Assembly: GCA_030431635.1 (NCBI GenBank)
Contig: JAUIIL010000005.1
Span: forward strand, 186,001-250,000
Direction of reading: 5' to 3'
Source: Bacteriovoracia bacterium
GTDB lineage: Bacteria > Bdellovibrionota > Bacteriovoracia > Bacteriovoracales > Bacteriovoracaceae
Length of the DNA stretch: 64,000 nt
In this document: piece after piece, positions 1-64,000 of the stretch
Numbering within the stretch: the first letter of the stretch is position 1
Layout of the letters: every line of letters begins with the position of its first letter
The notes under the pieces: generated by a model
What the model was told of the DNA's origin: nothing
Databases searched by the model: none
The model's input: only the letters and a program-made list of their open reading frames with translations
Position numbers and translations under genes: made by a program

Positions 1-63
1 AACTTCCCCCAAAAAAGCATAACTTATTGAAAAACAAAAGCTTTTGTAACTCAAAAGAGAGAA

Positions 64-113
64 TAGAGTGTGAGTGTCTATAAACAAAACACTCTACTGT
101 CTAAAATTTAGAC
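64..113. repeat. Two short inverted repeats at the left edge
   Basis: TAGAGTGT (64-71) is matched by ACACTCTA (89-96), and GTCTAAA (99-105) by TTTAGAC (107-113). Both can fold in RNA or extrude in DNA. They lie downstream of the minus-strand gene that ends at 200, next to a larger nested inverted repeat. Their role is unknown; transcript ends are one possibility. Confidence 0.5.
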
Positions 114-121
114 GTAATTTT

Positions 122-176
122 TTATAGAGAGCAAAATTGTCAAAGGCAGGTAGTAACCTGCCAATACTCTCTATAA
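122..176. repeat. Nested inverted repeat, 55 bp
   Basis: The outer arms TTATAGAGAG (122-131) and CTCTCTATAA (167-176) are perfect 10-bp complements. Inside them is a second perfect hairpin, GGCAGGT (145-151) with loop AGTA and ACCTGCC (156-162). The element starts 24 bp past the stop of the minus-strand gene at 200. In minus-strand RNA it would form a long two-part stem, so a terminator or structured 3' end is the simplest reading. There is no long U-tract, so a plain intrinsic terminator is not certain. Confidence 0.6.
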
Positions 177-199
177 GGAATATTCTGTTTTCTTTTTGG

Positions 200-814
200 T
201 TAGTGGCAGTTTCTATAAATCATATAGGTGATGACAAGATTGGTATTTTGTATCGAATGAGTACTTTCTTCATCAAATTGTGAATGACTAGACTTCGAAA
301 ACATTAAATACTGAGGATCAATTTTCTTGTTTCTTGTCTCGTTCTCTCCGGCCTCAGAGTAAAGAAGAAGAGGGCGAGCAGGGGCATTTTTTTGTTTTAA
401 GTCTCTATATCCAGCAATAATAGGTGAAAGAGTCATTACTTCACCTTTGCCTAAAAGAAACGGTTCTTTTGAACTATTTTCAAATTTTATCCACTTATTT
501 GAAGTTGATTCATTTAATACATATTTCCAATGAACTCTTTCTTTGGAATATTGGTTTTGATTCTCTATTATATAGAATTGGATTTTTTCACCTAACTCGT
601 TTCGATCTTTAAAAGTGTCCTTAAATTTGACTGAAAATGGTTTAGCAAAATATTCACATGTCTTTTCTTTTCCGACATGCAATTGCTTAACAATATTTGC
701 AACCTCAATACTCGGTGATAAATTTTCTTCTAAATCGTCAGAGCAATAAATGCTATCTGCACTAAAAACTGCTGTTTGAGTCATGAGAAAAATAATCGTC
801 ATTAATACTTTCAT
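200..814 (-). CDS. Secreted protein of unknown function
   Basis: About 204 residues. The N-terminus, MKVLMTIIFLMTQTAVFSA, is a typical signal peptide with likely cleavage after AVFSA, so the product is probably periplasmic or exported. I chose ATG at 814 over TTG at 820 because an AAGG Shine-Dalgarno lies 8 bases upstream of the ATG. The mature protein begins DSIYCSDD and has few cysteines. It is rich in charged and polar residues and shows no motif I recognise. It stands alone between structured non-coding stretches. Function unknown. Confidence 0.6.
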   Translation of the reverse strand: MKVLMTIIFLMTQTAVFSADSIYCSDDLEENLSPSIEVANIVKQLHVGKEKTCEYFAKPFSVKFKDTFKDRNELGEKIQFYIIENQNQYSKERVHWKYVLNESTSNKWIKFENSSKEPFLLGKGEVMTLSPIIAGYRDLKQKNAPARPLLLYSEAGENETRNKKIDPQYLMFSKSSHSQFDEESTHSIQNTNLVITYMIYRNCH

Positions 815-820
815 TACCAA

Positions 821-1019
821 AACCTTTTTGCTGAAACTTTTTCATCAAAGGTTTGCAATATCTTTGCCAAAAAAAGAATGAGGGATATTTTTTGTCTTTT
901 GAAGCTTATATTTAATTTTTTAAATAGTTAGAATGAAAGTATGAAATTTATAAAAAAAGAATTTTCCTAAAAAGAACAACAATTGTTTATTAATTTGTCA
1001 CATTTAATTGATGAGAAAG
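821..1019. other. Gene-free spacer
   Basis: This AT-rich spacer lies upstream of the minus-strand gene that starts at 814 and downstream of the one that ends at 1077. It should hold the promoter of the former, but I cannot pick a convincing -35/-10 pair. No small gene with a ribosome binding site is visible. Confidence 0.4.
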
Positions 1020-1065
1020 GGGATAATCTTATTATTAATAAGATATCCCATCTCTCATAAGAGAT
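1020..1065 (-). terminator. Tandem hairpins after the 1077-1829 gene
   Basis: GGGATA (1020-1025) and TCTTATTA (1027-1034) pair with TAATAAGA (1036-1043) and TATCCC (1044-1049). A second hairpin, ATCTCT-CATA-AGAGAT, follows at 1050-1065. They begin 12 bases after the stop of the minus-strand gene at 1077. The position fits a transcript end, but the U-tract is weak. Confidence 0.4.
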
Positions 1066-1076
1066 ATTCCTATTGG

Positions 1077-1829
1077 TTATTTTACAAGATCACTCACGTC
1101 TGTCTCTTCACAACTTGTCATTGTAAACCCTTCTTCTGAAACACCACTTATTTGACAAAAAGTGACATTGGCCAAATCCAACTTTTGTAACTCATCCTTG
1201 GTTCGAGATTTATGTACTTCAGTTAAGATTTTTATACTATCGGTCTCTTCACCAGATATGACTTTACCGTTCACAGATTTATTGGCCATATAAGCAGGTT
1301 GATTCACATCTAATTCTAATTCCATGATTGAGGAGTAGTTTTGTTCGCTACCTTTGAAAGAGGAAACCATTTGAATTTTATAAACTTTATCACCAACCTC
1401 CTGGATTTCAGATGATTGTATTGTCGAAAAATCTTGAGGATTTACACTAAACTGCTCGCTCACAAGTTTTTCAGTGACTTGTCTAGTGTTTAAACTGGAA
1501 ATATTATTTTGGATATAATCCTGGCACTCTTTTAGTGAATTATTAAAATCATATTTGTTTTCTTCTAGAATGTAATAGGCACTATTTCTTACATTTAAAA
1601 TAGTATTGATTGTCTTTATTGAACCAGAGCAATTGATATCTCCTGCACCGTAATTTAAAACAAAAACGGATTCATTTGTTTCTGTCCAAGAATCTCCTAC
1701 TCGAATTTGATTTAAAGTTAGAACATTCTCCAATAAAAGATCGAAAACTTTTTTTTGAGGCTCTGTTAGTTTAACAGGACCATTGATGAGAGTTGCTGCC
1801 GTTAAAAATGTCATTCCTAAATTAAGCAT
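1077..1829 (-). CDS. Hypothetical, probably exported protein
   Basis: 250 residues. ATG at 1829 is preceded by AAGGA at good spacing, which supports the start. The first 16 residues are hydrophobic (MLNLGMTFLTAATLIN), like a short signal peptide without an obvious basic n-region, so export is likely but not certain. The rest is acidic and rich in Ser, Asn and Gln, with scattered cysteines (residues 67-100 and near the C-terminus) that could pair in the periplasm. No known domain is recognised. It is flanked by other small exported proteins of unknown function, all on the minus strand but well spaced, so it is probably transcribed alone. Confidence 0.6.
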   Translation of the reverse strand: MLNLGMTFLTAATLINGPVKLTEPQKKVFDLLLENVLTLNQIRVGDSWTETNESVFVLNYGAGDINCSGSIKTINTILNVRNSAYYILEENKYDFNNSLKECQDYIQNNISSLNTRQVTEKLVSEQFSVNPQDFSTIQSSEIQEVGDKVYKIQMVSSFKGSEQNYSSIMELELDVNQPAYMANKSVNGKVISGEETDSIKILTEVHKSRTKDELQKLDLANVTFCQISGVSEEGFTMTSCEETDVSDLVK

Positions 1830-1976
1830 TTTGTGTCCTTATTTTAATGACCCAATCTTTATGAGCCATTATTTTCAATAAATTTAGTACACGAATAGTC
1901 TCAGAGTTTGAGATTTCAAGCTAGACACCTTGAAACCTTTATAAAAGACTGTCTAAGATTTTGACAGAGAGTAAGC

Positions 1977-2459
1977 TCAGAGCTTGAAATAGATGAGTTT
2001 ATCTTGATCAAAAATAAAAGAGTGCTCTTCGTCTTTGCGATCAAGAACTTTCATTACACCTCTTTTCCCATCATAACTTGTGATTTTAACTTTACTTACT
2101 TTTCTCATTTGCTTGAGCTTGACTTCAGCATGATAGGTAGACCAATTAGGATTTGGCTCTTGAACAAAACGATGAGTTGTTTTTGAATCAAAAAAGAAAA
2201 TATCAACGACTTTATCTTTATACTGCTTATCCTGAAAAAGAGCTGCTGAAATATACCCTCTCTTAATAAGTTCTCTCTTAACCCGACTAAAGGCCATTAG
2301 CTTAGAATCTCTTTTCTCCTCTTCTAATTCTTCAAAAGTCATATTTTCAAAATTAACTATTTTTTCAGATTTTGCCTCATAGGATTTATTAAAGAAGGAG
2401 CAAAAACTCCTCGAATAGGAAGAAAAAAGAAAAACAAACAAAAAAAGAGGCTTAAGCAT
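1977..2459 (-). CDS. Small exported protein of unknown function
   Basis: 160 residues with a hydrophobic leader (MLKPLFLFVFLFSSYSRSF) that should act as a signal peptide. A Glu/Lys-rich helical stretch follows at about residues 30-65 (FEELEEEKRDSK), then a basic C-terminal half with many short beta-like segments. I see no recognised family and no strong ribosome binding site. It is the third consecutive small exported protein at this end of the window. Confidence 0.55.
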   Translation of the reverse strand: MLKPLFLFVFLFSSYSRSFCSFFNKSYEAKSEKIVNFENMTFEELEEEKRDSKLMAFSRVKRELIKRGYISAALFQDKQYKDKVVDIFFFDSKTTHRFVQEPNPNWSTYHAEVKLKQMRKVSKVKITSYDGKRGVMKVLDRKDEEHSFIFDQDKLIYFKL

Positions 2460-2521
2460 GAGACTTGGTATAGCAAAACTCTACTTAAGCCAGAAGAAGA
2501 GAGTGTAAAACTTTCAGGGAT

Positions 2522-2713
2522 TTAATCAAGTTTTGGAGCACAACCCATATAATCAGCGTGGGAAGCTCGAAATCTCTTAAGGGCAATGGCCACAATTTCT
2601 GCTTCTTCCATCCCACTATTTTGGGCCATTATCTTAACTGATTCTACCAATTCTTTTTCAATTTGAACTTTTAACTCGCCTAACTCACCCTGATTGTGTT
2701 TTTGTGATTTCAT
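2522..2713 (-). CDS. Ribbon-helix-helix-like small protein
   Basis: 63 residues from ATG at 2713. AAGGAG lies six bases upstream, better placed for this ATG than for the GTG at 2716. Residues about 12-50 read LKVQIEKELVESVKIMAQ and then a second helix ending ALKRFRASH. That short beta-strand, helix, turn, helix pattern is what CopG/Arc-type DNA-binding proteins show. It starts 14 bases after the DUF4388-like gene on the same strand, suggesting an operon mrp - DUF4388-like - this gene. A regulatory or DNA-binding role is inferred only from the pattern. Confidence 0.55.
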   Translation of the reverse strand: MKSQKHNQGELGELKVQIEKELVESVKIMAQNSGMEEAEIVAIALKRFRASHADYMGCAPKLD

Positions 2714-2727
2714 CACTAGCTCCTTAA

Positions 2728-3288
2728 CTAACGTGCTTTATTTTCTTTAACTACTTTTAATGCTTTTTTCTGCCTTAATGATACCAAAGCATCCGTCATT
2801 TCAAAATCTAATAGAGTAGAATTTTTATAAATATCTTCTACTTTACTGTAGTCTGAAATTGTAAGCATCGCTTCATATTCATTGGCCGTAACTTCTTCTC
2901 CTTCAGCTAAAAAGGAAGCATTTAGTAAAATTTTCAAGTGCTTGGCCGGCTTTGATTTTTGGGCCATTTTATAGCGCTCAAGAAGAGGTTTTAACTTCTT
3001 TTTTAGAACAGCATAGGGGTAATAGAGCGTTCTTTCATAACCAGCAATAACTTCAGGTTCAACAATAAATTGAATTTCTTTTTCATCAAAGATAGCAATG
3101 AAAAGAGAATAAAAAGCCTTTAATCCCTGATGAGCAAGATAGGAACAAGACACGATATTTCCATCATCAAATAAAATATCTCCAACTTGTTGTTTCGTTA
3201 AATCGTTAAGAATACAGATCTTTCCCGTGAAAGAAACAATTGCCTGTTCATCTAAAATCTTTAACGCCTCATCAAGTCTGAGCTTCAT
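2728..3288 (-). CDS. DUF4388/PATAN-like protein
   Basis: 186 residues. The N-terminal 80 residues contain FTGKICILNDLTKQQVG followed by GDILFDDGNIVSCSY and GLKAFYSLF. This resembles the pattern of DUF4388 (PATAN-type) domains: a small alpha/beta module common in delta-proteobacterial signalling and motility proteins. The C-terminal half is helical with no recognised domain. The gene abuts the stop of the upstream Mrp-type ATPase with no gap, so the two are co-transcribed and probably translationally coupled. Family assignment is by eye; function unknown. Confidence 0.5.
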   Translation of the reverse strand: MKLRLDEALKILDEQAIVSFTGKICILNDLTKQQVGDILFDDGNIVSCSYLAHQGLKAFYSLFIAIFDEKEIQFIVEPEVIAGYERTLYYPYAVLKKKLKPLLERYKMAQKSKPAKHLKILLNASFLAEGEEVTANEYEAMLTISDYSKVEDIYKNSTLLDFEMTDALVSLRQKKALKVVKENKAR

Positions 3289-4452
3289 TTATTTCCCAAA
3301 AAGTTTATTAAAAAAGCCCTTTTGCTCTTTAGTGAAATTTAATTTTTCAACCACTTGCTCACTAATACTAGTATAACTCTTCCAAACAGGGTTTTCCTTA
3401 TTTTCATTATCAGACATATAAGGAACTCCATTATCTGAGCTCTCTCTTAATTTAGTTTCAATAGGAATTGACCCTAGATACTTAACACCTAATTTCTGAC
3501 TGGAATTCTTCACTCCATCTTTTCCAAAAATAAAATGCTCTTTATCACAAGAATCACAAATAAAAGAACTCATATTTTCAACTAAACCCAATATTGGAGT
3601 TTCAACTTTTCTAAACATCTCAAGTCCCTTGGTTGCATCTAAGAGCGCAACGTCTTGTGGGGTTGAAATAATAATAACACCATCAACGACAGTATTTTGA
3701 ATCATCGAAAGCTGTATATCACCAGTTCCTGGAGGAAGATCAAGAATAAGAACATCAAATCCTTCCCAGTCAACATCAAAGAGGAATTGATTTAAAACAC
3801 CTCCTAACATTGGCCCACGCCAAATCACGGGATCATCCTCTCCTATAAAAAAACCAAAACTCATTAAGTGAATCCCATGGGCCTCAACTGGGATGATTTT
3901 CTTATTCTCGTTTGAGTAGGGCTTAACCCCTCTTTTTCCTAATAGCATGGGAAGTGAAGGGCCATAAATATCAGCATCAATAAGACCCACTTTATACCCT
4001 TGGTTTTTGATGGAAAGAGCTAGGTTCGTACTAAATGTAGATTTACCAACTCCTCCTTTACCAGAGGCGACTGCGATAATTTTCTTTACACCTGGGACTT
4101 TTCTCTTATTAGCAGCTGGTGCGTGTCCCACGTTTAACTTGGCTTGCTCTTGAGGTTCTTTAGGTGACTCCATTGCTTCTTTTTTCTCTTTTAGGTTGTC
4201 GTAAACTTCTTGAGAGCGTTGCGAGATCGTTAAAACCTTTATATTTTCTAAGGGAAAAAATTCACCAAAGACTTGAGCAATTTGTTTTTCTATTTCTCTT
4301 TTATCAAGTGGAGAGATTTCATCTCTTTTGTATTGGATAACGAGCTCTCCAAACTCTTCTTTGCACTCAAGAATACGCTGTTCTTCAACAAGTGTTTTCT
4401 GAGTTTTAGGATTTATAATTTTTTTGACTAATGATTCAATATCAACGCTCAT
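3289..4452 (-). CDS. mrp: Mrp/ApbC/NBP35-type P-loop ATPase
   Basis: 387 residues, close to the usual length. The family carries and inserts iron-sulfur clusters into apo-proteins. An N-terminal DUF59-like domain (about 1-90) is joined by a variable linker to the ATPase domain. The deviant Walker A GKGGVGKS is at 131-138, the DADIYGPS segment near 160-166, and LILDLPPGTGD near 235-245. The C-terminal CDSC (299-302) is the CxxC that binds the bridging Fe-S cluster in this family. It is the first gene of a minus-strand run and is divergent from the membrane protein at 4592. Confidence 0.9.
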   Translation of the reverse strand: MSVDIESLVKKIINPKTQKTLVEEQRILECKEEFGELVIQYKRDEISPLDKREIEKQIAQVFGEFFPLENIKVLTISQRSQEVYDNLKEKKEAMESPKEPQEQAKLNVGHAPAANKRKVPGVKKIIAVASGKGGVGKSTFSTNLALSIKNQGYKVGLIDADIYGPSLPMLLGKRGVKPYSNENKKIIPVEAHGIHLMSFGFFIGEDDPVIWRGPMLGGVLNQFLFDVDWEGFDVLILDLPPGTGDIQLSMIQNTVVDGVIIISTPQDVALLDATKGLEMFRKVETPILGLVENMSSFICDSCDKEHFIFGKDGVKNSSQKLGVKYLGSIPIETKLRESSDNGVPYMSDNENKENPVWKSYTSISEQVVEKLNFTKEQKGFFNKLFGK

Positions 4453-4591
4453 AGTGGAAAACCTTTTTATTATCTTAGCTTTTTAATACGATATTACCTT
4501 TATTTAAGCAAAAAATCTCATTTCTTGTTAGAATAAAATCTAAATTCTACTATTATAAATAAATAATATAAACAAAAAGGAAATAGTAAAA

Positions 4592-5149
4592 TTGAGTTAT
4601 AAGAGAAGCACCTTTATTATTGATAAAAAGTTTCAAATAAAGTTTAGTCTTTTAGTCTGTTTGTTTGTCACACTTTCTAGTTTGGCCTATCCTGTTGCTA
4701 TTTATCAAATTTTTGAGCTTTTCCTGGGAAAACTCCCTGAATCAGAACAAGGACAAGTTGCATTAATTAAAGACAACGTCCTTCATATTCTCATTGTTTT
4801 TCAAATTGTTTATCTCATAGGTGCTTTTAGTGTTTTCATTTTCATAGGACATAAAATAGCTGGGCCTTTGTATAAATTGAGAAGACTTTTAAGAGGCATT
4901 ACTGATGAACACCGACTAGAGAAAGCTTATTTTAGAAAAGGTGACTATTTTCATAATCTAGCTGAAGAATACAATCAAGCAATTAATGCAATACAAATGC
5001 GCAACGATAAAGATATTGAATATATTGATGAAGTCATCCTCTATCTCAATAATCTCTCTATCGTTATTCCAAGTGATAAAAAACCTGTTTTGAAAGAAAT
5101 TATTTCACGTTTAGAACAAACAAAAGAAAGATTTATCAAGACTGAATAA
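4592..5149 (+). CDS. Two-TM HAMP-like membrane protein
   Basis: 185 residues with a TTG start. Two hydrophobic segments, about residues 15-45 and 63-92, enclose a short extracytoplasmic loop. The second runs into GHKIAGPLYKLRRLLRGI, the typical start of a HAMP linker, followed by amphipathic helices. There is no methyl-accepting, kinase or cyclase output domain, so this is a stand-alone HAMP module. It precedes a lytic transglycosylase on the same strand by 69 bases. It may transmit a membrane signal to a separate partner; the function is inferred only. Confidence 0.6.
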   Translation: MSYKRSTFIIDKKFQIKFSLLVCLFVTLSSLAYPVAIYQIFELFLGKLPESEQGQVALIKDNVLHILIVFQIVYLIGAFSVFIFIGHKIAGPLYKLRRLLRGITDEHRLEKAYFRKGDYFHNLAEEYNQAINAIQMRNDKDIEYIDEVILYLNNLSIVIPSDKKPVLKEIISRLEQTKERFIKTE

Positions 5150-5218
5150 GCCTCTGCCTACCTGATAAAAAAATCATTTAATGTTAGAATAAAAAAGTCA
5201 TCGTTGCAGGAGGCATAT

Positions 5219-7306
5219 TTGACAAAAATGGTTTTTTTTCTTTGTTTTTCCCTTAGTGTATCTGCCGCTAAGTTTAAATTCATTAAAAAAGAAAACCCTC
5301 TCGATGAATTATCTAAATCCAAAGAATTTAAAATTCATCCAAAAGAAGAACAAATTGCCGAAGAAGTTATCTCTTTTTACAAAGATATTAAAAAGAATCA
5401 TCTCAATCAATATTCTTTAAAAAAATTAAAGAGTAAAGTTAAGTCAAAAAACTTATTCATCCCTTTTTATTCTTGGCTTAGTGATCTTGAAAGTATAAAT
5501 AGTAAAAATAGCTCTTCTGAAATCATTTCTTTATGTCAAAAATTTCAAAGTCATAATCAATTGGAGTCTATTAAAACAGCTCTAAACGAAAAAACAATTT
5601 TCGTTTGCCATCGAACGGCTCTAGAGCAAATTCAAAAAGAATTTTTGTACCAGAAAAAACTTAGTAATAAAGTGAAAAACTATCTCTATAACTATTTAGA
5701 ATATTTTTCTTCTTCATCATTAGATGAAAACCTCTATTCTCTCATTGATAAACTCTCCTTTAATAAAGATATTCACCTTTCACTATCAGAGCTCATCACA
5801 AAAAAAATCACTCAGCTTAATTTAGAAGTTGATAGAAAGTTACTTTCAAGAATTCATGTCGGACCTGAACTGACCTACTATATTCAAATGAAAGGACTAG
5901 ATTCTTATCAAACCAAAGTTATTTTCATGAATGAACTTGATTCTATGATTGATGGTTTTTTTATTGAAAAAACGATTGATGTAAAAAACCCAACATTAAG
6001 AATTCAAGAACTTCTAGGGTTTGTGGCCAGAAATGAAAAATACCTCTCTTTTGAAAAGGCCAAAGACAAACTACTCTCTCTGGGTCGCTCTCTTTCTAGA
6101 AGTCAGTACTACTCTGAAGCCCGTGATGTTTTTTATTATGTTATTGGAAACTCTTCTGGAGAGCAAAAAAATGAGGCCATTTTTCAATCTTTATGGACTT
6201 TCATCAAAGATAAAAAATACACTCAAGCGCACAAATTTATCATTCAATATGATTTACTTACTAACTTTCATCATCTGGATTCAAGAATTAAGTTTTGGAC
6301 TGCTTTTTCCATGATGAAAAATAAAGATGTCTCATCTTCCATTAATTATTTTACAAAACTCATTAAACAACACCCTATTAGTTATTATGCTATTATGGCC
6401 ACAAAGAAAATTCAGCAAATTAAGGATAAAAAAAATAACGATCAGAACTTCTATATCGCCCAATTAAAAGACGCTGAGAACGACCTCATTTTAAGAGAGA
6501 GCGATTTTTCTTTGTCTGCTAAGCAAAGTTTAAAACGATTTAAATTATGGGGAAGCCTTGATTTTAGACCGTTTGTTCAAGCTGAATACGAAGGACTAAA
6601 AAACACCCCTGAAAACGACTTATTAAAAGACTCAAGAAGCCCACATAAAGATTCGGTTAAAAAAGCTCTTCCGCTTATTTGTGCTCGGTTATTAGGTAAT
6701 GTTAATAATTATGTTCTCTCCTTTCGTATTCTTTATAGAGAACTTGCAAGAAATAGTTTGTCTCTTTCAAAAAATCTCTTAAGAGAACTTTTTCCAAAAC
6801 CCTATTTAGGAAAAATTCGAAAAATTGCGAGTGAAGAAATAGACCCCATCATTCTACTCTCTCTCATTAGACAAGAATCTGCCTTTAATCCAGAAGCACG
6901 ATCTCACGTAGGGGCCACTGGATTAATGCAACTTATGCCAAGCACGGCAAGAACTATTCAAAAAAGAGTTAAACACCAGCATTTGAAAAACCCAACCACT
7001 AACTTAAAATTAGGAAGTAAGTACTTTGAGTACCTCTACAATAAATATAAAGGAAATCTTGTTTACACTTTATCTGCTTATAATGCAGGGGAGTCGAGAG
7101 TTACTTCTTGGAGAAAAAAGTATTTTCTTACTGATGAAATGATGAATAATATTGAAAATATTCCCTTTAGTGAAACAAGAAATTATGTAAAGCTCATCTT
7201 TAGAAATATCTTTTTTTATAAACTCATGCACGAAGAGCTAGAAATTGTTGATTCAACAAGTACTCAAAGAATTTACGATATCGCTCTTCAAGGCCTTGAA
7301 GATTAA
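5219..7306 (+). CDS. slt: Soluble lytic transglycosylase (Slt-type)
   Basis: A peptidoglycan lyase that cleaves MurNAc-GlcNAc bonds to form 1,6-anhydro ends. I chose TTG at 5219 because AGGAGG sits at 5208-5213, five bases before it; the TTG at 5204 would lie upstream of that site. The resulting N-terminus, MTKMVFFLCFSLSVSAA, is a good signal peptide, so the enzyme acts in the periplasm. A long helical region (about 30-530) matches the superhelical U/L domains of Slt70. The catalytic domain follows, with IRQESAFNPEA (catalytic Glu about residue 553), GATGLMQLMPSTA and YNAGESRV. The 3' end overlaps the convergent ychF gene by four bases. Confidence 0.88.
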   Translation: MTKMVFFLCFSLSVSAAKFKFIKKENPLDELSKSKEFKIHPKEEQIAEEVISFYKDIKKNHLNQYSLKKLKSKVKSKNLFIPFYSWLSDLESINSKNSSSEIISLCQKFQSHNQLESIKTALNEKTIFVCHRTALEQIQKEFLYQKKLSNKVKNYLYNYLEYFSSSSLDENLYSLIDKLSFNKDIHLSLSELITKKITQLNLEVDRKLLSRIHVGPELTYYIQMKGLDSYQTKVIFMNELDSMIDGFFIEKTIDVKNPTLRIQELLGFVARNEKYLSFEKAKDKLLSLGRSLSRSQYYSEARDVFYYVIGNSSGEQKNEAIFQSLWTFIKDKKYTQAHKFIIQYDLLTNFHHLDSRIKFWTAFSMMKNKDVSSSINYFTKLIKQHPISYYAIMATKKIQQIKDKKNNDQNFYIAQLKDAENDLILRESDFSLSAKQSLKRFKLWGSLDFRPFVQAEYEGLKNTPENDLLKDSRSPHKDSVKKALPLICARLLGNVNNYVLSFRILYRELARNSLSLSKNLLRELFPKPYLGKIRKIASEEIDPIILLSLIRQESAFNPEARSHVGATGLMQLMPSTARTIQKRVKHQHLKNPTTNLKLGSKYFEYLYNKYKGNLVYTLSAYNAGESRVTSWRKKYFLTDEMMNNIENIPFSETRNYVKLIFRNIFFYKLMHEELEIVDSTSTQRIYDIALQGLED

Positions 7307-8412
7307 ACATTAAACCTAAAGTGCATAATATCTCCATCTTTAACGAGGTATTCTTTTCCTTCAACTCTAAATTTTCCTGCTTCTTTTACCTTCACTTCAG
7401 ATCCATATTGAAACAAGTCATCACAGTGAAAAACTTCTGCTCGAATAAAACCTCTTTCAAAATCGGTGTGAATCACTCCTGCTGCTTGAGGTGCTTTACT
7501 ACCATCTTTAAAAGTCCACGCTCTTACTTCTTTTTCTCCAGCAGTGAAATATGTCTTTAAACCTAGTAAGTCGTATCCGGCTTTAATAAGAAGAGAGAGT
7601 CCTGACTCTTTAATTCCAATAGAGTCTAAGAATTCATCTTTTTCTTCTTGAGATTCAAGAGCTGCTATTTCTGATTCTATTTTTCCACAAATTTTAACAA
7701 CACTTGAACCCTCTTTGAGAGCAAGTTCTCTTACTTTACTTACGTAGGCATTATCCTCAAGAACACTATCTTCATCTACGTTACAAGCATAAAGCATTTC
7801 TTTCATGGTAATGAGATGAAGATCTGAAATTACTTCTTTTTCTTCTTCATCAAATTCAATACTTCTAGCAGCCTTTCCCTCTTCAAGAGTTTTAATGAGA
7901 ATTTCCAGTAATGGCTTTGCCATTTTGGCGCGAGTTTGAATTTTTTTATCGTGAGACTTTAGTAATTTATCTAGTGAGTTATATCTTTTTTGAACTGTCT
8001 CTAAATCCGCAAGTGCTAATTCAATATTAATAGTTTCAATATCATCAGCTGGATTCACTTCACCATGAACGTGCACAATATCACTATCATCAAAACATCT
8101 TACGACATGGATAATGGCCCCAACTTGACGGATATGTCCCAAAAACTGGTTTCCAAGTCCCTCTCCTTTACTTGCTCCCTTAACCAGACCAGCGATATCT
8201 AAAAACTCAACAATCGCTGGAACTGTTTTTTGAGGTTTGATCAATGAGGTTATTTTTTTCAAACGCACATCAGGAACAGAAACAATTCCCTGGTTTGGCT
8301 CGATTGTACAAAAAGGGTAGTTAGCCGCCTCTGCTGGAGCAGAAGTTAATGCTTGAAAGATCGTTGACTTACCAACATTTGGAAGTCCTACAATTCCACA
8401 ATTTAATCCCAT
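7303..8412 (-). CDS. ychF: Ribosome-associated ATPase/GTPase YchF
   Basis: 369 residues, a full-length member of the OBG-family ATPase YchF. The P-loop is GLPNVGKST (9-17), the switch region is LDIAGLVKGASKGEGLGNQFL, and a helical coiled-coil domain follows. The C-terminus is a TGS domain (YFTAGEKEVRAWTF, then the GFIRAEVF segment). The family binds ribosomes and is tied to stress responses. The gene heads away from slt and lies downstream of pth and prs on the same strand, with 9 bases to pth. The prs-pth-ychF arrangement is common in proteobacteria. Confidence 0.95.
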   Translation of the reverse strand: MGLNCGIVGLPNVGKSTIFQALTSAPAEAANYPFCTIEPNQGIVSVPDVRLKKITSLIKPQKTVPAIVEFLDIAGLVKGASKGEGLGNQFLGHIRQVGAIIHVVRCFDDSDIVHVHGEVNPADDIETINIELALADLETVQKRYNSLDKLLKSHDKKIQTRAKMAKPLLEILIKTLEEGKAARSIEFDEEEKEVISDLHLITMKEMLYACNVDEDSVLEDNAYVSKVRELALKEGSSVVKICGKIESEIAALESQEEKDEFLDSIGIKESGLSLLIKAGYDLLGLKTYFTAGEKEVRAWTFKDGSKAPQAAGVIHTDFERGFIRAEVFHCDDLFQYGSEVKVKEAGKFRVEGKEYLVKDGDIMHFRFNV

Positions 8413-8421
8413 AATTTTTCC

Positions 8422-8991
8422 TTATAAAAAATTTTTCTTACTATAAAGAGACGCCGCTTTTTCAAAACCTTTCTGTAAACAAACAAGTAAAGCTTCATCA
8501 CAATTTTGAATCACTCGAGAAAGTTTATCATCATCTTCAAGTGGAAATTTTCCCAAAACCCAATTGGAAACGCTCCCTCTATCTGGCCTACCAATACCAA
8601 TTCTCATTCGTTTAAAGTTTTGTGTTCCTAAATGAGCAGCAATAGATTTTAGTCCATTGTGACCAGCTAAACCACCACCTGACTTAAAAGCAATTTCCCC
8701 AAAAGGAAGATCCAACTCGTCTTGAACAACTAAAATCTCCTCTGGCTTGATCTTAAAAAAATGGCAAAGAGGTTGAACACTCTCACCGCTTAAATTCATA
8801 TAGGTCATCGGTTTAAGAAAAAATCTCCTCTCCCCATTAATAGAATATTCTGTATAAAGACCTTTAAATTTTTCTTTCCAAGGCTTTTCGTTAATACAGT
8901 CAATGGAGTCGATTAAAACCCACGCGACATTATGCCTTGTCATCTCATATTCGATACCAGGGTTTCCAAGAGCAACAATTAGCTTAATCAT
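8422..8991 (-). CDS. pth: Peptidyl-tRNA hydrolase
   Basis: 189 residues. It releases tRNA from peptidyl-tRNA that has dropped off ribosomes. ALGNPGIEYEMTRHNVAW carries the conserved Asn and the catalytic His. MTYMNLSGESV, VQDELDLPFGE and SGGGLAGHNGLKSI are the other signature blocks, and RIGIGRP is also intact. It lies 7 bases downstream of prs and 9 bases upstream of ychF on the same strand, so it belongs to a three-gene translation/nucleotide operon. Confidence 0.95.
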   Translation of the reverse strand: MIKLIVALGNPGIEYEMTRHNVAWVLIDSIDCINEKPWKEKFKGLYTEYSINGERRFFLKPMTYMNLSGESVQPLCHFFKIKPEEILVVQDELDLPFGEIAFKSGGGLAGHNGLKSIAAHLGTQNFKRMRIGIGRPDRGSVSNWVLGKFPLEDDDKLSRVIQNCDEALLVCLQKGFEKAASLYSKKNFL

Positions 8992-8998
8992 GGCAATG

Positions 8999-9943
8999 CT
9001 ATATAAATAAAGAACTCACAGAATCATGATTAAATGTTCTATGAATAGCTTTAGAAAGAATGTCACTTGTCGTGAGCACTTTGATTTTTTTTAATTTTTT
9101 TCCTTCATCAGTTAAAGGAATCGTATCTGTAACGATGATTTGCTCCAAAGCTTCACATTCAGCAATTCGAGTTAGGGCTGGCCCAGAGAAAACACCATGA
9201 GTAGCACAACAAAAAATACGCTGAGCCCCTTCTTTTTTAAGTGCTTCAGCTGCTTGAACCAGAGTTCCTGCTGTATCAACCATATCATCTATAATAACAA
9301 CATCTCTACCCTTAACCTCTCCAATAACATTCATTGCCTTGGCCACGTTAGGAGCTGTTCTTCTTTTATCAATAAGACCTAAGTCACAGTTTAACTTCTT
9401 CGCGTAATGCCTAACTCTTTCAACACCACCAGAGTCAGGAGAAATACAAACAAGGTTCTCAAGTGGTAGGTTTTGTTTCATGAACTTTAAAAAAACAGGC
9501 GAAGCATAAATATTATCAAAAGGAATATCGTAAAAGCCTTGGATTTGCCCTGCATGAAGATCCATAGTGATAACTCTCGTGGCACCTGCCGTTGTTAAAA
9601 GATCAGCAACAAGCTTGGCCGTAATGGGAGAGCGCGGACTTACTTTTCTATCTTGCCTTGAATAACCATAGTGAGGCATAACTGCTGTAATGGAACTGGC
9701 CGAAGCTCTTTTTAGAGCATCCATAATAATAAGAAGCTCCATAAGATTCTCATTCGCAGGAAAACATGTCGATTGAATGATGAAAACATCTGCTCCACGA
9801 ACATTTTTTTCTATTTCACAGTAAATTTCACCGTTAGCAAAACGTCTTAATTGAGGATTAACCAATGGAACATCAAGAGATTCTGAAATTTCGCGCGAAA
9901 GTGTGGGGTTAGATGAGCCTGAAACTAGTACAATTCTCCTCAC
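8999..9943 (-). CDS. prs: Ribose-phosphate pyrophosphokinase
   Basis: 314 residues, the normal length for this family. It makes PRPP from ribose-5-phosphate and ATP for purine, pyrimidine, histidine and NAD synthesis. The start is GTG, preceded by GGAGG at a 7-base spacing. Family motifs seen: MPHYGYSRQDRKV, DLHAGQIQGFYDIP, and the PRPP loop VVIIDDMVDTAGT. Only 21 bases separate the start from the tRNA-Gln gene upstream on the same strand, so the mRNA leader may be made by processing a tRNA-containing transcript. Confidence 0.95.
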   Translation of the reverse strand: MRRIVLVSGSSNPTLSREISESLDVPLVNPQLRRFANGEIYCEIEKNVRGADVFIIQSTCFPANENLMELLIIMDALKRASASSITAVMPHYGYSRQDRKVSPRSPITAKLVADLLTTAGATRVITMDLHAGQIQGFYDIPFDNIYASPVFLKFMKQNLPLENLVCISPDSGGVERVRHYAKKLNCDLGLIDKRRTAPNVAKAMNVIGEVKGRDVVIIDDMVDTAGTLVQAAEALKKEGAQRIFCCATHGVFSGPALTRIAECEALEQIIVTDTIPLTDEGKKLKKIKVLTTSDILSKAIHRTFNHDSVSSLFI

Positions 9944-9964
9944 AGCTTACCTCCACGATTTTAA

Positions 9965-10039
9965 TGGCTGGGGTGGCAGGGATCGAACCTGCGCATGGCA
10001 GAATCAAAATCTGCTGACTTACCACTTGTCGACACCCCA
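9965..10039 (-). tRNA. tRNA-Gln (UUG anticodon)
   Basis: Read on the minus strand, the 75-nt gene folds as a full cloverleaf. The acceptor arms are TGGGGTG and CACCCCA, with discriminator G and an encoded CCA end (9965-9967). The anticodon stem GCAGA/TCTGC encloses loop TTTTGAT with anticodon TTG (read UUG), so it decodes CAA. The T-arm carries GGTTCGATCC. The sequence is clearly like E. coli tRNA-Gln. It is immediately upstream of prs and probably shares its transcript. Confidence 0.95.
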
Positions 10040-10117
10040 GTATTGGCTAATTGACACCATGAAAATACACCATGGGGTTAATGGTGGCAATATCTAATTT
10101 CTTGATATCATGCAAAT

Positions 10118-12031
10118 TTAGAGGTTTATATTTGTCTTTGGCATCGCATGCATACAACCTAACTCGTTGAAGCGTTTCCCTCGATAAACCTGAAAATCTT
10201 GAAATATTTGAAAGGAGGAGCTTGCACCAGATAAACGTAACTTTTCACCTTCTCGACTACCTTCTATTCCAAACCAAATCGCATAAATATACTTTCCATC
10301 AAAGGCCACATACCAGTTATCCAAACCCTTGTTAGTCGTGCCTGTTTTTCCAAAAAAAGGGGCATCTTTAAGTTTAGAATTCACAATTTTTGAAATGGTT
10401 GTTTCATCGTGTTCTGAGAGAAGATACATTAAACTCTCTTCAAAACTATACTCTCCATCCTCTATTCTTTGACACTCCGTTTGAATATATTGCCTGTAAG
10501 TATCAAAAACATCTTTAACGGATAACTCTACGGCCCCTAACATTTGCGATGGGTACTGCGCCAGTGGTACCTTGAGCTGAGGTAAGTATAAAATGGCCTC
10601 GTTTTCTATTTTTTTAAAACCAACTTCACTGGCAATTCTTACAAGCGGAATATTGCGGGACTTTCTTAAGGCCCTAAGAACTGTAATTTCCTCTTCTTCT
10701 CCTTGAGAAGAGTCTTTAGGAGTCCATTTTCCTGATTTTAAATTTAGCGTTATAGGCTTCGTCTCTACCAGATCAGTCAATTTCACTCCATTATGAAGGA
10801 GAATTTGATAAAAAATAGGTTTCAAAATACTTCCTACTTGGTGTCTTTCTTCTTCAATGGCCTTTTCTTTACTTCGTTCAAACTTGCTATAAAAAGAAAA
10901 ATAATCACAGTTTTGATAGCAACCAACTTCTCCTATGAGAGCTTTTACAGCAAAATCTTTCTCTTCTACTCTTTCATAAATTCGAGTCACAATATTTGTG
11001 ACTGCTCTCTGGAAAACAAAAGATTCAAATTGATTAACAACATGTGTTTGCCTTTCTAATGTTTTGTAAATATCTTTTAACCAGTTTTGTTCATGATTTT
11101 TCTTTAAGTTTTTTACCCAGAGATCAAATTTTTTATCACTCCACTTAGAGTTTAAATCAACAATAAAATCTTTTTCTTTGAGCGTTTCAAAAACAACTTT
11201 GGCCCTCTCCTTTAATCTTTCTGGATGAAAAATGGGACTATAGTAGTTAGGTCCTTTGAGAAGACTCACAAGTATAGCAACTTCATATTCTTGTAATTTT
11301 TCTGGTCTCTTGGAGAAGAAAGCTAGGGAAGCCGCATAGAAACCTTTTATTTTGACTCCTGACAGTGTCCCCCAAAAAACTTCGTTGAAATAAGCGGCAA
11401 GAATTTGATCTTTTTCATACTGGCTTTCAATATACAAAGCATAGATAGCTTCTTTAATTTTGCGAATAAGCTTTCTTTCATTAGAAAAAAAGAGGTTTTT
11501 GACAAGTTGTTGGGTAATAGTCGAGCCCCCCTGGGCAAAGCGCATTTCTTTAATATCTGTAATTAGCGCCCTTGCAATCGATTTAAGATCAATCCCAGGG
11601 TGAGAAACAAAGCGTGAATCCTCAATGCCTATTAATCCTCTCCACAAAAGAGACGGAATGTTTTCAAACCCAGCTCTATATTGAACACAATAAAGAGCTT
11701 CACAACTATTTTTGTACAAAGCAGATAAAGAAAGATCTTCTGTTAAAACATAATAACTTCCTTCTCGAACGAGAGTTTGTGTGCTGACATCACTCTCGCT
11801 ATGAAGAATATACTTCTCCAATGCCCCAACTCTTACTCTTGAGTCTTTTTCTAGTATTGGAGCTCTAATGGGAATATTCTCTAGTTCTTTATCAATATGG
11901 TTTCCCATAACCTTTTTAATGTGCCCAGAAACACTAAAAAGGTAGAAGCTTAGATAGAAAAAGAAAAAAACCGCCAGCAGCACTGCGGCATAAATAAGTT
12001 TAACGGTGATTTTTTTATTTAAAAGCTTCAT
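10118..12031 (-). CDS. Class A penicillin-binding protein (PBP1-type)
   Basis: 637 residues. It polymerises glycan strands and cross-links peptides in the periplasm, anchored by one N-terminal membrane segment (about 11-34). The glycosyltransferase (GT51) domain shows EDSRF with catalytic Glu137, then GGSTITQQLVKN (168-179). The transpeptidase domain has SILK (Ser401), SRN (458-460) and KTGTT (562-566), so all three penicillin-binding motifs are intact. It is shorter than E. coli PBP1a/1b, with a lean linker. Which PBP1 subfamily it belongs to cannot be settled by eye. Its start faces the divergent porin-like gene. Confidence 0.9.
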   Translation of the reverse strand: MKLLNKKITVKLIYAAVLLAVFFFFYLSFYLFSVSGHIKKVMGNHIDKELENIPIRAPILEKDSRVRVGALEKYILHSESDVSTQTLVREGSYYVLTEDLSLSALYKNSCEALYCVQYRAGFENIPSLLWRGLIGIEDSRFVSHPGIDLKSIARALITDIKEMRFAQGGSTITQQLVKNLFFSNERKLIRKIKEAIYALYIESQYEKDQILAAYFNEVFWGTLSGVKIKGFYAASLAFFSKRPEKLQEYEVAILVSLLKGPNYYSPIFHPERLKERAKVVFETLKEKDFIVDLNSKWSDKKFDLWVKNLKKNHEQNWLKDIYKTLERQTHVVNQFESFVFQRAVTNIVTRIYERVEEKDFAVKALIGEVGCYQNCDYFSFYSKFERSKEKAIEEERHQVGSILKPIFYQILLHNGVKLTDLVETKPITLNLKSGKWTPKDSSQGEEEEITVLRALRKSRNIPLVRIASEVGFKKIENEAILYLPQLKVPLAQYPSQMLGAVELSVKDVFDTYRQYIQTECQRIEDGEYSFEESLMYLLSEHDETTISKIVNSKLKDAPFFGKTGTTNKGLDNWYVAFDGKYIYAIWFGIEGSREGEKLRLSGASSSFQIFQDFQVYRGKRFNELGCMHAMPKTNINL

Positions 12032-12106
12032 TCTCGTGTTTGCCAGTTTAGCTATGTTTTCATACTATTTTTAACACTTACATTACATTTGGCCGAAGGA
12101 GAAGTC

Positions 12107-13615
12107 GTGTCCACTCGTTTCTTAAAGTCTTATTCTCTCTTATTACTCGTTTTGCAATCAACTGCCTTTGCTGGACTTCCTATTGAATGGTCTGGAACCT
12201 TGGGCTTTGACACTGTCCGTATCAACCGGGCCAGAAAAACAAGTAATAGTACGACCACCTATAACGAAGATTCTTATATCTATGATGGTACCAGCGAAAC
12301 AGCAAAATTCCAGTCTTATGTTTTTAGATTAGAACCTAAGATTATTGTTAATGATGCCGCCACTATTAAAGGTGAAATCTCCATTGGAAACAATAGAGGG
12401 GGCCAGCTGGGAGATAACGGGACAACGAATTCAAGTAACTCAAGAAATGGTTTTTTTCATTATGCTAGACCTGCTTCAAGTAGTTCTCTGGCCGCGAATC
12501 AAATTTATGTAGAACTCTTCTCTGAATCAGCCATTTACCGTATTGGCCGTTTTACTAGAGGTTGGGGTCTTGGTGCCTTGTTTGATGATGGAAGTGATAT
12601 CTGGGATCGATTTACAACAACTCAGGATGGAATTGAAGTTAACTACCGATTCGGAAATCTCTCGCTTATTCCTTCTTGGTCAAAAATTAGCTCAGAAAAC
12701 TTTAACCCAAGAGCTGAGGTGAAAGAGGTTGGTTTGTCACTTGGGTATGATAACAAAAATAGTGGAATGAGTGGTGGTGTTTATTACGGAGCTCGAAGTG
12801 TTGGGGGAGCAAATACTTACTATACCTCTTACACACCTGATTCTTATACATCAACAAACTATACAATTACTTCAACCGGAGCTGCTCAATTAAAAGTTAT
12901 CGATGTTTTTCTTCAAAAGAAGTGGGAAAAATTTAAGCTTGGGGTTGAAGCTCCTTTTATTTCTGGAGAGATTGAAAACCCTTATGGATTATCCACTCTT
13001 CCTAGTTCACCTGTTGATTATAAAGCAAGCGCTTATATTTTAGAAGCTGAGTACCAAAAAAACGCTGCTTGGAAGTTTGGTGTTAATGCTGGTGTTGTTA
13101 GTGGTTCAAACGGATCATCGACTGAGTTTGGTGCCATGGCCCTAAATCCTAATTATCAAATTGCTCATTTAATGTTTCGCTACAACTTAAATGCTATTGA
13201 TAACGTTTTAGGTAACTCAACAACAACAAGTTCTATCACTCAGAGTGATAATATTTTTGAATCCTCAATCACCAACGCCACTTTTGCTAAAGCTTATGTC
13301 GAATACTCAACTGAAAAATGGACCTGGAAAGCAGCTTTCATTATGGCCAAAGCTAATGAGGTGGCCCAAGCTGGTCAAAACTATTACAACCATGAAAAAG
13401 GTCACTTAAGTACCTCTTCAACTGGCATCACTCAAGATGATGATATGGGATCAGAACTAGACCTTGGCTTTGACTACAAGTGGAACCCCAATATTCTTGT
13501 GGGTGGATTTTTTGGTTACCACTTTGTGGGTGACTACTACGGCTATAACAACACAGAAACCGTTACTCCTAAAGATAGCTATGTTGTCGGTTTAAATCTT
13601 GGACTTCAATTTTAA
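12107..13615 (+). CDS. Porin-like outer-membrane beta-barrel protein
   Basis: About 502 residues. I chose GTG at 12107 because AAGGAG lies five bases upstream (12096-12101); an in-frame TTG at 12089 lies before that site. The leader (STRFLKSYSLLLLVLQSTAFA) is a signal peptide. The mature protein is rich in Ser, Thr, Asn, Gly and Tyr and has many alternating amphipathic strands, ending in LGLQF with the terminal Phe typical of outer-membrane barrels. A Ser/Thr/Tyr-rich stretch (about residues 235-265) is probably a surface loop. No named family is recognised. Its stop abuts that of the convergent gene at 13616. Confidence 0.65.
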   Translation: MSTRFLKSYSLLLLVLQSTAFAGLPIEWSGTLGFDTVRINRARKTSNSTTTYNEDSYIYDGTSETAKFQSYVFRLEPKIIVNDAATIKGEISIGNNRGGQLGDNGTTNSSNSRNGFFHYARPASSSSLAANQIYVELFSESAIYRIGRFTRGWGLGALFDDGSDIWDRFTTTQDGIEVNYRFGNLSLIPSWSKISSENFNPRAEVKEVGLSLGYDNKNSGMSGGVYYGARSVGGANTYYTSYTPDSYTSTNYTITSTGAAQLKVIDVFLQKKWEKFKLGVEAPFISGEIENPYGLSTLPSSPVDYKASAYILEAEYQKNAAWKFGVNAGVVSGSNGSSTEFGAMALNPNYQIAHLMFRYNLNAIDNVLGNSTTTSSITQSDNIFESSITNATFAKAYVEYSTEKWTWKAAFIMAKANEVAQAGQNYYNHEKGHLSTSSTGITQDDDMGSELDLGFDYKWNPNILVGGFFGYHFVGDYYGYNNTETVTPKDSYVVGLNLGLQF

Positions 13616-15943
13616 TTAAACTTGTAAAGGATTCCAAATTCTTCCCCCTCCGCTTCTTTGATAGATAAGAGGAGAAGAGTTGTTAGCTGGAAATCTATTC
13701 ATTGGCCCGTACATCATATAAGGGTCCATATAGTTCATATTCATATTATAGTTTCCATTAAAATACGGATTATATAGTTGATTTGGATCGTAATAATTCA
13801 TGTTTTGATACATCTGAGCTTGTATGTAAGGGTTAAATGATTGAGTGTTATACATGTTATTGTTATATGTATAGGGGTTTGGTTGATTAAAGTAGGAGTT
13901 GCGTTGATAGTTATAGCTAAACTGACTACTTCTATAACTACTATTGGCTTGGGCCATTTCACGTGAAAGAAACTCTTGAAAAGCTCTATTTCTTTCATAA
14001 GCTGAAACTGGTTCAGCTTTTCCATCTTCGACTGCTTTATCGTGCGCAACTTTGGCACTCTCTGCTTTAGCTGTGAACTCTTGTCCTTTTTTTAATAATT
14101 TCATTTTTTCTTGAGAAGTTTTAATCTTAACCGAAACAAGTTGATCAAAAGACTGACAAGGATAAAAACTCACACTTGGCTTAACAAGCGTTTGAAGTTG
14201 ATTAATTTGAGATTGAAGACCTGCTTCAGTGTTAACCTGAGCATTAAAAACTTGTCCAACTTCTTGAGTGAGCATTTGAGGACATTCTCTGGCCACGTTC
14301 TGAATAAGCTGTTGAGTAACTTGAGATTCTTGCATTGATAATTGTTGAAGCTCAACCTTCACTCCTTCAACACCTGCTGTGAACATAGCTTCATCAAAAG
14401 GTCTGAGTCCATCTTCTCTTTCTTTTTGAGCAATAGATTCATCTAGAATCTTTCTATAATCAGAAAGCTCATCAGCAATAATTTCGTTTTGAATATCTGG
14501 TCCAGCAGCTCTTGCTAAAAGTTTATCCGCTTCATAGTTTTTAGATCTTAAAATTACTCGCTGAAGTTGATAGGCCAGGTTAAAAGCGCCTTTCTTTTTA
14601 GCAGAATCCCTGAGAGCAACACTGACAAAAGGCTCTGAAGAGTACTTTTTAAGCTTCGCCTCTAAGTCTTTTAGTTTTTCAATAGCTTCATCTTTACTCA
14701 TTCCGTTAACAGTATCATTATCATCCATAAAATAAATGGCTTCAGCTAAAAGCTGCATCTCATCCATAATGGGTTCTATAACCTTATCAACAAAAAGTTT
14801 TATCTGTTCTGATTTATCTTTATTCACTTTATCTAGTTTTCCTTTTTCTAGATCTATAAAAAGTTGTTTTAAATATTCTTTGAAGTCAGCTTCATAAGAA
14901 GAAACACGAAGCTCTTCTCTTTTTTCTTCATTAAGACCTTGAAATTTTTCAAGATAATCTTCTATAAAAGGATCGACCGTATAAAGGTCGTGTTGATTGA
15001 GTTCACATGCCTTTCTGAAAGCAATTTCTTGATTGATTCTTTTTAGATCTTCAGCATAGTCCTCAGCAGAAACTAAATTAACTTCTTCTTTTTCACATTT
15101 TTCATAAACATAACAAGCATCCTGAGTAATATCTGGATTATCCGCCACGAAAGCTCCCGACTGATTATGTAGACGCTTATGCGATCGACATCTAACATTT
15201 GAAGTTTCTTCAACCGGGAATGGATCTAAAATAATATTATCAATAACAATTCTTGAGTTACCTGGGGCATTATTAAATGATTTTGTGGCCACATCAAAAG
15301 CTTCTGTTTTAACTAAACACTCTCTTAAACCACCAACACTCACTGTAAAGTAAGGCTTCGTATTGATATGTCCAGGAAACTTTCTCACAGAACCATTGTG
15401 AGCTTTTTCTACATCAAAAGGGCATCTAACAGCTGAGTTTTCATCTGTCTTATAACAAACACAATCCTCACTTTTTTCACAGGCTTCTTGTTCTTCTTTC
15501 GTTTTCTTAATAACAGCATTATTCATTTCGCTATGATGAACTTTAGTCACAAAAGAATAAAAATCATGCTCTTCATCAGGTTTGATAAAATCAAATTTTA
15601 ACATTTCCATACAATTTGAAACCATCGGAGCTGAAGTGACTGTCACAGTTTTATGATCAGAAGATGGCCCAAAATGAAAGCCATTGGTATTATCTTCATC
15701 TACCAGAAAAAGACTTTCAAGCATGGAACGAGGCACTTCTCTTTCTTGCTCTATATTAGAGAGAGAGCATTTTTTTGTGGAATAGGCTTTACCAGGCGTA
15801 ACGGCCACAGCTGTCGTCGCTGGAGAAGCTGTTGTATTATTTAACTTTGCTCGTGGAATAGATGGACCTAATGACCAGTCAGAAATTGTCTGAGCATAAA
15901 GAGTCACAGAAAAGGCAAAAAGACTAAATAATAAAATTTTCAT
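13616..15943 (-). CDS. Large exported protein with Asn/Tyr-rich tail
   Basis: 775 residues with a signal peptide (MKILLFSLFAFSVTLYAQ). The middle (about 280-650) is strongly charged, helical and coiled-coil-like. The first 280 residues hold about a dozen cysteines (for example CEKSEDCVCYKT and CRSHKRL), suggesting disulfides. The last 100 or so residues are low-complexity, dominated by Asn, Tyr, Gln, Met, Pro and Ser (for example NPYFNGNYNMNMNYMDPYMM), like an adhesive or prion-like tail. No family is recognised. It is monocistronic and convergent with the porin-like gene. Confidence 0.65.
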   Translation of the reverse strand: MKILLFSLFAFSVTLYAQTISDWSLGPSIPRAKLNNTTASPATTAVAVTPGKAYSTKKCSLSNIEQEREVPRSMLESLFLVDEDNTNGFHFGPSSDHKTVTVTSAPMVSNCMEMLKFDFIKPDEEHDFYSFVTKVHHSEMNNAVIKKTKEEQEACEKSEDCVCYKTDENSAVRCPFDVEKAHNGSVRKFPGHINTKPYFTVSVGGLRECLVKTEAFDVATKSFNNAPGNSRIVIDNIILDPFPVEETSNVRCRSHKRLHNQSGAFVADNPDITQDACYVYEKCEKEEVNLVSAEDYAEDLKRINQEIAFRKACELNQHDLYTVDPFIEDYLEKFQGLNEEKREELRVSSYEADFKEYLKQLFIDLEKGKLDKVNKDKSEQIKLFVDKVIEPIMDEMQLLAEAIYFMDDNDTVNGMSKDEAIEKLKDLEAKLKKYSSEPFVSVALRDSAKKKGAFNLAYQLQRVILRSKNYEADKLLARAAGPDIQNEIIADELSDYRKILDESIAQKEREDGLRPFDEAMFTAGVEGVKVELQQLSMQESQVTQQLIQNVARECPQMLTQEVGQVFNAQVNTEAGLQSQINQLQTLVKPSVSFYPCQSFDQLVSVKIKTSQEKMKLLKKGQEFTAKAESAKVAHDKAVEDGKAEPVSAYERNRAFQEFLSREMAQANSSYRSSQFSYNYQRNSYFNQPNPYTYNNNMYNTQSFNPYIQAQMYQNMNYYDPNQLYNPYFNGNYNMNMNYMDPYMMYGPMNRFPANNSSPLIYQRSGGGRIWNPLQV
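13955..13970. promoter_or_regulatory. Possible third parS-like sequence
   Basis: CATTTCACGTGAAAGA contains the perfect 12-bp palindrome TTTCACGTGAAA and matches parS TGTTTCACGTGAAACA at 13 of 16 positions. It lies inside the large exported-protein gene, where it codes LSRE. It is 43 kb from parAB, so it could be an outlying ParB site or chance. Confidence 0.3.
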
Positions 15944-16016
15944 ATCATACTTCCTTCGACGTCTTTATCGTCCCTTAGAAGGAAATACTTTAGTGAAGAA
16001 GTATAAGTGTTTAAAA

Positions 16017-17984
16017 CTAGAGCAAAAACTGAGGATCTATGTCAATTTTGTATTCAACACCTTGATATTTTTTATAGTTAAGTTCAAAAGTCTTAATAAG
16101 ATTGTGGAGCTGGTTCACATCTTCTGATTTAAGCAGACAAACCCAACTAAACTTCCCTGCTCGTTTTTCAATAACACTCGCTCGAGGCCCCAAGAGTTTT
16201 ACTAAAGAGAAATGCTCCTCAATTAATTTTCTTAACTCATCAGCAACTCTCTGGCTCATTTCTTGAACGTTCTTTTGAAACCTTCCATGAAAGGTCAGTG
16301 TCGCAAGCCTTGTAAAAGGAGGGCAATTAGCTGCTTTTCTCATTTGCACTTCATTAAAATAAAACTCATCAAATTCATGTTTTTTAATAATTTCAAACAA
16401 CTCATACTCAGGCTGATATGTCTGAATCACAACCTTGGAATCTTCTCCATAGCGTCCAGCTCGCCCTGTAATTTGAGTTAGTAGTTGATAGACTTTTTCT
16501 TCTGAGCGAAAATCTGGAAAATTTAACTGAGAGTCCGCTCCTAAAATAATAACAGTGTTGACTCTCTTAAAATTATGCCCTTTTGAGAGCATTTGGGTTC
16601 CAACAAAAACATCAATTTCATGACGATGAAAGCTCTCTAGCTTCTCTTCAATTTGAATTGAATTTTTAATTTCATCCCTATCAAATCTCTCTATCACTTT
16701 TTGGGGAAAAATTTCTTTTAAAACCATCTGGACTTTTTCTGTTCCAAAACCTTGATGAGAAAGAGTTAAACAAGAACATTTAGGACATGATGTTGGAGCT
16801 GGTTCTTTATATGAACAGTGATGACATTCAAGTGATTTTCTTGATTGGTAAGGAGTTAGTGTCACGCTACAGTTAGGACACATAAAACGATGGCCACAAC
16901 CTCTACATTGCAAAAAGCGAGAGAAACCTAACTTATTAACAAAAACCAAAACTTGTTCATTTTTTTCTAAGGCCTCTCTTATCTTTTCTATTGATTGTGA
17001 ATGTAGCGGCCAGAAAGATTGGTTCTCATCACCTTTTAAATCAAGAAGCTCAACCTCTGGTAGTTTTGAGTTATTAACTCTCTTTTTTAAGGTGAAATAT
17101 TTATTCGTATTTCTTTGAGATTGAAAACTCTCTAGAGAGGGAGTTGCTGATGCTAATATAACAGGAATATTTAAAAGAGAAGCCCTCTTAATAGCAACGT
17201 CTCGTGCGTTATAAGCGCACCTATCATCTTGTTTAAAAGAGGAATCATGCTCTTCATCCACAACAATAAGACCTAAGTTTTTTATTGGTAAAAAAAGACT
17301 ACTGCGAACACCAAGGATAAGGACTGGACCCTCTTCATTTGGAAGTTCTTTCCAAAGTCTATATTTTTCAGATTGAGAAACACCACTATGATAGCAATAA
17401 ACTTTACAATCTAAAAACTCACTAAATGTTTTAATAAACTGTGACGTCAGATTTATTTCTGGTAAAAGAAAGAGAACATTTTTTTTCAAAGAGAATACTT
17501 CTTTAATAAGATTTAAGTAAATTGCGGTTTTACCACTACCAGTTACCCCATGAATAAGTGACTTATGAAAGGTTGTTAGGCCCAAATCCATTATTTTAGA
17601 AAAAACAGATGTTTGTTCATTTGACAATTTAAATGGAAGAGGACTCCCTGCACCTTGAATCCAAGTTAACTCTCTTGGTCTTTTAAGTATTTTAGGCATG
17701 CAATCATAAATGAGCTTACCTAATGAATAGTGATAGTAATGAGACATCCATTGATAAAGTTCAAGCTCATGTTCTGAAATAACTATATCTTCAGTGATGA
17801 TTGAATCTACTCTTTTAATCTTTTCTATTTCTTTTGAATTTTCTTGAGATAGAACAATTCCTTTTTCTTTTCTTTTTCCTAATGGAACATTTACCAATTG
17901 CCCTCTTAAAAGAGAAATATCACTTTCATAAGTTAAAATTGATTGAATATGAGGAAAATTAACTGCAATGTTATATTTTTGCAT
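16017..17984 (-). CDS. priA: Primosomal helicase PriA
   Basis: 655 residues, somewhat shorter than E. coli PriA (732). It restarts stalled forks as a 3'-5' helicase. The N-terminal DNA-binding part (1-110) is followed by Walker A GVTGSGKT (146-153) and the DEEH box (243-246). A zinc-binding segment (about 365-405) has paired cysteines in CRGCGHRFMCPNC, CHHC and CPKC. Helicase motifs near QMLSKGHNF and QITGRAGR are present. Its ATG overlaps the stop of the upstream gene by one base (TAATG), so translation is coupled. Confidence 0.95.
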   Translation of the reverse strand: MQKYNIAVNFPHIQSILTYESDISLLRGQLVNVPLGKRKEKGIVLSQENSKEIEKIKRVDSIITEDIVISEHELELYQWMSHYYHYSLGKLIYDCMPKILKRPRELTWIQGAGSPLPFKLSNEQTSVFSKIMDLGLTTFHKSLIHGVTGSGKTAIYLNLIKEVFSLKKNVLFLLPEINLTSQFIKTFSEFLDCKVYCYHSGVSQSEKYRLWKELPNEEGPVLILGVRSSLFLPIKNLGLIVVDEEHDSSFKQDDRCAYNARDVAIKRASLLNIPVILASATPSLESFQSQRNTNKYFTLKKRVNNSKLPEVELLDLKGDENQSFWPLHSQSIEKIREALEKNEQVLVFVNKLGFSRFLQCRGCGHRFMCPNCSVTLTPYQSRKSLECHHCSYKEPAPTSCPKCSCLTLSHQGFGTEKVQMVLKEIFPQKVIERFDRDEIKNSIQIEEKLESFHRHEIDVFVGTQMLSKGHNFKRVNTVIILGADSQLNFPDFRSEEKVYQLLTQITGRAGRYGEDSKVVIQTYQPEYELFEIIKKHEFDEFYFNEVQMRKAANCPPFTRLATLTFHGRFQKNVQEMSQRVADELRKLIEEHFSLVKLLGPRASVIEKRAGKFSWVCLLKSEDVNQLHNLIKTFELNYKKYQGVEYKIDIDPQFLL

Positions 17985-18994
17985 TAAAGTATAAAATTAG
18001 GTGTAAAAACAAGACCATCTTCTTTTTTATTTTCAGAAAGCGATTTTCTATAATTGGTATATCTTGTTTCAAAAGAGGATTTATTTTCATCAAATTGCTT
18101 CATCGATAGCATTCTAATTTGATAGTAGTTACCTTGAAAATCTTTGAAATAAATATATTTAGGAAACTCATGACTTCCATCAAAAACCAGAAAATCCTTA
18201 CACTGAATGGCCAAGCTTCCCCAAGTTGTCTGCAATTCCAATGTTTGAAGCTTTCGAGTCTCATTTTCAAATTTTGCGTTAAAATTCTCAGTTTCAACTT
18301 TCCAAAAGAAAGAACTGCGCTCTTTAACTCTTTTGACAATTGAACTTTCATGAAAAAAAGGTTGTTTTAATACCTCTTTGACAGAAACTCTTTGTTCTTC
18401 ATTTTTTGGGTCTAGTGGAGATTCAAGGCTCTCATTTAGACTTGGATCGTCTTTTACTTTTTTCAGATAAAGCATGTATTTTTCTAAAAGAGCTGCCTTT
18501 TCTTTATTTAAAAGATCTTTGTTTAATTTTACAGAAACGCCTCGAGACCTCAAATAAGAGATCATCATGTCTCCTCTATTAAGAGCAAGTGACTGCAGCA
18601 AGGAGTAAAAAAGACCTTGTTCAGTTGATTCAACTCCTTTTGAGAAAGGAAATTTGACAAAATTATTAAAACTTCGAAGTGATGTTATTTCATTAACTCG
18701 CATGTTCTCTGTTTCATAACCCACTTGGACCATTTTGACAGAGTCATTAGAAAAATCTTGAAGATAGAGAAATTTGTAATAACCATCTTTAAATTCTTTT
18801 AGCTTTGCAGTTTCTTGATTTGTTTCCTGAACTGCTTTTTCTTCTCCTGTAATCATTTTGGAGATATGTAGATTAACAACAACTGTTGAACCCTCAATTT
18901 CAGTATTAGCTCCATTTCTAAATAAAGACTCAACACTTGGAATATAAGCAAACACACAAGATAAAGAAAAGAAGCAAGCCAAGATTAGTTTCAA
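17984..18994 (-). CDS. Exported protein of unknown function, upstream of priA
   Basis: 336 residues with a signal peptide (MKLILACFFSLSCVFA). No lipobox is clear because the Cys in SLSC is followed by VFA rather than a small +1/+2 pair. The body mixes charged helices with beta-rich stretches and has no recognised domain. It sits in a tight minus-strand run: 4 bases after galU and 1-base overlap with priA. The operon galU - this gene - priA does not suggest a shared pathway, so function stays unknown. Confidence 0.6.
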   Translation of the reverse strand: MKLILACFFSLSCVFAYIPSVESLFRNGANTEIEGSTVVVNLHISKMITGEEKAVQETNQETAKLKEFKDGYYKFLYLQDFSNDSVKMVQVGYETENMRVNEITSLRSFNNFVKFPFSKGVESTEQGLFYSLLQSLALNRGDMMISYLRSRGVSVKLNKDLLNKEKAALLEKYMLYLKKVKDDPSLNESLESPLDPKNEEQRVSVKEVLKQPFFHESSIVKRVKERSSFFWKVETENFNAKFENETRKLQTLELQTTWGSLAIQCKDFLVFDGSHEFPKYIYFKDFQGNYYQIRMLSMKQFDENKSSFETRYTNYRKSLSENKKEDGLVFTPNFIL

Positions 18995-18998
18995 AATA

Positions 18999-19880
18999 TT
19001 AAACTCCGTTTTTTATTTTTTTCTCCATCAATTCTAACATGTAAGTTTTTAAATGAGGATCTTGAAGTGCGAAATCAATTGTGGCCTCTAGATAACCGGG
19101 TAATTGCCCCGTATCATACCTTTTTCCTTCAAATTCGTAGGCAAAGACTTTTTGCACCTGACAAAGTTGATTAATAGCGTCAGTTAATTGATACTCTCCA
19201 CCACTACCTTTGGGTAAGGTTTTTAAGATTTTAAAAATTTCAGCAGGAAGAATATAACGCCCAGGTGTTGCTAACAAACTTGGTGCTTCTTCTTGAGAAG
19301 GTTTCTCTACCATTGCCTTCATAAGAGTTAATCCAGCTGCAATGTTTTGCCCATCAATCACTCCATATTTGTGTGTTTCGCTTGGCTTAATTTTCATCAC
19401 ACCAATAACTGGAGCCCCATCGTTATCTTTAGAAACTTTTATCAGTTGGGAAAGACAAGGATTTTCTTTTCCTTGAACAATATCATCCGGTAAAATAACA
19501 GCAAAATTCTCACTTTCATGAATGCAAGAGCTGGCTTGAGCAATAGCATGCCCTAGACCGAGCGCTTCTTCTTGGATAACTGTTTTAATTTTAATCTTAT
19601 TTATTAAAGAATTAAGATCTTCTAAAATAGAACCTTTGCCGTTATTTTTTAAAAAATTATCCAGAACATCGTCGGCCATAAAGTAAGATTCAACAGAGCT
19701 TTTATCAGGTGAGGTAATGAAAATAATTTCTTCAATCCCTGACAGCACGGCTTCTTCAACGACATAAGAAATCATGGGACGATTAAGAATCGGAATAAGT
19801 TCTTTGGGAACAGATTTTGTCACAGGAAGAAATCTCGTCCCTTTTCCTGCCACAGGTATAATGACCTTTGATATTTTCAT
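18999..19880 (-). CDS. galU: UTP-glucose-1-phosphate uridylyltransferase
   Basis: 293 residues. It makes UDP-glucose for envelope polysaccharides. The nucleotide-binding signature VIPVAGKGTRFLPVTK (8-23) and KELIPILNRPMI are intact, as are GLGHAIAQA, FAVILPDDI and the GSGGEYQLTDAI block near the C-terminus. Length and order match GalU. It is the first gene of a minus-strand run to priA and is divergent from the FadL/PorV-like gene, with only 47 bases between them. Confidence 0.95.
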   Translation of the reverse strand: MKISKVIIPVAGKGTRFLPVTKSVPKELIPILNRPMISYVVEEAVLSGIEEIIFITSPDKSSVESYFMADDVLDNFLKNNGKGSILEDLNSLINKIKIKTVIQEEALGLGHAIAQASSCIHESENFAVILPDDIVQGKENPCLSQLIKVSKDNDGAPVIGVMKIKPSETHKYGVIDGQNIAAGLTLMKAMVEKPSQEEAPSLLATPGRYILPAEIFKILKTLPKGSGGEYQLTDAINQLCQVQKVFAYEFEGKRYDTGQLPGYLEATIDFALQDPHLKTYMLELMEKKIKNGV

Positions 19881-19927
19881 CTGAATGAACTACCCTATTG
19901 CTAATTTTTTTTATACACTAGGCTCTC

Positions 19928-20848
19928 ATGAATAAAAACATTTTAAAACCTTTTCTTATTTTATCCTTCTTTTTTATCCCAAAGCTTGTGCACGCCCAAG
20001 TAACGCCAGGAGTAAGAGACTTTGAAACAACAAGGCTCATGTCCACTGCTGGGACTGGGGTCGCTTCAGTTCTACTTACTGAAGCCGCTGTTTTAAACCC
20101 AGCAACCATCGGAATTTATAAAAAATCTGCATTATATTATCAAAGCGTCAACGCAGACCTTGAAGATACTCATTCTACAAGATTAAGCTCTGGCCCAGAT
20201 TTTGGAAAAGGCAGCTCCCAAGCAGTTGTGATTTCTGATACCTCGTCTCGTTTAAAAGGCTCGGCAGGCTATTTTCAACAAGAAGAGAATAATTTTGAAC
20301 GAAAAAGATTTACTTTTACTGGTTCATCAAGTCTTGGTGCAAAGAGTTCTTTCGGAATAACTGCAAGAAGAACAGAAGATACAAAAAATATCTCCACGAC
20401 GAAAGAGCTTGAGTCCTACACTCAGGTTGTTATGGGGGTTATTCATATTTTATCTGATAAACTTACAATAGGAACTGTTGTTGTCGATCCTTTTAAATCT
20501 CAACAAGAGCAAGGTAAAGTTATTTTAGGTCTTCAATATACCATTGCTGAGCAACTTATTTTCATGACTGATTTTGGTGCTAATTTTAATGAAAATTTCT
20601 CTGATACCGCCATCTATAGAGGCGCCTTACAGACAAAGTTTTTCTCTGATTTCTACTTTAGATTCGGTGTCTTTCAAGACGAAACAACTGGTCTTAAAGG
20701 AAACGGTTGGGGGATAAGCTGGATCGGTGGAAAACTTAATATTGATTTGGCCTATAAAACATCTAAGGCCATCGATGAATTTTCAACTGTCCTTTATCAA
20801 GAAGAAAGTATTAGTGAATCATCCTTATCGGCCACTATCTTCTTTTAA
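19928..20848 (+). CDS. FadL/PorV-like outer-membrane protein
   Basis: 306 residues with a signal peptide ending HAQ (about residue 23). After it comes a segment with RLMSTAGTGVASVLLTEAAV and then LNPATIG. That pattern, a Gly/Ala-rich stretch ending in NPA, is typical of PorV/OmpP1/FadL-type barrels. The rest alternates short amphipathic strands and ends in SATIFF, with a terminal aromatic residue. Outer-membrane location is well supported; substrate is not. It precedes the CFI-box gene by 37 bases on the same strand. Confidence 0.6.
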   Translation: MNKNILKPFLILSFFFIPKLVHAQVTPGVRDFETTRLMSTAGTGVASVLLTEAAVLNPATIGIYKKSALYYQSVNADLEDTHSTRLSSGPDFGKGSSQAVVISDTSSRLKGSAGYFQQEENNFERKRFTFTGSSSLGAKSSFGITARRTEDTKNISTTKELESYTQVVMGVIHILSDKLTIGTVVVDPFKSQQEQGKVILGLQYTIAEQLIFMTDFGANFNENFSDTAIYRGALQTKFFSDFYFRFGVFQDETTGLKGNGWGISWIGGKLNIDLAYKTSKAIDEFSTVLYQEESISESSLSATIFF

Positions 20849-20885
20849 TCTTCAGGAAAAATCCTAAACAGACGATAATTACTCT

Positions 20886-21632
20886 ATGGGAAAAACAGAT
20901 AACTCAGCTGATGGACTTGGGGCTGGCACGCCTGAAGTCGATCGCAAAAAAGGTCTTAAAAACAAGCAAGGTCTTCAAAGAAGATATAAAGAAAGATTTT
21001 CTCATATCAAGACGGCCAAAGAAGCAATGACAAATGATAATCTACTTCTTTGTGTAAAAAAATATCATGAATATTTAAAAGTGATGGCCGATGTTTTTGA
21101 TTGTGAGCCGTATGAACTTAACCCAAGTTTTTTTAATAGAGAAACAGAAATAACTGAGCTTTTTTTAATCAGCCAAGTTTATTGGGAACTTGCAAGAGTT
21201 TACGATCTCACTCCAAAACTCCATCCACAATTTTCTGATTGTTTAAAGCAATATGTAGCATTTACACTTAATATGCCTTATCAAATCGTTAATGCAGAAC
21301 AATTAAGAAAATTTATTAAAAAAGGACAACTTAATAGCGCGAAAGCCTATCATGATGCCTATGGAACTATTCATGTGGCCAACAAGGCTTGCTATATAGC
21401 AACTGAGTGTTTTGGATCTGAGCATGCCGTGACTCAGGATTTGAGAGTTTTTAAGAAAAAGATTGCTAAATCTCTTCTAGGACTAGAGTTTATTCACTAC
21501 TACTACCGTTTTTCACCTCTTTTAATTTCTTACTCCAAAAAATTTCCACTTTTAGGAAACTTGTGCAAGAGCATCATCTTTAAACCTTTACTAAGAGTGT
21601 TTGCAAAGTTTTCAAATAGATTTATTATCTAA
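20886..21632 (+). CDS. CFI-box domain protein
   Basis: 248 residues. Residues 169-180 read CYIATECFGSEH, followed by VTQDLRVFKKKIAKSLLG and then YYYRFSPLL. This is the CFI-box (Cys-[FY]-Ile-Ala-Thr) module, found at the C-terminus of many otherwise unrelated bacterial proteins; its function is not established. The N-terminal 165 residues are helical and charged and match nothing I know. No signal peptide or transmembrane segment is clear. It is 3 bases upstream of the LptG-like permease. Confidence 0.6.
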   Translation: MGKTDNSADGLGAGTPEVDRKKGLKNKQGLQRRYKERFSHIKTAKEAMTNDNLLLCVKKYHEYLKVMADVFDCEPYELNPSFFNRETEITELFLISQVYWELARVYDLTPKLHPQFSDCLKQYVAFTLNMPYQIVNAEQLRKFIKKGQLNSAKAYHDAYGTIHVANKACYIATECFGSEHAVTQDLRVFKKKIAKSLLGLEFIHYYYRFSPLLISYSKKFPLLGNLCKSIIFKPLLRVFAKFSNRFII

Positions 21633-21635
21633 GTA

Positions 21636-22730
21636 ATGAAAATTTTGTCTAAGATTATTGTCAATGAATGGGTAAAAGCCTTTATCGGAGCTTTTTTAGT
21701 CTTAATTGTCATTACAACAGCGGCAGATATTTTGAGTGGCTTTTTAAGAGGAAAAGATGGCGAATATGTTATTACCTATTATCTTATTAAGATGCCTGAT
21801 TTCCTTTCAAAAATTATTCCTGCTTCTTGCCTTTTGGCCACATTGTTTTCCCTTAATAACCTTAAAAATCACAGTGAACTCATCGCTATTCTTGCAACAG
21901 GGTTTTCAACTAAAAAAATTATTTCAATTATCCTAGGTTTGTGTTTCGTTGTGAGTTTTATTCAATTTATTATCGTTTCTTTTCTCGTGCCTCTCTCAAA
22001 TAAACTCAAGCTTGATTTTGACGAAAAAAGAGAATATGCCAAGGTTGAAAAATCTGGAATTCAAACAAGTAGTCTTGATACAGGAAAAGTTTGGTATAAA
22101 AGTAAAACGTATTTTGCTTCTTTCAGCGGCTTTGATAGAAAAAACAATGAACTTAAAAATCTCTCCCTTTATTTTTTTTCTCCTTCATTTAAAGGAAGTA
22201 AAATTATTTTCGCTAAAACAGCACGCTATATCGAAGGAGATATATGGATTGTTCAAGATGGAGTTTCATACAGTAAACTAGAAAATAATGAATTTCCAGT
22301 ACCGATTAAATTTGACCAAATCTCTTTAAACCTAAATGAAGTTCCTGATGATTTTAAAAAGTTTGAGTCCGAAGTTAGAACCCTTAATATTTTTTCTTTA
22401 AGTAAATTTATTAACAGAATGGAAGAAACGGGAATCAGTGTTTCTGAGTATAAAATCCTCTTCTATGAAAAATGGACTCTCTCTTTTATTTGTTTTATTT
22501 TCGCTCTCATTTCTCTTCCTTCTCTCTACTCTCCCAATAGACGTTCAAGTTCTTTTGGAAAAAATGTTATTTTCACTCTTATGTTCTCTCTTGGTTTCTG
22601 GCTACTATATACATCTAGCCTGGCCCTTGGTGTCTCAGGAAAACTTCCTACTTTTTGGGCCCCCAACCTCGTTCCTTTTTTCTTTGTTATCTACATAGTT
22701 GCAACTTTTTACAAACATAGAAGGCTTTAA
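21636..22730 (+). CDS. lptG: LptF/LptG family permease
   Basis: 364 residues. LptF/LptG proteins form the membrane part of the LptBFG exporter that pulls LPS out of the inner membrane. It has the family layout: three N-terminal transmembrane segments (about 13-33, 50-75, 98-125), a periplasmic jelly-roll-like region (about 130-270), and three C-terminal segments. KIIVNEWVKAFIGAF resembles LptG N-termini. Which paralogue (F or G) is uncertain. It sits in a plus-strand run with def, fmt and rpe. Confidence 0.8.
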   Translation: MKILSKIIVNEWVKAFIGAFLVLIVITTAADILSGFLRGKDGEYVITYYLIKMPDFLSKIIPASCLLATLFSLNNLKNHSELIAILATGFSTKKIISIILGLCFVVSFIQFIIVSFLVPLSNKLKLDFDEKREYAKVEKSGIQTSSLDTGKVWYKSKTYFASFSGFDRKNNELKNLSLYFFSPSFKGSKIIFAKTARYIEGDIWIVQDGVSYSKLENNEFPVPIKFDQISLNLNEVPDDFKKFESEVRTLNIFSLSKFINRMEETGISVSEYKILFYEKWTLSFICFIFALISLPSLYSPNRRSSSFGKNVIFTLMFSLGFWLLYTSSLALGVSGKLPTFWAPNLVPFFFVIYIVATFYKHRRL

Positions 22731-22768
22731 GTTTTCATTGTGTATTGGTTCTGATAATATTGTGCATT

Positions 22769-23344
22769 ATGAGCACTTTTGATTACAACATAGACGCCAA
22801 AGAACTCGATATTGTTCTTTATCCAGACCCTATTTTATCCTCGATCTCTGAAGAAGTTCAAAACTTTAATGGAGAGCTTAAAGATATGGCCGAAAATATG
22901 CTCTTGACCATGTACAAAGCTCCTGGCATTGGTTTAGCAGCTCCTCAAGTTGGAGAAAAACTTCGCTTTTTTGTTCTAGATGTCGATTTTGAGAGGGAAC
23001 AAACAACAAGTTCAAATACAGAAAAAGAATTTGAACTTAAGAACTTAAAATCACAAGTTTTCATTAACCCTGTTATTACCCCAAAATCATCAGAGACCAT
23101 TAAATATCAAGAAGGATGTCTGAGTTTACCTGGAATTTATGATAATGTGATTAGACCCAAGGAAATTGTTGTTGATTACTTTGACCTTAATGGGAATAAA
23201 AAACAGATGGAAGCTGATGGACTGCTCTCAATTTGTATTCAACACGAAACAGATCATCTTGATGGGATCATGTTCATTGATAGACTAAGTCAGCTTAAGA
23301 AGAATTTTTACAAAAAGAAATTTTTGAAACAAAAAAGAAAATAG
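22769..23344 (+). CDS. def: Peptide deformylase
   Basis: About 191 residues. It removes the formyl group from nascent N-terminal Met. I prefer ATG at 22769 (MSTFDYNID) over an upstream TTG at 22745, because the extra residues are hydrophobic and unlike the family. All three metal/active-site motifs are present: GIGLAAPQVG, EGCLSLPG (metal Cys) and QHETDHLDG (the HExxH-type zinc site). It is 3 bases upstream of fmt, the usual def-fmt pair. Confidence 0.93.
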   Translation: MSTFDYNIDAKELDIVLYPDPILSSISEEVQNFNGELKDMAENMLLTMYKAPGIGLAAPQVGEKLRFFVLDVDFEREQTTSSNTEKEFELKNLKSQVFINPVITPKSSETIKYQEGCLSLPGIYDNVIRPKEIVVDYFDLNGNKKQMEADGLLSICIQHETDHLDGIMFIDRLSQLKKNFYKKKFLKQKRK

Positions 23345-23347
23345 CTT

Positions 23348-24283
23348 ATGAGAGCTTTAAAAACTGTTTTCATGGGGACTCCTGATATTTGTTTAAGTGT
23401 ACTAAGTGCTCTTAAAAATAATGATCAAATTGATCTTATTCAAGTTGTTTCAATGCCAGATCGTCCAGCAGGAAGAGGAAAAAAACTCAAATCACCAGAA
23501 GTGATTGAATTTTGTAAAAATAAGTCTATTCCTTTTTTTCAGTCAGAGAAAATTAACAATGAAGAATTTGTCATTCAAAAATGGAAAGAGAGTAAGGTTG
23601 ATCTGATTATTGTTTTTGCCTTTGCTCAATTTCTAAATAAAACTATTCTGAACCTTCCTCAGGTTGGTTGTTTTAATATTCATACCTCATTACTTCCTAA
23701 ATACAGAGGAGCTGCTCCTATTCAATATGCCATTCTTAATCAAGAAAAAGAAACAGGAGTTAGTATTCAAAAAATGGTTTCAAAAATGGATGCAGGAGAT
23801 ATCGTTCATTCGAAGAAAATTACTATTTTAGAGAACGAAACGGGCGGTGAACTCTACTTAAGACTTAAGGAAGTTGCTGCAGTGGCCATTAATGAGTTTA
23901 TTGACTTGGCCATTAAACAAAACTTGCATTACACACCACAAGATGAAAGCCTCGTGAGCTTTGCTCCCACAATTAAAAAAGAAGAGGGATTGCTCGACTT
24001 TAAAAATACTCCTTTTGCACAAATTCAATCCAAGGTTTTGGCCTTCGATCCATGGCCAGGTACATATTGCTATTTGAATAAGAAAAGACTTAAAGTACTA
24101 GAAATTGAAATGGTAAAGCATTCTCTTAAACCTGGTGAAGTTTCTAAAGAATTGGGCCTAGTTATTGGTTGTCTGGATGGAAGTTTGAGACTGAAGAAAG
24201 TTCAGCTTGAGGGGAAAAAACCTTGCAGCGATATAGAGCTTTTAAACGGAATAAGAGAAGAAATAAAAATAAACGAGTTATAG
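23348..24283 (+). CDS. fmt: Methionyl-tRNA formyltransferase
   Basis: 311 residues, the usual length. It formylates initiator Met-tRNA, whose formyl group Def later removes. The N-terminal Rossmann-type domain starts MGTPDICLSVLSAL. The catalytic region contains FNIHTSLLPKYRGAAPIQ, with the conserved Asn, His and the SLLP loop, and GVSIQKMVSKMDAGDI follows. The C-terminal OB-like domain is present (FDPWPGTY onward). The gene touches rpe directly and follows def by 3 bases. Confidence 0.95.
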   Translation: MRALKTVFMGTPDICLSVLSALKNNDQIDLIQVVSMPDRPAGRGKKLKSPEVIEFCKNKSIPFFQSEKINNEEFVIQKWKESKVDLIIVFAFAQFLNKTILNLPQVGCFNIHTSLLPKYRGAAPIQYAILNQEKETGVSIQKMVSKMDAGDIVHSKKITILENETGGELYLRLKEVAAVAINEFIDLAIKQNLHYTPQDESLVSFAPTIKKEEGLLDFKNTPFAQIQSKVLAFDPWPGTYCYLNKKRLKVLEIEMVKHSLKPGEVSKELGLVIGCLDGSLRLKKVQLEGKKPCSDIELLNGIREEIKINEL

Positions 24284-24943
24284 ATGCAAACAATTATTTC
24301 ACCTAGTATTCTCTCTGCCAATTTTTTGCGATTAGAAGAACAAATTCAAATGGCCAGTGAACAAAAAAACTTGTGGTGGCATTTAGATATTATGGACTCT
24401 CATTTTGTTCCTAACTTAACTTTTGGAGCCCCTGTTTTAAAAGAACTCTCAAAAGTTACAACTCATAAACTTGATGCTCATTTCATGGTTACCAACCCTG
24501 ATTTTTTTGTGGAAAACTTTAAAGAACTTAATATTCATAATTTTACTTTTCATTGGGAAGCTGTCACTCACCACGATAGACTTATCTCTTATATCAAAAA
24601 AAACTACCCTAGCGCTGGAATCTCAATCAACCCTTCAACTGACTTAAATATTATCCCTGACTATATTTTTGAAAAAATTGATTTGATTCTTCTTATGTCT
24701 GTAAACCCCGGCTTTAGTGGCCAAAAGTTTATCTCTAGTGTTTATCAAAAAATTGAAAAGTTACAAAAAATAAAAAAAGAAAAATCACTCAACTTTCATA
24801 TTCAAATTGATGGAGGAGTTGATGAGAGCAATGCAGCTCAATTAATTCAAACAGGAGCTACAAATCTTGTTTCTGGCTCTTATCTATTTTCTGCAAAAAA
24901 TAAAGTTGAGTTCAACCAAAGAATTGAAAGTTTGAGGAAATAA
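24284..24943 (+). CDS. rpe: Ribulose-phosphate 3-epimerase
   Basis: 219 residues, a TIM barrel that interconverts ribulose-5-P and xylulose-5-P in the pentose phosphate pathway. Signature blocks: SPSILSANFLRLEEQI, LDIMDSHFVPNLTFG (metal-binding His and Asp), DAHFMV, MSVNPGFSGQKF and IQIDGGVD. It abuts fmt without a gap and its stop overlaps the hutH start by one base (TAATG), so the whole def-fmt-rpe-hutH run is coupled. Confidence 0.95.
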   Translation: MQTIISPSILSANFLRLEEQIQMASEQKNLWWHLDIMDSHFVPNLTFGAPVLKELSKVTTHKLDAHFMVTNPDFFVENFKELNIHNFTFHWEAVTHHDRLISYIKKNYPSAGISINPSTDLNIIPDYIFEKIDLILLMSVNPGFSGQKFISSVYQKIEKLQKIKKEKSLNFHIQIDGGVDESNAAQLIQTGATNLVSGSYLFSAKNKVEFNQRIESLRK

Positions 24944-26475
24944 TGAAACTCGTTCTAGATGGAAAATCCCTTACCATTGATGATGTTTACAAAGTCGCCC
25001 ATGGCACTCCTGTTACCACAGAAGTTGTTATTCATCCGAATGCAATAAAGAACTTAAAAAAATCAAATGAATTTGTGAATAAAATCGTTAATGAAGAGAA
25101 AGTTACCTACGGTATCAACACAGGTTTTGGGGCTCTTTCTTCGAAATTTATCTCAAAAGAAAACTTAGAAGAGCTTCAATATAATCTCATTCGCTCTCAC
25201 TGCACAGGAGTTGGACAAAATTTTAGTATACCCATTACTCGGGCCATTATGCTTTTAAGGGCCAATTGTCTTATTCAAGGGCATTCAGGAATTACTCCAA
25301 GTATTATTTCTCTACTTGTAGATTTTATTAACCTAGGCATTCATCCTCTTATTCCTAAAAAAGGCTCTGTTGGTGCCTCCGGGGATTTGGCTCCTCTTTC
25401 TCATTTGGCCTTAGCACTTATTGGAGAAGGTGAGGTTGAGTTTCAAGGCAAGACTTATCATTCAAAATACGCCATTGAGCTCATAAAAAAAGAGCCTGCA
25501 AGATTAGGGCCTAAGGATGGTCTTGCTCTTATCAATGGAACAACAGTTATGGCCGCACTCGGATGCCTAAGTGTTGTAGAAGCAAAAATGATGGCCAAGT
25601 CTGCTGATATTATCAGTGCGATGACTCTTGAAGCCGTACGAGGCACAACGGCTGCTTTTGATCCTAGAATTTCAAAACTTAAACCTCACAAAGGACAGAT
25701 TGCAGTTGCTCAAAATATGATGAACCTTCTTGAAGGATCTGAGATTTTAACTTCTCACACTAATTGCGATAAAGTTCAAGATCCTTACTCTCTTCGCTGT
25801 ATTCCACAGGTTCACGGCTCTTGTAGACAGACTTTTAGTCACGCTGAAGAAATTCTTAATATTGAAATTAATTCTGTGACTGATAATCCTCTTGTTTTTC
25901 CAGATGAAGGAGATGTCATTAGTGGAGGAAATTTTCATGGTGAAGCGCTAGCTTTTTGTATGGACTATATGGCCTTAGGTCTCGCTGAGCTTGGAAATAT
26001 GAGTGAAAGAAGGGTAGAGAAAATGATGAACCCTAGCTTTTCAGACCTGCCTGCTTTTTTGACTAAGGATTCGGGTCTTAACAGCGGGATGATGATAGCT
26101 CATGTCACTAGTGCCGCTCTGGTTTCAGAGAATAAAATTCTCTGCCACCCAGCTTCTATTGATTCCATTCCAACATCAACTGACAAGGAAGATCATGTTT
26201 CTATGGGAGTAACAGCTGGCAGAAAACTTTATGAAATTTTAGAAAATCTTAGCTATATTTTAGCTATTGAAATTCATTGCAATACTCAAGGGTATGATTT
26301 TTTAAGACCTCTTAAAAGCTCTCCTGCCCTTGAGGGTGTTTACAAACTTGTGAGACAACACGTTCAAGTTGTTACTAAAGATAGGGTTTTTAATAAAGAA
26401 ATAGAAAAACTTGCTGAACTCATTCGTCGAGGTGAGGTTGTCCGTGAAGCAAGTGAGTCCATTAACGTTTTATAG
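24943..26475 (+). CDS. hutH: Histidine ammonia-lyase
   Basis: 510 residues, full length. It converts histidine to urocanate and ammonia. The prosthetic MIO group forms from Ala-Ser-Gly, seen at about 145-147 in GSVGASGDLAPLSH. YGINTGFG, INGTTVMAAL, DPYSLRCIPQVHG and SVTDNPL are the other family blocks. It follows rpe with one-base overlap and is 9 bases upstream of hutU. Location in an operon with translation and sugar genes is unusual for hut genes. Confidence 0.96.
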   Translation: MKLVLDGKSLTIDDVYKVAHGTPVTTEVVIHPNAIKNLKKSNEFVNKIVNEEKVTYGINTGFGALSSKFISKENLEELQYNLIRSHCTGVGQNFSIPITRAIMLLRANCLIQGHSGITPSIISLLVDFINLGIHPLIPKKGSVGASGDLAPLSHLALALIGEGEVEFQGKTYHSKYAIELIKKEPARLGPKDGLALINGTTVMAALGCLSVVEAKMMAKSADIISAMTLEAVRGTTAAFDPRISKLKPHKGQIAVAQNMMNLLEGSEILTSHTNCDKVQDPYSLRCIPQVHGSCRQTFSHAEEILNIEINSVTDNPLVFPDEGDVISGGNFHGEALAFCMDYMALGLAELGNMSERRVEKMMNPSFSDLPAFLTKDSGLNSGMMIAHVTSAALVSENKILCHPASIDSIPTSTDKEDHVSMGVTAGRKLYEILENLSYILAIEIHCNTQGYDFLRPLKSSPALEGVYKLVRQHVQVVTKDRVFNKEIEKLAELIRRGEVVREASESINVL

Positions 26476-26484
26476 GAGTTATAA

Positions 26485-28134
26485 ATGAATATTCCTCTCC
26501 CTCCAATCGGTGATAAATTAACTTGCAAGGGATGGCACCAAGAAGCTGCTCTTAGATGTCTTTTGAATAATCTGCATCCAGAAGTCGCTGAAGATAGAGA
26601 TTCATTAATTGTTTATGGAGGAAATGGCCAGGCCGCGAGAAACCCTAAAGCGCTTAATGATATTATTACTTCTCTACAAAACCTTGAAAATGATCAAACG
26701 CTTCTTATTCAGTCAGGAAAACCAGTCGCTATTATTCCCAGTAACCCTCAAGGGCCAAGAGTCTTAATCGCTAACTCTAACCTTGTTCCCCATTGGGCCA
26801 ATTGGGATTATTTTAACAAGCTCAAAGATGAAGGTCTCATGATGTATGGGCAGATGACAGCGGGCTCATGGATCTACATTGGAACCCAAGGTATTTTACA
26901 AGGAACTTATGAAACCTTCATGGCCGCTGCTAAAAAACATTATGCAGAGACCTCTGATTTGACAGGTAGACTTGTTTTAACAGCAGGCATTGGAGGAATG
27001 GGTGGAGCTCAACCCTTAGCCGTTAAAATGGCAGGAGGGGTTTGTCTTTGTTGTGATGTGGAAGAATCTCGCATTCAAAAGAGACTTGAAAAACGCTACG
27101 TTGATACTTTGACCACCAGTTTTGATGAAGCCATTGAACTTGCCCTTAAGGCCAAAGAAGAAAAAAGAGCGACTTCAATTGCTTGTGTGGGAAATGCAGC
27201 GGACTTTTTTGAATATGTTTTAAATAAGGGCATTATCCCTGACCTTGTCACAGATCAAACTTCTGCTCATGATCCGATTAATGGATATATTCCACGAGGG
27301 TTGAGCTTAAAAGAAGCCCATCAGTTAAGAAAAAATAATCCTCAAGATTATAAAAGCAAAAGTTATCAAACAATGGGAGAGCACGTGAAAGCGATGCTTG
27401 CTTTTCAGAAAAAAGGCTCTCATGTTTTTGATTATGGAAATAACTTAAGAGAGGGAGCAAGGATTTCAGGAGAAGAGAATGCTTTTGATTTTCCTAGTTT
27501 TGTTCCGGCCTATATTAGACCTCTTTTTTGTGAAGGCAGTGGACCTTTTAGATGGATGGCCCTAAGTGGAGACCCTAAAGATATTAAAGTCACTGATGAA
27601 GCCCTTAAGAAATTATTTCCTGAAAATAAAGCCCTCATTAACTGGCTTGAAAAAGCTAGCGAGATGGTTGAGTTTCAAGGACTTCCTGCTCGGATTTGCT
27701 GGCTTAATTATGGAGCACGTGAAAAAGCAGGTCTTCTCTTTAATCAATTGGTTCGAGAGAAAAAAGTTAAAGCCCCTATTGTGATTGGAAGAGATCACCT
27801 TGACTGTGGTTCTGTGGCCTCACCTAATCGAGAAACAGAGTCTATGAAAGATGGTAGTGACGCTGTTTCAGACTGGCCGATACTTAATGCTTTTATCAAC
27901 ATCAATAATGGAGCAAGCTGGGTTAGTTTTCATCACGGAGGTGGTGTAGGCATTGGTTACTCTCAACACGCTGGGATGGTTATTGTGGCCGATGGAAGTG
28001 AAGAAATGGATTTAAGGCTCAAGAGAGTTCTTAACTCTGATCCTGGAATGGGTGTTATTCGTCACGCTGATGCTGGTTATGAGAAGGCCCTGGAGTGGAC
28101 TAAGAAAACCAATATTTCTTTTCCTTCACTTTAA
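26485..28134 (+). CDS. hutU: Urocanate hydratase
   Basis: 549 residues, full length. It hydrates urocanate to imidazolonepropionate using bound NAD. Conserved blocks: [45 protein letters not shown] and GRDHLDCGS, with [19 protein letters not shown] near the C-terminus. It follows hutH by 9 bases and closes the plus-strand operon, ending just before a bidirectional hairpin. The next enzyme, hutI, is 1.6 kb away beyond two minus-strand genes. Confidence 0.96.
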
Positions 28135-28140
28135 AAAGAA

Positions 28141-28160
28141 AAGCCCTCAAAAGAGGGCTT
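28141..28160. terminator. Intrinsic terminator between convergent genes
   Basis: A perfect 8-bp stem, AAGCCCTC/GAGGGCTT, has an AAAA loop. On the minus strand the stem is followed by TTCTTTTT, so it terminates the gene ending at 28167. It also lies 6 bases after the hutU stop and may serve both directions. Confidence 0.85.
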
Positions 28161-28166
28161 GATCTA

Positions 28167-28871
28167 TTATTTTTCGTTTGAGCTTTTCTTTTCAGGGAGA
28201 ACAATTCCTTTTGAAACATCAGTATAAAACACGTTTCTATTTAAGCTATCTAAAACAGCTTCATTATCAGAAACTCCAGTGATTGAAAAAACAAGTCTAT
28301 CTTTAAATCTTTTATTTTGTTCAACAAAACTTGCAAATACTTTATCCACACAAGCCATGAGGGCTTTTTTCTCTTTGTTTCCAACTACGTCAAAGCGAAC
28401 GCTTAACATCGCCTCACCTGAGACATAGATATAGCCTCCACATCCCTCTTCGTCATGAGCATCACCATGTGTGATTGAATCGGCGGGATAATTAAAAAAA
28501 CGGTTATTGGAACTAGAAGCAACTAAATCATTCGGATCAAGTCCTTTCATATCTACTAAACTCACCTCTGATAATAAAAATTCTATCCCTTCAACTGAAC
28601 CTTCGTCTTGAGCTGTATACACATAGAAATTAGAAAATGAGTTTCCAATCCGAGCATATGTTCTATCTGTTCTTCTCCCTTTATAAATAGCAGGTTCTTT
28701 TTCTGCTTCTTGAGAAGCAACATACTCTATCGTTTTTTTAATGTCCTCTTTCTTAAGAGGAACTTGAACAGCAGAGAGATAATGATACCCTTCAAGAACA
28801 GTTTCTTCTTCCTGCTGAGCAAAAGCTCCAAAACTAAGTAATGCTAGTAGTGATAGTGTTGAAAATTTCAT
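28167..28871 (-). CDS. Exported protein of unknown function
   Basis: 234 residues. ATG at 28871 has AAGGAG seven bases upstream. The signal peptide MKFSTLSLLALLSFGAFA is clear, cleaved before QQEEE. The mature protein is acidic with two central Cys and a short DAHDEEGCGGYIY segment; no domain is recognised. It starts 10 bases after the gene at 28882 on the same strand and the two form a pair inserted between hutU and hutI. It ends at a strong terminator. Function unknown. Confidence 0.65.
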   Translation of the reverse strand: MKFSTLSLLALLSFGAFAQQEEETVLEGYHYLSAVQVPLKKEDIKKTIEYVASQEAEKEPAIYKGRRTDRTYARIGNSFSNFYVYTAQDEGSVEGIEFLLSEVSLVDMKGLDPNDLVASSSNNRFFNYPADSITHGDAHDEEGCGGYIYVSGEAMLSVRFDVVGNKEKKALMACVDKVFASFVEQNKRFKDRLVFSITGVSDNEAVLDSLNRNVFYTDVSKGIVLPEKKSSNEK

Positions 28872-28881
28872 TTGTGTCTCC

Positions 28882-29622
28882 TTATTTTATTTTAACTCTT
28901 ACTTTTAGTTCAAATGAGTTTTGGTTATCTGAAAATTCACTAAAATCTGTAAAGCGACTTGTATCAGTATAAACTTCTGTCTCTCTAGAAATATTAAGTT
29001 CACTAAAGTTCCACACACCTAAAATTTCAATGTTTTTACCAACTGGACAAGAAAGCTCTGTTGAGAGTCTCGTGGACTCGATTGAAAATCCTGTTCCTGC
29101 TTTTTTTCCATATTCTCCAGAAACACGCGCATTTAATGAAGGAGTAATTCTTTTTTCAATTCCAACAGAGTGTCTTAGTAATCGATAGAACCCATCCATA
29201 CTTCCGCCATCGATGACATTATCTTTTACTGCTGAAGGAAGTAATTCATAAGCTAGCTTAAGATCATTTTTTATACGAGCACTAACATCAAAAGAAACAG
29301 GAGCTACTGTTTTTTGAACTAAGTCGGCATCATAACAAAAAGCATTCACTTTAAAGACAACTAAAGTCTCACCAACTCTGGCCAAATTCCAATCTGGCTT
29401 TATCTCTATTTTTGATTTTCCATATCCTCTCTTATTTAATCTATAGTACTCACCTTCATAACCAAGCCTAATATTAGTATTGGTTAAAAGCTCAATTTTA
29501 AGATCTACATTTTCTCCTAGTTTGTCTCTAGCTGCAGTTGCTCCCGCTCCTACTTTTAGATCCATCACCTGAGAATAAGAGACCCCTATAATAAGAAATA
29601 AAATCATTGATAAAGTTTTCAT
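28882..29622 (-). CDS. Probable exported beta-rich protein
   Basis: About 246 residues. I take Met at 29622 because it begins a clean signal peptide (MKTLSMILFLIIGVSYS); an in-frame ATG at 29646 would add MRIAQKYC. Neither has a strong Shine-Dalgarno. The mature part alternates polar and apolar residues in strand-like fashion (for example NIRLGYEGEYYRLN and NSFELKVRVKIK at the end), which suggests a small outer-membrane barrel. It is paired with the downstream exported gene at 28167. No family is recognised. Confidence 0.55.
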   Translation of the reverse strand: MKTLSMILFLIIGVSYSQVMDLKVGAGATAARDKLGENVDLKIELLTNTNIRLGYEGEYYRLNKRGYGKSKIEIKPDWNLARVGETLVVFKVNAFCYDADLVQKTVAPVSFDVSARIKNDLKLAYELLPSAVKDNVIDGGSMDGFYRLLRHSVGIEKRITPSLNARVSGEYGKKAGTGFSIESTRLSTELSCPVGKNIEILGVWNFSELNISRETEVYTDTSRFTDFSEFSDNQNSFELKVRVKIK

Positions 29623-29718
29623 ACAATACTTCTGAGCAATCCTCATGCCAAAAGAAGAGAAGAGAAAAAGCTCTAAAGAAGTTATTGAGTGTTTAATCGG
29701 TGTTCAGTGTAAATTTCT

Positions 29719-29747
29719 TTGACACTCACGAATTGATTTTTTAGCTT
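29719..29747 (+). promoter_or_regulatory. Candidate hutI promoter, possibly leaderless
   Basis: A perfect -35 TTGACA (29719-29724) is followed after 17 bases by TAGCTT (29742-29747), a weak -10. The hutI ATG is at 29755, only seven bases on, and no Shine-Dalgarno precedes it. If this promoter is used the mRNA would start at or next to the ATG. Confidence 0.4.
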
Positions 29748-29754
29748 AATAGAT

Positions 29755-30978
29755 ATGATTAAGGTCTATAAAGATATCTCTCAACTCGCAACCCTTGAAG
29801 GGGCTTACCAAAAAGATGGTCGAAACCTGAATCCTCAAGATCTTACGCTGATTAATGATGGTTGCGTGGTTTTTGATTCAAAAGAAATCTTATGGGTAGG
29901 AAAAAGCTCTGATATACCAAAGGATTATTCAAATCTTCCTTATCAGTCTATGAAGGGAAAAACCCTGACTCCAGAGATTGTAGACTCTCACACTCATCTC
30001 ATTTTTGGGGGCGATCGTTCTGAAGAGTACGCCATGAGACTTAATGGAGAGGACTATCAAAAAATAGCTGAAGCAGGAGGAGGTATTCTCTCAACCTCCA
30101 GAGCAACAAATAATCTTTCTTCACAAGAGCTTTTCAAACTCTGTTGCCAAAGAATTGAGAGAATCTATTCTTATGGTATTGGTACTATTGAAATCAAAAG
30201 TGGTTACGGACTAAACCTTAATAAAGAAAAAGAACTGACACTTATTATTGATAAATTAAAAAAACACTACACTCCTAAAATACAAATTTTTAATACTTTT
30301 ATGCCTGCTCACGCTGTTGCCCCTGGTTTTAAAACAGGAAGTGAATACATAGAGAAAGTTGTCTTTCCACTCTTGGAAGAACTGGCTCCAATCAAGATTA
30401 TTGATGCCGTCGATATCTTTCACGAAAAAGGCTATTTCAACTCTCAAGATGTTGTTCTTCTTTTTGAAGAAGCAAAAAGATTAGGGCTTAAAATAAAATC
30501 ACACGCAGATGAATTTCAAAATAATAATGGAGCTTTACTCGCGAGCTCCTATCAAGCTGTCTCGGCCGATCATCTTTTAAGGATTTCAGAAGAAGGAATT
30601 AAAGAGCTTTCTCAATCAAAAACGGTAGCGACCCTACTGCCTGGAACTGCTTTTTTTCTGGGCAAAGAGCAGGTTAATGCAAGAAAATTACTTGATAAGG
30701 GAGTCAAAGTCGCCATGGCCAGTGATTACAATCCTGGTTCATGCCATTGTGATAACCTTCTTCTTTTGGCCTCTTTAGCTGCGCCTACTTACAAAATGAA
30801 TATTTGTGAACTTTGGTCGGCCATTACATTAAACTCTGCCCATGCTCTTGGGCTCAAAAAACAAGGGGCCGTCATAAAGGGACTCAAACCAAGATTTAGT
30901 TTGTTTGACACCAAAAACCTCAGTCAAATAACATACTCCTGGGGACGGAATTTTTCCCTCAACCATCTTTTTCATTAA
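29755..30978 (+). CDS. hutI: Imidazolonepropionase
   Basis: 407 residues, an amidohydrolase-fold enzyme that opens imidazolonepropionate to formiminoglutamate. The metal-binding DSHTHLIFGGDRSEEYAMRL block (about 76-95) is followed by GGGILSTS, IEIKSGYGL, the H-x-D segment KSHADEF, SADHLL and ASDYNPGSCH. All expected ligands appear present. It lies on the plus strand but is cut off from hutHU by two minus-strand genes and seems to have its own promoter. No hutG or hutF is in the window. Confidence 0.95.
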   Translation: MIKVYKDISQLATLEGAYQKDGRNLNPQDLTLINDGCVVFDSKEILWVGKSSDIPKDYSNLPYQSMKGKTLTPEIVDSHTHLIFGGDRSEEYAMRLNGEDYQKIAEAGGGILSTSRATNNLSSQELFKLCCQRIERIYSYGIGTIEIKSGYGLNLNKEKELTLIIDKLKKHYTPKIQIFNTFMPAHAVAPGFKTGSEYIEKVVFPLLEELAPIKIIDAVDIFHEKGYFNSQDVVLLFEEAKRLGLKIKSHADEFQNNNGALLASSYQAVSADHLLRISEEGIKELSQSKTVATLLPGTAFFLGKEQVNARKLLDKGVKVAMASDYNPGSCHCDNLLLLASLAAPTYKMNICELWSAITLNSAHALGLKKQGAVIKGLKPRFSLFDTKNLSQITYSWGRNFSLNHLFH

Positions 30979-31331
30979 TAAATATTTTTCATTCATAGTG
31001 ACTATTCAAAAGAAAGACTAAAAACGAGCTATTACTCTAGTGACCCTGTTGAGTACTTAATCTGACTTCAGGGCTCTACTTTTTTCAAGAGACTTGATTA
31101 GTATAGTGTTAAGCTCAGTTATTTCATTTTTTGTTTTTTTGTTGAAAATACTAATTGTTTAGAAACAATATTTTTTTATATCAGTTTTTAGCTGATCTTC
31201 CATTTTAAAACTCCAGAGTACTCTACTTGTGTTTTTTATCCTTTTTTATTTGTCGAAAATGCCTTGTTTCTAAGTATTTAAAATCTTAATTTGTGAATTT
31301 ATTTTATTTATGTGTAAATATTTTTCATTCA
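30979..31331 (+). repeat. 17-bp direct repeat, two copies
   Basis: TAAATATTTTTCATTCA occurs at 30979-30995 and 31315-31331. The first copy runs straight into TAGTGACTATTCAAAA. After the second, the related TAGTGACTAGTCAAAA starts about 35 bases later. In the second, TGACTAGTCA (31369-31378) is a perfect 10-bp palindrome. Low complexity makes chance likelier than in normal DNA, but the pairing of two elements is notable. Confidence 0.5.
31154..31177 (+). terminator. Possible weak terminator after hutI
   Basis: ATTGTTT-AG-AAACAAT (31154-31169) is followed by A and a run of T, the layout of an intrinsic terminator, but the stem is almost pure A/T. It lies 175 bases after the hutI stop. Confidence 0.3.
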
Positions 31332-32190
31332 CTTTGTTTTTAGTTTTATTAATTAAATTTATTTATAGTGACTAGTCAAAACTATTTGTATTTTTAGTGT
31401 GTTGGGCTCATTTTCTCTTTTTCCTTTCAATAAAGTAATGATTTTAATTTATAAATAATTATCATTTGCAAAAAAGGTTAATTTTTTTACTCTGGCTAAT
31501 GTTATACGTATATTTTATTGTTTTTCTTTTTTAAATAAAGCATATTTTGTTTACACCGGGAGAGGTAGTAATCCTTTGTCTTGAAAACATTTTTTATTTA
31601 TGAAAAATACCATTAAGCAGATTTTGCTCTCATGAATACAAATAACTTTTCCACTGCTCAGTGAAAAGTCTGTAACTCTTTGAAATTTCGACAAACATTT
31701 TTTAGTTAATCACGAAAAAACAAAAAAAATTTATACCTGATTAGCACTTATGAATTTTTTTTGTTGAGACAGAATACTCAAAACTAAATGAAAAATTAGA
31801 AAGTTATCTGTTTTTGCCCAAAGTTCAATAATTTTTACTTAATAACAAGCACTTGATCAATCTCATCAAAAAATTTTTGAAAAAGGACTCTTTTGAACAG
31901 AGGTGTGAATAAAAAAAATTTACTTAAAATACAATTTATTTATTTACGTCAAAAAAGAAGGATTAGCAAAAAAACTCATAGAGCAAACAAATACTATTAA
32001 CTCAAGTTCAAAAAGAAATTTCAGTCATCAATAATAGTCTCATCTCATTTTATGAAAACACTTCTAACTCATTGATTTTTTAATCAATAAAATTTATTTA
32101 CATAAGAGTGATCAAGTTTCATTTATGGTAGATCTAGGCGTGAAAATTTTTTTATTTACAATGGATAGTCATTTTAGAACGAAAATCTAG

Positions 32191-32754
32191 CTATTTCTCT
32201 TTTTTCCCCAGCCATTTGTTGAGTTTTGCCGTGAATTCAGGAGAGGAGAAGTCTGTTTCTCCAGTAACGACATCTACGACTTTGCCTTTGTGATAAATAA
32301 TAGACATGGGAATTTCTGAGATAAGGTATTTCGAAGTAACCTTCGATTCTTTATCGACCAGTACATCAAACTTGATATCATACTTTTGAATAGTCTTCTT
32401 AATGTTTTTTATTTGTTCTTCTTCATCACTGTTAACTCCCAAAATCTGAAGATCTTTTTTATCAAACATCGCTCTGAGTTTATTAAGCGAGGGAAACTCT
32501 TTCAAACAGGGAGTACACCAAGAAGCCCAAAAATTCATCAAAACAACAGGGGCCTTTATATCTTTAAAGGACAAGTTAGTGCCAACAAGATCTGGCAATG
32601 ATGTTTCATGAAACAAGTTTTCATAAAGACCAAACTTCTCCTTTGATTTTCCAAAAGAGCCAGCCTCAGAGTCAACAATTTCAAAAAAAAGCTGACCGGC
32701 CATAAAGCCGCTGAAGGAGAGAATAAGAAAAAGGAATGGAAAAAATTTCTTCAT
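32191..32754 (-). CDS. TlpA/ResA-like thioredoxin-fold protein
   Basis: 187 residues. An N-terminal hydrophobic segment (about 3-25) acts as a signal peptide or membrane anchor, so the protein faces the periplasm. The thioredoxin domain has NFWASWCTPCLKEFPSL with the redox pair in WCTPC. The cis-Pro loop is SEIPMSIIYHKGK. This is the TlpA/ResA pattern: membrane-tethered thiol-disulfide oxidoreductases used in cytochrome c maturation or general disulfide reduction. No cytochrome genes are nearby, so the substrate is unknown. It is divergent from the pseudopilin gene at 32792. Confidence 0.8.
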   Translation of the reverse strand: MKKFFPFLFLILSFSGFMAGQLFFEIVDSEAGSFGKSKEKFGLYENLFHETSLPDLVGTNLSFKDIKAPVVLMNFWASWCTPCLKEFPSLNKLRAMFDKKDLQILGVNSDEEEQIKNIKKTIQKYDIKFDVLVDKESKVTSKYLISEIPMSIIYHKGKVVDVVTGETDFSSPEFTAKLNKWLGKKEK

Positions 32755-32791
32755 TGTTTTATATCACTTCTCATTCACAATAATACTATAT

Positions 32792-33037
32792 ATGGGAAGT
32801 TTATTGAATTCAGGCAAAATCTTGCCGAGTCTTTATAAGTATAAGATAACAAAAGAAAGCAAACTCATCAATAACCAGAGTGGACAAACAATGGTTGAGT
32901 TTATCCTTCTCTTTTTAATCCTTGTTCTCATTTCTTTTTCTTTTATTAAAATACTCAACTTTAATTTAGCTAAATATTGGGTTGCCCTTGTCACGCTTAT
33001 CATAGACGACCCATCAGTCACTATTAATATCCCCTAA
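32792..33037 (+). CDS. TadE/Flp-like prepilin-type protein
   Basis: 81 residues. A 31-residue leader (MGSLLNSGKILPSLYK...) ends in NNQSG, followed by QTMVEFILLFLILVLISF. The Gly at -1 and Glu at +5 relative to the predicted cut fit the class III prepilin peptidase site. The single hydrophobic helix beginning VEF resembles TadE and Flp proteins. No tad/flp assembly genes are in the window, so it is an orphan. It is 12 bases upstream of glpK on the same strand. Function inferred from the leader motif only. Confidence 0.55.
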   Translation: MGSLLNSGKILPSLYKYKITKESKLINNQSGQTMVEFILLFLILVLISFSFIKILNFNLAKYWVALVTLIIDDPSVTINIP

Positions 33038-33049
33038 CAGAGGTTAAAG

Positions 33050-34516
33050 ATGAAAGGCTATATTCTTGCTCTCGATCAAGGTACCACTGGCTCGACGGCC
33101 TTAATCATCAATTGCCAAACAAAAAAAATTGAAGGTCAGTATAACAAGGAATTTCCTCAAATTTACCCCAAGCCAGGATGGGTTGAACATAATCTGAATG
33201 ACATATGGGAGTCTATGAAAGAGTCCATAGAAGGTGCTATTAAAAAATCTGGGATCAATCCATCTGATATTCTCTCTATTGGAATCACTAATCAAAGAGA
33301 AACAACATGTGCTTTCAACAATGATGGAGTCCCTTTTTGCCATGCCATTGTCTGGCAAGATAGAAGGACCGAAGAGTTTTGCCTGAAAAATAAAGATCAT
33401 GAAGCTCTCATAAAAGAGAAGACAGGACTCCCTCTGGACCCTTATTTTTCCGCTTCAAAAATGAATTGGATTAAAAAAAATGTTCTCAATCATTCAAAGG
33501 AAAAAGTTCTATTTGGCACTATCGACACATATCTTCTGTTTAAACTAACTCAAGGGAAAAGTTATTTTACAGAAACATCAAATGCTTCTCGTACAATGCT
33601 TATGAATTTAAAAACAGGCTACTGGGATAGCGAACTTTTAAGTCTTTTTGATATTCATGAAGAAGAGCTTCCCGTTATTAAAAATTCAATTGATTCTTTT
33701 GGCTCAACTTTGGGGCTAGGTTTTCTACCTGATGGAATTCAGATTCAATGTATGTTGGGAGATCAACAAGCTGCACTTTTTGGTCAAGCCGGACAAGATA
33801 AAGGTGATTTTAAATGTACGTATGGAACAGGGGCGTTTGCTTTGGCCAATACCGGCTATGATGTTATTCATACGAATGATGGTCTTATTACAACAGCAGC
33901 TTATTCATATGAAGGTAAAATACACTATGCCCTTGAAGGAGCCACTTATATTGCTGGGGCCAGCGTTCAGTGGTTAAGAGATAATCTTAATTTCTTCGAA
34001 AAATCTCATCAAATTGAAGAACTTGCTAAGAAAGCCACTGATGAATCTACGGAGAACTTAATTTTTCTTCCCTTTTTTACCGGTATCGCCTCTCCCTATT
34101 GGATTTCAAACGCCAAGGCCTCTATCATTGGCCTCACGAGAGATACTTCTAAAGAGCAAATTTCAAGAGCCTGCCTTGAAGGTATTGCCATGAGTATCAA
34201 CGATCTCATTCAAACTTTTCAAAAAAACTCTGAGGTTAAAACATTCAGTGTTGATGGAGGAGCTACCCAAAATGAATTTTTACTTCAAACACAGGCCAAC
34301 TTTTCAAAAGTTGTTGTAAACAGACCTTCAATCATCGAAACAACGGCATTTGGAGTCGCATTGGGTTGCCTGGTAAAGATGGGTGTTGTTAAAATGGATG
34401 AACTCAAATCTATATGGAAGCTTGATAAATCCTTTTCTCCTCAAGAAAATCTCACCTATTATGAAAAAAAATACTCTCAATGGAATCGTTTTATACAGGC
34501 TTACTATCTCTCTTAA
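33050..34516 (+). CDS. glpK: Glycerol kinase
   Basis: 488 residues, full length. It phosphorylates glycerol to sn-glycerol-3-phosphate. The FGGY-kinase signatures are present: LALDQGTTGSTALI (6-19), GITNQRETTCAF, WQDRRTEEFC and GDQQAALFGQA. FKCTYGTGAFALANTG and SVDGGATQNEFLLQ complete the ATP-binding core. It follows the prepilin-like gene by 12 bases and overlaps the convergent PilZ gene by four bases. No glpF or glpD is nearby. Confidence 0.95.
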   Translation: MKGYILALDQGTTGSTALIINCQTKKIEGQYNKEFPQIYPKPGWVEHNLNDIWESMKESIEGAIKKSGINPSDILSIGITNQRETTCAFNNDGVPFCHAIVWQDRRTEEFCLKNKDHEALIKEKTGLPLDPYFSASKMNWIKKNVLNHSKEKVLFGTIDTYLLFKLTQGKSYFTETSNASRTMLMNLKTGYWDSELLSLFDIHEEELPVIKNSIDSFGSTLGLGFLPDGIQIQCMLGDQQAALFGQAGQDKGDFKCTYGTGAFALANTGYDVIHTNDGLITTAAYSYEGKIHYALEGATYIAGASVQWLRDNLNFFEKSHQIEELAKKATDESTENLIFLPFFTGIASPYWISNAKASIIGLTRDTSKEQISRACLEGIAMSINDLIQTFQKNSEVKTFSVDGGATQNEFLLQTQANFSKVVVNRPSIIETTAFGVALGCLVKMGVVKMDELKSIWKLDKSFSPQENLTYYEKKYSQWNRFIQAYYLS

Positions 34517-35403
34517 GCAGCCTGAGGTGAATATTTTTTAAAATAGTCTAAAGAGTGCTTAAGAACAAACCTATCTATAGTATCCTGGTCTTTTTCATTA
34601 ATTGTTGTGAACTGTACTCCAACCCTTAATTCTCTTTCACTTTCAACAGATTCTTGAATCCACTTTATTCTTGCATCCGTCATGACTTCTCTACCTTCAA
34701 TAAAAATAGAAATATTTGAAAGCTCTTCTTCTAAAGAGAAATCGTAAAACTGACCTTCTACAAGAAAAGCTGCTCCACTACCGCTTATATTTATTAACTG
34801 ACAGAGGACTCTTTTTTCATGATAAGAGAATTGACCCGAAATATTCATCTCGGCTGATATATCTAAGCGAAAAAAATCTCTACGTTGGACTCGCCATATT
34901 TTATTGGGAATCGCAAGCTTTAATCTTTGCTTCTCATAATCAAGAACTGGTTTTTCAATGCTGAAAAAAACCAACCCCCTCTGTAGGTCCATTTTACAAC
35001 ACAGCTCTTGCTCTTTTTTTGAGACCAAGAGATTAAAATCAGACTTGGGCTCACACTCTAAGTAATATTTGTTCTTAAAAAAATGGATTGCTGAATGAAA
35101 AATGGAATCTTCACCTTTGTACCATAGGTTAACATGGTTTTTCTCTAGAACACTTTCTTTAAAAATACTCTCACAATCATTTACATTACTAATTTCTTGA
35201 AAATTTTCTTTTGTCGTTAGATGAGAGAACATCTCCCCAGATTTTATCTTATCCAATATTTTTTCCAAACTTATTGAAGGTCTCTCTACAACTATATCTA
35301 AATCTAAGTTTTCTTGATAGAGCTTGACTCCTTGAAGCTTAATTGCCTTCACAATTCCTTTTGGATCAATCGAAGCCTTTAAGTTAACAGCAACACCCAT
35401 CAT
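34513..35403 (-). CDS. PilZ-domain protein, probably 3' part of a frameshifted gene
   Basis: The 296 residues readable from ATG at 35403 contain a C-terminal PilZ domain (about 165-285): RVQRRDFFRLDISAEM gives the RxxxR c-di-GMP contact, and later come LINISGSGAAF (the (D/N)xSxxG motif) and RVGVQFTTI. That is a likely c-di-GMP receptor. Upstream of 35403 the same frame stays open for about 95 codons with no ATG, GTG or TTG start. The true start is therefore probably at 35699, in another frame across an A8 tract (T8 on the coding strand). The N-terminal part looks like an alpha/beta receiver-like domain. Confidence 0.75.
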   Translation of the reverse strand: MMGVAVNLKASIDPKGIVKAIKLQGVKLYQENLDLDIVVERPSISLEKILDKIKSGEMFSHLTTKENFQEISNVNDCESIFKESVLEKNHVNLWYKGEDSIFHSAIHFFKNKYYLECEPKSDFNLLVSKKEQELCCKMDLQRGLVFFSIEKPVLDYEKQRLKLAIPNKIWRVQRRDFFRLDISAEMNISGQFSYHEKRVLCQLINISGSGAAFLVEGQFYDFSLEEELSNISIFIEGREVMTDARIKWIQESVESERELRVGVQFTTINEKDQDTIDRFVLKHSLDYFKKYSPQAA

Positions 35404-35699
35404 TTGTAATATAGACTCTAGGTTTACGTGCTTAACGTAGCTAATTGTTACAATTTTAAAGTTTGAGCTTTCAGCTGATTCATGAAGAAAGTTAAGAAAA
35501 GAAACGACCTTTTGAAGAAAATCAAAGTTTGTTATAAAAATAACAACAATCAGGTCTTTTGATTCAAGAATTTCTTCAGCGACTTCATCACCATGAATGA
35601 ACTCATACGTATTTGCTTTAAGGCTTTTTTTCGTCAGCTGAAGAGATTGCTTAAGTTTTGAAAGCTTCCTATCTGAATAAAAAAAACGTCATTTATCAT
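35404..35699 (-). pseudogene. Out-of-frame 5' part of the PilZ gene
   Basis: ATG at 35699 begins MINDVFF seven bases after the radA stop, then meets T8 (35679-35686 on the minus strand). Read as is, the frame continues about 14 codons and stops. With nine T it would read MINDVFFYSDRKLSK and continue in frame through segments such as SKDLIVVIFITNFDFLQ and FKIVTISYVKHVN into the PilZ protein. Beta-alpha alternation suggests a response-regulator-like fold. It may be a sequencing error, a mutation, phase variation or slippage on the tract. Confidence 0.6.
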
Positions 35700-35706
35700 A
35701 ACTTCG

Positions 35707-37083
35707 TTATCGGTTATCAGAGCAAAACAATAAAGGAGCCTTTTTTTGAAAATAAACTCTTAACTGTTCAATATTATTTATTTTTAAAATTGACAAAAGC
35801 TTGTTAGGGCTCTCTTGTGTATTCGTTATCAACTGAGTAATACCCTCTCTTATAATCTTGTTTGATATTTCAGGGTCAAGTTCAATTTCAGAAATATCAC
35901 CTAGTAATCCCACTTCTCCGACAAAACAAGTATTAAGATTAAAACATAGTTTATGGTAAGAACTCAAAATAGCCATAATAATACAAAGATCACTTTCTCT
36001 CGAATTGAGTGTGAAATCTGATTTAATATTCAAGAAAATATCAAAATAAGAGAGTTTTAAGTCAAAATATTTTTCAATAATAGCAACAAGAATTTGCACC
36101 CTCGTATTCTCAATCCCATAACAAATCCTTTTCCCAAAAGAATTTTTATTCTCCACCACAAGAGCTTCTATTTCAAAAAGGAGTAAATGTTCATTTAACA
36201 ATTGGAAACCAAAACATGAACCAAATTTGCTTTCGAGTCTATTAAAAAAAATCCTCTTGTTAAAACGCTCCACAGGAAAAAGACCATTTTCTTTCATTTC
36301 AAAAAAACTGGTTATATCTGTTTTTCCGTATCTATTTTTCAAAGATTTGAACTCGCGAATAGGACTTTTATTTTTTCTCTCTAACCGAAAAACACTATCA
36401 ACTAAATGCTCTAATGTTTTAGGCCCTGCATTTTGGCCATCCTTTGTAATGTGGCCAACAAGGATAAAGGCCATTTTTTTCTCTTTCGCAAGATGCTGAA
36501 TATTTTGAACAACATCTTTTATTTGGATAATTGAGCCTAGGGGTGCGCTTACTTCTTCTGAATATGTCGTCTGAATGGAATCAATAACAATGAGTATTGG
36601 CTCCAGAGACAATATAACATTACGAATACTTTGAATTGAAGCCTCGTTAAGAAGAAGGAGGTTTTTATTGTTAATATTTAATCTTCTTGCTCTTTGGGCC
36701 ACTTCAAACTCATTTTCTTCCGAGCTTACATAAAGAATTTTTTTATTTTTATTTTTTTCAAAAATACTTTGGCAAAGCATGAGTAGGAATGTTGATTTTC
36801 CAATTCCAGGCTCTCCGCAAAGAAGAGAGGTTGAGCTATCAACAATACCTCCTCCAAAAATTTTTGCAATTTCTTTATTTGATATTTCAATCTTTTGAAA
36901 TTCTTTATGATCTAAACAATCAAGAAGTTTAATTGATTTTAAATTTTCTTTTTTTAAATTTGGGACTTCTTTTTTCAAATGACCTTCAAAAAAACTATTC
37001 CAAAGGTCACAACCAGGACACTTCCCCATCCATTTCGTTGATTGATAAAAGCAATTTTGACAATAAAATCCAAGTTTACTCAC
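35707..37083 (-). CDS. radA: DNA repair protein RadA (Sms)
   Basis: 458 residues. RadA is a RecA-like branch-migration helicase used in recombination repair. The start is GTG; no in-frame ATG lies just upstream. Zinc finger C8-C11-C22-C25 (YCQNC, KCPGC) is followed by Walker A GEPGIGKST (90-98) and the RadA-specific KNRYG motif (about 250). The C-terminal third is the Lon-protease-like domain. Its stop is 7 bases before the frameshifted PilZ gene's ATG on the same strand. The downstream gene is otherwise unrelated. Confidence 0.94.
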   Translation of the reverse strand: MSKLGFYCQNCFYQSTKWMGKCPGCDLWNSFFEGHLKKEVPNLKKENLKSIKLLDCLDHKEFQKIEISNKEIAKIFGGGIVDSSTSLLCGEPGIGKSTFLLMLCQSIFEKNKNKKILYVSSEENEFEVAQRARRLNINNKNLLLLNEASIQSIRNVILSLEPILIVIDSIQTTYSEEVSAPLGSIIQIKDVVQNIQHLAKEKKMAFILVGHITKDGQNAGPKTLEHLVDSVFRLERKNKSPIREFKSLKNRYGKTDITSFFEMKENGLFPVERFNKRIFFNRLESKFGSCFGFQLLNEHLLLFEIEALVVENKNSFGKRICYGIENTRVQILVAIIEKYFDLKLSYFDIFLNIKSDFTLNSRESDLCIIMAILSSYHKLCFNLNTCFVGEVGLLGDISEIELDPEISNKIIREGITQLITNTQESPNKLLSILKINNIEQLRVYFQKKAPLLFCSDNR

Positions 37084-37136
37084 ATCATAAAGTGGTGCAA
37101 GGTTAGAAAAAATACATCTATTCTAAAACATTGAAA

Positions 37137-39029
37137 TTAGGTTTTTTTGATTAAATCAAGAAGCATTTTTTCATTAATGATGGGAATTTTTAGACTATTG
37201 GCCTTCTTAAACTTTGAAGAAGAGCTTTCAGTATCGTTTGTTACTAGATAGTCCGTATTCTTAGACACAGAACTTACAACAGTACCAGAGTTCCCTTTAA
37301 TAAGCGATTCAATGTCGCTTCTTTTCATAGAAAGAGTTCCGGTAATGCAAAACTTTTTATCTTTTAAAGCTCCCTCATGGTTAAAATCAACCTCTTCAAC
37401 TTTAAAACCAAGATCGATAAGCTCTTGAATTATTGCCTTTTTTGATTTGAATGAAGAAATAAAATCTTCCGCTGACTTTTGAGCAAAGGATTCTATTTCA
37501 ATCAATTTTTCAGAAGTTAATTTTTCAAAGTCCCCTAGCGTTCTGTAACCATAGTCGATGATTTTCTCTATTTTGTTTTGAGAAGCTCCAGAAATTCCTA
37601 GTGCAGTAAGAAAGTTAACTAAATTTATTTTTTTTGTTTTTTCTATATTCTTTATTATTTTTGAAGCCAATTTTTCTTTCACTTTATCTAGCTCAAGAAG
37701 ATCTTCTTTTTTTAAACGATAAAGAGAAGGTATGCCCTTCACTAAACCTTTATTAATCATTTCTTCTAGCCTTTTTGAGCTTAAATCATCTATTCCTATC
37801 TTTCGAATAAAGTGAAGAATTTCTTCTTGAATTTGAGCAGGACATAATGGGTTTTTACACACCAGTCTTATATCATCAATTTCAAGAGACTCTGAACAAG
37901 AGGGGCATTTTTTAGGGATAAGGAACTTTTCATTTGAGCTTTTTATAACACTTAAAAACTTCGGTATCACTTCTCCTGAGCGAACAATTTCAATCCTATC
38001 ACCCTTTTTTAATTGATGCTGTTTCACAATACCTAAGTTATGAAGGCTCACTCTTGAAATCATGGCCCCACTCAACTCGACAGGCTCTACCTCTCCTACT
38101 GGAGTGGCTATTCCATTTCTTGAGATTTGCCAAGAGATAGAGTTTATAATTGTTTCTTTGCTCATCCCTTGAAATTTGTAGGCCATTTTATACCGAGGGT
38201 GATGAGATGTAGCACCCAACCTATCGTGAAGTTCTAAGTTGTTAAAAACAAAAACAACACCATCAATTAAATACTCTTCTTCAGACATGAAGTCTTGAGC
38301 TTCTTCTAATGTTTCTTTAATCGTTTTTTCATCTTTATGAACTCTAACATGTGGGATGTGGAAACCTTGTTTTTTTAAAAAGGTAAGTTTTTCTTCTTCT
38401 GCTGCAAATTCTTTTTCAGAGAAAACTTCAAAAGCTTGAAAGTTTAAATGTTTTGCTAAAAAAACCTTTTCTTTTCGTCCCAGTAATCCTGCAACAATAT
38501 TTCGAAGTGAATTTGGTTTCTCCAAACCTTCTTTAATCATATCCTCAGATAAAGCGATGAACTTTGATTGGTAACAAAATATCTCTCCCCTTACTTCCAT
38601 ATCAATATTTTCTTTGAGCTTTAAAGGAACAGAAGGGATGAAGCGAACTTTTTCAGTAATATTTTCTCCATATTCTCCATTACCTCTTGTTTTTCCTAAT
38701 TTTAAAATTCCTTTTTCATAAATGAGAGAACAACTTGTTCCATCTATTTTAAACATACTTAGAATATCTTCACTTCCTTTCCAGCTAAGTAGTTCATCCA
38801 ATTTATATGTTTTTGCCAGAGAGAGCATTTTAGTTTGATGTTTTACTTTTTCTCCTGAAACTTTTACTGTTCCTACAATCTGAAGGACTCGATTTTCAGG
38901 ATCAAGATAGCGCAATTCTTCCTCTACCTGATCATATTCTTCATCTGAAATCTCTGCTTTCCCTGCATAATAGAGTTCTTTATGGTAAAGAATTTTATTT
39001 TCAAGTTCTTGAATTTTTTTAGATGTCAT
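37137..39029 (-). CDS. ligA: NAD-dependent DNA ligase
   Basis: 630 residues, about 40 shorter than E. coli LigA. The adenylation site is KIDG with Lys94, followed by RGNGEYGENITE. Later come the OB fold, a four-Cys zinc finger (CPSC and CKNPLC near 375-400), helix-hairpin-helix repeats, and a C-terminal BRCT domain (about 550-630, KKFCITGTLSMKRSDIE). The N-terminal Ia domain is present in short form (YYAGKAEISDEEYD). It starts 11 bases inside the end of the AGCS symporter gene, so the two are coupled. Confidence 0.95.
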   Translation of the reverse strand: MTSKKIQELENKILYHKELYYAGKAEISDEEYDQVEEELRYLDPENRVLQIVGTVKVSGEKVKHQTKMLSLAKTYKLDELLSWKGSEDILSMFKIDGTSCSLIYEKGILKLGKTRGNGEYGENITEKVRFIPSVPLKLKENIDMEVRGEIFCYQSKFIALSEDMIKEGLEKPNSLRNIVAGLLGRKEKVFLAKHLNFQAFEVFSEKEFAAEEEKLTFLKKQGFHIPHVRVHKDEKTIKETLEEAQDFMSEEEYLIDGVVFVFNNLELHDRLGATSHHPRYKMAYKFQGMSKETIINSISWQISRNGIATPVGEVEPVELSGAMISRVSLHNLGIVKQHQLKKGDRIEIVRSGEVIPKFLSVIKSSNEKFLIPKKCPSCSESLEIDDIRLVCKNPLCPAQIQEEILHFIRKIGIDDLSSKRLEEMINKGLVKGIPSLYRLKKEDLLELDKVKEKLASKIIKNIEKTKKINLVNFLTALGISGASQNKIEKIIDYGYRTLGDFEKLTSEKLIEIESFAQKSAEDFISSFKSKKAIIQELIDLGFKVEEVDFNHEGALKDKKFCITGTLSMKRSDIESLIKGNSGTVVSSVSKNTDYLVTNDTESSSSKFKKANSLKIPIINEKMLLDLIKKT

Positions 39030-40371
39030 ATTTTTTATTATACATTTTTAGGTTTCTAGTAACTTCTTTTGCCATAAAGACCATAATAATAATATTGGGA
39101 ACAGTCATTAACCCATAGCAAATATCCATCAGGTTAATAACAATATCCATCTTCATAATGGCCCCAAAAAGAACAGTTAAACAGAAATAAAAAATAAAAC
39201 TCGTTTCTTGAAAAAAACGCTTTCCTTTAAAAACAAAATTCCAACACTTTTCATTATAATTTGCCATTCCTATTATCGTTGTAAAAGAGAATAGGAGCAC
39301 CGAAATTCCTAACAAGTGTCTTCCCCAGATACCTAGTGCGTTTTCAAAAACATGAGTTGTTAAAATAATACCACTTGAATCTAAAAAACTTGTCTCTTTA
39401 TCAACAACGAGAACCGTTAATGAAGTTAGTGTACAAACAACAATTGTATCAAGAAAAGGGCCTAGCATAGCAACATACCCTTCCTTTACGGGCTCATTTG
39501 TTTTTGCATTTGAGTGAGCCATAGGAGCCGTTCCTAATCCAGCCTCGTTAGAAAAAGTTGCTCTTTTAATTCCAGTTATCATGATTTCCTTAACACTGTA
39601 ACCAACAACTCCTCCTATAACACTCTTTCCAGTGAAGGCCATGCTAAAGATCTCTTGAATCAAGAGAGGAATTTTTTCGATATGAAGAAAGAGAATGAAA
39701 AGACAAGTTAAAATATAAATAATACCCATCAAAGGAACAAGCTTACTTGTCACTTGAGAGATTCTTAAAATACCACCCTTTAAAATAATAAAAACAATTA
39801 AAGCACAGCTCAATCCCGTTATATAACGAGGGACATGATAATTATACTCAGTGAAGTCTGCTAATTGATTTATTTGAAAAATTCCAAGTGTTCCAAATAA
39901 ACCCAATAAAGCGAATGTATAAGCAAGAAACTTTCCTTTCCCTGGCCAAATTTGAGAGATAACATACATGGGACCACCTTGGACTTCTCCCTTGTAGTCT
40001 TCACCTCGATACATCACTGAGAGTGTGCATTCATAAAATTTTGTATTCATTCCAAGAAAAGCAGCTAACCACATCCAAAAAATGGCACCAGGGCCACCTT
40101 GCATGATAGCAATAGAAACTCCAGAAATATTTCCTAAACCAATGGTTCCAGAAAGAGCATTTGTTAGAGCTTGAAAATGAGAAATTTGTCCTTTGGCCTC
40201 ATCATTTTTTTTCTTTTCAAATAAAATTCTTATTGCGTGAAAGAAGCCCTTTAAAGGTAAAAACTTTGAATAAGAAAAAAGGATAAGATTGGCCAATAAA
40301 AGAAAAACAAGTAGAGGCATCCCCCAAATATAATCGACTATTAATGCTGTTAATTCATTTAAAAATTGCAT
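39019..40371 (-). CDS. Alanine/glycine:cation symporter (AGCS)
   Basis: 450 residues with about ten hydrophobic segments. The signature NALSGTIGLGNISGVSIAI (about 70-90) followed by GGPGAIFWMWLAAFLGM, and later the FSNEAGLGTAPMAHSNAKT block, place it in the AGCS family of sodium-coupled alanine or glycine importers. It acts in the inner membrane. Substrate is not resolved by eye. Its end overlaps the ligA start by 11 bases, and it follows the exported FlgT-like gene by 12 bases, so the minus-strand run may be one transcript. Confidence 0.9.
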   Translation of the reverse strand: MQFLNELTALIVDYIWGMPLLVFLLLANLILFSYSKFLPLKGFFHAIRILFEKKKNDEAKGQISHFQALTNALSGTIGLGNISGVSIAIMQGGPGAIFWMWLAAFLGMNTKFYECTLSVMYRGEDYKGEVQGGPMYVISQIWPGKGKFLAYTFALLGLFGTLGIFQINQLADFTEYNYHVPRYITGLSCALIVFIILKGGILRISQVTSKLVPLMGIIYILTCLFILFLHIEKIPLLIQEIFSMAFTGKSVIGGVVGYSVKEIMITGIKRATFSNEAGLGTAPMAHSNAKTNEPVKEGYVAMLGPFLDTIVVCTLTSLTVLVVDKETSFLDSSGIILTTHVFENALGIWGRHLLGISVLLFSFTTIIGMANYNEKCWNFVFKGKRFFQETSFIFYFCLTVLFGAIMKMDIVINLMDICYGLMTVPNIIIMVFMAKEVTRNLKMYNKKYDI

Positions 40372-40383
40372 GAATCCAATTTA

Positions 40384-41847
40384 CTAGAAACTAAAAGAAC
40401 CGCCAAATTTAAATGCCGTACTGCTGTAGTGAATTTCATCGCCATCAGCAAAACTTGCTTTATTTGAAGTTAGTTGCAACGAGCCATTTAAGTCAATAAG
40501 AGGATTGTATTTGTATTTTACACCCAACTCAATCTGCATCGAGGATTCGCTTTGAGCTCCTCCATAAATACTAGACGTTTCTTTAAAATTAGGGAAAGGC
40601 ATAACTTCAGCTCTTACATAACCTCGAAAAACTTTTTGAAGTGGTAAAGAAGCTTTAATACCCATAATAATTCCATTAAATTGGTTTTCACCAAATCCGT
40701 CAGAAGTAACATTATCCATGTTATAGGAGTAAACCCCGTAGCCTCCATAGAAATTAATTTGTGGGCCATAGAAAAACCCTAACGGAAGGTATTTGTAACC
40801 ACCCATCAGCTTGAAAGTTCCCTCTGTTGTACTAACTGAATCAGTTGAAAGAGTTCCGGATTTTCTTGAAAGAGTCCCAAACCTTCGCCCTAACTCCACA
40901 ATACCTATATACTGCCTTGTAATCCAAACTTCTGAATCGAGGTTTAATCCCAAAATCATCGCTCCAACACTACGAGAGCCACTTAGCTGAACTGCTGCAT
41001 CTGACTTTGAAAATTCCAAGTTAAGAGTCGCTGTACCAATTTTACCAAATTCATTGGCCTTAATTTCTGGGTAATCATACTTTTGAGTAATATCCACTTC
41101 TTTGTTCTTAACAATCGTTACCCAGTCTCCTGCAAGAATTTTTTGTTTGGAAGTATAAGTTTTAATAGAGCCAAGGGCCTGGTTATCTGAGGTGTTAAAA
41201 ACTTTTCCTTTGGCCAGATGAATTGTTTCCCACTCAACAACTCTCTTTAATAACGGATGACGTTTTTTATTAATAGGTCTTCTTACAATAAGTTCGTCTC
41301 CAATCATCACTTTATAATTTTTTCCAACATCAATTGTAATTTGATCTCCTAGAACCCCTACAACTTTTCCATCATACGGAATACTTTTCTCGTATGTATT
41401 AAGCCAATTTTCAATTGTTTGAACAATTAAAGGAATATCATCTTTGTTGAGTAAAACTTTTTCAGAGAAGAAGATATCCTCTCCATTACTACCAACAATA
41501 TCCATCTGCACTTCAATTCCAGAAATGTGGTTTACAAGATTAATTCTAAGAATTGATCCCGCTTGTGTTTTTTCTGCTGCAACTTGAATGACTTCTGGAT
41601 TTCTTAGGTAGGATGAAAGTTTATTTCTGTATTTAGAAAATATTGCAATAAGCGAAGAGTTAGAACTATAACTGCACCAACCACTATTAAGCAAAAAATT
41701 TTCAAGGTCTTGATGAACTTTATAAGCAATGGCACCACCAACAGTATCTGTGATTGGAAGCAACAAGCATTTTCTCATACTATAATCAGCACGTGCAACA
41801 TTAAGAAAAAAAAGAAAAATAACAAAGCATCTGAATCCTATTTTCAC
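40384..41847 (-). CDS. Exported protein with FlgT-C-like and barrel regions
   Basis: 487 residues. Signal peptide MKIGFRCFVIFLFFLNVARA. The first 160 mature residues have alternating helices and strands. Residues about 160-260 (VVGVLGDQITIDVGKNYKVMIGDELIVRRP...) look like the FlgT C-terminal beta domain of the flagellar H-ring. The last 200 residues have the alternation of an outer-membrane barrel and end in FGGSFSF with a terminal Phe. The combination with a barrel is not one I recognise. It overlaps the upstream HTH gene by four bases. Confidence 0.6.
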   Translation of the reverse strand: MKIGFRCFVIFLFFLNVARADYSMRKCLLLPITDTVGGAIAYKVHQDLENFLLNSGWCSYSSNSSLIAIFSKYRNKLSSYLRNPEVIQVAAEKTQAGSILRINLVNHISGIEVQMDIVGSNGEDIFFSEKVLLNKDDIPLIVQTIENWLNTYEKSIPYDGKVVGVLGDQITIDVGKNYKVMIGDELIVRRPINKKRHPLLKRVVEWETIHLAKGKVFNTSDNQALGSIKTYTSKQKILAGDWVTIVKNKEVDITQKYDYPEIKANEFGKIGTATLNLEFSKSDAAVQLSGSRSVGAMILGLNLDSEVWITRQYIGIVELGRRFGTLSRKSGTLSTDSVSTTEGTFKLMGGYKYLPLGFFYGPQINFYGGYGVYSYNMDNVTSDGFGENQFNGIIMGIKASLPLQKVFRGYVRAEVMPFPNFKETSSIYGGAQSESSMQIELGVKYKYNPLIDLNGSLQLTSNKASFADGDEIHYSSTAFKFGGSFSF

Positions 41848-42200
41848 CTCGGCAACTCCGGTATTATTTCTTTATTTTTTTTTTGAATTTGTGGAATAAT
41901 TCCTAATTGAGCTTCGTAAAGATCGATTAACATTTTCATTTCATGGGTTTCAATTTTAAGTTTCCGATTTTCCTGTTCGAGTTTTTTTATTTTTGCTTCA
42001 AGCTCAATATGAGAATCCTCTTGGACATCAACAACAAAAGAATCTTCCCTAAAATTAGGACAAAAAATATAATACTTCCCATCCTCCATCTTATATTTCA
42101 CTCTATTAGATTTGATATAGCGCCTGATTGTTGAAACAGACAGATCTTTATAATTTGAGTATTCTGTAATGGTTAACCATTTTTCACTTGAATCAAGCAT
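41844..42200 (-). CDS. MerR/excisionase-like HTH protein with coiled coil
   Basis: 118 residues. Residues 8-45 (WLTITEYSNYKDLSVSTIRRYIKSNRVKYKMEDGKYYI) form the two helices and wing of a MerR/excisionase-type DNA-binding domain. The second half is a coiled coil (about 68-105, IELEAKIKKLEQENRKLKIE) fit for dimerisation. The stop overlaps the start of the exported FlgT-like gene by four bases, so a DNA-binding protein and an outer-membrane protein are made from one mRNA. It may regulate its own operon; not proven. Confidence 0.65.
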   Translation of the reverse strand: MLDSSEKWLTITEYSNYKDLSVSTIRRYIKSNRVKYKMEDGKYYIFCPNFREDSFVVDVQEDSHIELEAKIKKLEQENRKLKIETHEMKMLIDLYEAQLGIIPQIQKKNKEIIPELPR

Positions 42201-42300
42201 ATTTCCTCAATCTCTTTTATAATACTCCTAATATGATAATGAATATCTGGAAATAGAGCAAAAAAATAAGACATTCTCTTCCAGCTTAAACTCCTTTATA

Positions 42301-43500
42301 ATGAAACTGATGGACAGTATTAATTTTTCAAACTTTAAAGATAAAAAAATCGCTCTTGTGCTCTCTGGTGGTGTTGTTAAAGCTGCATCATGGCATTTAG
42401 GCGTTGCTTTAGCGCTGGAAGAACTTGGCTTTACTCTTAAAAGTAATAAAGCCCATCTCCAAAATCCGAATTTAAAGAGAAGTTTTGAAATTTCTACTTA
42501 TGTCGGCTCTAGCGCAGGCTCAATGATTTGCCTTTATCTGGCCCTTGGCTATTCTCCTCAAGAAATTATTAACGCAACAATTGGGCTTAAATCGAGTTTA
42601 AAACCGATCACCTATAAAGAAATATTTAATCTCAAAAGAAGTAAAATAAAACCTATTAGAGGGGACCTCTATCACCCGCTTGATGAGTTTCCTATAGGAC
42701 TCAAACAAACGCTCAAGCTCTTCACTAGTTTTTCCGGTATTTTTTCAACAGAGGGAATCAAAGAGTACTTACTTAAAAACATTATTAATGAAATTGATCA
42801 TTTTGAGGATATTGTTCCAGACTTGTTTGTTGTGGCGACCCAACTTGACCATTCTCGTAAGGTAATTTTTAGTAAATACAACTTCCCTTCTCCTGGCCAC
42901 GATACGACGGCTAAATATTATACAGGGACAAAGATTTCAGATGCAGTGACTGCGAGCATGAGTGTTCCCCCTTTTTATACTCCATACCCCATCAAGAATT
43001 CCCTCACTGGTCAAATTGACTACTACATAGATGGAGAGATAAGAGAGACTCTTTCAACTCATGTTGCTGAAGATAATAATTGTGATGTTATTATTAGTTC
43101 ATGGACTCATACTCCTTATCACTATCACGATGAAGTTGGATCTCTTGCAGCTTATGGACTTCCTAGTGTCTGTGTCCAGGCCATTCTTCTCATGATTCAG
43201 AAAAAAATCATTGCAGCTAGAACGAGAAGAAAGAATGCACTTGATATCATCAACACTGTTAATGACTATATGAAAGATCAAAATTTTTCCAATAAGAATA
43301 GACGTAATATTATGTCTATTCTAGAAAAGAAACTTCATATCAATAGAGATGTTAAACTCATTGATATTTTCCCCGATCATTCCGATTATCAGCTTTTTTT
43401 CGCTAGTCAGTTCTCTCTTAATCCTAAAACGGCTTCCCATGCTGTTAAAGCTGGTTATAAACGTACAATGGAAGTTTTTAGCAAAATAGAAGAATTATGA
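42301..43500 (+). CDS. Patatin-like phospholipase
   Basis: 399 residues. LVLSGGVVKAASWHLGVALAL (19-39) fits the oxyanion-hole stretch, though with GGVVK rather than the usual GGGxRG/K. The nucleophile is Ser71 in GSSAGS (69-74), a GxSxG elbow. The catalytic Asp is in YIDGEIRE (DG motif) near residue 245. The dyad is thus intact. Such enzymes act as phospholipases A or lipid hydrolases and may be cytosolic or secreted effectors; no signal peptide is seen. Its stop overlaps the start of the lytic transglycosylase by four bases (ATGA). Confidence 0.85.
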   Translation: MKLMDSINFSNFKDKKIALVLSGGVVKAASWHLGVALALEELGFTLKSNKAHLQNPNLKRSFEISTYVGSSAGSMICLYLALGYSPQEIINATIGLKSSLKPITYKEIFNLKRSKIKPIRGDLYHPLDEFPIGLKQTLKLFTSFSGIFSTEGIKEYLLKNIINEIDHFEDIVPDLFVVATQLDHSRKVIFSKYNFPSPGHDTTAKYYTGTKISDAVTASMSVPPFYTPYPIKNSLTGQIDYYIDGEIRETLSTHVAEDNNCDVIISSWTHTPYHYHDEVGSLAAYGLPSVCVQAILLMIQKKIIAARTRRKNALDIINTVNDYMKDQNFSNKNRRNIMSILEKKLHINRDVKLIDIFPDHSDYQLFFASQFSLNPKTASHAVKAGYKRTMEVFSKIEEL

Positions 43501-44732
43501 TTGCTTTTTTTTATTTGTTTTCTTTTAGTGCTCTGGCTTTCAATCAGCTCTCTCTTACTGAAGAATTATATCAAGAGGTAAAGTCTTTAAAAGAAAAATT
43601 TCCCAATCAGAAAGCTAAGGCAAAACCCTTTTATGATGATGATTTGAAGAAAATTATTATTGAAGATAAAAAAAATAGAGTTTCAAATGATTTTAAAACA
43701 AATTCTTTTTTTAAAGCAAGGACCTCCTTTTGGATAGATGTCTATAGCCGATTCTCTAGTGAACAAGTTCTCATTCATAACAAAAAAGATCTCTCCATTC
43801 TTTATGATATTCAGGATTACAGCTTTATTAAATCAGATAACCTTGTTCTTAAATCCTACGTGCAAAACGACTATGCAACCGAGAATGTCCGTTCTTTTAA
43901 AAAAGCACTTCAAAATGTCGATAATGAAGAACTTCACCAAATCAGAATCCAAACAGGGCAAAGAGGGTCCATTTTAAAATCCTTCAAACGCTCTATCCCC
44001 TATTTAAGTTTTTTAGAACATTATCTAGGGTATTTTGAAATACCCGAAGAAATCCTGGCCTTGGCCATCGTTGAATCAAACTTTCAAACTGATTCAGTTT
44101 CTCGTACTGGTGCAACAGGACTATGGCAAATCATGTCCTTAACAGCAAAGGCCATCATGCCACTTAATGATTCTATTGATTCCAGACTTAATCCTTATAT
44201 ATCAACAATAGCTGCCTTTCATTTACTTAAACAAAACTACCGAATTCTTAAAAGATGGGATTTAGCGGTAACGGCTTATCATTCTGGAACACGACACTTA
44301 TTACAAGCCATTAGAGAAATAAAAGGATCGCATGAAGTTTCACTTGAAAATATATTCAAATACTATGAGAGCGACTACCATGGCTTTGCTTCTAGAAATT
44401 ATTATACGGAGTTTCTCGCACTAGCTTACTTGATTGATTACAAAGATCTTATTTGGGGGATTAAGAAAAACCATTTAGGAAAAAACGCTATTAAATTCTA
44501 TGTTTCCAAATGCCCCCTTAAACCCTTTCTCTTTTTTAGAAAATATGGAGAGCATTTAAGTAAGTTCAACCAACACCTTTTAGATAGAACCCAGAGATAT
44601 CAACCTGGACTTCTCTTGGTTAGTAACAAAGAGTTACCCAAAAGTAAGTACTATCTTCTTTCTGATGAACAGTTAAGACGAAACTTTCCGATTAACTATC
44701 AAAAGTTCATTAAAAATTCAAAATGCCAATAG
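43497..44732 (+). CDS. MltD-like lytic transglycosylase
   Basis: 411 residues. A signal peptide (MIAFFYLFSFSALAF) sends it to the periplasm. The catalytic domain has AIVESNFQTDSVSRTGATGLWQ, with the probable catalytic Glu near residue 193 and the GATGLWQIM block typical of MltD. TAYHSGTRHL matches the downstream NAYNxG-type motif. LysM repeats seen in E. coli MltD are absent. It is translationally coupled to the patatin-like gene. Together they attack lipid and murein, but their target is unknown. Confidence 0.82.
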   Translation: MIAFFYLFSFSALAFNQLSLTEELYQEVKSLKEKFPNQKAKAKPFYDDDLKKIIIEDKKNRVSNDFKTNSFFKARTSFWIDVYSRFSSEQVLIHNKKDLSILYDIQDYSFIKSDNLVLKSYVQNDYATENVRSFKKALQNVDNEELHQIRIQTGQRGSILKSFKRSIPYLSFLEHYLGYFEIPEEILALAIVESNFQTDSVSRTGATGLWQIMSLTAKAIMPLNDSIDSRLNPYISTIAAFHLLKQNYRILKRWDLAVTAYHSGTRHLLQAIREIKGSHEVSLENIFKYYESDYHGFASRNYYTEFLALAYLIDYKDLIWGIKKNHLGKNAIKFYVSKCPLKPFLFFRKYGEHLSKFNQHLLDRTQRYQPGLLLVSNKELPKSKYYLLSDEQLRRNFPINYQKFIKNSKCQ

Positions 44733-44737
44733 TTTAA

Positions 44738-47422
44738 TTACATTTGTTCTACGAGATAGGTATCTTCTGAACAGTAAGTTTGAAGATAATCAAAACTACC
44801 ATCTAGGTAGGATATTTTTGCATTGATAACACCCTGGTTATCTCCAACTAAAAAGATTTTTGTTGTATTTTCACTTACTTCATCAAAAATTTGTCCATCC
44901 TCATCCAAAATCTTTTTATCAAGTCTCATATGTCCATAAACTGTTCTACCAGAGGAGATTATCTTTCTTGCAGCTTTTGCCAAGTTAATTTGAACAACAC
45001 ACTGACTTCCAATGTTTTGCATTCTAAATTTATCCATAATGAATTTGATGTAATCATCACTAGGGACTTCAACGATTGAATTATTCCATCGTCCAATAAA
45101 CAGCGAATCGCTTAGGTGATTAAGAACACTGTATTGTCTTGTTCCTAAAGGATAACTCATGTTTTTATAAACATATCTATTTAGTGATTTTTTATTAGGT
45201 CTTTTATTAGAAGCGAGTAAGTTTATTTCTTTCTTGGAAAGTGTTAGGGCCAGGTTTTTATTTCCTAATAGGTGGTTTTCTACTAATTCGAATTCATCTT
45301 TCTCTTTTTGGATATATTCATTTGTATCAAAATAAACTTCATTCTCAGTGATAAAAATAATTTTCGAACGGATGTCTCTATTTTTTGTAACATAACTTAA
45401 GAGAGCATTTCCTGGCTCAACGCCAATGAATAGAAGAAAATTATAATCACTATTTCCTGGATCGACTTGTTTGAACTCAAAATCTAAATAAATCATTTTT
45501 TCATAACTCTTATCTAACCTGGCATCTTCTGTAATTCTTTCAGAATCTAGTTGAACAAGAAGATGACCACCTCTACCCGTTAACTTATTCTTATCAAGAA
45601 TTTGCTCCATTGATGTTGTTTCAATCAAAGGAACATCAATGACAAAACTTTGAGGCTCAAAAACAAGATCCGTATTAGTTGGAATATGACCATGCAAGAC
45701 GACATTGGCAGACCTCACGGCCATTCGATTATTAAGTTTTGTTTTAATCGTAATATCTCCTGCACCGTGATCAGAGAATGTTTCATAAAAATTATCATAA
45801 AACCTTATATCAAAATTGCTCTGCTTTTTTGAAACACCTTTTGAAAGCATGACACTATCAACGTTGATTTTCAGATTGCTATCTATTGGTAAATTCACTT
45901 TATGAATAACATCAACTCTTTTTTCAATCTCTTTCTTCACCGAGCTTTGAAGTGACTTAACAATTTGCTCACTTTCTTCAGCTGAAATTTCTTCCCCAAT
46001 ATTACTCATTACTTTTGCAACTTCTTCTTGAGTTAGACTTGATTGCTTAATACCGCCGACAAGAGTTTTATTTCCTTCTGATACAAGAGAATTTTGTGCC
46101 ACCGTTTTTACTGTTTCACGGTTAGCGACAACTGCTTGATTGCTTTTCCCTTTTGGATCAAATTTAAAGATTGGTTTTACAATATTAGTCTTAACTTCTT
46201 TCTGAACATTTTGAGATTGCGTCTTATTTTGAACGACACTATTTACATTAGACTCTTCTTCAAATTTAGTATTCATTTGCTCAATGATTTGATCTAGTTG
46301 TCTGTGTTTCTTTTCTACTGGAGCATTATTTGAATAATCATTCTCTCTCTCTATTTTTTTAGCAACAGAACTTTGCTTAACAGATGAGGAATCGACTACT
46401 TCTTTTTCCACATTGTCTTGACTATCCAAAACAATCGCAGGAGAACGTCCTCTGTTTTCTTGATTAGTCATTTCTGGCTTAACTTCTTTAAAATCAGAAA
46501 GACTATGCCAAACTTTTTGCTCACTCTTTTTCGTTTTTGATGAATAATCAATATTTGCTTCTTGGTTTAAGCCAACCAAAGAAGCTATTTTTTCATTTTT
46601 CTTTTCAATAGCTTCCTTTGTTGTTTCTTTTTTTATCTTTTTGACTTCCTTATTTACTTTTTTAATGGCCTTAGGAAATTCTCGCTCTATTTTTTTTGAG
46701 GCCAATTGAATAGTCATCTTTTTCTTTTTTGCCTTTTCATCCTCTTTCTGCTTTTGCTCTACCTTATATTCTTCTAGGTACTGCTTTAAGGAAGAGGATT
46801 TATACCCAAGGTTTAAATCTGATAATTGAGGAATGGTAATCAGCTTATTAAGAGATACTTTTTTCTTAAGCTGATTTTTACTTTGAATAGTCTTTACTTT
46901 ATCAGCAACAGCTTTTGCTTGCATTTTTTTTGAATAGTCATCGAAGTAGGCAACCCAGTTAACAACGCTTGGTTTTTTAATATTGAAACCGCCAAGTCTT
47001 ATAACATCTGAATGCGTTAGCTCCGTTGCAGAAACTTTTTTAATAATAACTTTTTGATTTAAACTTTTTTCCGAAATTTCTTTATTCTTTTGACGAACTT
47101 TTATTTTAACTCTTTTTTTGTTTTCAATTTTTTTAACAATCTTTTTCTTTTCCACAACACTTACTATCTGCCTTTTTTCAACAACAGGTTTTTTTATCTT
47201 TGCCACAGTTTCATTTGATTTCTTTGCAGTAGTTAAGCTTACTTTCTTTTGTTGTGATGAATTTAAAGTAGGAAGTTTTACAATTTTTTTGAGATTTCTA
47301 TGAATGGCAACTCTGGTTTTTTTCTCTAGGTTTTTTTTAACAGCAATGAACGTCACGGCGAATACCAAGACGGTAGTGAGCAGGAAAAGATTTTTTGTTA
47401 TCATCCGTAATAACTTCATCAC
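44738..47422 (-). CDS. Lysine-rich membrane-anchored protein, 894 aa
   Basis: A single N-terminal transmembrane segment (about 10-26, KNLFLLTTVLVFAVTFIAV) is followed by about 250 residues that are dominated by Lys with Val, Ile and Glu (for example KKIVKKIENKKRVKIKVR). Then comes a Ser/Asn/Gln-rich disordered linker (about 280-510). The final 380 residues look folded and beta-rich (for example GHIPTNTDLVFEPQSFVIDV and YLDGSFDYLQTYC). No family is recognised. It would anchor in the inner membrane with the rest in the periplasm, where a highly basic stretch could bind peptidoglycan or DNA. It converges with the transglycosylase, six bases away. Confidence 0.6.
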   Translation of the reverse strand: MMKLLRMITKNLFLLTTVLVFAVTFIAVKKNLEKKTRVAIHRNLKKIVKLPTLNSSQQKKVSLTTAKKSNETVAKIKKPVVEKRQIVSVVEKKKIVKKIENKKRVKIKVRQKNKEISEKSLNQKVIIKKVSATELTHSDVIRLGGFNIKKPSVVNWVAYFDDYSKKMQAKAVADKVKTIQSKNQLKKKVSLNKLITIPQLSDLNLGYKSSSLKQYLEEYKVEQKQKEDEKAKKKKMTIQLASKKIEREFPKAIKKVNKEVKKIKKETTKEAIEKKNEKIASLVGLNQEANIDYSSKTKKSEQKVWHSLSDFKEVKPEMTNQENRGRSPAIVLDSQDNVEKEVVDSSSVKQSSVAKKIERENDYSNNAPVEKKHRQLDQIIEQMNTKFEEESNVNSVVQNKTQSQNVQKEVKTNIVKPIFKFDPKGKSNQAVVANRETVKTVAQNSLVSEGNKTLVGGIKQSSLTQEEVAKVMSNIGEEISAEESEQIVKSLQSSVKKEIEKRVDVIHKVNLPIDSNLKINVDSVMLSKGVSKKQSNFDIRFYDNFYETFSDHGAGDITIKTKLNNRMAVRSANVVLHGHIPTNTDLVFEPQSFVIDVPLIETTSMEQILDKNKLTGRGGHLLVQLDSERITEDARLDKSYEKMIYLDFEFKQVDPGNSDYNFLLFIGVEPGNALLSYVTKNRDIRSKIIFITENEVYFDTNEYIQKEKDEFELVENHLLGNKNLALTLSKKEINLLASNKRPNKKSLNRYVYKNMSYPLGTRQYSVLNHLSDSLFIGRWNNSIVEVPSDDYIKFIMDKFRMQNIGSQCVVQINLAKAARKIISSGRTVYGHMRLDKKILDEDGQIFDEVSENTTKIFLVGDNQGVINAKISYLDGSFDYLQTYCSEDTYLVEQM

Positions 47423-47537
47423 TAATTATTATTCTAAAGTGTTTTATTTTTATTCCAAGCAATAAAACTATTTTGCCCTCACTTTGTGAGTATCCAAAGA
47501 TGAATAAATATGAAGACTTAAGTGACTGGCCACAAAT

Positions 47538-47561
47538 AGGGTGGTCCTATAGAACCACCCT
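47538..47561. repeat. Hairpin with a copy of the CTATAG motif
   Basis: AGGGTGGT (47538-47545) pairs with ACCACCCT (47554-47561) around loop CCTATAGA. Read on the minus strand its centre is TGGTTCTATAGGACCA, 14 of 16 bases like the origin-proximal repeat at 47605 and elsewhere. It lies 35 bases beyond the stop of the EF-hand gene and may end its transcript, although no U-tract follows. Confidence 0.5.
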
Positions 47562-47595
47562 GTGTGGAAAAGTGGCTATTTCCTGAGAGTAAAAC

Positions 47596-48405
47596 TCAGT
47601 CTTGTGGTTCTATAGGGGCAGATTCGATCTGAGTAGTCAGACCTTCCCCCTGGTTTAATTCTCTAAGCTGCTTGAAGGCACTGGAGATGCTCTGTGAATT
47701 GGCAAAAAGACTTTTTTTGTTTTTGTAGAGAAAAAAATGCATAAGATCTCCCATTATGGGAACATGACCATAGATCAAAGAGTACTGAAAAATACTTTGT
47801 GCAACAATATTGGAGACAATAGATCCGACTTCATTAAAAGCAAATTCTTGAACACTTTTTTCATAATAATTTTTATAAGCATACCGAAGTTCATCATAAC
47901 TAATCAAATCATCGCGATTTAAATCAAAACATGCCAGAAAATACTCTCCATTCATTACTTTAAAAGATTTTTTTAGCTCCACGGAAGAACAATTATAGGG
48001 TTGTAGGGGAGTAAACTTTTCATTCACTTTTTTTAATAACTCAGACATTGTTTTCAACTTTTCTGTCGTAACTCTCATTGAAAGAGCTTTTTCAGAATTC
48101 TTCATTCTGTGAAAAATCGAAAAGTTGTTTTGTGAAGGAATTTCGTCATAGTTTAAAACATACAAACAAAATGATTTTTGCTTATTTTGAGTTCTAAATT
48201 GATTTTTGATTTCAGGGTAGGCGAGCTTATATTCTTTTAAAAATGAGGCGCAAAAACTCTGAGCTTCCTGGTAATCGATAACAAGATTTTTATTAAAATC
48301 AAAGCATTGAATGATTTCATGAGGGGTAGCCGAGTTTCGGCCCAACTCACAGTTCACTGCAAATGAGGTTAATACATAACTTAGAGCAATCAAAATTGTT
48401 TTCAT
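47596..48405 (-). CDS. Exported EF-hand protein
   Basis: 269 residues. A signal peptide (MKTILIALSYVLTSFAVN) is followed by two EF-hand-like loops: D36-x-N38-x-N40-x-x-x-D44-x-x-E47 (FDFNKNLVIDYQE) and D161-x-N163-x-D165-x-x-x-S169-x-x-E172 (FDLNRDDLISYDE). Both have the Ca-binding spacing. Both are preceded by Cys-Phe. Calcium binding outside the cytoplasm fits a marine or prey-associated life, an inference. The last residues SAPIEPQD are set by the 16-bp repeat that overlaps the 3' end of the gene. It lies downstream of atpC beyond a terminator. Confidence 0.7.
   Translation of the reverse strand: MKTILIALSYVLTSFAVNCELGRNSATPHEIIQCFDFNKNLVIDYQEAQSFCASFLKEYKLAYPEIKNQFRTQNKQKSFCLYVLNYDEIPSQNNFSIFHRMKNSEKALSMRVTTEKLKTMSELLKKVNEKFTPLQPYNCSSVELKKSFKVMNGEYFLACFDLNRDDLISYDELRYAYKNYYEKSVQEFAFNEVGSIVSNIVAQSIFQYSLIYGHVPIMGDLMHFFLYKNKKSLFANSQSISSAFKQLRELNQGEGLTTQIESAPIEPQD
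47605..47620 (+). repeat. Origin-proximal 16-bp repeat, copy 1 (exact)
   Basis: TGGTTCTATAGGGGCA, inside the 3' end of the EF-hand gene, where it encodes APIEP. One of at least six copies, all in the same orientation on the plus strand; see the first finding. Confidence 0.75.
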
Positions 48406-48472
48406 AAAATCTCCTTTTTTGAGTGCGTGAATGAAGGCTAGAGTGAGAACTTGTGTTTTGAAAAGACCCGAC

Positions 48473-48488
48473 TGGTCCTATGGGGGCA
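48473..48488 (+). repeat. Origin-proximal 16-bp repeat, copy 2 (14/16)
   Basis: TGGTCCTATGGGGGCA, intergenic between the EF-hand gene and atpC. It differs from the exact copies at two bases. This copy is not under protein-coding constraint. Confidence 0.6.
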
Positions 48489-48513
48489 TCGTAACTGTCT
48501 GATTTTATTTAAA

Positions 48514-48533
48514 AAGGGACCCTTAGGTCCCTT
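48514..48533 (-). terminator. Terminator of the atp operon
   Basis: An 8-bp stem AAGGGACC/GGTCCCTT with a four-base loop lies 27 bases after the atpC stop. On the minus strand it is followed by TTTTTAAAT, a proper U-tract. Confidence 0.9.
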
Positions 48534-48559
48534 CATTTCTTAGAATTTTAAAACAGCTC

Positions 48560-48970
48560 TTAAGCTCCTCTTAAATAACCAGCTCTAAGTCTAGCGGCTG
48601 CTCGTGAGAGCTTTCTTTGGTATTTAAGCAGTTGCTCATCAGATAAAGACTCTTTACCAGCGAGCATTTCTTGAGCTTTCTTTTGTGCCATTTTTGCTCG
48701 ATCTAAATCAATATCTTCAGCCTTTTCACTAGTTATGGCCAAAATACTTACTTCGTCTTTAAGAACTTTGCACAGACCATGAGTGACATGAAAATGCCTT
48801 TTTTCTCCAGAGGTCTTTACGCTCATCACACCCGTTGAGAGTTCTGTTAAAATATGAGTGTGGTCAGGGAGAACATTGATTTCACCCCGCACCGTTGGAA
48901 TAATCAAATCCGAACACTCTAAATTTTTAACAACTACACCATTTGGTGTAAGAACACTTAATTTAAACAT
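48560..48970 (-). CDS. atpC: ATP synthase epsilon subunit
   Basis: 136 residues. It is part of the central stalk and inhibits hydrolysis. The N-terminal beta sandwich (FKLSVLTPNGVVVKNLECSDLIIPTVRGEINVLPDH) and the HFHVTHGLCKVLKDEVSIL stretch are typical, followed by a two-helix C-terminus (AQKKAQEML, RAAARLRAG). It is the last gene of the ATP synthase run, one base after atpD, and ends at a strong terminator. Confidence 0.93.
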   Translation of the reverse strand: MFKLSVLTPNGVVVKNLECSDLIIPTVRGEINVLPDHTHILTELSTGVMSVKTSGEKRHFHVTHGLCKVLKDEVSILAITSEKAEDIDLDRAKMAQKKAQEMLAGKESLSDEQLLKYQRKLSRAAARLRAGYLRGA

Positions 48971-48971
48971 T

Positions 48972-50396
<1,425 letters not shown>

Positions 50397-51269
50397 TTAT
50401 CCATTCAAAGACTCAGCACCTGATACAACCTCAATCAACTCAGTTGTAATTGCTGCTTGTCTTAATTTATTCATTTTTAAAGTTAACTTTCTTATCATTT
50501 CTTTTGAGTTCTTCGTCGCATTTTCCATGGCGGCCATACGTGAACCGTGTTCAGCTGCAATAGCATCTAACATCGCTGTATAGACAGTATTAATATAAAC
50601 TTCAGGAACTAGAGTATCTAAAATACTCTCTGCAGAAGGCTCATATTTAAAATCAAAAGGAAAATCTTGCTGTAATTGTTCAACTTCAGTCGAATCTAGT
50701 CCTAAAGGAAGAACTTGGTTCACTGTAGGGGTAAAACTTATGGCAGAGTTAAAAACGTTGTAGGCCACAAAAACTTTACCAATTTCACCACTAGAAAATG
50801 CTCTTGATAATTCATCAGCAACAGCTCGAATCTCATCAAAATTGGGTTCAGCTTTCAAAAAAGTAAAAGTTTTAGCTGAGTTATAATCATTCTTGATCAC
50901 GTCTCTTACTTTTTTACCAATATAAAAAAGCTTAAAGTCATATTCAGAGTTATTAGCAATGAAAGCCTTTACTTTTTTAGACAGACCCGAGTTATAACCA
51001 CCACAAAGACCTTTATCAGCTGAAATTACTAATAAATAAGCTTGCTTATTTTCTTCATTACTCTCTAAGTACTTATGAGAGTAATCCTTGGCCAAAGCTG
51101 AAACTGTCTTAATCGTTGTTTCAAGCTCTTTTGCATAAGGTTTAAGATTTGTAATTCTTTGCTGAGCTTTACCAAGCTTAGCAGCTGATACAAGCTTCAT
51201 GGCCGTAGTCGTTTTAAGAGTACTTTTTGTACTTTTAATCTTCTTTTTTAAATCTTTAATATTGGCCAT
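50397..51269 (-). CDS. atpG: ATP synthase gamma subunit
   Basis: 290 residues. It is the rotating shaft of F1. The N-terminal helix (IKDLKKKIKSTKSTLKTTTAMKLVSAAKL), the DKGLCGGYNSGL block and the C-terminal helix (MAAMENATKNSKEMIRKLTLKMNKLRQAAITTELIEVVSGAESL) match the family. It sits 13 bases after atpA and 6 before atpD. Confidence 0.96.
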   Translation of the reverse strand: MANIKDLKKKIKSTKSTLKTTTAMKLVSAAKLGKAQQRITNLKPYAKELETTIKTVSALAKDYSHKYLESNEENKQAYLLVISADKGLCGGYNSGLSKKVKAFIANNSEYDFKLFYIGKKVRDVIKNDYNSAKTFTFLKAEPNFDEIRAVADELSRAFSSGEIGKVFVAYNVFNSAISFTPTVNQVLPLGLDSTEVEQLQQDFPFDFKYEPSAESILDTLVPEVYINTVYTAMLDAIAAEHGSRMAAMENATKNSKEMIRKLTLKMNKLRQAAITTELIEVVSGAESLNG

Positions 51270-51282
51270 TATTTACCTTCAA

Positions 51283-52800
51283 CTAATATTTTTTTGTTTC
51301 AATAAATTCTTTAATAACAGCAGTTAGTTTAGAAGCGTTTTCATCTGAAATAGCTTTTTCGTTTCTAATCGCATCTAGCAAAGCCGCGTTTCTTGATTTT
51401 AAAGAATCAATTAAATCACTTTCAGCTTGTCTTACTTTTTCAACAGGAACAGAGTCGAATAACCCTTTAGTTCCAGAGAAAATTGTTATGACTTGTTCGA
51501 TAACATCAAGAGGTTGATATTGACCTTGTTTAAGTAGCTCAACCAGTCTTGCCCCTCTGGCCAATTGTCTTTGAGTTGCTTCATCGAGATCTGAACCAAA
51601 CTGAGCAAAAGCTTGAAGCTCTCTATATTGAGCAAGATCTAGTCTTAGAGTTCCTGCAACTTTTTTCATGGCCTTAATCTGAGCAGAACCACCAACTCTA
51701 GAAACAGAAAGACCAACGTTAACAGCTGGACGAACACCAGAGTTGAATAGATCCGACTCTAAATAAATCTGCCCATCAGTGATAGAAATAACGTTAGTAG
51801 GAATATAAGCAGACACGTCACCTTCTTGAGTTTCAATAACTGGAAGTGCAGTTAGTGATCCCGCTCCAACATCATCACTTAGTTTTGCAGCTCTTTCTAA
51901 AAGTCTTGAGTGTGTATAGAAAACATCACCAGGGAACGCTTCACGTCCAGGAGGTCTTCTTAAGAGAAGGGAAAGTTGTCTATACGCCTGAGCTTGTTTT
52001 GTTAAATCATCATAAACAACAAGTGCATGCTTTCCGTTATCTCTATAGAATTCTCCCATCGTACAACCAGTATATGGTGCTAAATATTGTAGGGGAGCCG
52101 TTTGAGAAGCTGATGCAGAAACAATAATTGTATATTCTAGAGCTCCGGCTTCTTCTAACTTTCTATAAACTTGTCTAACAGTTGATTGTTTTTGCCCAAC
52201 AGCTACATACACACAAACAACATCTTTGCCTTTTTGGTTGATAATTGTATCAATTGCAACCGCTGTCTTACCAGTTTTTCTATCTCCAATAATAAGCTCT
52301 CTCTGTCCTCTACCAATAGGAATCATAGAATCGATTGCTTTAATTCCTGTTTGCATTGGTTCGTGAACAGGTTTTCTTTTAATAATACCAGGAGCTTTAA
52401 TTTCAATTTTTCTTGATTCAGATGATTTAATTTCACCTTTTCCATCAAGAGGCTCTCCAATAGCGCTAACAACTCTTCCTAAAAGACCATCACCAACTGG
52501 AACTTCAACAATTTTCTCTGTTCTCTTAACTGTTGACCCTTCTCTGATATTTTTATCTTCACCAAGAACAACAACACCAACATTGTTTGTCTCAAGGTTA
52601 AGAACCATCCCTTTTGTTCCATCACCAAATTCAACAAGCTCACCGGCCATTACATTTTTAAGCCCAAAGACTCTTGCAACACCATCCCCAATAGTGAGAA
52701 CTGTTCCAATCTCGTTTACTTCAAGCTTTGTTTCAAAGTTGGCAATCCTGTCCTTAATAATTCCTGTAATCTCTTCTGGTCTTAAAGATGTAGTACTCAT
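51283..52800 (-). CDS. atpA: ATP synthase alpha subunit
   Basis: 505 residues. The non-catalytic nucleotide-binding subunit of F1. Walker [12 protein letters not shown] is intact, as are [16 protein letters not shown], the [17 protein letters not shown] stretch and the arginine-finger region [15 protein letters not shown]. It is 12 bases after atpH and 13 bases before atpG, in the order expected for an F1 operon. Confidence 0.98.
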
Positions 52801-52812
52801 TGTTTCTGTCCT

Positions 52813-53352
52813 TTATTCGCTTAACAAAGATTCTTTAAATCTATTGAGTTGATTATCAATTGTTGCATCTAACTGCATATCTTCAACAGTCACTCTAAAG
52901 CCAGCGCTAATATGAGTTGATTGTTCGTAATCTAGAATAGGCTTTTTGCCTAATTTTGCTTCGATATAAGATTCTAGTTTTTTCTTATCTTCATTTGAAA
53001 TTTCATTTTCAAACCCTTGGATTGTTCCTCTTAAAAAACCTTTTCTATGGTCATCAACAATAATAACTTCTTTTGAAATAAGAGGAAGAAGGTTAATTCT
53101 GTTTTCTTCAATCAAAAAATTAACTGCATTAGTTAGAGCTTTGGAGAGGTTCATTTTACCTGCGATATCTCCAAAAACATTTTTCTTATCTTCTGGGGAG
53201 AAAACATCTAAAAAGAGGACGTTCTCAAGGTCGTTTGATTCATTGATAACTTCTGTTAAACTAATCAATTCTTGAGCAACATCAAAATTATATTCTTTTC
53301 CTAAATCTAAAAATGACTTCGCGTAAATTTTTGCGACACTCTGCTCTTTCAT
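52813..53352 (-). CDS. atpH: ATP synthase delta subunit
   Basis: 179 residues. It joins the peripheral stalk to the top of F1. The N-terminal helical domain starts VAKIYAKSFLDLGKEYNF, and the C-terminal block ISAGFRVTVEDMQLDATIDNQLNRFKESL carries the conserved Gly-hydrophobic pattern. Its start overlaps the atpF stop by one base and it lies 12 bases before atpA. Confidence 0.93.
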   Translation of the reverse strand: MKEQSVAKIYAKSFLDLGKEYNFDVAQELISLTEVINESNDLENVLFLDVFSPEDKKNVFGDIAGKMNLSKALTNAVNFLIEENRINLLPLISKEVIIVDDHRKGFLRGTIQGFENEISNEDKKKLESYIEAKLGKKPILDYEQSTHISAGFRVTVEDMQLDATIDNQLNRFKESLLSE

Positions 53353-53888
53353 TATTTAAGTTCCTTTAACAAATTACCTGCTACTTTACCTTGAAGGCTT
53401 GAGTTAGTTTTGATTTTATCCTTAGCACCACTTATAACCTTATTGATAAGTTCTCTATTTAAACTTGCAACGAGATTATTTTTATCTGCCTCAATTTTTG
53501 CCTTAGCATCAATTTTTATCTTATCTATTCTTTGGTTAGTCTCGTTGATGTATCTGTTTTTAAAACTAACAAATTCATCTTTTGCTCTTTGCTGAATATT
53601 ACTCATTTCAGAATCAACATTTTTTAGCTTCTTGTTTTGCTCTTCAAGCTTAGCTTTTGCCTCAGCCGATCTTTGAGACGCTCTCTTCATTGTTTGTTCA
53701 ACTGTATCTGATTTTTCATTAAAATGTTGTTTAATGGGGTTTTTCAATTTGAAACCAAGGAATCCAACTAAAATAAAAAAGTTCACAGCTGGGGCTATTA
53801 AATCTGCTGCACTACCATGATGGGCTCCATTTCCAGCTGCAAAAACAACGGAAGAGCATAGGGCAAAAAGAAAAAATAATTTATTCAT
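53352..53888 (-). CDS. atpF: ATP synthase b subunit with cleavable-type leader
   Basis: 178 residues. The N-terminus (MNKLFFLFALCSSVVFAAGNG) looks like a signal peptide. Next comes the membrane helix (ADLIAPAVNFFILVGFLGFKL) and a long charged coiled coil (about 60-160) that forms the peripheral stalk. The leader before the membrane helix is a feature reported for some delta-proteobacterial b subunits. It follows a second, leaderless b-type gene by 11 bases, so the stalk is probably a b/b' heterodimer. Confidence 0.9.
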   Translation of the reverse strand: MNKLFFLFALCSSVVFAAGNGAHHGSAADLIAPAVNFFILVGFLGFKLKNPIKQHFNEKSDTVEQTMKRASQRSAEAKAKLEEQNKKLKNVDSEMSNIQQRAKDEFVSFKNRYINETNQRIDKIKIDAKAKIEADKNNLVASLNRELINKVISGAKDKIKTNSSLQGKVAGNLLKELK

Positions 53889-53899
53889 ATTTAAAATCC

Positions 53900-54343
53900 T
53901 TACTGAGTAATTTTTCCAACAAGTGTTTCAGACAAAGTATCCACTTCTTTTAAAAGAGCTTCTCTTTGGGATTTAACTTCAGCTTCGTTAGCTTTATGGG
54001 CTTTTTCTATATCACCCAAAACTTCGTTTTCGATTTTTTTAATGAGAGCACTTTGTTCTTTAATCAAAGTCTCTTTTTCTTTAGAAAGAAACACTTGGGC
54101 TTTTTCATGTGCTGTATTAATTTTTTCTTTATACTTACTTTCAAGCTCTTCAACTTTTTCAAGCATATTTCCAGCAGAACCTTCTAACTTAACTGTTTTC
54201 TCTTCTCTTGTTTCAATTACTGATTGCAGTTTATTAAGAAAAAGAAATTTTGTTAAAACAAATAGAGCAACAACAACAACAAACTGATTGAGCACTGAAG
54301 AATCAGCACCAAGCTGAGTAAAGATAGCGGTAACAGTATCCAT
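53900..54343 (-). CDS. atpF': ATP synthase b' subunit
   Basis: 147 residues. One N-terminal membrane helix (about 15-40, VLNQFVVVVALFVLTKFLFL) is followed by KLQSVIETREEKTVKLEGSAGNM and a long coiled coil. It is a b-type subunit lacking the leader of the neighbouring atpF, so I call it b'. It is the first gene of the seven-gene run b'-b-delta-alpha-gamma-beta-epsilon. Subunits a (atpB) and c (atpE) are not in the window. Confidence 0.85.
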   Translation of the reverse strand: MDTVTAIFTQLGADSSVLNQFVVVVALFVLTKFLFLNKLQSVIETREEKTVKLEGSAGNMLEKVEELESKYKEKINTAHEKAQVFLSKEKETLIKEQSALIKKIENEVLGDIEKAHKANEAEVKSQREALLKEVDTLSETLVGKITQ

Positions 54344-54415
54344 TAAATTAACCTTTGCTAAGCAAAAAATTTTTGTGTTTTCAGGGGGTTTTATATAAGA
54401 AATACGCAGATTAGA

Positions 54416-54757
54416 CTAGTTATTTTTTTCTTTCATTTTTGTGACGCCATGGAAAATAACACCTTCTTCCACAATTAAGCTCGGAGCCGTTATCGTTCCT
54501 TCAAACCTGGCAGGCTTCCTAATTTCGACACGACTTGTTGCTTTTAAATTTCCTTTTACAGTGCCAGAAATAAGAATGATATTCGCGTTAATATCAGCAT
54601 TGACGAGAGCACCTTCTGAAATAATCAAAGTATCATTAGAAAAAACACTGCCACTAATTTGGCCAGCGATTCTCACAACACCACTGAAAGAGAGGTTCCC
54701 TTCAAACCGACAACCTTCCTCAATTACTGCACAAATGTCACCTGAGCGCTCGAGCAT
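54416..54757 (-). CDS. bacA: Bactofilin
   Basis: 113 residues. Bactofilins are small beta-helical cytoskeletal polymers. The repeated pattern of short beta-turns (EGNLSFSGVVRIAGQISG, LIISEGALVNADINAN, LISGTVKGNLKATSRVEI, ARFEGTITAPSLIVEEG) is the DUF583 signature, here with short tails on both sides. It starts 7 bases after parB on the same strand. In Myxococcus, bactofilins are known to scaffold ParABS near the poles, so the link is likely meaningful here. Confidence 0.9.
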   Translation of the reverse strand: MLERSGDICAVIEEGCRFEGNLSFSGVVRIAGQISGSVFSNDTLIISEGALVNADINANIILISGTVKGNLKATSRVEIRKPARFEGTITAPSLIVEEGVIFHGVTKMKEKNN

Positions 54758-54764
54758 GGAGAGA

Positions 54765-55691
54765 TTATCTCATAAGATATTCAAAAATATCATTAAATTC
54801 TGCCTCATTCGAGAATTTAATTTTTATAAGCCCTGCGCCATTTTGCTTAGAATTAAGATCAAAATGAAAACCAGTTTGTCTCTCTAATTTATCTTTTAAG
54901 GCTGGAAGTCTTTCATCAAAAAATTCGTTTGATTTAATTTTCTCTTTATTTGTTTTTTTCTTTTTCTTAATAAGATTCTCAGTCTCTCTAACAGAGAGCC
55001 CTTCCGCTGCTGCTTGATTGGCCGTTCTAATTATTTCTTCTCGATCCTTAATTCCGCTGAGAACTTTTGCATGGCCAAAGCTTAATATTTCTTTTTGAAG
55101 AAGGGATATGACATCTCTAGGAAGTTTTAAAATTCTCAAAAAGTTAGCAATACTCGATCTCTCTTTCCCAACCTTTTTCGCAACTTCCTCTTGAGTTAAA
55201 TTAAACTCCTCCATTAGTTGATAGTAAGCTAAGGCTTCTTCCACACAATTAAGATCAGCTCGCTGAACATTCTCTATAATGGCCATAAGAAGAGAGTCTT
55301 TCTTAGTTACTTTCTTAACAACAACAGGAACATCTTTTAGACCAGCAAGCTTAGCAGCTCGAAGTCTTCTCTCACCGGCTATAACCTGAAATCCTCCATC
55401 TACCTCTTCGACAATTAAAGGTTGAATGATTCCATTCTGAGCAATTGATTGACTCAATTCTTTTATCTCAGCTTCTTTAAAAATTTTTCTAGGCTGGTCC
55501 TTATTGGCCTTAATACTAGATAGGGGTATTTTAATACTTCCAGTCGCTGGTTCTATAGGGGCAGATGTATCAATTTTTTTTATTGATTTTTCTTTATTCT
55601 CTATCTCTTGCCCGATTGATGGACCCAATAAAGCGGCCATTCCTTTACCTAGTACGTTTTTCTTACCTTTGTTTTCTTTTTGAATGTCCAT
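54765..55691 (-). CDS. parB: Chromosome-partitioning protein ParB
   Basis: 308 residues. It binds parS and spreads as a CTP-dependent clamp. The N-terminus (GKGMAALLG) has the ParA-interaction motif. The ParB/Srx domain begins IPLSSIKANKDQPRKIF; GERRLRAAK is the arginine-rich CTP-binding motif and NVQRADLNCVEEALAY the next block. The HTH is near TQEEVAKKVGKERSSIANFLRILKL. A copy of the 16-bp repeat encodes APIEP between the N-terminal segment and the ParB domain. It starts 10 bases after parA. Confidence 0.96.
   Translation of the reverse strand: MDIQKENKGKKNVLGKGMAALLGPSIGQEIENKEKSIKKIDTSAPIEPATGSIKIPLSSIKANKDQPRKIFKEAEIKELSQSIAQNGIIQPLIVEEVDGGFQVIAGERRLRAAKLAGLKDVPVVVKKVTKKDSLLMAIIENVQRADLNCVEEALAYYQLMEEFNLTQEEVAKKVGKERSSIANFLRILKLPRDVISLLQKEILSFGHAKVLSGIKDREEIIRTANQAAAEGLSVRETENLIKKKKKTNKEKIKSNEFFDERLPALKDKLERQTGFHFDLNSKQNGAGLIKIKFSNEAEFNDIFEYLMR
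55548..55563 (+). repeat. Origin-proximal 16-bp repeat, copy 3 (exact)
   Basis: TGGTTCTATAGGGGCA inside parB, coding APIEP in the linker before the ParB domain. Same orientation as the other copies. Confidence 0.75.
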
Positions 55692-55701
55692 TTATGCGTC
55701 C

Positions 55702-56553
55702 TTAGTAATTAGTGTAATCTTCAAATTTGGGGATTTCTTTCATTTTACTTGCCAAGAAATTAACCTGGCTTTGCTCTTCTTCAGGTTTTTCAAGCGTATG
55801 AATAATCTCTCTAGCAAGAGAGAGATAGGCTTCACTTCCTTTAGAATTAATGTCATAAAGAATAATCGGTTTTCCAAAACTTGGGCTCTCAGAAAGTTTA
55901 ACGTTTCTTGGAATTAAACTTTCGAAAACCTTGCCTTTAAAGTGTTTGTGGATTTCACTAGAAACTTGCTTAGAAAGATTATTTCTTCCATCAAACATAG
56001 TAAGTAAAATCCCCAAAAGTTCTATCTTGGGATTCAGAGAAGATCTTATAAGTTTAATTGTATTAAGTAGCTGTGAAAGCCCTTCCATAGCAAAATATTC
56101 TGTTTGCATAGGAACTATATAGTGGGTAGCTGCATTTAAAGAATTCACTGTTAACAAGCCTAAAGAAGGAGCACAATCAATAATGATATAATCATAAACA
56201 TTCTCAACTGCAGCTAGAGCACTTTTTAACTTAGCTTCTCTAGCAAAAGCGCTGACAAGCTCTATTTCAGCTCCAATTAAGTTATTGTCTGAAGGAACAA
56301 TATCAAGGAGAGGCAGATCAGTTTTATAAATACAACGTGAAATCTCTTCCTCACCAATCAATGTATGATAAATATTTCTCTCAGAAAAACTCTCCTTATC
56401 AAGACCAAGTCCTACACTTGCATTTCCTTGAGGATCAAAATCAATTAGCAGAGTCTTTTTCTCGGCTACTGCTAGACACGATGCAAGATTAATGGCGGTT
56501 GTTGTTTTTCCAACTCCACCTTTTTGATTAGCAATTGCAATGATTTTAGACAT
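55702..56553 (-). CDS. parA: Chromosome-partitioning ATPase ParA (Soj)
   Basis: 283 residues. A deviant Walker A (KGGVGKT, 11-17), the LLIDFDPQGNAS block and YIIIDCAPSLGLLT are intact, so it should bind ATP and DNA and pull ParB-parS complexes apart. LIPRNVKLSESPSFGKPI is the conserved C-terminal block. It is 10 bases upstream of parB and follows rsmG after 38 bases, on the same strand. Confidence 0.97.
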   Translation of the reverse strand: MSKIIAIANQKGGVGKTTTAINLASCLAVAEKKTLLIDFDPQGNASVGLGLDKESFSERNIYHTLIGEEEISRCIYKTDLPLLDIVPSDNNLIGAEIELVSAFAREAKLKSALAAVENVYDYIIIDCAPSLGLLTVNSLNAATHYIVPMQTEYFAMEGLSQLLNTIKLIRSSLNPKIELLGILLTMFDGRNNLSKQVSSEIHKHFKGKVFESLIPRNVKLSESPSFGKPIILYDINSKGSEAYLSLAREIIHTLEKPEEEQSQVNFLASKMKEIPKFEDYTNY

Positions 56554-56591
56554 TTACTCTCCTAAGCTTAAAGAATCTAAGCTCTTAATTT

Positions 56592-57242
56592 TTAAAGAAT
56601 ATGTGACAATTTGACAAGATTTCTTTTCTTCTTTGTTCCACATGGAACATTTTTAGGCTTAAAGCCAATTAAAACCCTTTTATCAGTTCCAGGCACTTCT
56701 ATTTCTGTATTTTCAATTATCTCCCAGGAAGAGCTTATTTTCTCTAAACCGGTTTTTTCTAAATCAAAAAAATTAGGGCCTTTATAAAAAAAGCACTCTA
56801 TATCTGCATCAAACACAAGAGCATCGAGAATGTTTTCAACAGTAGAGACAGCCTTGCTAATGACAACAACTTTCTTATCAATCAAGATTTCTTCAAACCT
56901 AGAGTGAACCAAAGAGACATTCCTCAACTGAAAATAATCAGAAAGTAAGCCAACTGCTTTAACTTTCTTACTCTTAGACTCAACCCCAAGAAATTTTATC
57001 TGAGGTAAAATCCTGGCAAGAGGAAGAATAGGAAATCCTCCCCCAAAACCAATATCAAGAACATGACCAGTGCTCTCTATAGACTCAGAAAATAGAGAAG
57101 ATTGATAATAGGGTAAAACTGAATCTAGGATTTGCTTATGATAGAACTCTTCTTCTTCTTTAATGGCCGTTAAATTAATACCTAAAAGCTCATTATTTAA
57201 GTAAGAAAAATATTTTTGCGAGAATTCAAGCAGATCTTGCAT
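56592..57242 (-). CDS. rsmG: 16S rRNA G527 methyltransferase RsmG (GidB)
   Basis: 216 residues. It makes m7G at position 527 of 16S rRNA. The SAM-binding motif is LDIGFGGGFPILPLA, followed by FLGVESKSKKVKAV and KAVSTVENIL. It abuts mnmG without a gap. Its 3' end carries a parS site (56634-56649), which encodes VPCGT. The last 20 or so residues (TKKKRNLVKLSHIL) are a short basic tail beyond the usual fold, perhaps accommodating that site. Confidence 0.95.
   Translation of the reverse strand: MQDLLEFSQKYFSYLNNELLGINLTAIKEEEEFYHKQILDSVLPYYQSSLFSESIESTGHVLDIGFGGGFPILPLARILPQIKFLGVESKSKKVKAVGLLSDYFQLRNVSLVHSRFEEILIDKKVVVISKAVSTVENILDALVFDADIECFFYKGPNFFDLEKTGLEKISSSWEIIENTEIEVPGTDKRVLIGFKPKNVPCGTKKKRNLVKLSHIL
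56634..56649. promoter_or_regulatory. parS site 1
   Basis: TGTTCCACATGGAACA matches the parS consensus TGTTnCACGTGnAACA except for one central base. It lies inside the 3' end of rsmG, about 80 bases before parA, and its sequence is the exact reverse complement of parS site 2. ParB is expected to bind here. Confidence 0.88.
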
Positions 57243-59102
57243 CTACAAAGCCCCACCCGCAACCACAGAAAGTGTTGCTGGCCTAATTCCTTCAATGCGC
57301 TTTAATTGTCCAAAAGTTTCAGGCTTAATTTTCAGAATTCTTTGCTTGCACTCAAAAGAGATGTTTTTTGAATCCTTTAATTGACTCCAATCAATCTTCA
57401 TTGAATCTAGTTTTCTAATCTTTTCGAGTTGTCCAGAAGCTCTACCAATATAGCCTTCATACTTCTTAGAAATCGCCACAGATCTTACCACTGCCCTGGG
57501 ATATTTAAGACCCATGTAATTCAACAATAACTCAAGGATTTCAACAGGATTTAGCCAAGATTGTCTTAATAATTCCGATAGGTTAAGCCTTTTATTAAGC
57601 TTATTAATACCAGGGATGTCCCTATAGGGGCACTCTGATGGATGGAAGAATTCAGTGTCAAGAATCTCTGATAGCGTTTCAAAACTTTTAACAAAATCTC
57701 TATTATAAAAATCCACAGGTAAATTCAGCATGAGGCTTTCCCTATATGGAAACAATCTCAGTACAGCATTATCCTCTCTAACATAAAGCCTGTTCTCAGA
57801 GCGAGCTGTAAACAGCCTATAGGGCTCATCTCTAGTATTTGAAACTAAATCCTCGATCATGACTCCTATATAAGAATCCAATCGAGAAATTGAAAATTCT
57901 TCTCTTCCTAAAATTGAAAAGGCTGCATTCACACCCGCAACAAAACCCTGACCAGCAGCTTCTTCATAACCAGAAGTTCCGTTCACTTGACCAGCAAAAT
58001 AAAGACCAGAGAACTTTTTATGTTCTAGCGATAAACAAAGGTCGGTTGTATCAACAACATCATATTCAACAGCATAACCATATGTTTTTATTGAAGAATT
58101 TTCTAAACCTGGAATTGTTTTAACGTATAACTCTTGAATATCTTCAGGTAGAGATGAGGAAATTCCACTCGGGTAGAGTGTATCTCTATTATGCCCTTCG
58201 GGCTCTAAAAAAACATGATGAATATTCTTATCGAGGTACCTAAAAGCTTTATCTTCTATACTAGGGCAATACCTTGCCCCAACTGCATTGATTTGTCCGT
58301 TAAACATGGGGGATTTCTCTTTATTCTCACGAATAAACCCCATTGTTTTTTCATTGGTTCTTGTTAGATAGCAAGAGACTTGAGTAAGGTTTCTGCCTAG
58401 ATTTTGATGAGACCAGTGAAAGTTTTCAGTCAATTCATCAGATTTTTGCTCTTCACACTTACTAAAATCCACAGTCTCAATTTTAATGCGAGGAGGTGTT
58501 CCTGTTTTAAATCTTAAAGGTCGTTTCTTTATTTGAGAAAATATTTGCTCAAGAGAAATAGATGACTCGCATCCGTCTCGACCACCATCTCTTACCCTTG
58601 CTCCAGTATGCAACCTTCCATTTAAAAAAGTCCCAACAGTTAATATGATTTTTTTTGAATAAAAATGCTCTCCATCACTAGTAGAAACACGATAAGTATC
58701 ATTTTCTATAGAAATATTCTCTACTTTAGCCTTCACTATCTCAACGTTTGTTTCTTCCTGTAAATATTTTTCGGCTTCAAGTGCATAAACATCTTTATCA
58801 ATTTGTACTCTCGTAGACTGAACAGCAAAGCCTTTAGACTCATTCAGTGTCCTATACTGAATACCAGCCTTGTCAGCTATAATTGGCATCACTCCACCAA
58901 GAGCATCTAGTTCTTTAACAACTTGTCCTTTTCCAACACCACCAATACAAGGATTGCAAGGAGCTGATGCTATAGGTACATTAGGCATAGTAATAAGAGC
59001 GACTTTTAAATGAAATCGGCTTGCGATAGCTGATGCTTCAACACCTGCATGCCCTCCACCTAAAACAATAATATCGAACAATCTCATCTCCAAATGTTCC
59101 AT
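57243..59102 (-). CDS. mnmG: tRNA uridine-5-carboxymethylaminomethyl modifying enzyme MnmG
   Basis: 619 residues. With MnmE it modifies U34 of tRNAs. FAD binding is at IIVLGGGHAGVEAS (about 11-24), and APCNPCIGGVGKGQVVKEL, VGTFLNGRLHTG and FKTGTPPRI are family blocks. The start is uncertain: ATG 59102 lies inside parS site 2 and has no Shine-Dalgarno, whereas TTG 59081, with GGAG six bases before it, would begin MFDIIVLGGG. A variant copy of the 16-bp repeat sits within the gene at 57617, in a different frame from the others. Confidence 0.95.
   Translation of the reverse strand: MEHLEMRLFDIIVLGGGHAGVEASAIASRFHLKVALITMPNVPIASAPCNPCIGGVGKGQVVKELDALGGVMPIIADKAGIQYRTLNESKGFAVQSTRVQIDKDVYALEAEKYLQEETNVEIVKAKVENISIENDTYRVSTSDGEHFYSKKIILTVGTFLNGRLHTGARVRDGGRDGCESSISLEQIFSQIKKRPLRFKTGTPPRIKIETVDFSKCEEQKSDELTENFHWSHQNLGRNLTQVSCYLTRTNEKTMGFIRENKEKSPMFNGQINAVGARYCPSIEDKAFRYLDKNIHHVFLEPEGHNRDTLYPSGISSSLPEDIQELYVKTIPGLENSSIKTYGYAVEYDVVDTTDLCLSLEHKKFSGLYFAGQVNGTSGYEEAAGQGFVAGVNAAFSILGREEFSISRLDSYIGVMIEDLVSNTRDEPYRLFTARSENRLYVREDNAVLRLFPYRESLMLNLPVDFYNRDFVKSFETLSEILDTEFFHPSECPYRDIPGINKLNKRLNLSELLRQSWLNPVEILELLLNYMGLKYPRAVVRSVAISKKYEGYIGRASGQLEKIRKLDSMKIDWSQLKDSKNISFECKQRILKIKPETFGQLKRIEGIRPATLSVVAGGAL
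57617..57632 (+). repeat. Origin-proximal 16-bp repeat, copy 4 (13/16)
   Basis: TGTCCCTATAGGGGCA: core CTATAGGGGCA is exact, with three differences to the left. Inside mnmG it is read in another frame (ECPYRD), not as APIEP, which argues against a peptide-level cause. Confidence 0.6.
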
Positions 59103-59110
59103 GTGGAACA
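59095..59110. promoter_or_regulatory. parS site 2
   Basis: TGTTCCATGTGGAACA, the reverse complement of parS site 1, one base from consensus in the centre. It spans the junction between mnmE (stop at 59113) and mnmG and includes the proposed ATG of mnmG. Confidence 0.88.
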
Positions 59111-59112
59111 GT

Positions 59113-60489
59113 TCATTTACCTATACAGAAGTTATTAAATATATGATGCAAAACATCATTTGGCGAGACAATTCCTATTAATTCGGCCACCGTTTTTTCT
59201 AAAATAAGAAATTCAGAGGATAAAATTCCAATATCTGTTTGCTCTTTAAGAAGCTGAGAGTAAGAGTCTACCTCACTATCTAACATATTGATAATATTGA
59301 CATGTCTGTCAAGTAATAGTGGTTTTTTATTTATAATACTCTCCATTTTTTTACTCACTAAATTTTTAAAAGATTCAAATTGCTCAAAAGAAAAAGAACT
59401 TGCTTCTATTTTTAAATAAATTTTATCTATTTTAGGAAGAAGTGGTTCTATAGGGGCAAGTGCCTTACTAAAGCCTTCTCTATCTGTGTGAGTGATAAAA
59501 ATAAGATCGAAAGAAATCTCTTTTAACTTTTTAAAATAACCTTCATCCCATTCAAAAGGGTTAATAACTAAAACATTAAAAAAAGAATTTCTCGCTAATG
59601 ATAAACTTTGATCGATTCCAAGTTTTTCTATGTTATTTTTTGATTCTCTGACGCCAGCTGTGTCGACTAAAAAATAAAAATTATCTCTTATTTTTATTTT
59701 CTCGGTAATGTAATCTCTCGTCGTTCCTTTTATATCTGAAACAATGGCCCTGTTTTGTTTAAGAAGTGAGTTAAAGATCGTGCTTTTCCCTGCATTTGGT
59801 AAACCAAGCAAGGTGATTTTAGACTCAATTAATTGAGAATAATCAGACTGGGTTTTACTCGAAAGCCCTTTTACAACTTGAGAAAAATCTCTGAATGAGT
59901 TTTTTATATTTTGCCATGCTTGTTCTTCTCCAACATCATCAGAGAAATCAGTAAGTATTTCTAAAGATGAACGAAAAGTTAAAAGAGTTTTTTGAAGTTT
60001 TAAATACAATTCATACAAATCACCAGAAAGAAAACTTCTTCCATGTTCAAGTGCGTATTTATTATTTGCATTTAATAAAAGATCTAAACCTTCTACTTGA
60101 GATAGTGAGAGCTTTTTGTTTCTCAAGGCCCTAAAAGAAAACTCTCCTGGTTTAGCTATTCTAAAGCCTGCTTTTTCGACAAAGAGATTAATAATATTTT
60201 GAGTTAAAAGAGGATTTCCATGAACACTTAATTCAAGAATATTTTCGCCGTTGTAGCTTTTTGGAGCTGGAAAATAAACGAGTACAACATCATCCAGCAC
60301 TCTACTATCGTCAATTACCTTGCAATAATGTGCGTATCGAGGCTTTATTTGAGAACTCTTTATTGAAAGAAATGGTTCTATAGGGGCGAAATTCTGAAAT
60401 CCTGACAATCTTACTACATTAATAGCACTAGGAGATAAGGAGTTCGTACTACAAGCAATAATAGGATCATCTGAATAAACTAGATCCAT
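59113..60489 (-). CDS. mnmE: tRNA modification GTPase MnmE
   Basis: 458 residues. Partner of MnmG in U34 modification. An N-terminal formyl-THF-binding-like domain (1-120) is followed by helices and an embedded G domain: GLPNAGKSTIFNSLL, IKGTTRDYI (switch with TTRD) and DTAGVRES. The C-terminal CIGK (455-458) is the CxGK motif needed for activity. Two copies of the 16-bp repeat lie in the gene, coding APIEP near residue 35 and near residue 348, the latter in the G domain. Confidence 0.96.
   Translation of the reverse strand: MDLVYSDDPIIACSTNSLSPSAINVVRLSGFQNFAPIEPFLSIKSSQIKPRYAHYCKVIDDSRVLDDVVLVYFPAPKSYNGENILELSVHGNPLLTQNIINLFVEKAGFRIAKPGEFSFRALRNKKLSLSQVEGLDLLLNANNKYALEHGRSFLSGDLYELYLKLQKTLLTFRSSLEILTDFSDDVGEEQAWQNIKNSFRDFSQVVKGLSSKTQSDYSQLIESKITLLGLPNAGKSTIFNSLLKQNRAIVSDIKGTTRDYITEKIKIRDNFYFLVDTAGVRESKNNIEKLGIDQSLSLARNSFFNVLVINPFEWDEGYFKKLKEISFDLIFITHTDREGFSKALAPIEPLLPKIDKIYLKIEASSFSFEQFESFKNLVSKKMESIINKKPLLLDRHVNIINMLDSEVDSYSQLLKEQTDIGILSSEFLILEKTVAELIGIVSPNDVLHHIFNNFCIGK
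59443..59458 (+). repeat. Origin-proximal 16-bp repeat, copy 5 (exact)
   Basis: TGGTTCTATAGGGGCA inside mnmE, coding LAPIEPLLP in the G-domain part. Same orientation as the others. Confidence 0.75.
60373..60388 (+). repeat. Origin-proximal 16-bp repeat, copy 6 (15/16)
   Basis: TGGTTCTATAGGGGCG inside mnmE, near its 5' end, coding FAPIEPFLS. Last base differs from the exact copies. Confidence 0.72.
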
Positions 60490-60491
60490 TG

Positions 60492-61970
60492 TTACACCAC
60501 AACAACTTTTCCTTTACCTTCACTTTTTTTGAACACAAAAGTTTGGCTAACGACTCCAAAAATAGTTGAAATGAGAATATAGAGAGTAAGTCCAGCTGGG
60601 AGTGAGCTCATAATAAAAGCAAAGATCACAGGCATGAACATTAAAACTTTCTTTTGTGTAGGGTCAGCTGAAGGTGATGGAGTTAGTTTTTGCTGAAAAA
60701 ACATTGCAAGTCCCATTAAAACAGGAAGAACAAAGTAAGGGTCCTTCACACTTAAATCTTTTATCCAAAAAACAAAAGGAGCTCCAACAAGTTCTACCGA
60801 ATTAAATAAAACTTTATAGAAAGCAAAGAAAAAAGGCATTTGCATTAAGAGAGGTAAACAGCCACCCAGGGGATTTGCTCCAGCTCTTTTAAAAAGAAGC
60901 ATTGATTCCTGCTGTAGTCTTGCTGGATCATCTTTAAATTTTTCACGAATTTTTGTTAATTCGGGTTGAATTTCCTGCATCTTTTTCATTCCCTGAAAAG
61001 ACTTATACTGCAAAGGAAACATCAAAAGTCTCATAATAAGAGTAAGGAAAATAATAGCCAAGCCATAATTAGACACATATTCATGAAAAAACTGAAGGAT
61101 TCTAAGCATTGGTACTGCTATAAGAGACCATAAACCAAAATCAACAGAGAGCTTTAAATTATCCCCTAAGGCAATTAAGTTATCGTACTCTTTCTTAGTA
61201 AAAATTACTGAATAGTTCATCACTTGATAACTTGAAGTCAAAGTTGTGTATAAATATCCATCCACATTAGTGGCAAAATAACCTGCATGTCTTTCTGGAA
61301 ATGTAAGAGCTAATAAATGATAATTAAAATCTATTCCAAGCCATTTTATTTTTCCTTCAGAATTATCCTCATCACCAACTTCCATTTTTTCTAAATCGTC
61401 AGTCAGAAGAACAAAAGAGCGAATCATGCCATTATCTTTCTTTTGGGCCGTTGAATTGGCAAAAAATCGAAACCTAATAGGAGACTTTGACTGAACTGAA
61501 AAAACAAACTTTCCGACCTTATCAAAACTCCCCAGAACAGTGATATTCATTGTTTCATTTATTGCTTCAAAAGACTGATCTTCAACTTTAGCGAAAGTAA
61601 AAAATAAAGGTTGAAATTTTCCGTTAATTTCAAGTTCAAGACCTAGTGAAGAATTATCTCCAATAATTTGCTTGTAATCAAAAACAGCTTTATCAGAAAT
61701 AAACTCAGTAATACTTAGTTGAGAATTCAAAACAACAGTGTTTTTTCCATCACTAAAGCGATAGCTTTTTAATTCAGAATTTTCTGCTGTATCAACGACT
61801 TTATTTACCTTTTCTTCAGATTTAACAACCTGGCTTTGTACTTCTTTTTTTGTTAACTCTTGTGAAGTTTCAACTTGAGACTTTGGGGCAGGAAAAAAAT
61901 AATTCCAACCAAATAAAATTAAAGCAGACAGAGAAATAGCAAGAAATGTTCTTTTTTGATCATCACCCAT
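60492..61970 (-). CDS. yidC: Membrane protein insertase YidC
   Basis: 492 residues. It inserts and folds inner-membrane proteins. One N-terminal membrane helix (about 9-27), a large periplasmic beta domain (about 60-280), then the conserved five-helix core: YGLAIIFLTLIMRLLMFPLQYKSFQGMKKMQEIQP and GGCLPLLMQMPFFFAFY. The conserved arginine in the first core helix region is present. Two bases separate it from mnmE and 11 from yidD. Confidence 0.96.
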   Translation of the reverse strand: MGDDQKRTFLAISLSALILFGWNYFFPAPKSQVETSQELTKKEVQSQVVKSEEKVNKVVDTAENSELKSYRFSDGKNTVVLNSQLSITEFISDKAVFDYKQIIGDNSSLGLELEINGKFQPLFFTFAKVEDQSFEAINETMNITVLGSFDKVGKFVFSVQSKSPIRFRFFANSTAQKKDNGMIRSFVLLTDDLEKMEVGDEDNSEGKIKWLGIDFNYHLLALTFPERHAGYFATNVDGYLYTTLTSSYQVMNYSVIFTKKEYDNLIALGDNLKLSVDFGLWSLIAVPMLRILQFFHEYVSNYGLAIIFLTLIMRLLMFPLQYKSFQGMKKMQEIQPELTKIREKFKDDPARLQQESMLLFKRAGANPLGGCLPLLMQMPFFFAFYKVLFNSVELVGAPFVFWIKDLSVKDPYFVLPVLMGLAMFFQQKLTPSPSADPTQKKVLMFMPVIFAFIMSSLPAGLTLYILISTIFGVVSQTFVFKKSEGKGKVVVV

Positions 61971-61981
61971 ATTGGAACTCC

Positions 61982-62200
61982 TTAATCCTTACTCTTAACG
62001 GGATCGTATCCACCTGAGTGAAAAGGATGGCATTTAGATAAGCGAATTGATGAATACCACAAAGCTCTAAAAAATGAAAACTTTCTGAAATTTTCTAGAG
62101 CATAAGCCGAGCAGGTAGGATGAAACCTACAATTTCTCCCCAATAATGGGGAAATAAATTTTTGATAAAATTTTATCAATAGAATAAAAATCTGATTCAT
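61982..62200 (-). CDS. yidD: Membrane protein insertion efficiency factor YidD
   Basis: 72 residues. A small membrane-associated protein that helps YidC. The family core [28 protein letters not shown] is intact, including the three conserved Cys ([10 protein letters not shown] and [10 protein letters not shown]), and the gene ends GYDPV. Its start overlaps rnpA's end by four bases, the normal order rpmH-rnpA-yidD-yidC. Confidence 0.95.
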
Positions 62201-62562
62201 GAGTTTGATGATGTTAATTTACAAAAAATGGTTTCCAGACTTTTTTCAATGATTAGCTTTACTTCTTTTTTTTCTAATTGCCGTAAAGCAGGTTTTGTAT
62301 TAACCAAGAAGCTGTATCCTTCATTTTTAAAAGAAGATTTTCTAAAAAACTCTCTAATTGTTCTTTTTAAAAAATTACGATTAACTGAATTTCCACATTT
62401 CCGAGAAATGGCCAATCCCATTTTTGAATTTATTCCACTCTCTGATGATTTTGAGTAATACAAGTTCAAATACTTATCACGATAAATCCGAGAGTTATCT
62501 TTCAAGCATTTAAAATCACTTTTTGTTCTTAATCGATTCGATTTAGGAAAACCGTTATCCAT
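62197..62562 (-). CDS. rnpA: Ribonuclease P protein component
   Basis: 121 residues. It helps the RNase P RNA cut tRNA leaders. N-terminal [11 protein letters not shown] and the RNR-type signature [24 protein letters not shown] (about 52-75) are characteristic. The gene is 5 bases after rpmH and overlaps yidD by four, so it is translated with them. Confidence 0.93.
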
Positions 62563-62567
62563 TAAAT

Positions 62568-62720
62568 CTATTTAGTTCCGGTAGTAACCGTAAGTCTTTT
62601 TCGACCCTTAGCTCGTCTTGCTTTGAGAACATTCTTACCGCCTGGAGTAGACATTCTTTTAAGAAAACCGTGAGCTCTAAGTCTTTTTAGTTTTTTTGGT
62701 TGCCAAGTTCTTTTACTCAT
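62568..62720 (-). CDS. rpmH: Ribosomal protein bL34
   Basis: 50 residues including [20 protein letters not shown] and the central [21 protein letters not shown], a typical basic bL34. The start ATG at 62720 is certain from the protein's conserved N-terminus; the usual length is 44-50 residues. It is the first gene of a minus-strand run from the origin region and lies 249 bases from divergent dnaA. Confidence 0.97.
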
Positions 62721-62969
62721 ATTTAGCCTCTTGCACAGTTAGTCAAAATAAATAAATTAGTCTATCTACATACTTGATTTTTCGGCCGTTGGTCAAGCTA
62801 AGCCTTTAAACAATAGTAGAGAATCTTTTGAAAGATTTTTCGTCAAATTAAACTATAAATATTTGATTTCACACTGTTTGTTGTGCTTCTTGCTTTTTAA
62901 TTCCTCTCCATGCTAGCATCCAGCACCTTTTGCGAGAAAGGGAAAAAAGAGGACAGAGGTTAATTTTTT
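62721..62969. other. dnaA-rpmH intergenic region (origin candidate)
   Basis: In many bacteria oriC lies here. It is AT-rich and has the hairpin AATCTTT-TG-AAAGATT (62822-62837) and the palindrome ATGCTAGCAT (62910-62919). However, I see no TTATCCACA-type DnaA box here. So the origin may lie partly beyond this window, on the far side of dnaA, or use divergent boxes. Confidence 0.5.
62767..62796 (-). promoter_or_regulatory. Candidate rpmH promoter
   Basis: On the minus strand TTGACC (62796-62791) is followed by 18 bases and TATGTA (62772-62767), about 45 bases before the rpmH start. This is a plausible sigma-70 promoter for the rpmH-rnpA-yidD-yidC run. Confidence 0.5.
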
Positions 62970-64000
62970 ATGGATAGCAACTTTCCATTTGAGCATTTTT
63001 TAAAGAAATCCCCAAATGAGGGTCAGTTCAATCCATTTATTTCAAATATAAAAGAAAACAAAGAAGAACAAAAAAATCATGATAGCTCTTTTTCTTCCGA
63101 AGAGCTGACAAGTATAGCTGAAGAAATCCTTGAAAGGCTTAAATCCCAGATTTCAGAGCAAAAATTTAATACTTTTTTTGCTAATACCTTCGCTATTTCT
63201 AATATCTTAGACAATAGAATCCAAGTTTGCGTTTCAACTGAGTTCATAAAAAAAATGATTAAAACTCATTATCTCGATTTATTAGAAAATATTATAGAGA
63301 GTTTACTTGGTCAGAAATTTTTGATCGATTTCAATATTGTTAATGAGCAACTGAACGAAACCTCGGAGACTGTTCCAAAAAATGAACAGCAAGACACAAG
63401 TCCTTACTCTATAAAGAAAGCAAAAAGCGTTAAAGAAATGTCTTTTACTATAAACGACCTTATTCCCACTCAGGAAAATATGATTGATGAAATCAATAGT
63501 AAGGTTATAGAGCATCATGAAAGCGATAAATTTGAGCATAATATAGACAAGAAAAAGACATTTCTTAATTTTATTGTTGGTCCATCCAATAATATGGCCC
63601 ATGCTTCAGCTGTTGCCGTGGCCAAAAAACCTGGAAAAATTTATCCCAGCTTGTATCTACACGGAAACTCCGGCTTGGGAAAAACACATCTTCTGCACGC
63701 TGTTGCTAATCATATTAGAGAAGCTTCTCCGAATATGAGAATCATCATAACAACTGCCAATGAATTTATGGCCGAGATGGTTTCATCAATAAAAACTCAA
63801 AAAATTCAAGATTTTAGAAAGAAATACTCTGAACTCGTTGATGTTCTTATGGTTGATGATATTCATGAATTAAAAAACCGACCTGGAACTCAAAATGAGT
63901 TTTTTCATGTTTTCAATGAACTTCACTCAAAAGGCAAACAGCTTATTTTCACTTCGGACAAACCACCTAAAGAAATAGATGGTATTGAAGAAAGAATAAA
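62970..64000 (+). CDS. dnaA: Chromosomal replication initiator DnaA (5' part)
   Basis: The reading frame runs from ATG at 62970 past the window end, giving at least 343 residues. Domain I (about 45-120, KSQISEQKFNTFFANTFA) is followed by a linker and the AAA+ domain: Walker A GNSGLGKTH at about 232-240, LHGN just before, and Walker B DVLMVDDIHELKN. The DDIHELKNRPGTQNEFF block replaces the more usual DDIQFLxGKE form. An AGAGG site lies upstream of the ATG. The 3' end with the DNA-binding domain IV is not in the window. Confidence 0.97.
   Translation, partial: MDSNFPFEHFLKKSPNEGQFNPFISNIKENKEEQKNHDSSFSSEELTSIAEEILERLKSQISEQKFNTFFANTFAISNILDNRIQVCVSTEFIKKMIKTHYLDLLENIIESLLGQKFLIDFNIVNEQLNETSETVPKNEQQDTSPYSIKKAKSVKEMSFTINDLIPTQENMIDEINSKVIEHHESDKFEHNIDKKKTFLNFIVGPSNNMAHASAVAVAKKPGKIYPSLYLHGNSGLGKTHLLHAVANHIREASPNMRIIITTANEFMAEMVSSIKTQKIQDFRKKYSELVDVLMVDDIHELKNRPGTQNEFFHVFNELHSKGKQLIFTSDKPPKEIDGIEERI

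Follow-up and report, generated by a model that had tools for sequence, protein, structure and literature searches.

The region described here lies in a window of 64,000 nucleotides, which is the whole stretch of DNA analyzed (positions 186001–250000 of contig C14, in a genome of 3.32 Mb and 19 contigs). It is the gap that begins just after the hutI stop codon at 30978 and ends at the stop of the minus-strand gene at 32191–32754, positions being those of the window (Table 1). The two flanking genes are tail-to-tail and both point into the gap, and the ORF listing has no ORF of at least 60 aa in it. The first of them, which we take to be hutI from its sequence and the gene order rather than from a family scan, has matches in 118 of 129 family genomes, and the TlpA-like gene has matches in all 129 (both counts include the genome itself, and the second includes paralogs). 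In comparison with the three named database loci that it found, hutI is 55–62% identical to Halobacteriovorax sp., Bacteriovoracaceae and Bacteriovoracales records, and by this placement near its relatives the source bacterium appears to be a relative of the predatory Halobacteriovorax.

Table 1. Features of the gap and its flanking genes (window positions)
Feature	Position	Strand	Remarks
hutI, imidazolonepropionase (presumed), reads into gap	29755–30978	+	ORF
ORF-free, AT-rich spacer with convergent flanks	30979–32190		1212 bp; GC 0.246; coding signal absent (p 0.32)
17-bp direct repeat TAAATATTTTTCATTCA, copy 1	30979–30995	+	exact; immediately 3′ of hutI stop codon
Companion element TAGTGACTATTCAAAA	30996–31011	+	adjoins repeat copy 1
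17-bp direct repeat TAAATATTTTTCATTCA, copy 2	31315–31331	+	exact
Companion element TAGTGACTAGTCAAAA	31366–31381	+	34 bp past repeat copy 2
Long A/T hairpin, candidate two-way terminator	31719–31765		16/17 pairs, loop 13; near the middle of the gap
AT hairpin ATTGATT-TTTT-AATCAAT	32071–32088		named in the first-pass annotation
TlpA-like thioredoxin/AhpC-TSA protein, converges on gap	32191–32754	−	ORF; Pfam AhpC-TSA 3.8e-20

A first-pass annotation, made from the letters of the window, had described this as the only large gap in the window, and that description holds: the next longest stretches without a 60-aa ORF measure 407, 303 and 256 bp. In a larger sample of the genome (the window plus twenty 20-kb stretches, 464 kb or 14% of the total) it is again the longest such stretch, about three times the runner-up of 407 bp; when the ORF limit is raised to 80 or 100 aa, the next longest stretch in the sample is 776 bp.

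The gap was also called very AT-rich, and its GC content of 24.6% (standard error 1.2%), compared with 27.9 to 40.9% in the remaining 1-kb steps of the window, bears this out. It is the lowest-GC 1.2 kb in the 464-kb sample, in which windows that do not overlap it have at least 27.5% GC (n = 8749 overlapping windows). Other intergenic 200-bp windows have a mean of 34.2% and a minimum of 22.5% (n = 86; genes called at 90 aa), the mean being pushed up by small genes that were not recognized, and gaps of at least 100 bp have a mean of 31.4% (71 gaps including the present one; ORF limit 60 aa); in both intergenic sets genes were called by ORF length alone, so that small real genes are counted as intergenic. 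A few short gaps are similarly AT-rich (for example, 256 bp at 24.2%), and because some other gaps are about as AT-rich, low GC alone fails to single this one out. The gap matches the GC fraction of four-fold degenerate sites, 0.250 (48,027 sites in the sample); this is the value expected of DNA free of constraint in this genome. Passages in PMC2936535 report that bacterial mutation is AT-biased, and caution that four-fold sites are neutral only approximately.

The composition also differs along the gap, with an AT skew of −0.25 in its first half and +0.08 in its second. The strand composition flips from T-rich to A-rich at about 31640, with the long hairpin near the flip, and the T-rich part at 31079–31578 has 136 A, 251 T, 61 G and 52 C in 500 bases. 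On the coding strand, four-fold sites in the window and the C14 stretches have T at 0.48–0.49 and A at 0.27–0.29 in either gene orientation. Read-through transcription was considered as the origin of the T-rich and A-rich halves, and the T-rich part does resemble coding-strand four-fold sites, but other intergenic DNA downstream of genes has no T excess and we therefore do not rely on this cause. A replication terminus or origin at the gap was rejected, as the cumulative GC skew declines on either side of it. The strongest AT skew among the 1-kb steps of the window, −0.285, is found at 46001–47000 inside an 894-aa Lys-rich ORF on the minus strand.

The long hairpin, which the first-pass annotation did not name, is formed by the arms AACAAAAAAAATTTATA and TATGAATTTTTTTTGTT around 13 bases, with a run of eight A in one arm and a run of eight T in the other. 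It stands above chance: of 200 dinucleotide shuffles 2 equaled it, and of 200 Markov sequences 6 did. Folded as RNA it reaches −14.1 kcal/mol on the plus strand, which none of 200 shuffles equals, and −9.6 kcal/mol on the minus strand, which 2 of 200 equal, the stretch having been chosen afterwards. Its stem consists of nearly all A-T pairs with almost no G-C; a simple terminator scan, which requires three G-C pairs and found no GC-rich terminator in the gap, does not have it among its finds. Two-way intrinsic terminators between convergent genes are a known kind of element, and the A-run and T-run arms and the convergent flanks are like them, whereas the almost purely A-T stem and the distances of 740 bp from hutI and 425 bp from tlpA are unlike them. 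Judged by its A-arm/T-arm form between convergent genes, this hairpin may be a two-way terminator. As for the “several AT hairpins” of the earlier description, the one at 32071–32088 exists, and among shuffles of its 46 bases 3 of 200 and 4 of 200 fold as well on the two strands (again chosen afterwards), but short stems are not above chance in number. Counted as perfect stems with loops of 3–8, the gap has one 7-bp stem against means of 2.3–3.5, and seven 6-bp stems against 7.1–9.7.

Could the gap be a protein-binding or silenced (H-NS-like) region, or a transcription buffer that separates the convergent genes? We consider this very unlikely. In its favor are the AT-richness of the gap and its convergent flanks, the excess of T on the hutI side and of A on the tlpA side, and the form of the long hairpin just described; in addition, one copy of the repeated element carries the palindrome TGACTAGTCA. 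On the other hand, a terminator takes about 50 bp and not 1.2 kb, the scan found none that is GC-rich, the two exact copies of the companion element are both inside the gap, and most relatives manage without a spacer (see below). H-NS-silenced AT-rich islands are likewise a known kind, and AT-richness is the sole likeness here: the gap has no genes to silence, and a search of the genome with PF00816 gave 0 matches to the H-NS family while the E. coli control was positive, so the earlier suggestion of an H-NS-like silenced region finds no support, as far as this one family of AT-binding proteins goes.

The paired 17-bp direct repeat and its companions, which the first-pass annotation had pointed out, are present at the positions in Table 1. 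The exact repeat exceeds chance modestly, with p values of 0.006 by dinucleotide shuffle, 0.026 by second-order Markov sequences and 0.002 when the halves are shuffled apart (500 trials each), and the companion TAGTGACTANTCAAAA has exactly two exact copies genome-wide, the two in the gap. Allowing two mismatches at most, 15 sites genome-wide fit the companion pattern, fewer than the 47 of its backward control. With up to three mismatches in the window the companion pattern has 11 matches against 5.1 expected (reached by 2 of 100 shuffles), and the 17-mer has 8 against 2.6 expected (reached by 1 of 100); the relaxed companion matches are given no weight because four of them sit at 46416–46943 inside the 894-aa ORF. 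When repeat pairs were chained in twos, the best chain gave p 0.005 (1/200) with either of two null models, but it links the companion with a different weak pair and leaves out the 17-mer. Repeat spacings of 336, 348, 370 and 387 bp hinted at a 350-bp unit duplicated in tandem long ago, but this was not significant, the remainder giving p 0.90.

These repeats would be traces of insertion if the junction had received AT-rich non-coding DNA of foreign origin or a gene-free small mobile element. This is the main rival to the reading we prefer, and it gains from the junction being closed in most relatives and from the exact 17-bp repeat and its companion occurring twice in the same order; nevertheless, we think it unlikely. 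The repeats enclose just ~340–370 bp within the gap and not all of it, and the inverted repeats (the 25 longest of 45) do not link its ends. Among the matches listed, the gap DNA has no second copy in its own genome and no homologous DNA outside it, the matches there and in the relatives being short ones. Neither terminal repeats at the ends nor extra copies, the marks of a mobile element, were found. A phage or plasmid origin was rejected as well: 50,697 phage records gave matches of only 30–47 bp at E 0.03 or worse, and 72,556 plasmid records gave no match.

A hidden gene in the gap was likewise rejected. Apart from the frames of the flanking genes, the longest stop-to-stop frame entering the gap is 58 aa, and the best segment of a codon model (111,712 codons) scores 8.6, where 500 second-order Markov sequences have a mean of 8.1. 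Translated in all six frames, with X in place of stops, the gap matches no Pfam or PHROG family, integrases included, and no homology to genes at this junction in relatives was found (see below). Five of the six frames were compared with relatives (the first plus-strand frame across 129 family genomes and the remaining four across 39 each) and matched only themselves, besides two weak minus-frame matches of 16.8 bits each, at E 0.0045 in the genome itself (contig C1) and E 0.0065 in G056; the third minus frame, outside these searches, is the one with most stops (46 against 37.6 expected).

Nor is there much to suggest a structured RNA. Rfam gave no match at gathering score, the five matches in the gap being to eukaryotic snoRNAs and below threshold, and the two halves fold like shuffles (z +0.45 and −0.09 on the plus strand, −1.29 and −0.85 on the minus strand; 20 shuffles each), the long hairpin being the sole exception. 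The RNA gene that the first-pass annotation offered as one possibility thus finds little support. A functional non-coding RNA, or a gene for a very small protein, specific to this genus is, in our judgment, quite improbable. In its favor, the gap is exceptionally long, the genomes compared are all from other genera, one hairpin is above chance and there is a small ORF of 35 codons at 31893 with a TTG start and AAGGA ahead of it. Against it stand the ordinary folding, the short frames and the lack of coding signal, as well as a count of promoter-like sites (8) close to that in shuffles (6.8) and a composition the same as that of unselected sites. Very improbable, too, is a genus-specific functional DNA or RNA element kept between the convergent genes, which the paired TAAATATTTTTCATTCA and TAGTGACTANTCAAAA together with the long hairpin would mark.

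To see what occupies this place in relatives, 128 other family genomes, all of other genera, were compared, and pairs were formed of a hutI and a TlpA-like gene on one contig and on opposite strands. From 114 TlpA-like and 118 hutI matches this gave 102 pairs among the matches listed; 12 TlpA-like matches had no partner, and lower-scoring TlpA-like matches, the window’s own pair and one partial hutI match (G062) were left out. Measured from match ends and not from exact stop codons, the junction is closed (79 bp or less, or overlapping) in 60 of these 102 pairs, two have junctions of 114 and 191 bp, and the other 40 have at least 295 bp. Of these 40 junctions, 37 were read (the others being G050 and G127, at contig edges, and G125), and every one contains an ORF of 88 to 587 aa; in none does a run without a 60-aa frame on either strand exceed 144 bp. 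Since the junction is closed in 60 of 102 pairs and cargo differs among the 37 long junctions read, genes apparently enter and leave there; to judge from these gene arrangements, the cargo differs between genera and small genes come and go. Gene-exchange junctions between conserved genes are a general notion, and this one is like them in being closed in most relatives with cargo that varies by genus; unlike them, the junction of the present genome has DNA but no gene and no Pfam or PHROG match.

By visual inspection, the junctions of ~300–520 bp carry an ORF in the hutI orientation that is Cys-rich and resembles a lipoprotein. Three such ORFs were scanned: one passes the Pfam cut-offs for both Kazal_1 and Kazal_2, one falls just below that for Kazal_2 and one is without a match. 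Other cargo includes a 386-aa ORF (one genus), an AhpC/TSA gene, a similar pair of 205- and 222-aa ORFs, and longer sets. The Cys-rich, partly Kazal-type ORF lies between hutI and the TlpA-like gene in members of several genera: G022–G029, G031, G033–G035, G046–G049, G051 and G052, and also in G058–G061, G067, G068, G070, G089–G091 and G128. A Kazal-type inhibitor in relatives of protease-secreting predators could serve self-protection. Elsewhere in the present genome, a 107-aa ORF (L138, 1336–1659, minus strand, around C2:112081–112296) gives two Kazal_2 matches; its neighbors look like glyA and nrdR.

The best TlpA-like match among the matches listed (57%) is that of G076, in which the hutI and TlpA-like ends overlap. 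Its proteins are 71, 82, 59 and 55% identical to those of the window genes that we presume to be hutH, hutU, hutI and glpK, respectively, and 38% to an 81-aa ORF; G004 is similarly close (hutI 55%, glpK 56%), which leaves sister status of G076 unsupported. The hutI of G076 scores under many others, and by these scores G076 does not appear clearly the nearest genome. No donor gene is evident, because the G076 junction is closed and G076 is not clearly nearest. In the window, adjacent 234- and 254-aa ORFs lie between hutU and hutI (28167–29646, minus strand) with no Pfam match at E 0.01, and hutU and hutI are adjacent in G076.

Does the gap retain a trace of any such cargo? A decayed Kazal lipoprotein was rejected, since a Kazal profile built from 16 sequences has E values of at least 0.55 against the gap. 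The 63 cargo ORFs were compared as well, and a decayed copy of one of them was rejected too: tblastn did no better than in 60 shuffled gaps (p 0.43). This holds for the one match at E 0.014, which covers 39 aa of a 411-aa frame of G126. The Kazal profile and a first cargo tblastn included misplaced stretches from G050 and G127, at contig edges, and the 63-ORF test left both out. The first-pass annotation had named as the sign of decay a conserved protein spanning the gap in a relative; relatives do have genes at the junction, but no remnant of one is recognizable in the gap.

We judge the gap to be ordinary: it is DNA mostly free of selective constraint, at a junction where cargo is exchanged, and most likely a gene decayed past recognition (probability roughly 0.65). 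In this scheme an extra gene would formerly have lain between hutI and tlpA, as in many relatives, and would then have been inactivated; the dead gene would have drifted by AT-biased mutation to the mutational balance of the genome until its homology was gone, and the hairpin near the middle may stop transcription arriving from both flanks. That a gene was present and then decayed, as opposed to non-coding DNA entering or growing there, we infer. Like a pseudogene, the gap has no gene-length frame, has a GC content like that of four-fold sites, and corresponds to a place where relatives have intact genes, although these differ between genera and 60 of the 102 junctions, including that of G076, have none; recognizable homology to an intact gene is missing. 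Because no residual homology rises above noise, we do not claim that it belongs among pseudogenes, and decay is inferred only. Of the three suggestions in the first-pass annotation, decayed DNA fits best, with the four-fold-like GC and the small genes in relatives on its side and the lack of any remnant against it.

Two further points count against decay: the survival of 1.2 kb is left unaccounted for, decay to saturation being slow and bacteria tending to delete such DNA, and none of the direct repeat, the long hairpin and the T/A switch at ~31640 is explained directly by a purely neutral history. A partial parallel is found in Buchnera, where passages of PMC3164680 describe spacers composed of pseudogenes whose recognizability varies by stage. 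Like the decaying-pseudogene spacers of those passages, the gap is AT-rich and ORF-free with conserved neighbors and with genes in related genomes, and decay past recognition, as proposed here, is a stage described there. The differences are that no other copy of the gene in question, intact or half-decayed, is known here and that the genome, at 3.3 Mb, is not that of a reduced symbiont.

A single spacer is of small importance by itself. It is useful as a natural readout, since the mutational balance of this lineage can be estimated independently from 1.2 kb with a four-fold-like GC content, and gene turnover between two conserved genes has a small but clear illustration in the hutI/tlpA junction.

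Follow-up and report, generated by a model that had tools for sequence, protein, structure and literature searches.

Caulobacter ParB reads its parS site through residues Q162, G170, K171, S172, R173, N178, G201, and R204, of which R173 and G201 have been described as shared by every ParB orthologue (PMC7383237). Bdellovibrio has a single ParABS system with two parS sites (PMC10547168), and dual ParABS systems have been documented on the Streptomyces linear plasmid SCP1 (PMC13245405). ParB and Noc are reported to load as a CTP clamp and slide (PMC7053999, PMC8429893). In the open-access literature searched, we found neither ParB nor parS described for Bacteriovorax or Halobacteriovorax. Here we describe a palindromic site, clustered at the origin and carried by the whole family Bacteriovoracaceae, which are mostly predatory bacteria. 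This site is probably parS2, the loading site of a second chromosomal ParABS system that is encoded in trans.

We analyzed a window of 64,000 nucleotides (C14:186001-250000) from a genome of 3,318,142 bases in 19 contigs. The window carries a canonical ParABS system, with both genes on the minus strand: parA (ParA1, 283 aa, 55702-56553), identified by sequence and profile search, and parB (ParB1, 308 aa, 54765-55691), whose ParB_N and HTH_ParB matches were far over the cut-offs and which has the LGKG ParA-binding motif and keeps the parS-reading residues. Across the family, ParB1 retains the equivalents of R173 and G201. Two ordinary parS sites are present: TGTTCCACATGGAACA at 56634-56649, found at the same place in relatives with the consensus TGTTCCACGTGGAACA, and TGTTCCATGTGGAACA at 59095-59110, located by motif search and comparison with relatives. 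A bactofilin gene comes right after parB (54416-54757); bd3904 occupies the same position in Bdellovibrio (PMC10547168), and in Myxococcus bactofilins organize ParABS (PMC5703909).

The preliminary description of this DNA had listed six copies of a 16-bp repeat, all on the plus strand, and upon recomputation every coordinate and mismatch count was reproduced. Three copies are exact matches to TGGTTCTATAGGGGCA (matrix score 27.9 each). One lies at 47605-47620 in the 3′ end of an EF-hand-like gene (47596-48405, minus strand, identified by sequence and profile search) and encodes APIEP on the minus strand; one lies at 55548-55563 within parB, giving APIEP in the N-terminal linker; and one lies at 59443-59458 within mnmE (59113-60489, minus strand, identified by sequence and profile search), giving APIEP in the G-domain loop that hosts the tandem arrays in relatives. 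A second mnmE copy, TGGTTCTATAGGGGCG at 60373-60388 (15/16, score 24.6), falls in the 5′ part of the gene and again encodes APIEP. The remaining two are TGGTCCTATGGGGGCA at 48473-48488 (14/16, score 27.6), between the EF-hand-like gene and atpC, and TGTCCCTATAGGGGCA at 57617-57632 (13/16, score 17.0, the weakest of seven), which is read in another frame (CPYRD) within mnmG (57243-59102, minus strand, identified by sequence). We also found a seventh copy, missed earlier, on the minus strand at 47542-47557: TGGTTCTATAGGACCA (plus strand TGGTCCTATAGAACCA; score 28.7), an intergenic site one base short of a perfect palindrome. This inverted copy reveals the element to be a 16-bp palindrome. The same copy is part of a longer inverted repeat (47536-47562, GGGTGGTCCTATAGAACCACCC) that could also fold into an RNA hairpin where the EF-hand-like gene ends. 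Nearby, at 44738-47422 and downstream of F1Fo-ATPase genes, lies a predicted protein of 894 aa with no Pfam match, whose counterparts in relatives host 8 site copies.

Seven copies in the window compare with 0.16 expected in shuffled sequence at up to 3 mismatches, which bears out the earlier view that the repeat is not expected by chance. In the first 47 kb, where the preliminary description had seen no other match, positions 1-44000 of the window gave a single weak match at chance level (26196, score 13.2 vs 17-29 for the seven). Clustering near the origin, also proposed earlier, was upheld by a count across the whole genome, in which every copy with up to one mismatch falls inside the window. 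The refined motif TGGTYCTATNGRRSCA matches exactly at five places in the 3.3-Mb genome, all within 12 kb beside parB (C14:233542-245458, or 47542-59458 of the window). Since dnaN, recF, and gyrase-like ORFs adjoin the window just past its right end, the cluster is origin-proximal.

To define the site across relatives, we used the window ParB (P0001) to fetch stretches that flank parB by no more than 10 kb in either direction (L034-L078, mostly Bacteriovoracaceae/Halobacteriovorax). Nearly all carry the motif, the four that yielded no strict match being either short stretches or parB-edge ones. From 290 sites in 50 family origin-region stretches we derived a matrix that reads T-G-G-T-Y-C-T-A-T-(A/G/C)-G-G-(A/G)-(C/G)-C-A. 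The family consensus is the 16-bp palindrome TGGTCCTATAGGACCA, with a common asymmetric form, TGGTYCTATNGGGGCA; the forms met most often in relatives are TGGTTCTATAGGACCA and the perfect palindrome itself. Site density in family origin regions is 333 per Mb, vs approximately 5-7 per Mb in 35 parB regions mostly from other phyla. Tandem arrays are frequent, with spacings of 24 bp (64 pairs) or 27 bp (40 pairs), often inside mnmE.

The strict motif occurs in 47/50 sampled Bacteriovoracaceae genomes vs 1/142 other genomes of the phylum, and a reversed-pattern control was found in 1/192 genomes. Among the family genomes lacking it, G135 and G164 have degenerate forms, and G117, which gave no canonical parB match, is probably missing its origin region from the assembly. 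The exact matches all fall within about 21 kb or less, beside the origin, both in the own genome and in six relatives with good assemblies. For example, in the near-complete chromosome G008 they span 3,419,873-3,432,515 of 3,435,933 bases, with a one-mismatch copy at base 1468 in the first ORF. Proximity to oriC, in the own genome and relatives alike, is also what is seen with canonical chromosomal ParB/parS.

The site is visibly akin to parS. The two share a 16-bp palindromic layout, TG...C....G...CA, with 10/16 positions identical between the motif and TGTTCCACGTGGAACA, and ordinary parS sites are interleaved with the new motif in the window and in relatives. The consensus TGGTCCTATAGGACCA does not match canonical parS (TGTTTCACGTGAAACA / TGTTCCACGTGGAACA): 6/16 positions differ, namely positions 3, 7, and 8 of each half-site, the centre included. 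This kinship, the mnmE tandem arrays of sister genomes, and the accompanying second ParA-ParB pair were absent from the preliminary description.

That second pair provides a candidate binder. The own genome encodes exactly two ParB_N proteins, ParB1 and a protein we call ParB2 (P0006, C3:42247-43128). Orthologues of ParB2 (E < 1e-75, 56-68% identity) were found in 49/50 family genomes, all but G091, and in 0/142 others, where the best matches were canonical ParBs. A second family sample gave 48/50, the exceptions being G192 (75% complete) and G091; in the latter, parA2 is cut off by a contig end, so parB2 falls in an assembly gap. Every assessable family genome has this second, distant parA-parB operon, vs 0/142 others. 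A ParA-like gene lies directly upstream of parB2 in 30/30 loci. ParA2 has a deviant Walker A motif (NNKGGVGKT), and its nearest named families are ParA/RepA/MinD, all under the equivalog cut-offs. The operon neighborhood is the same in two genera (nadA- and NifS-like genes to one side and glutamate dehydrogenase to the other, all named by eye) and is far from the origin, at approximately 0.4 Mb in the one near-complete relative checked. No site copy adjoins parA2-parB2, unlike most plasmid systems.

The N-terminal CTPase-fold domain of ParB2 scored over the cut-offs for PF02195 (E = 2.5e-14) and TIGR00180, and the CTP-pocket motifs GERR[FY]RA and ENxxRExL are kept. Its helix-turn-helix region scored 20.0 bits against the PF17762 cut-off of 22.6 and aligns to that of ParB1 without gaps. 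The recognition helix, LGISKSEVHR, is nearly invariant and unlike that of ParB1. At the positions of Caulobacter Q162, G170, K171, S172, R173, and N178, ParB2 has E, G, I, S, K, and R, and the GHA[KR] stretch that begins at G201 is replaced by EKYVL. Because R173 and G201 are kept in ParB1 and altered in ParB2, ParB1 should read parS and ParB2 should read a related but different site. In the alignment, ParB2 lacks the LGKG ParA-binding motif (its N-terminus is MAKxFAxRVSKK) and the ParB C-terminal domain. A tree of 51 sequences placed ParB2 as a separate, fully supported clade on a long branch outside the sampled chromosomal ParBs, with the root set by midpoint only. On this placement we rejected a recent duplication of ParB1, so ParB2 would be older or horizontally acquired. 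We found no viral relatives of ParB2, and its plasmid and phage matches were distant ParBs only. Many relatives (G008, G045, G050, and others) also encode a third class of ParB_N protein (approximately 300-360 aa, with weak E-values of 1e-5 to 1e-10). Because the own genome has the motif but no protein of this class, we rejected it as the general binder.

We then considered what kind of element the repeat might be. Of the 290 sites, 168 are in mnmE, mostly in one frame, which might suggest selection for a GPIEP/APIEP peptide and low-complexity loop expansion in MnmE and other proteins. The others, however, comprise 62 intergenic copies and copies in parB, mnmG, atpD, yidC, parA, rsmG, and further genes, and three frames are used. 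When we searched MnmE by peptide alone, we recovered 114 G[PS]I[EG]P peptides, in which glycine was encoded by GGT in 114/114 (background 36%), isoleucine by ATA in 113/114 (background 26%), and the last proline by CCA or CCG only. The residues vary where the DNA site permits (P/S, E/G). Peptides encoded by the sites vary freely (GPIEP, GSIGP, GPIGA, and GSMGA), and the array lies at different points from genome to genome, within the loop region that surrounds and follows G4/G5. This comparison of codons with amino acids in relatives, which the preliminary description had proposed, places selection at the DNA level because the codons are nearly fixed against background. The conserved entity is the DNA, and a protein-level repeat is scarcely credible. 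The excess of copies in one frame, also pointed out earlier, does exist and is explained by coding limits: one frame contains a CTA-TAG stop, another gives a bulky CPYRT/WSYRT, and the third gives a G/A-P-I-E-P that a loop tolerates. Family MnmE proteins are lengthened by in-frame arrays such as (GPIEPLSKS)n, reaching up to 527 aa vs 458 aa here, in approximately 30 relatives (e.g., L038:6037-6190).

The preliminary description had also read the six plus-strand copies as a polar recognition site for segregation, replication, or loop-extrusion machinery, or as an RNA target. Its segregation-type reading agrees with an origin cluster beside real parS sites, and its proposal of selection on DNA or RNA stands for the DNA; the polarity does not survive. 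The seventh copy is inverted, the consensus is palindromic, and orientation counts in relatives are 59 vs 44 for the asymmetric class (GGGGCA end). Sites carrying a single C-to-T change give a skewed 29 vs 109, a count in which tandem copies are not independent. Conserved polarity is absent from the element. KOPS-like signals are non-palindromic and keep their orientation toward dif; this site, in addition, occupies only about 20 kb and is not distributed along the replichores. With copies on both strands of genes as well as between genes, an RNA target is unlikely, and we give either version, a translocase or loop-extruder signal or an RNA target, very little credence. A DNA uptake sequence or REP-type repeat would be present in many copies genome-wide; here the exact copies are all in one region. 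A phage or plasmid origin of the site was likewise rejected, as 60 IMG/VR contigs carried a single chance copy, or two in the case of L240 (1961-2012), where a collagen-like gene of Gly-Pro repeats yields the same 16-mer by chance. Because of these chance copies the 16-mer alone is not diagnostic, and the L240 gene also counts in favor of the peptide reading. The repeat is almost certainly a genuine DNA site.

As to what binds it, canonical ParB1 is encoded within the same 15-20 kb as both palindromes and might read the motif as a second-class or degenerate parS. We consider this improbable: ParB1 retains the parS-specificity residues, the R173 and G201 equivalents (positions from PMC7383237); ordinary parS sites persist beside the motif; three positions per half, the centre included, have changed; and ParBs elsewhere in the phylum occur without such a motif in all but 1/142 genomes. 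It is somewhat less improbable, though still unlikely, that the binder is another family-specific DNA-binding protein, such as an origin-binding replication regulator, a nucleoid organizer, or a transcription factor. Any such protein would give the same co-occurrence pattern, and since the site and ParB2 are confined to a single family, their co-occurrence counts as one evolutionary event. Closely spaced arrays of palindromes are also known as iterons and operators. Against this, the site shares the architecture and length of parS, the sole other ParB_N protein of the own genome is a ParB of the partition type that occurs family-wide and whose reading helix is altered and nearly invariant, and among the genes at the cluster we saw none resembling a transcription factor. 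We favor ParB2 as the likely binder of the site.

If it behaves like ParB and Noc, ParB2 would form a dimer at the palindrome, close into a CTP-dependent clamp, and slide to adjacent DNA. Multiple sites and arrays would raise its loading, so that the cluster near parS may nucleate a second nucleoprotein complex over the origin region, which ParA2 could then move or hold in position. One chromosome would in this way have two partition systems on the same origin region. To our knowledge, two systems aimed at one origin region are known only from plasmids (SCP1, PMC13245405). A role of the site in segregation is a reasonable expectation. We likewise lean, with similar reserve, toward a whole family in which two independent ParABS systems segregate or anchor the origin, one of them canonical and the other a trans-encoded ParA2-ParB2 with parS2 arrays in the mnmE coding sequence and further parS2 sites scattered in neighboring genes. 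Within the open-access literature, no second system encoded in trans and directed at the same chromosomal origin appears to have been described, and the ParB2 class goes unmentioned in a 2025 survey of the ParB fold (PMC12704722).

If this reading is correct, the dual system could serve the partition of multi-copy chromosomes in non-binary division and would offer a handle on how predators that divide in this way manage several origins per filament. It would also provide a new ParB/site pair for studying the evolution of ParB specificity and possibly an orthogonal pair for DNA labelling. In MnmE, selection at the DNA level reshapes a loop of an essential enzyme, with up to approximately 10 in-frame copies whose codons are nearly frozen while the residues are free.

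Among known systems, chromosomal ParABS as described in Bdellovibrio bacteriovorus (PMC10547168) and Caulobacter is the closest, with a 16-bp palindrome near the origin and a ParA ATPase paired with a CTPase-fold ParB. The system proposed here differs in three changes per half-site, an operon far from the origin and from its sites, an altered DNA-reading helix, the lack of LGKG, and tandem arrays inside mnmE, and it is present in addition to the canonical one. Noc and its NBS site in Firmicutes also pair a second chromosomal ParB-family protein with a parS-related site (PMC7383237, PMC8429893). NBS is TATTTCCCGGGAAATA and is spread around the chromosome, whereas the present site has another sequence and is confined to the origin. 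Noc is not known to have a partner ParA; parB2 comes with a cognate parA2, and its product is no close duplicate of ParB1. The Streptomyces plasmid SCP1 likewise carries, on one molecule, two type I ParA-ParB pairs whose parS sites are distinct (PMC13245405), but that molecule is a linear plasmid, and the system proposed here is chromosomal and family-wide, with the same operon neighborhood in two genera and its sites interleaved at the origin with those of the canonical system. Finally, plasmid centromere arrays and iterons, and the direct repeats near parAB on Deinococcus secondary replicons, are short tandem sites serving partition; there they lie upstream of the parAB operon (PMC7671480), whereas the arrays described here are in trans, inside a conserved housekeeping gene.
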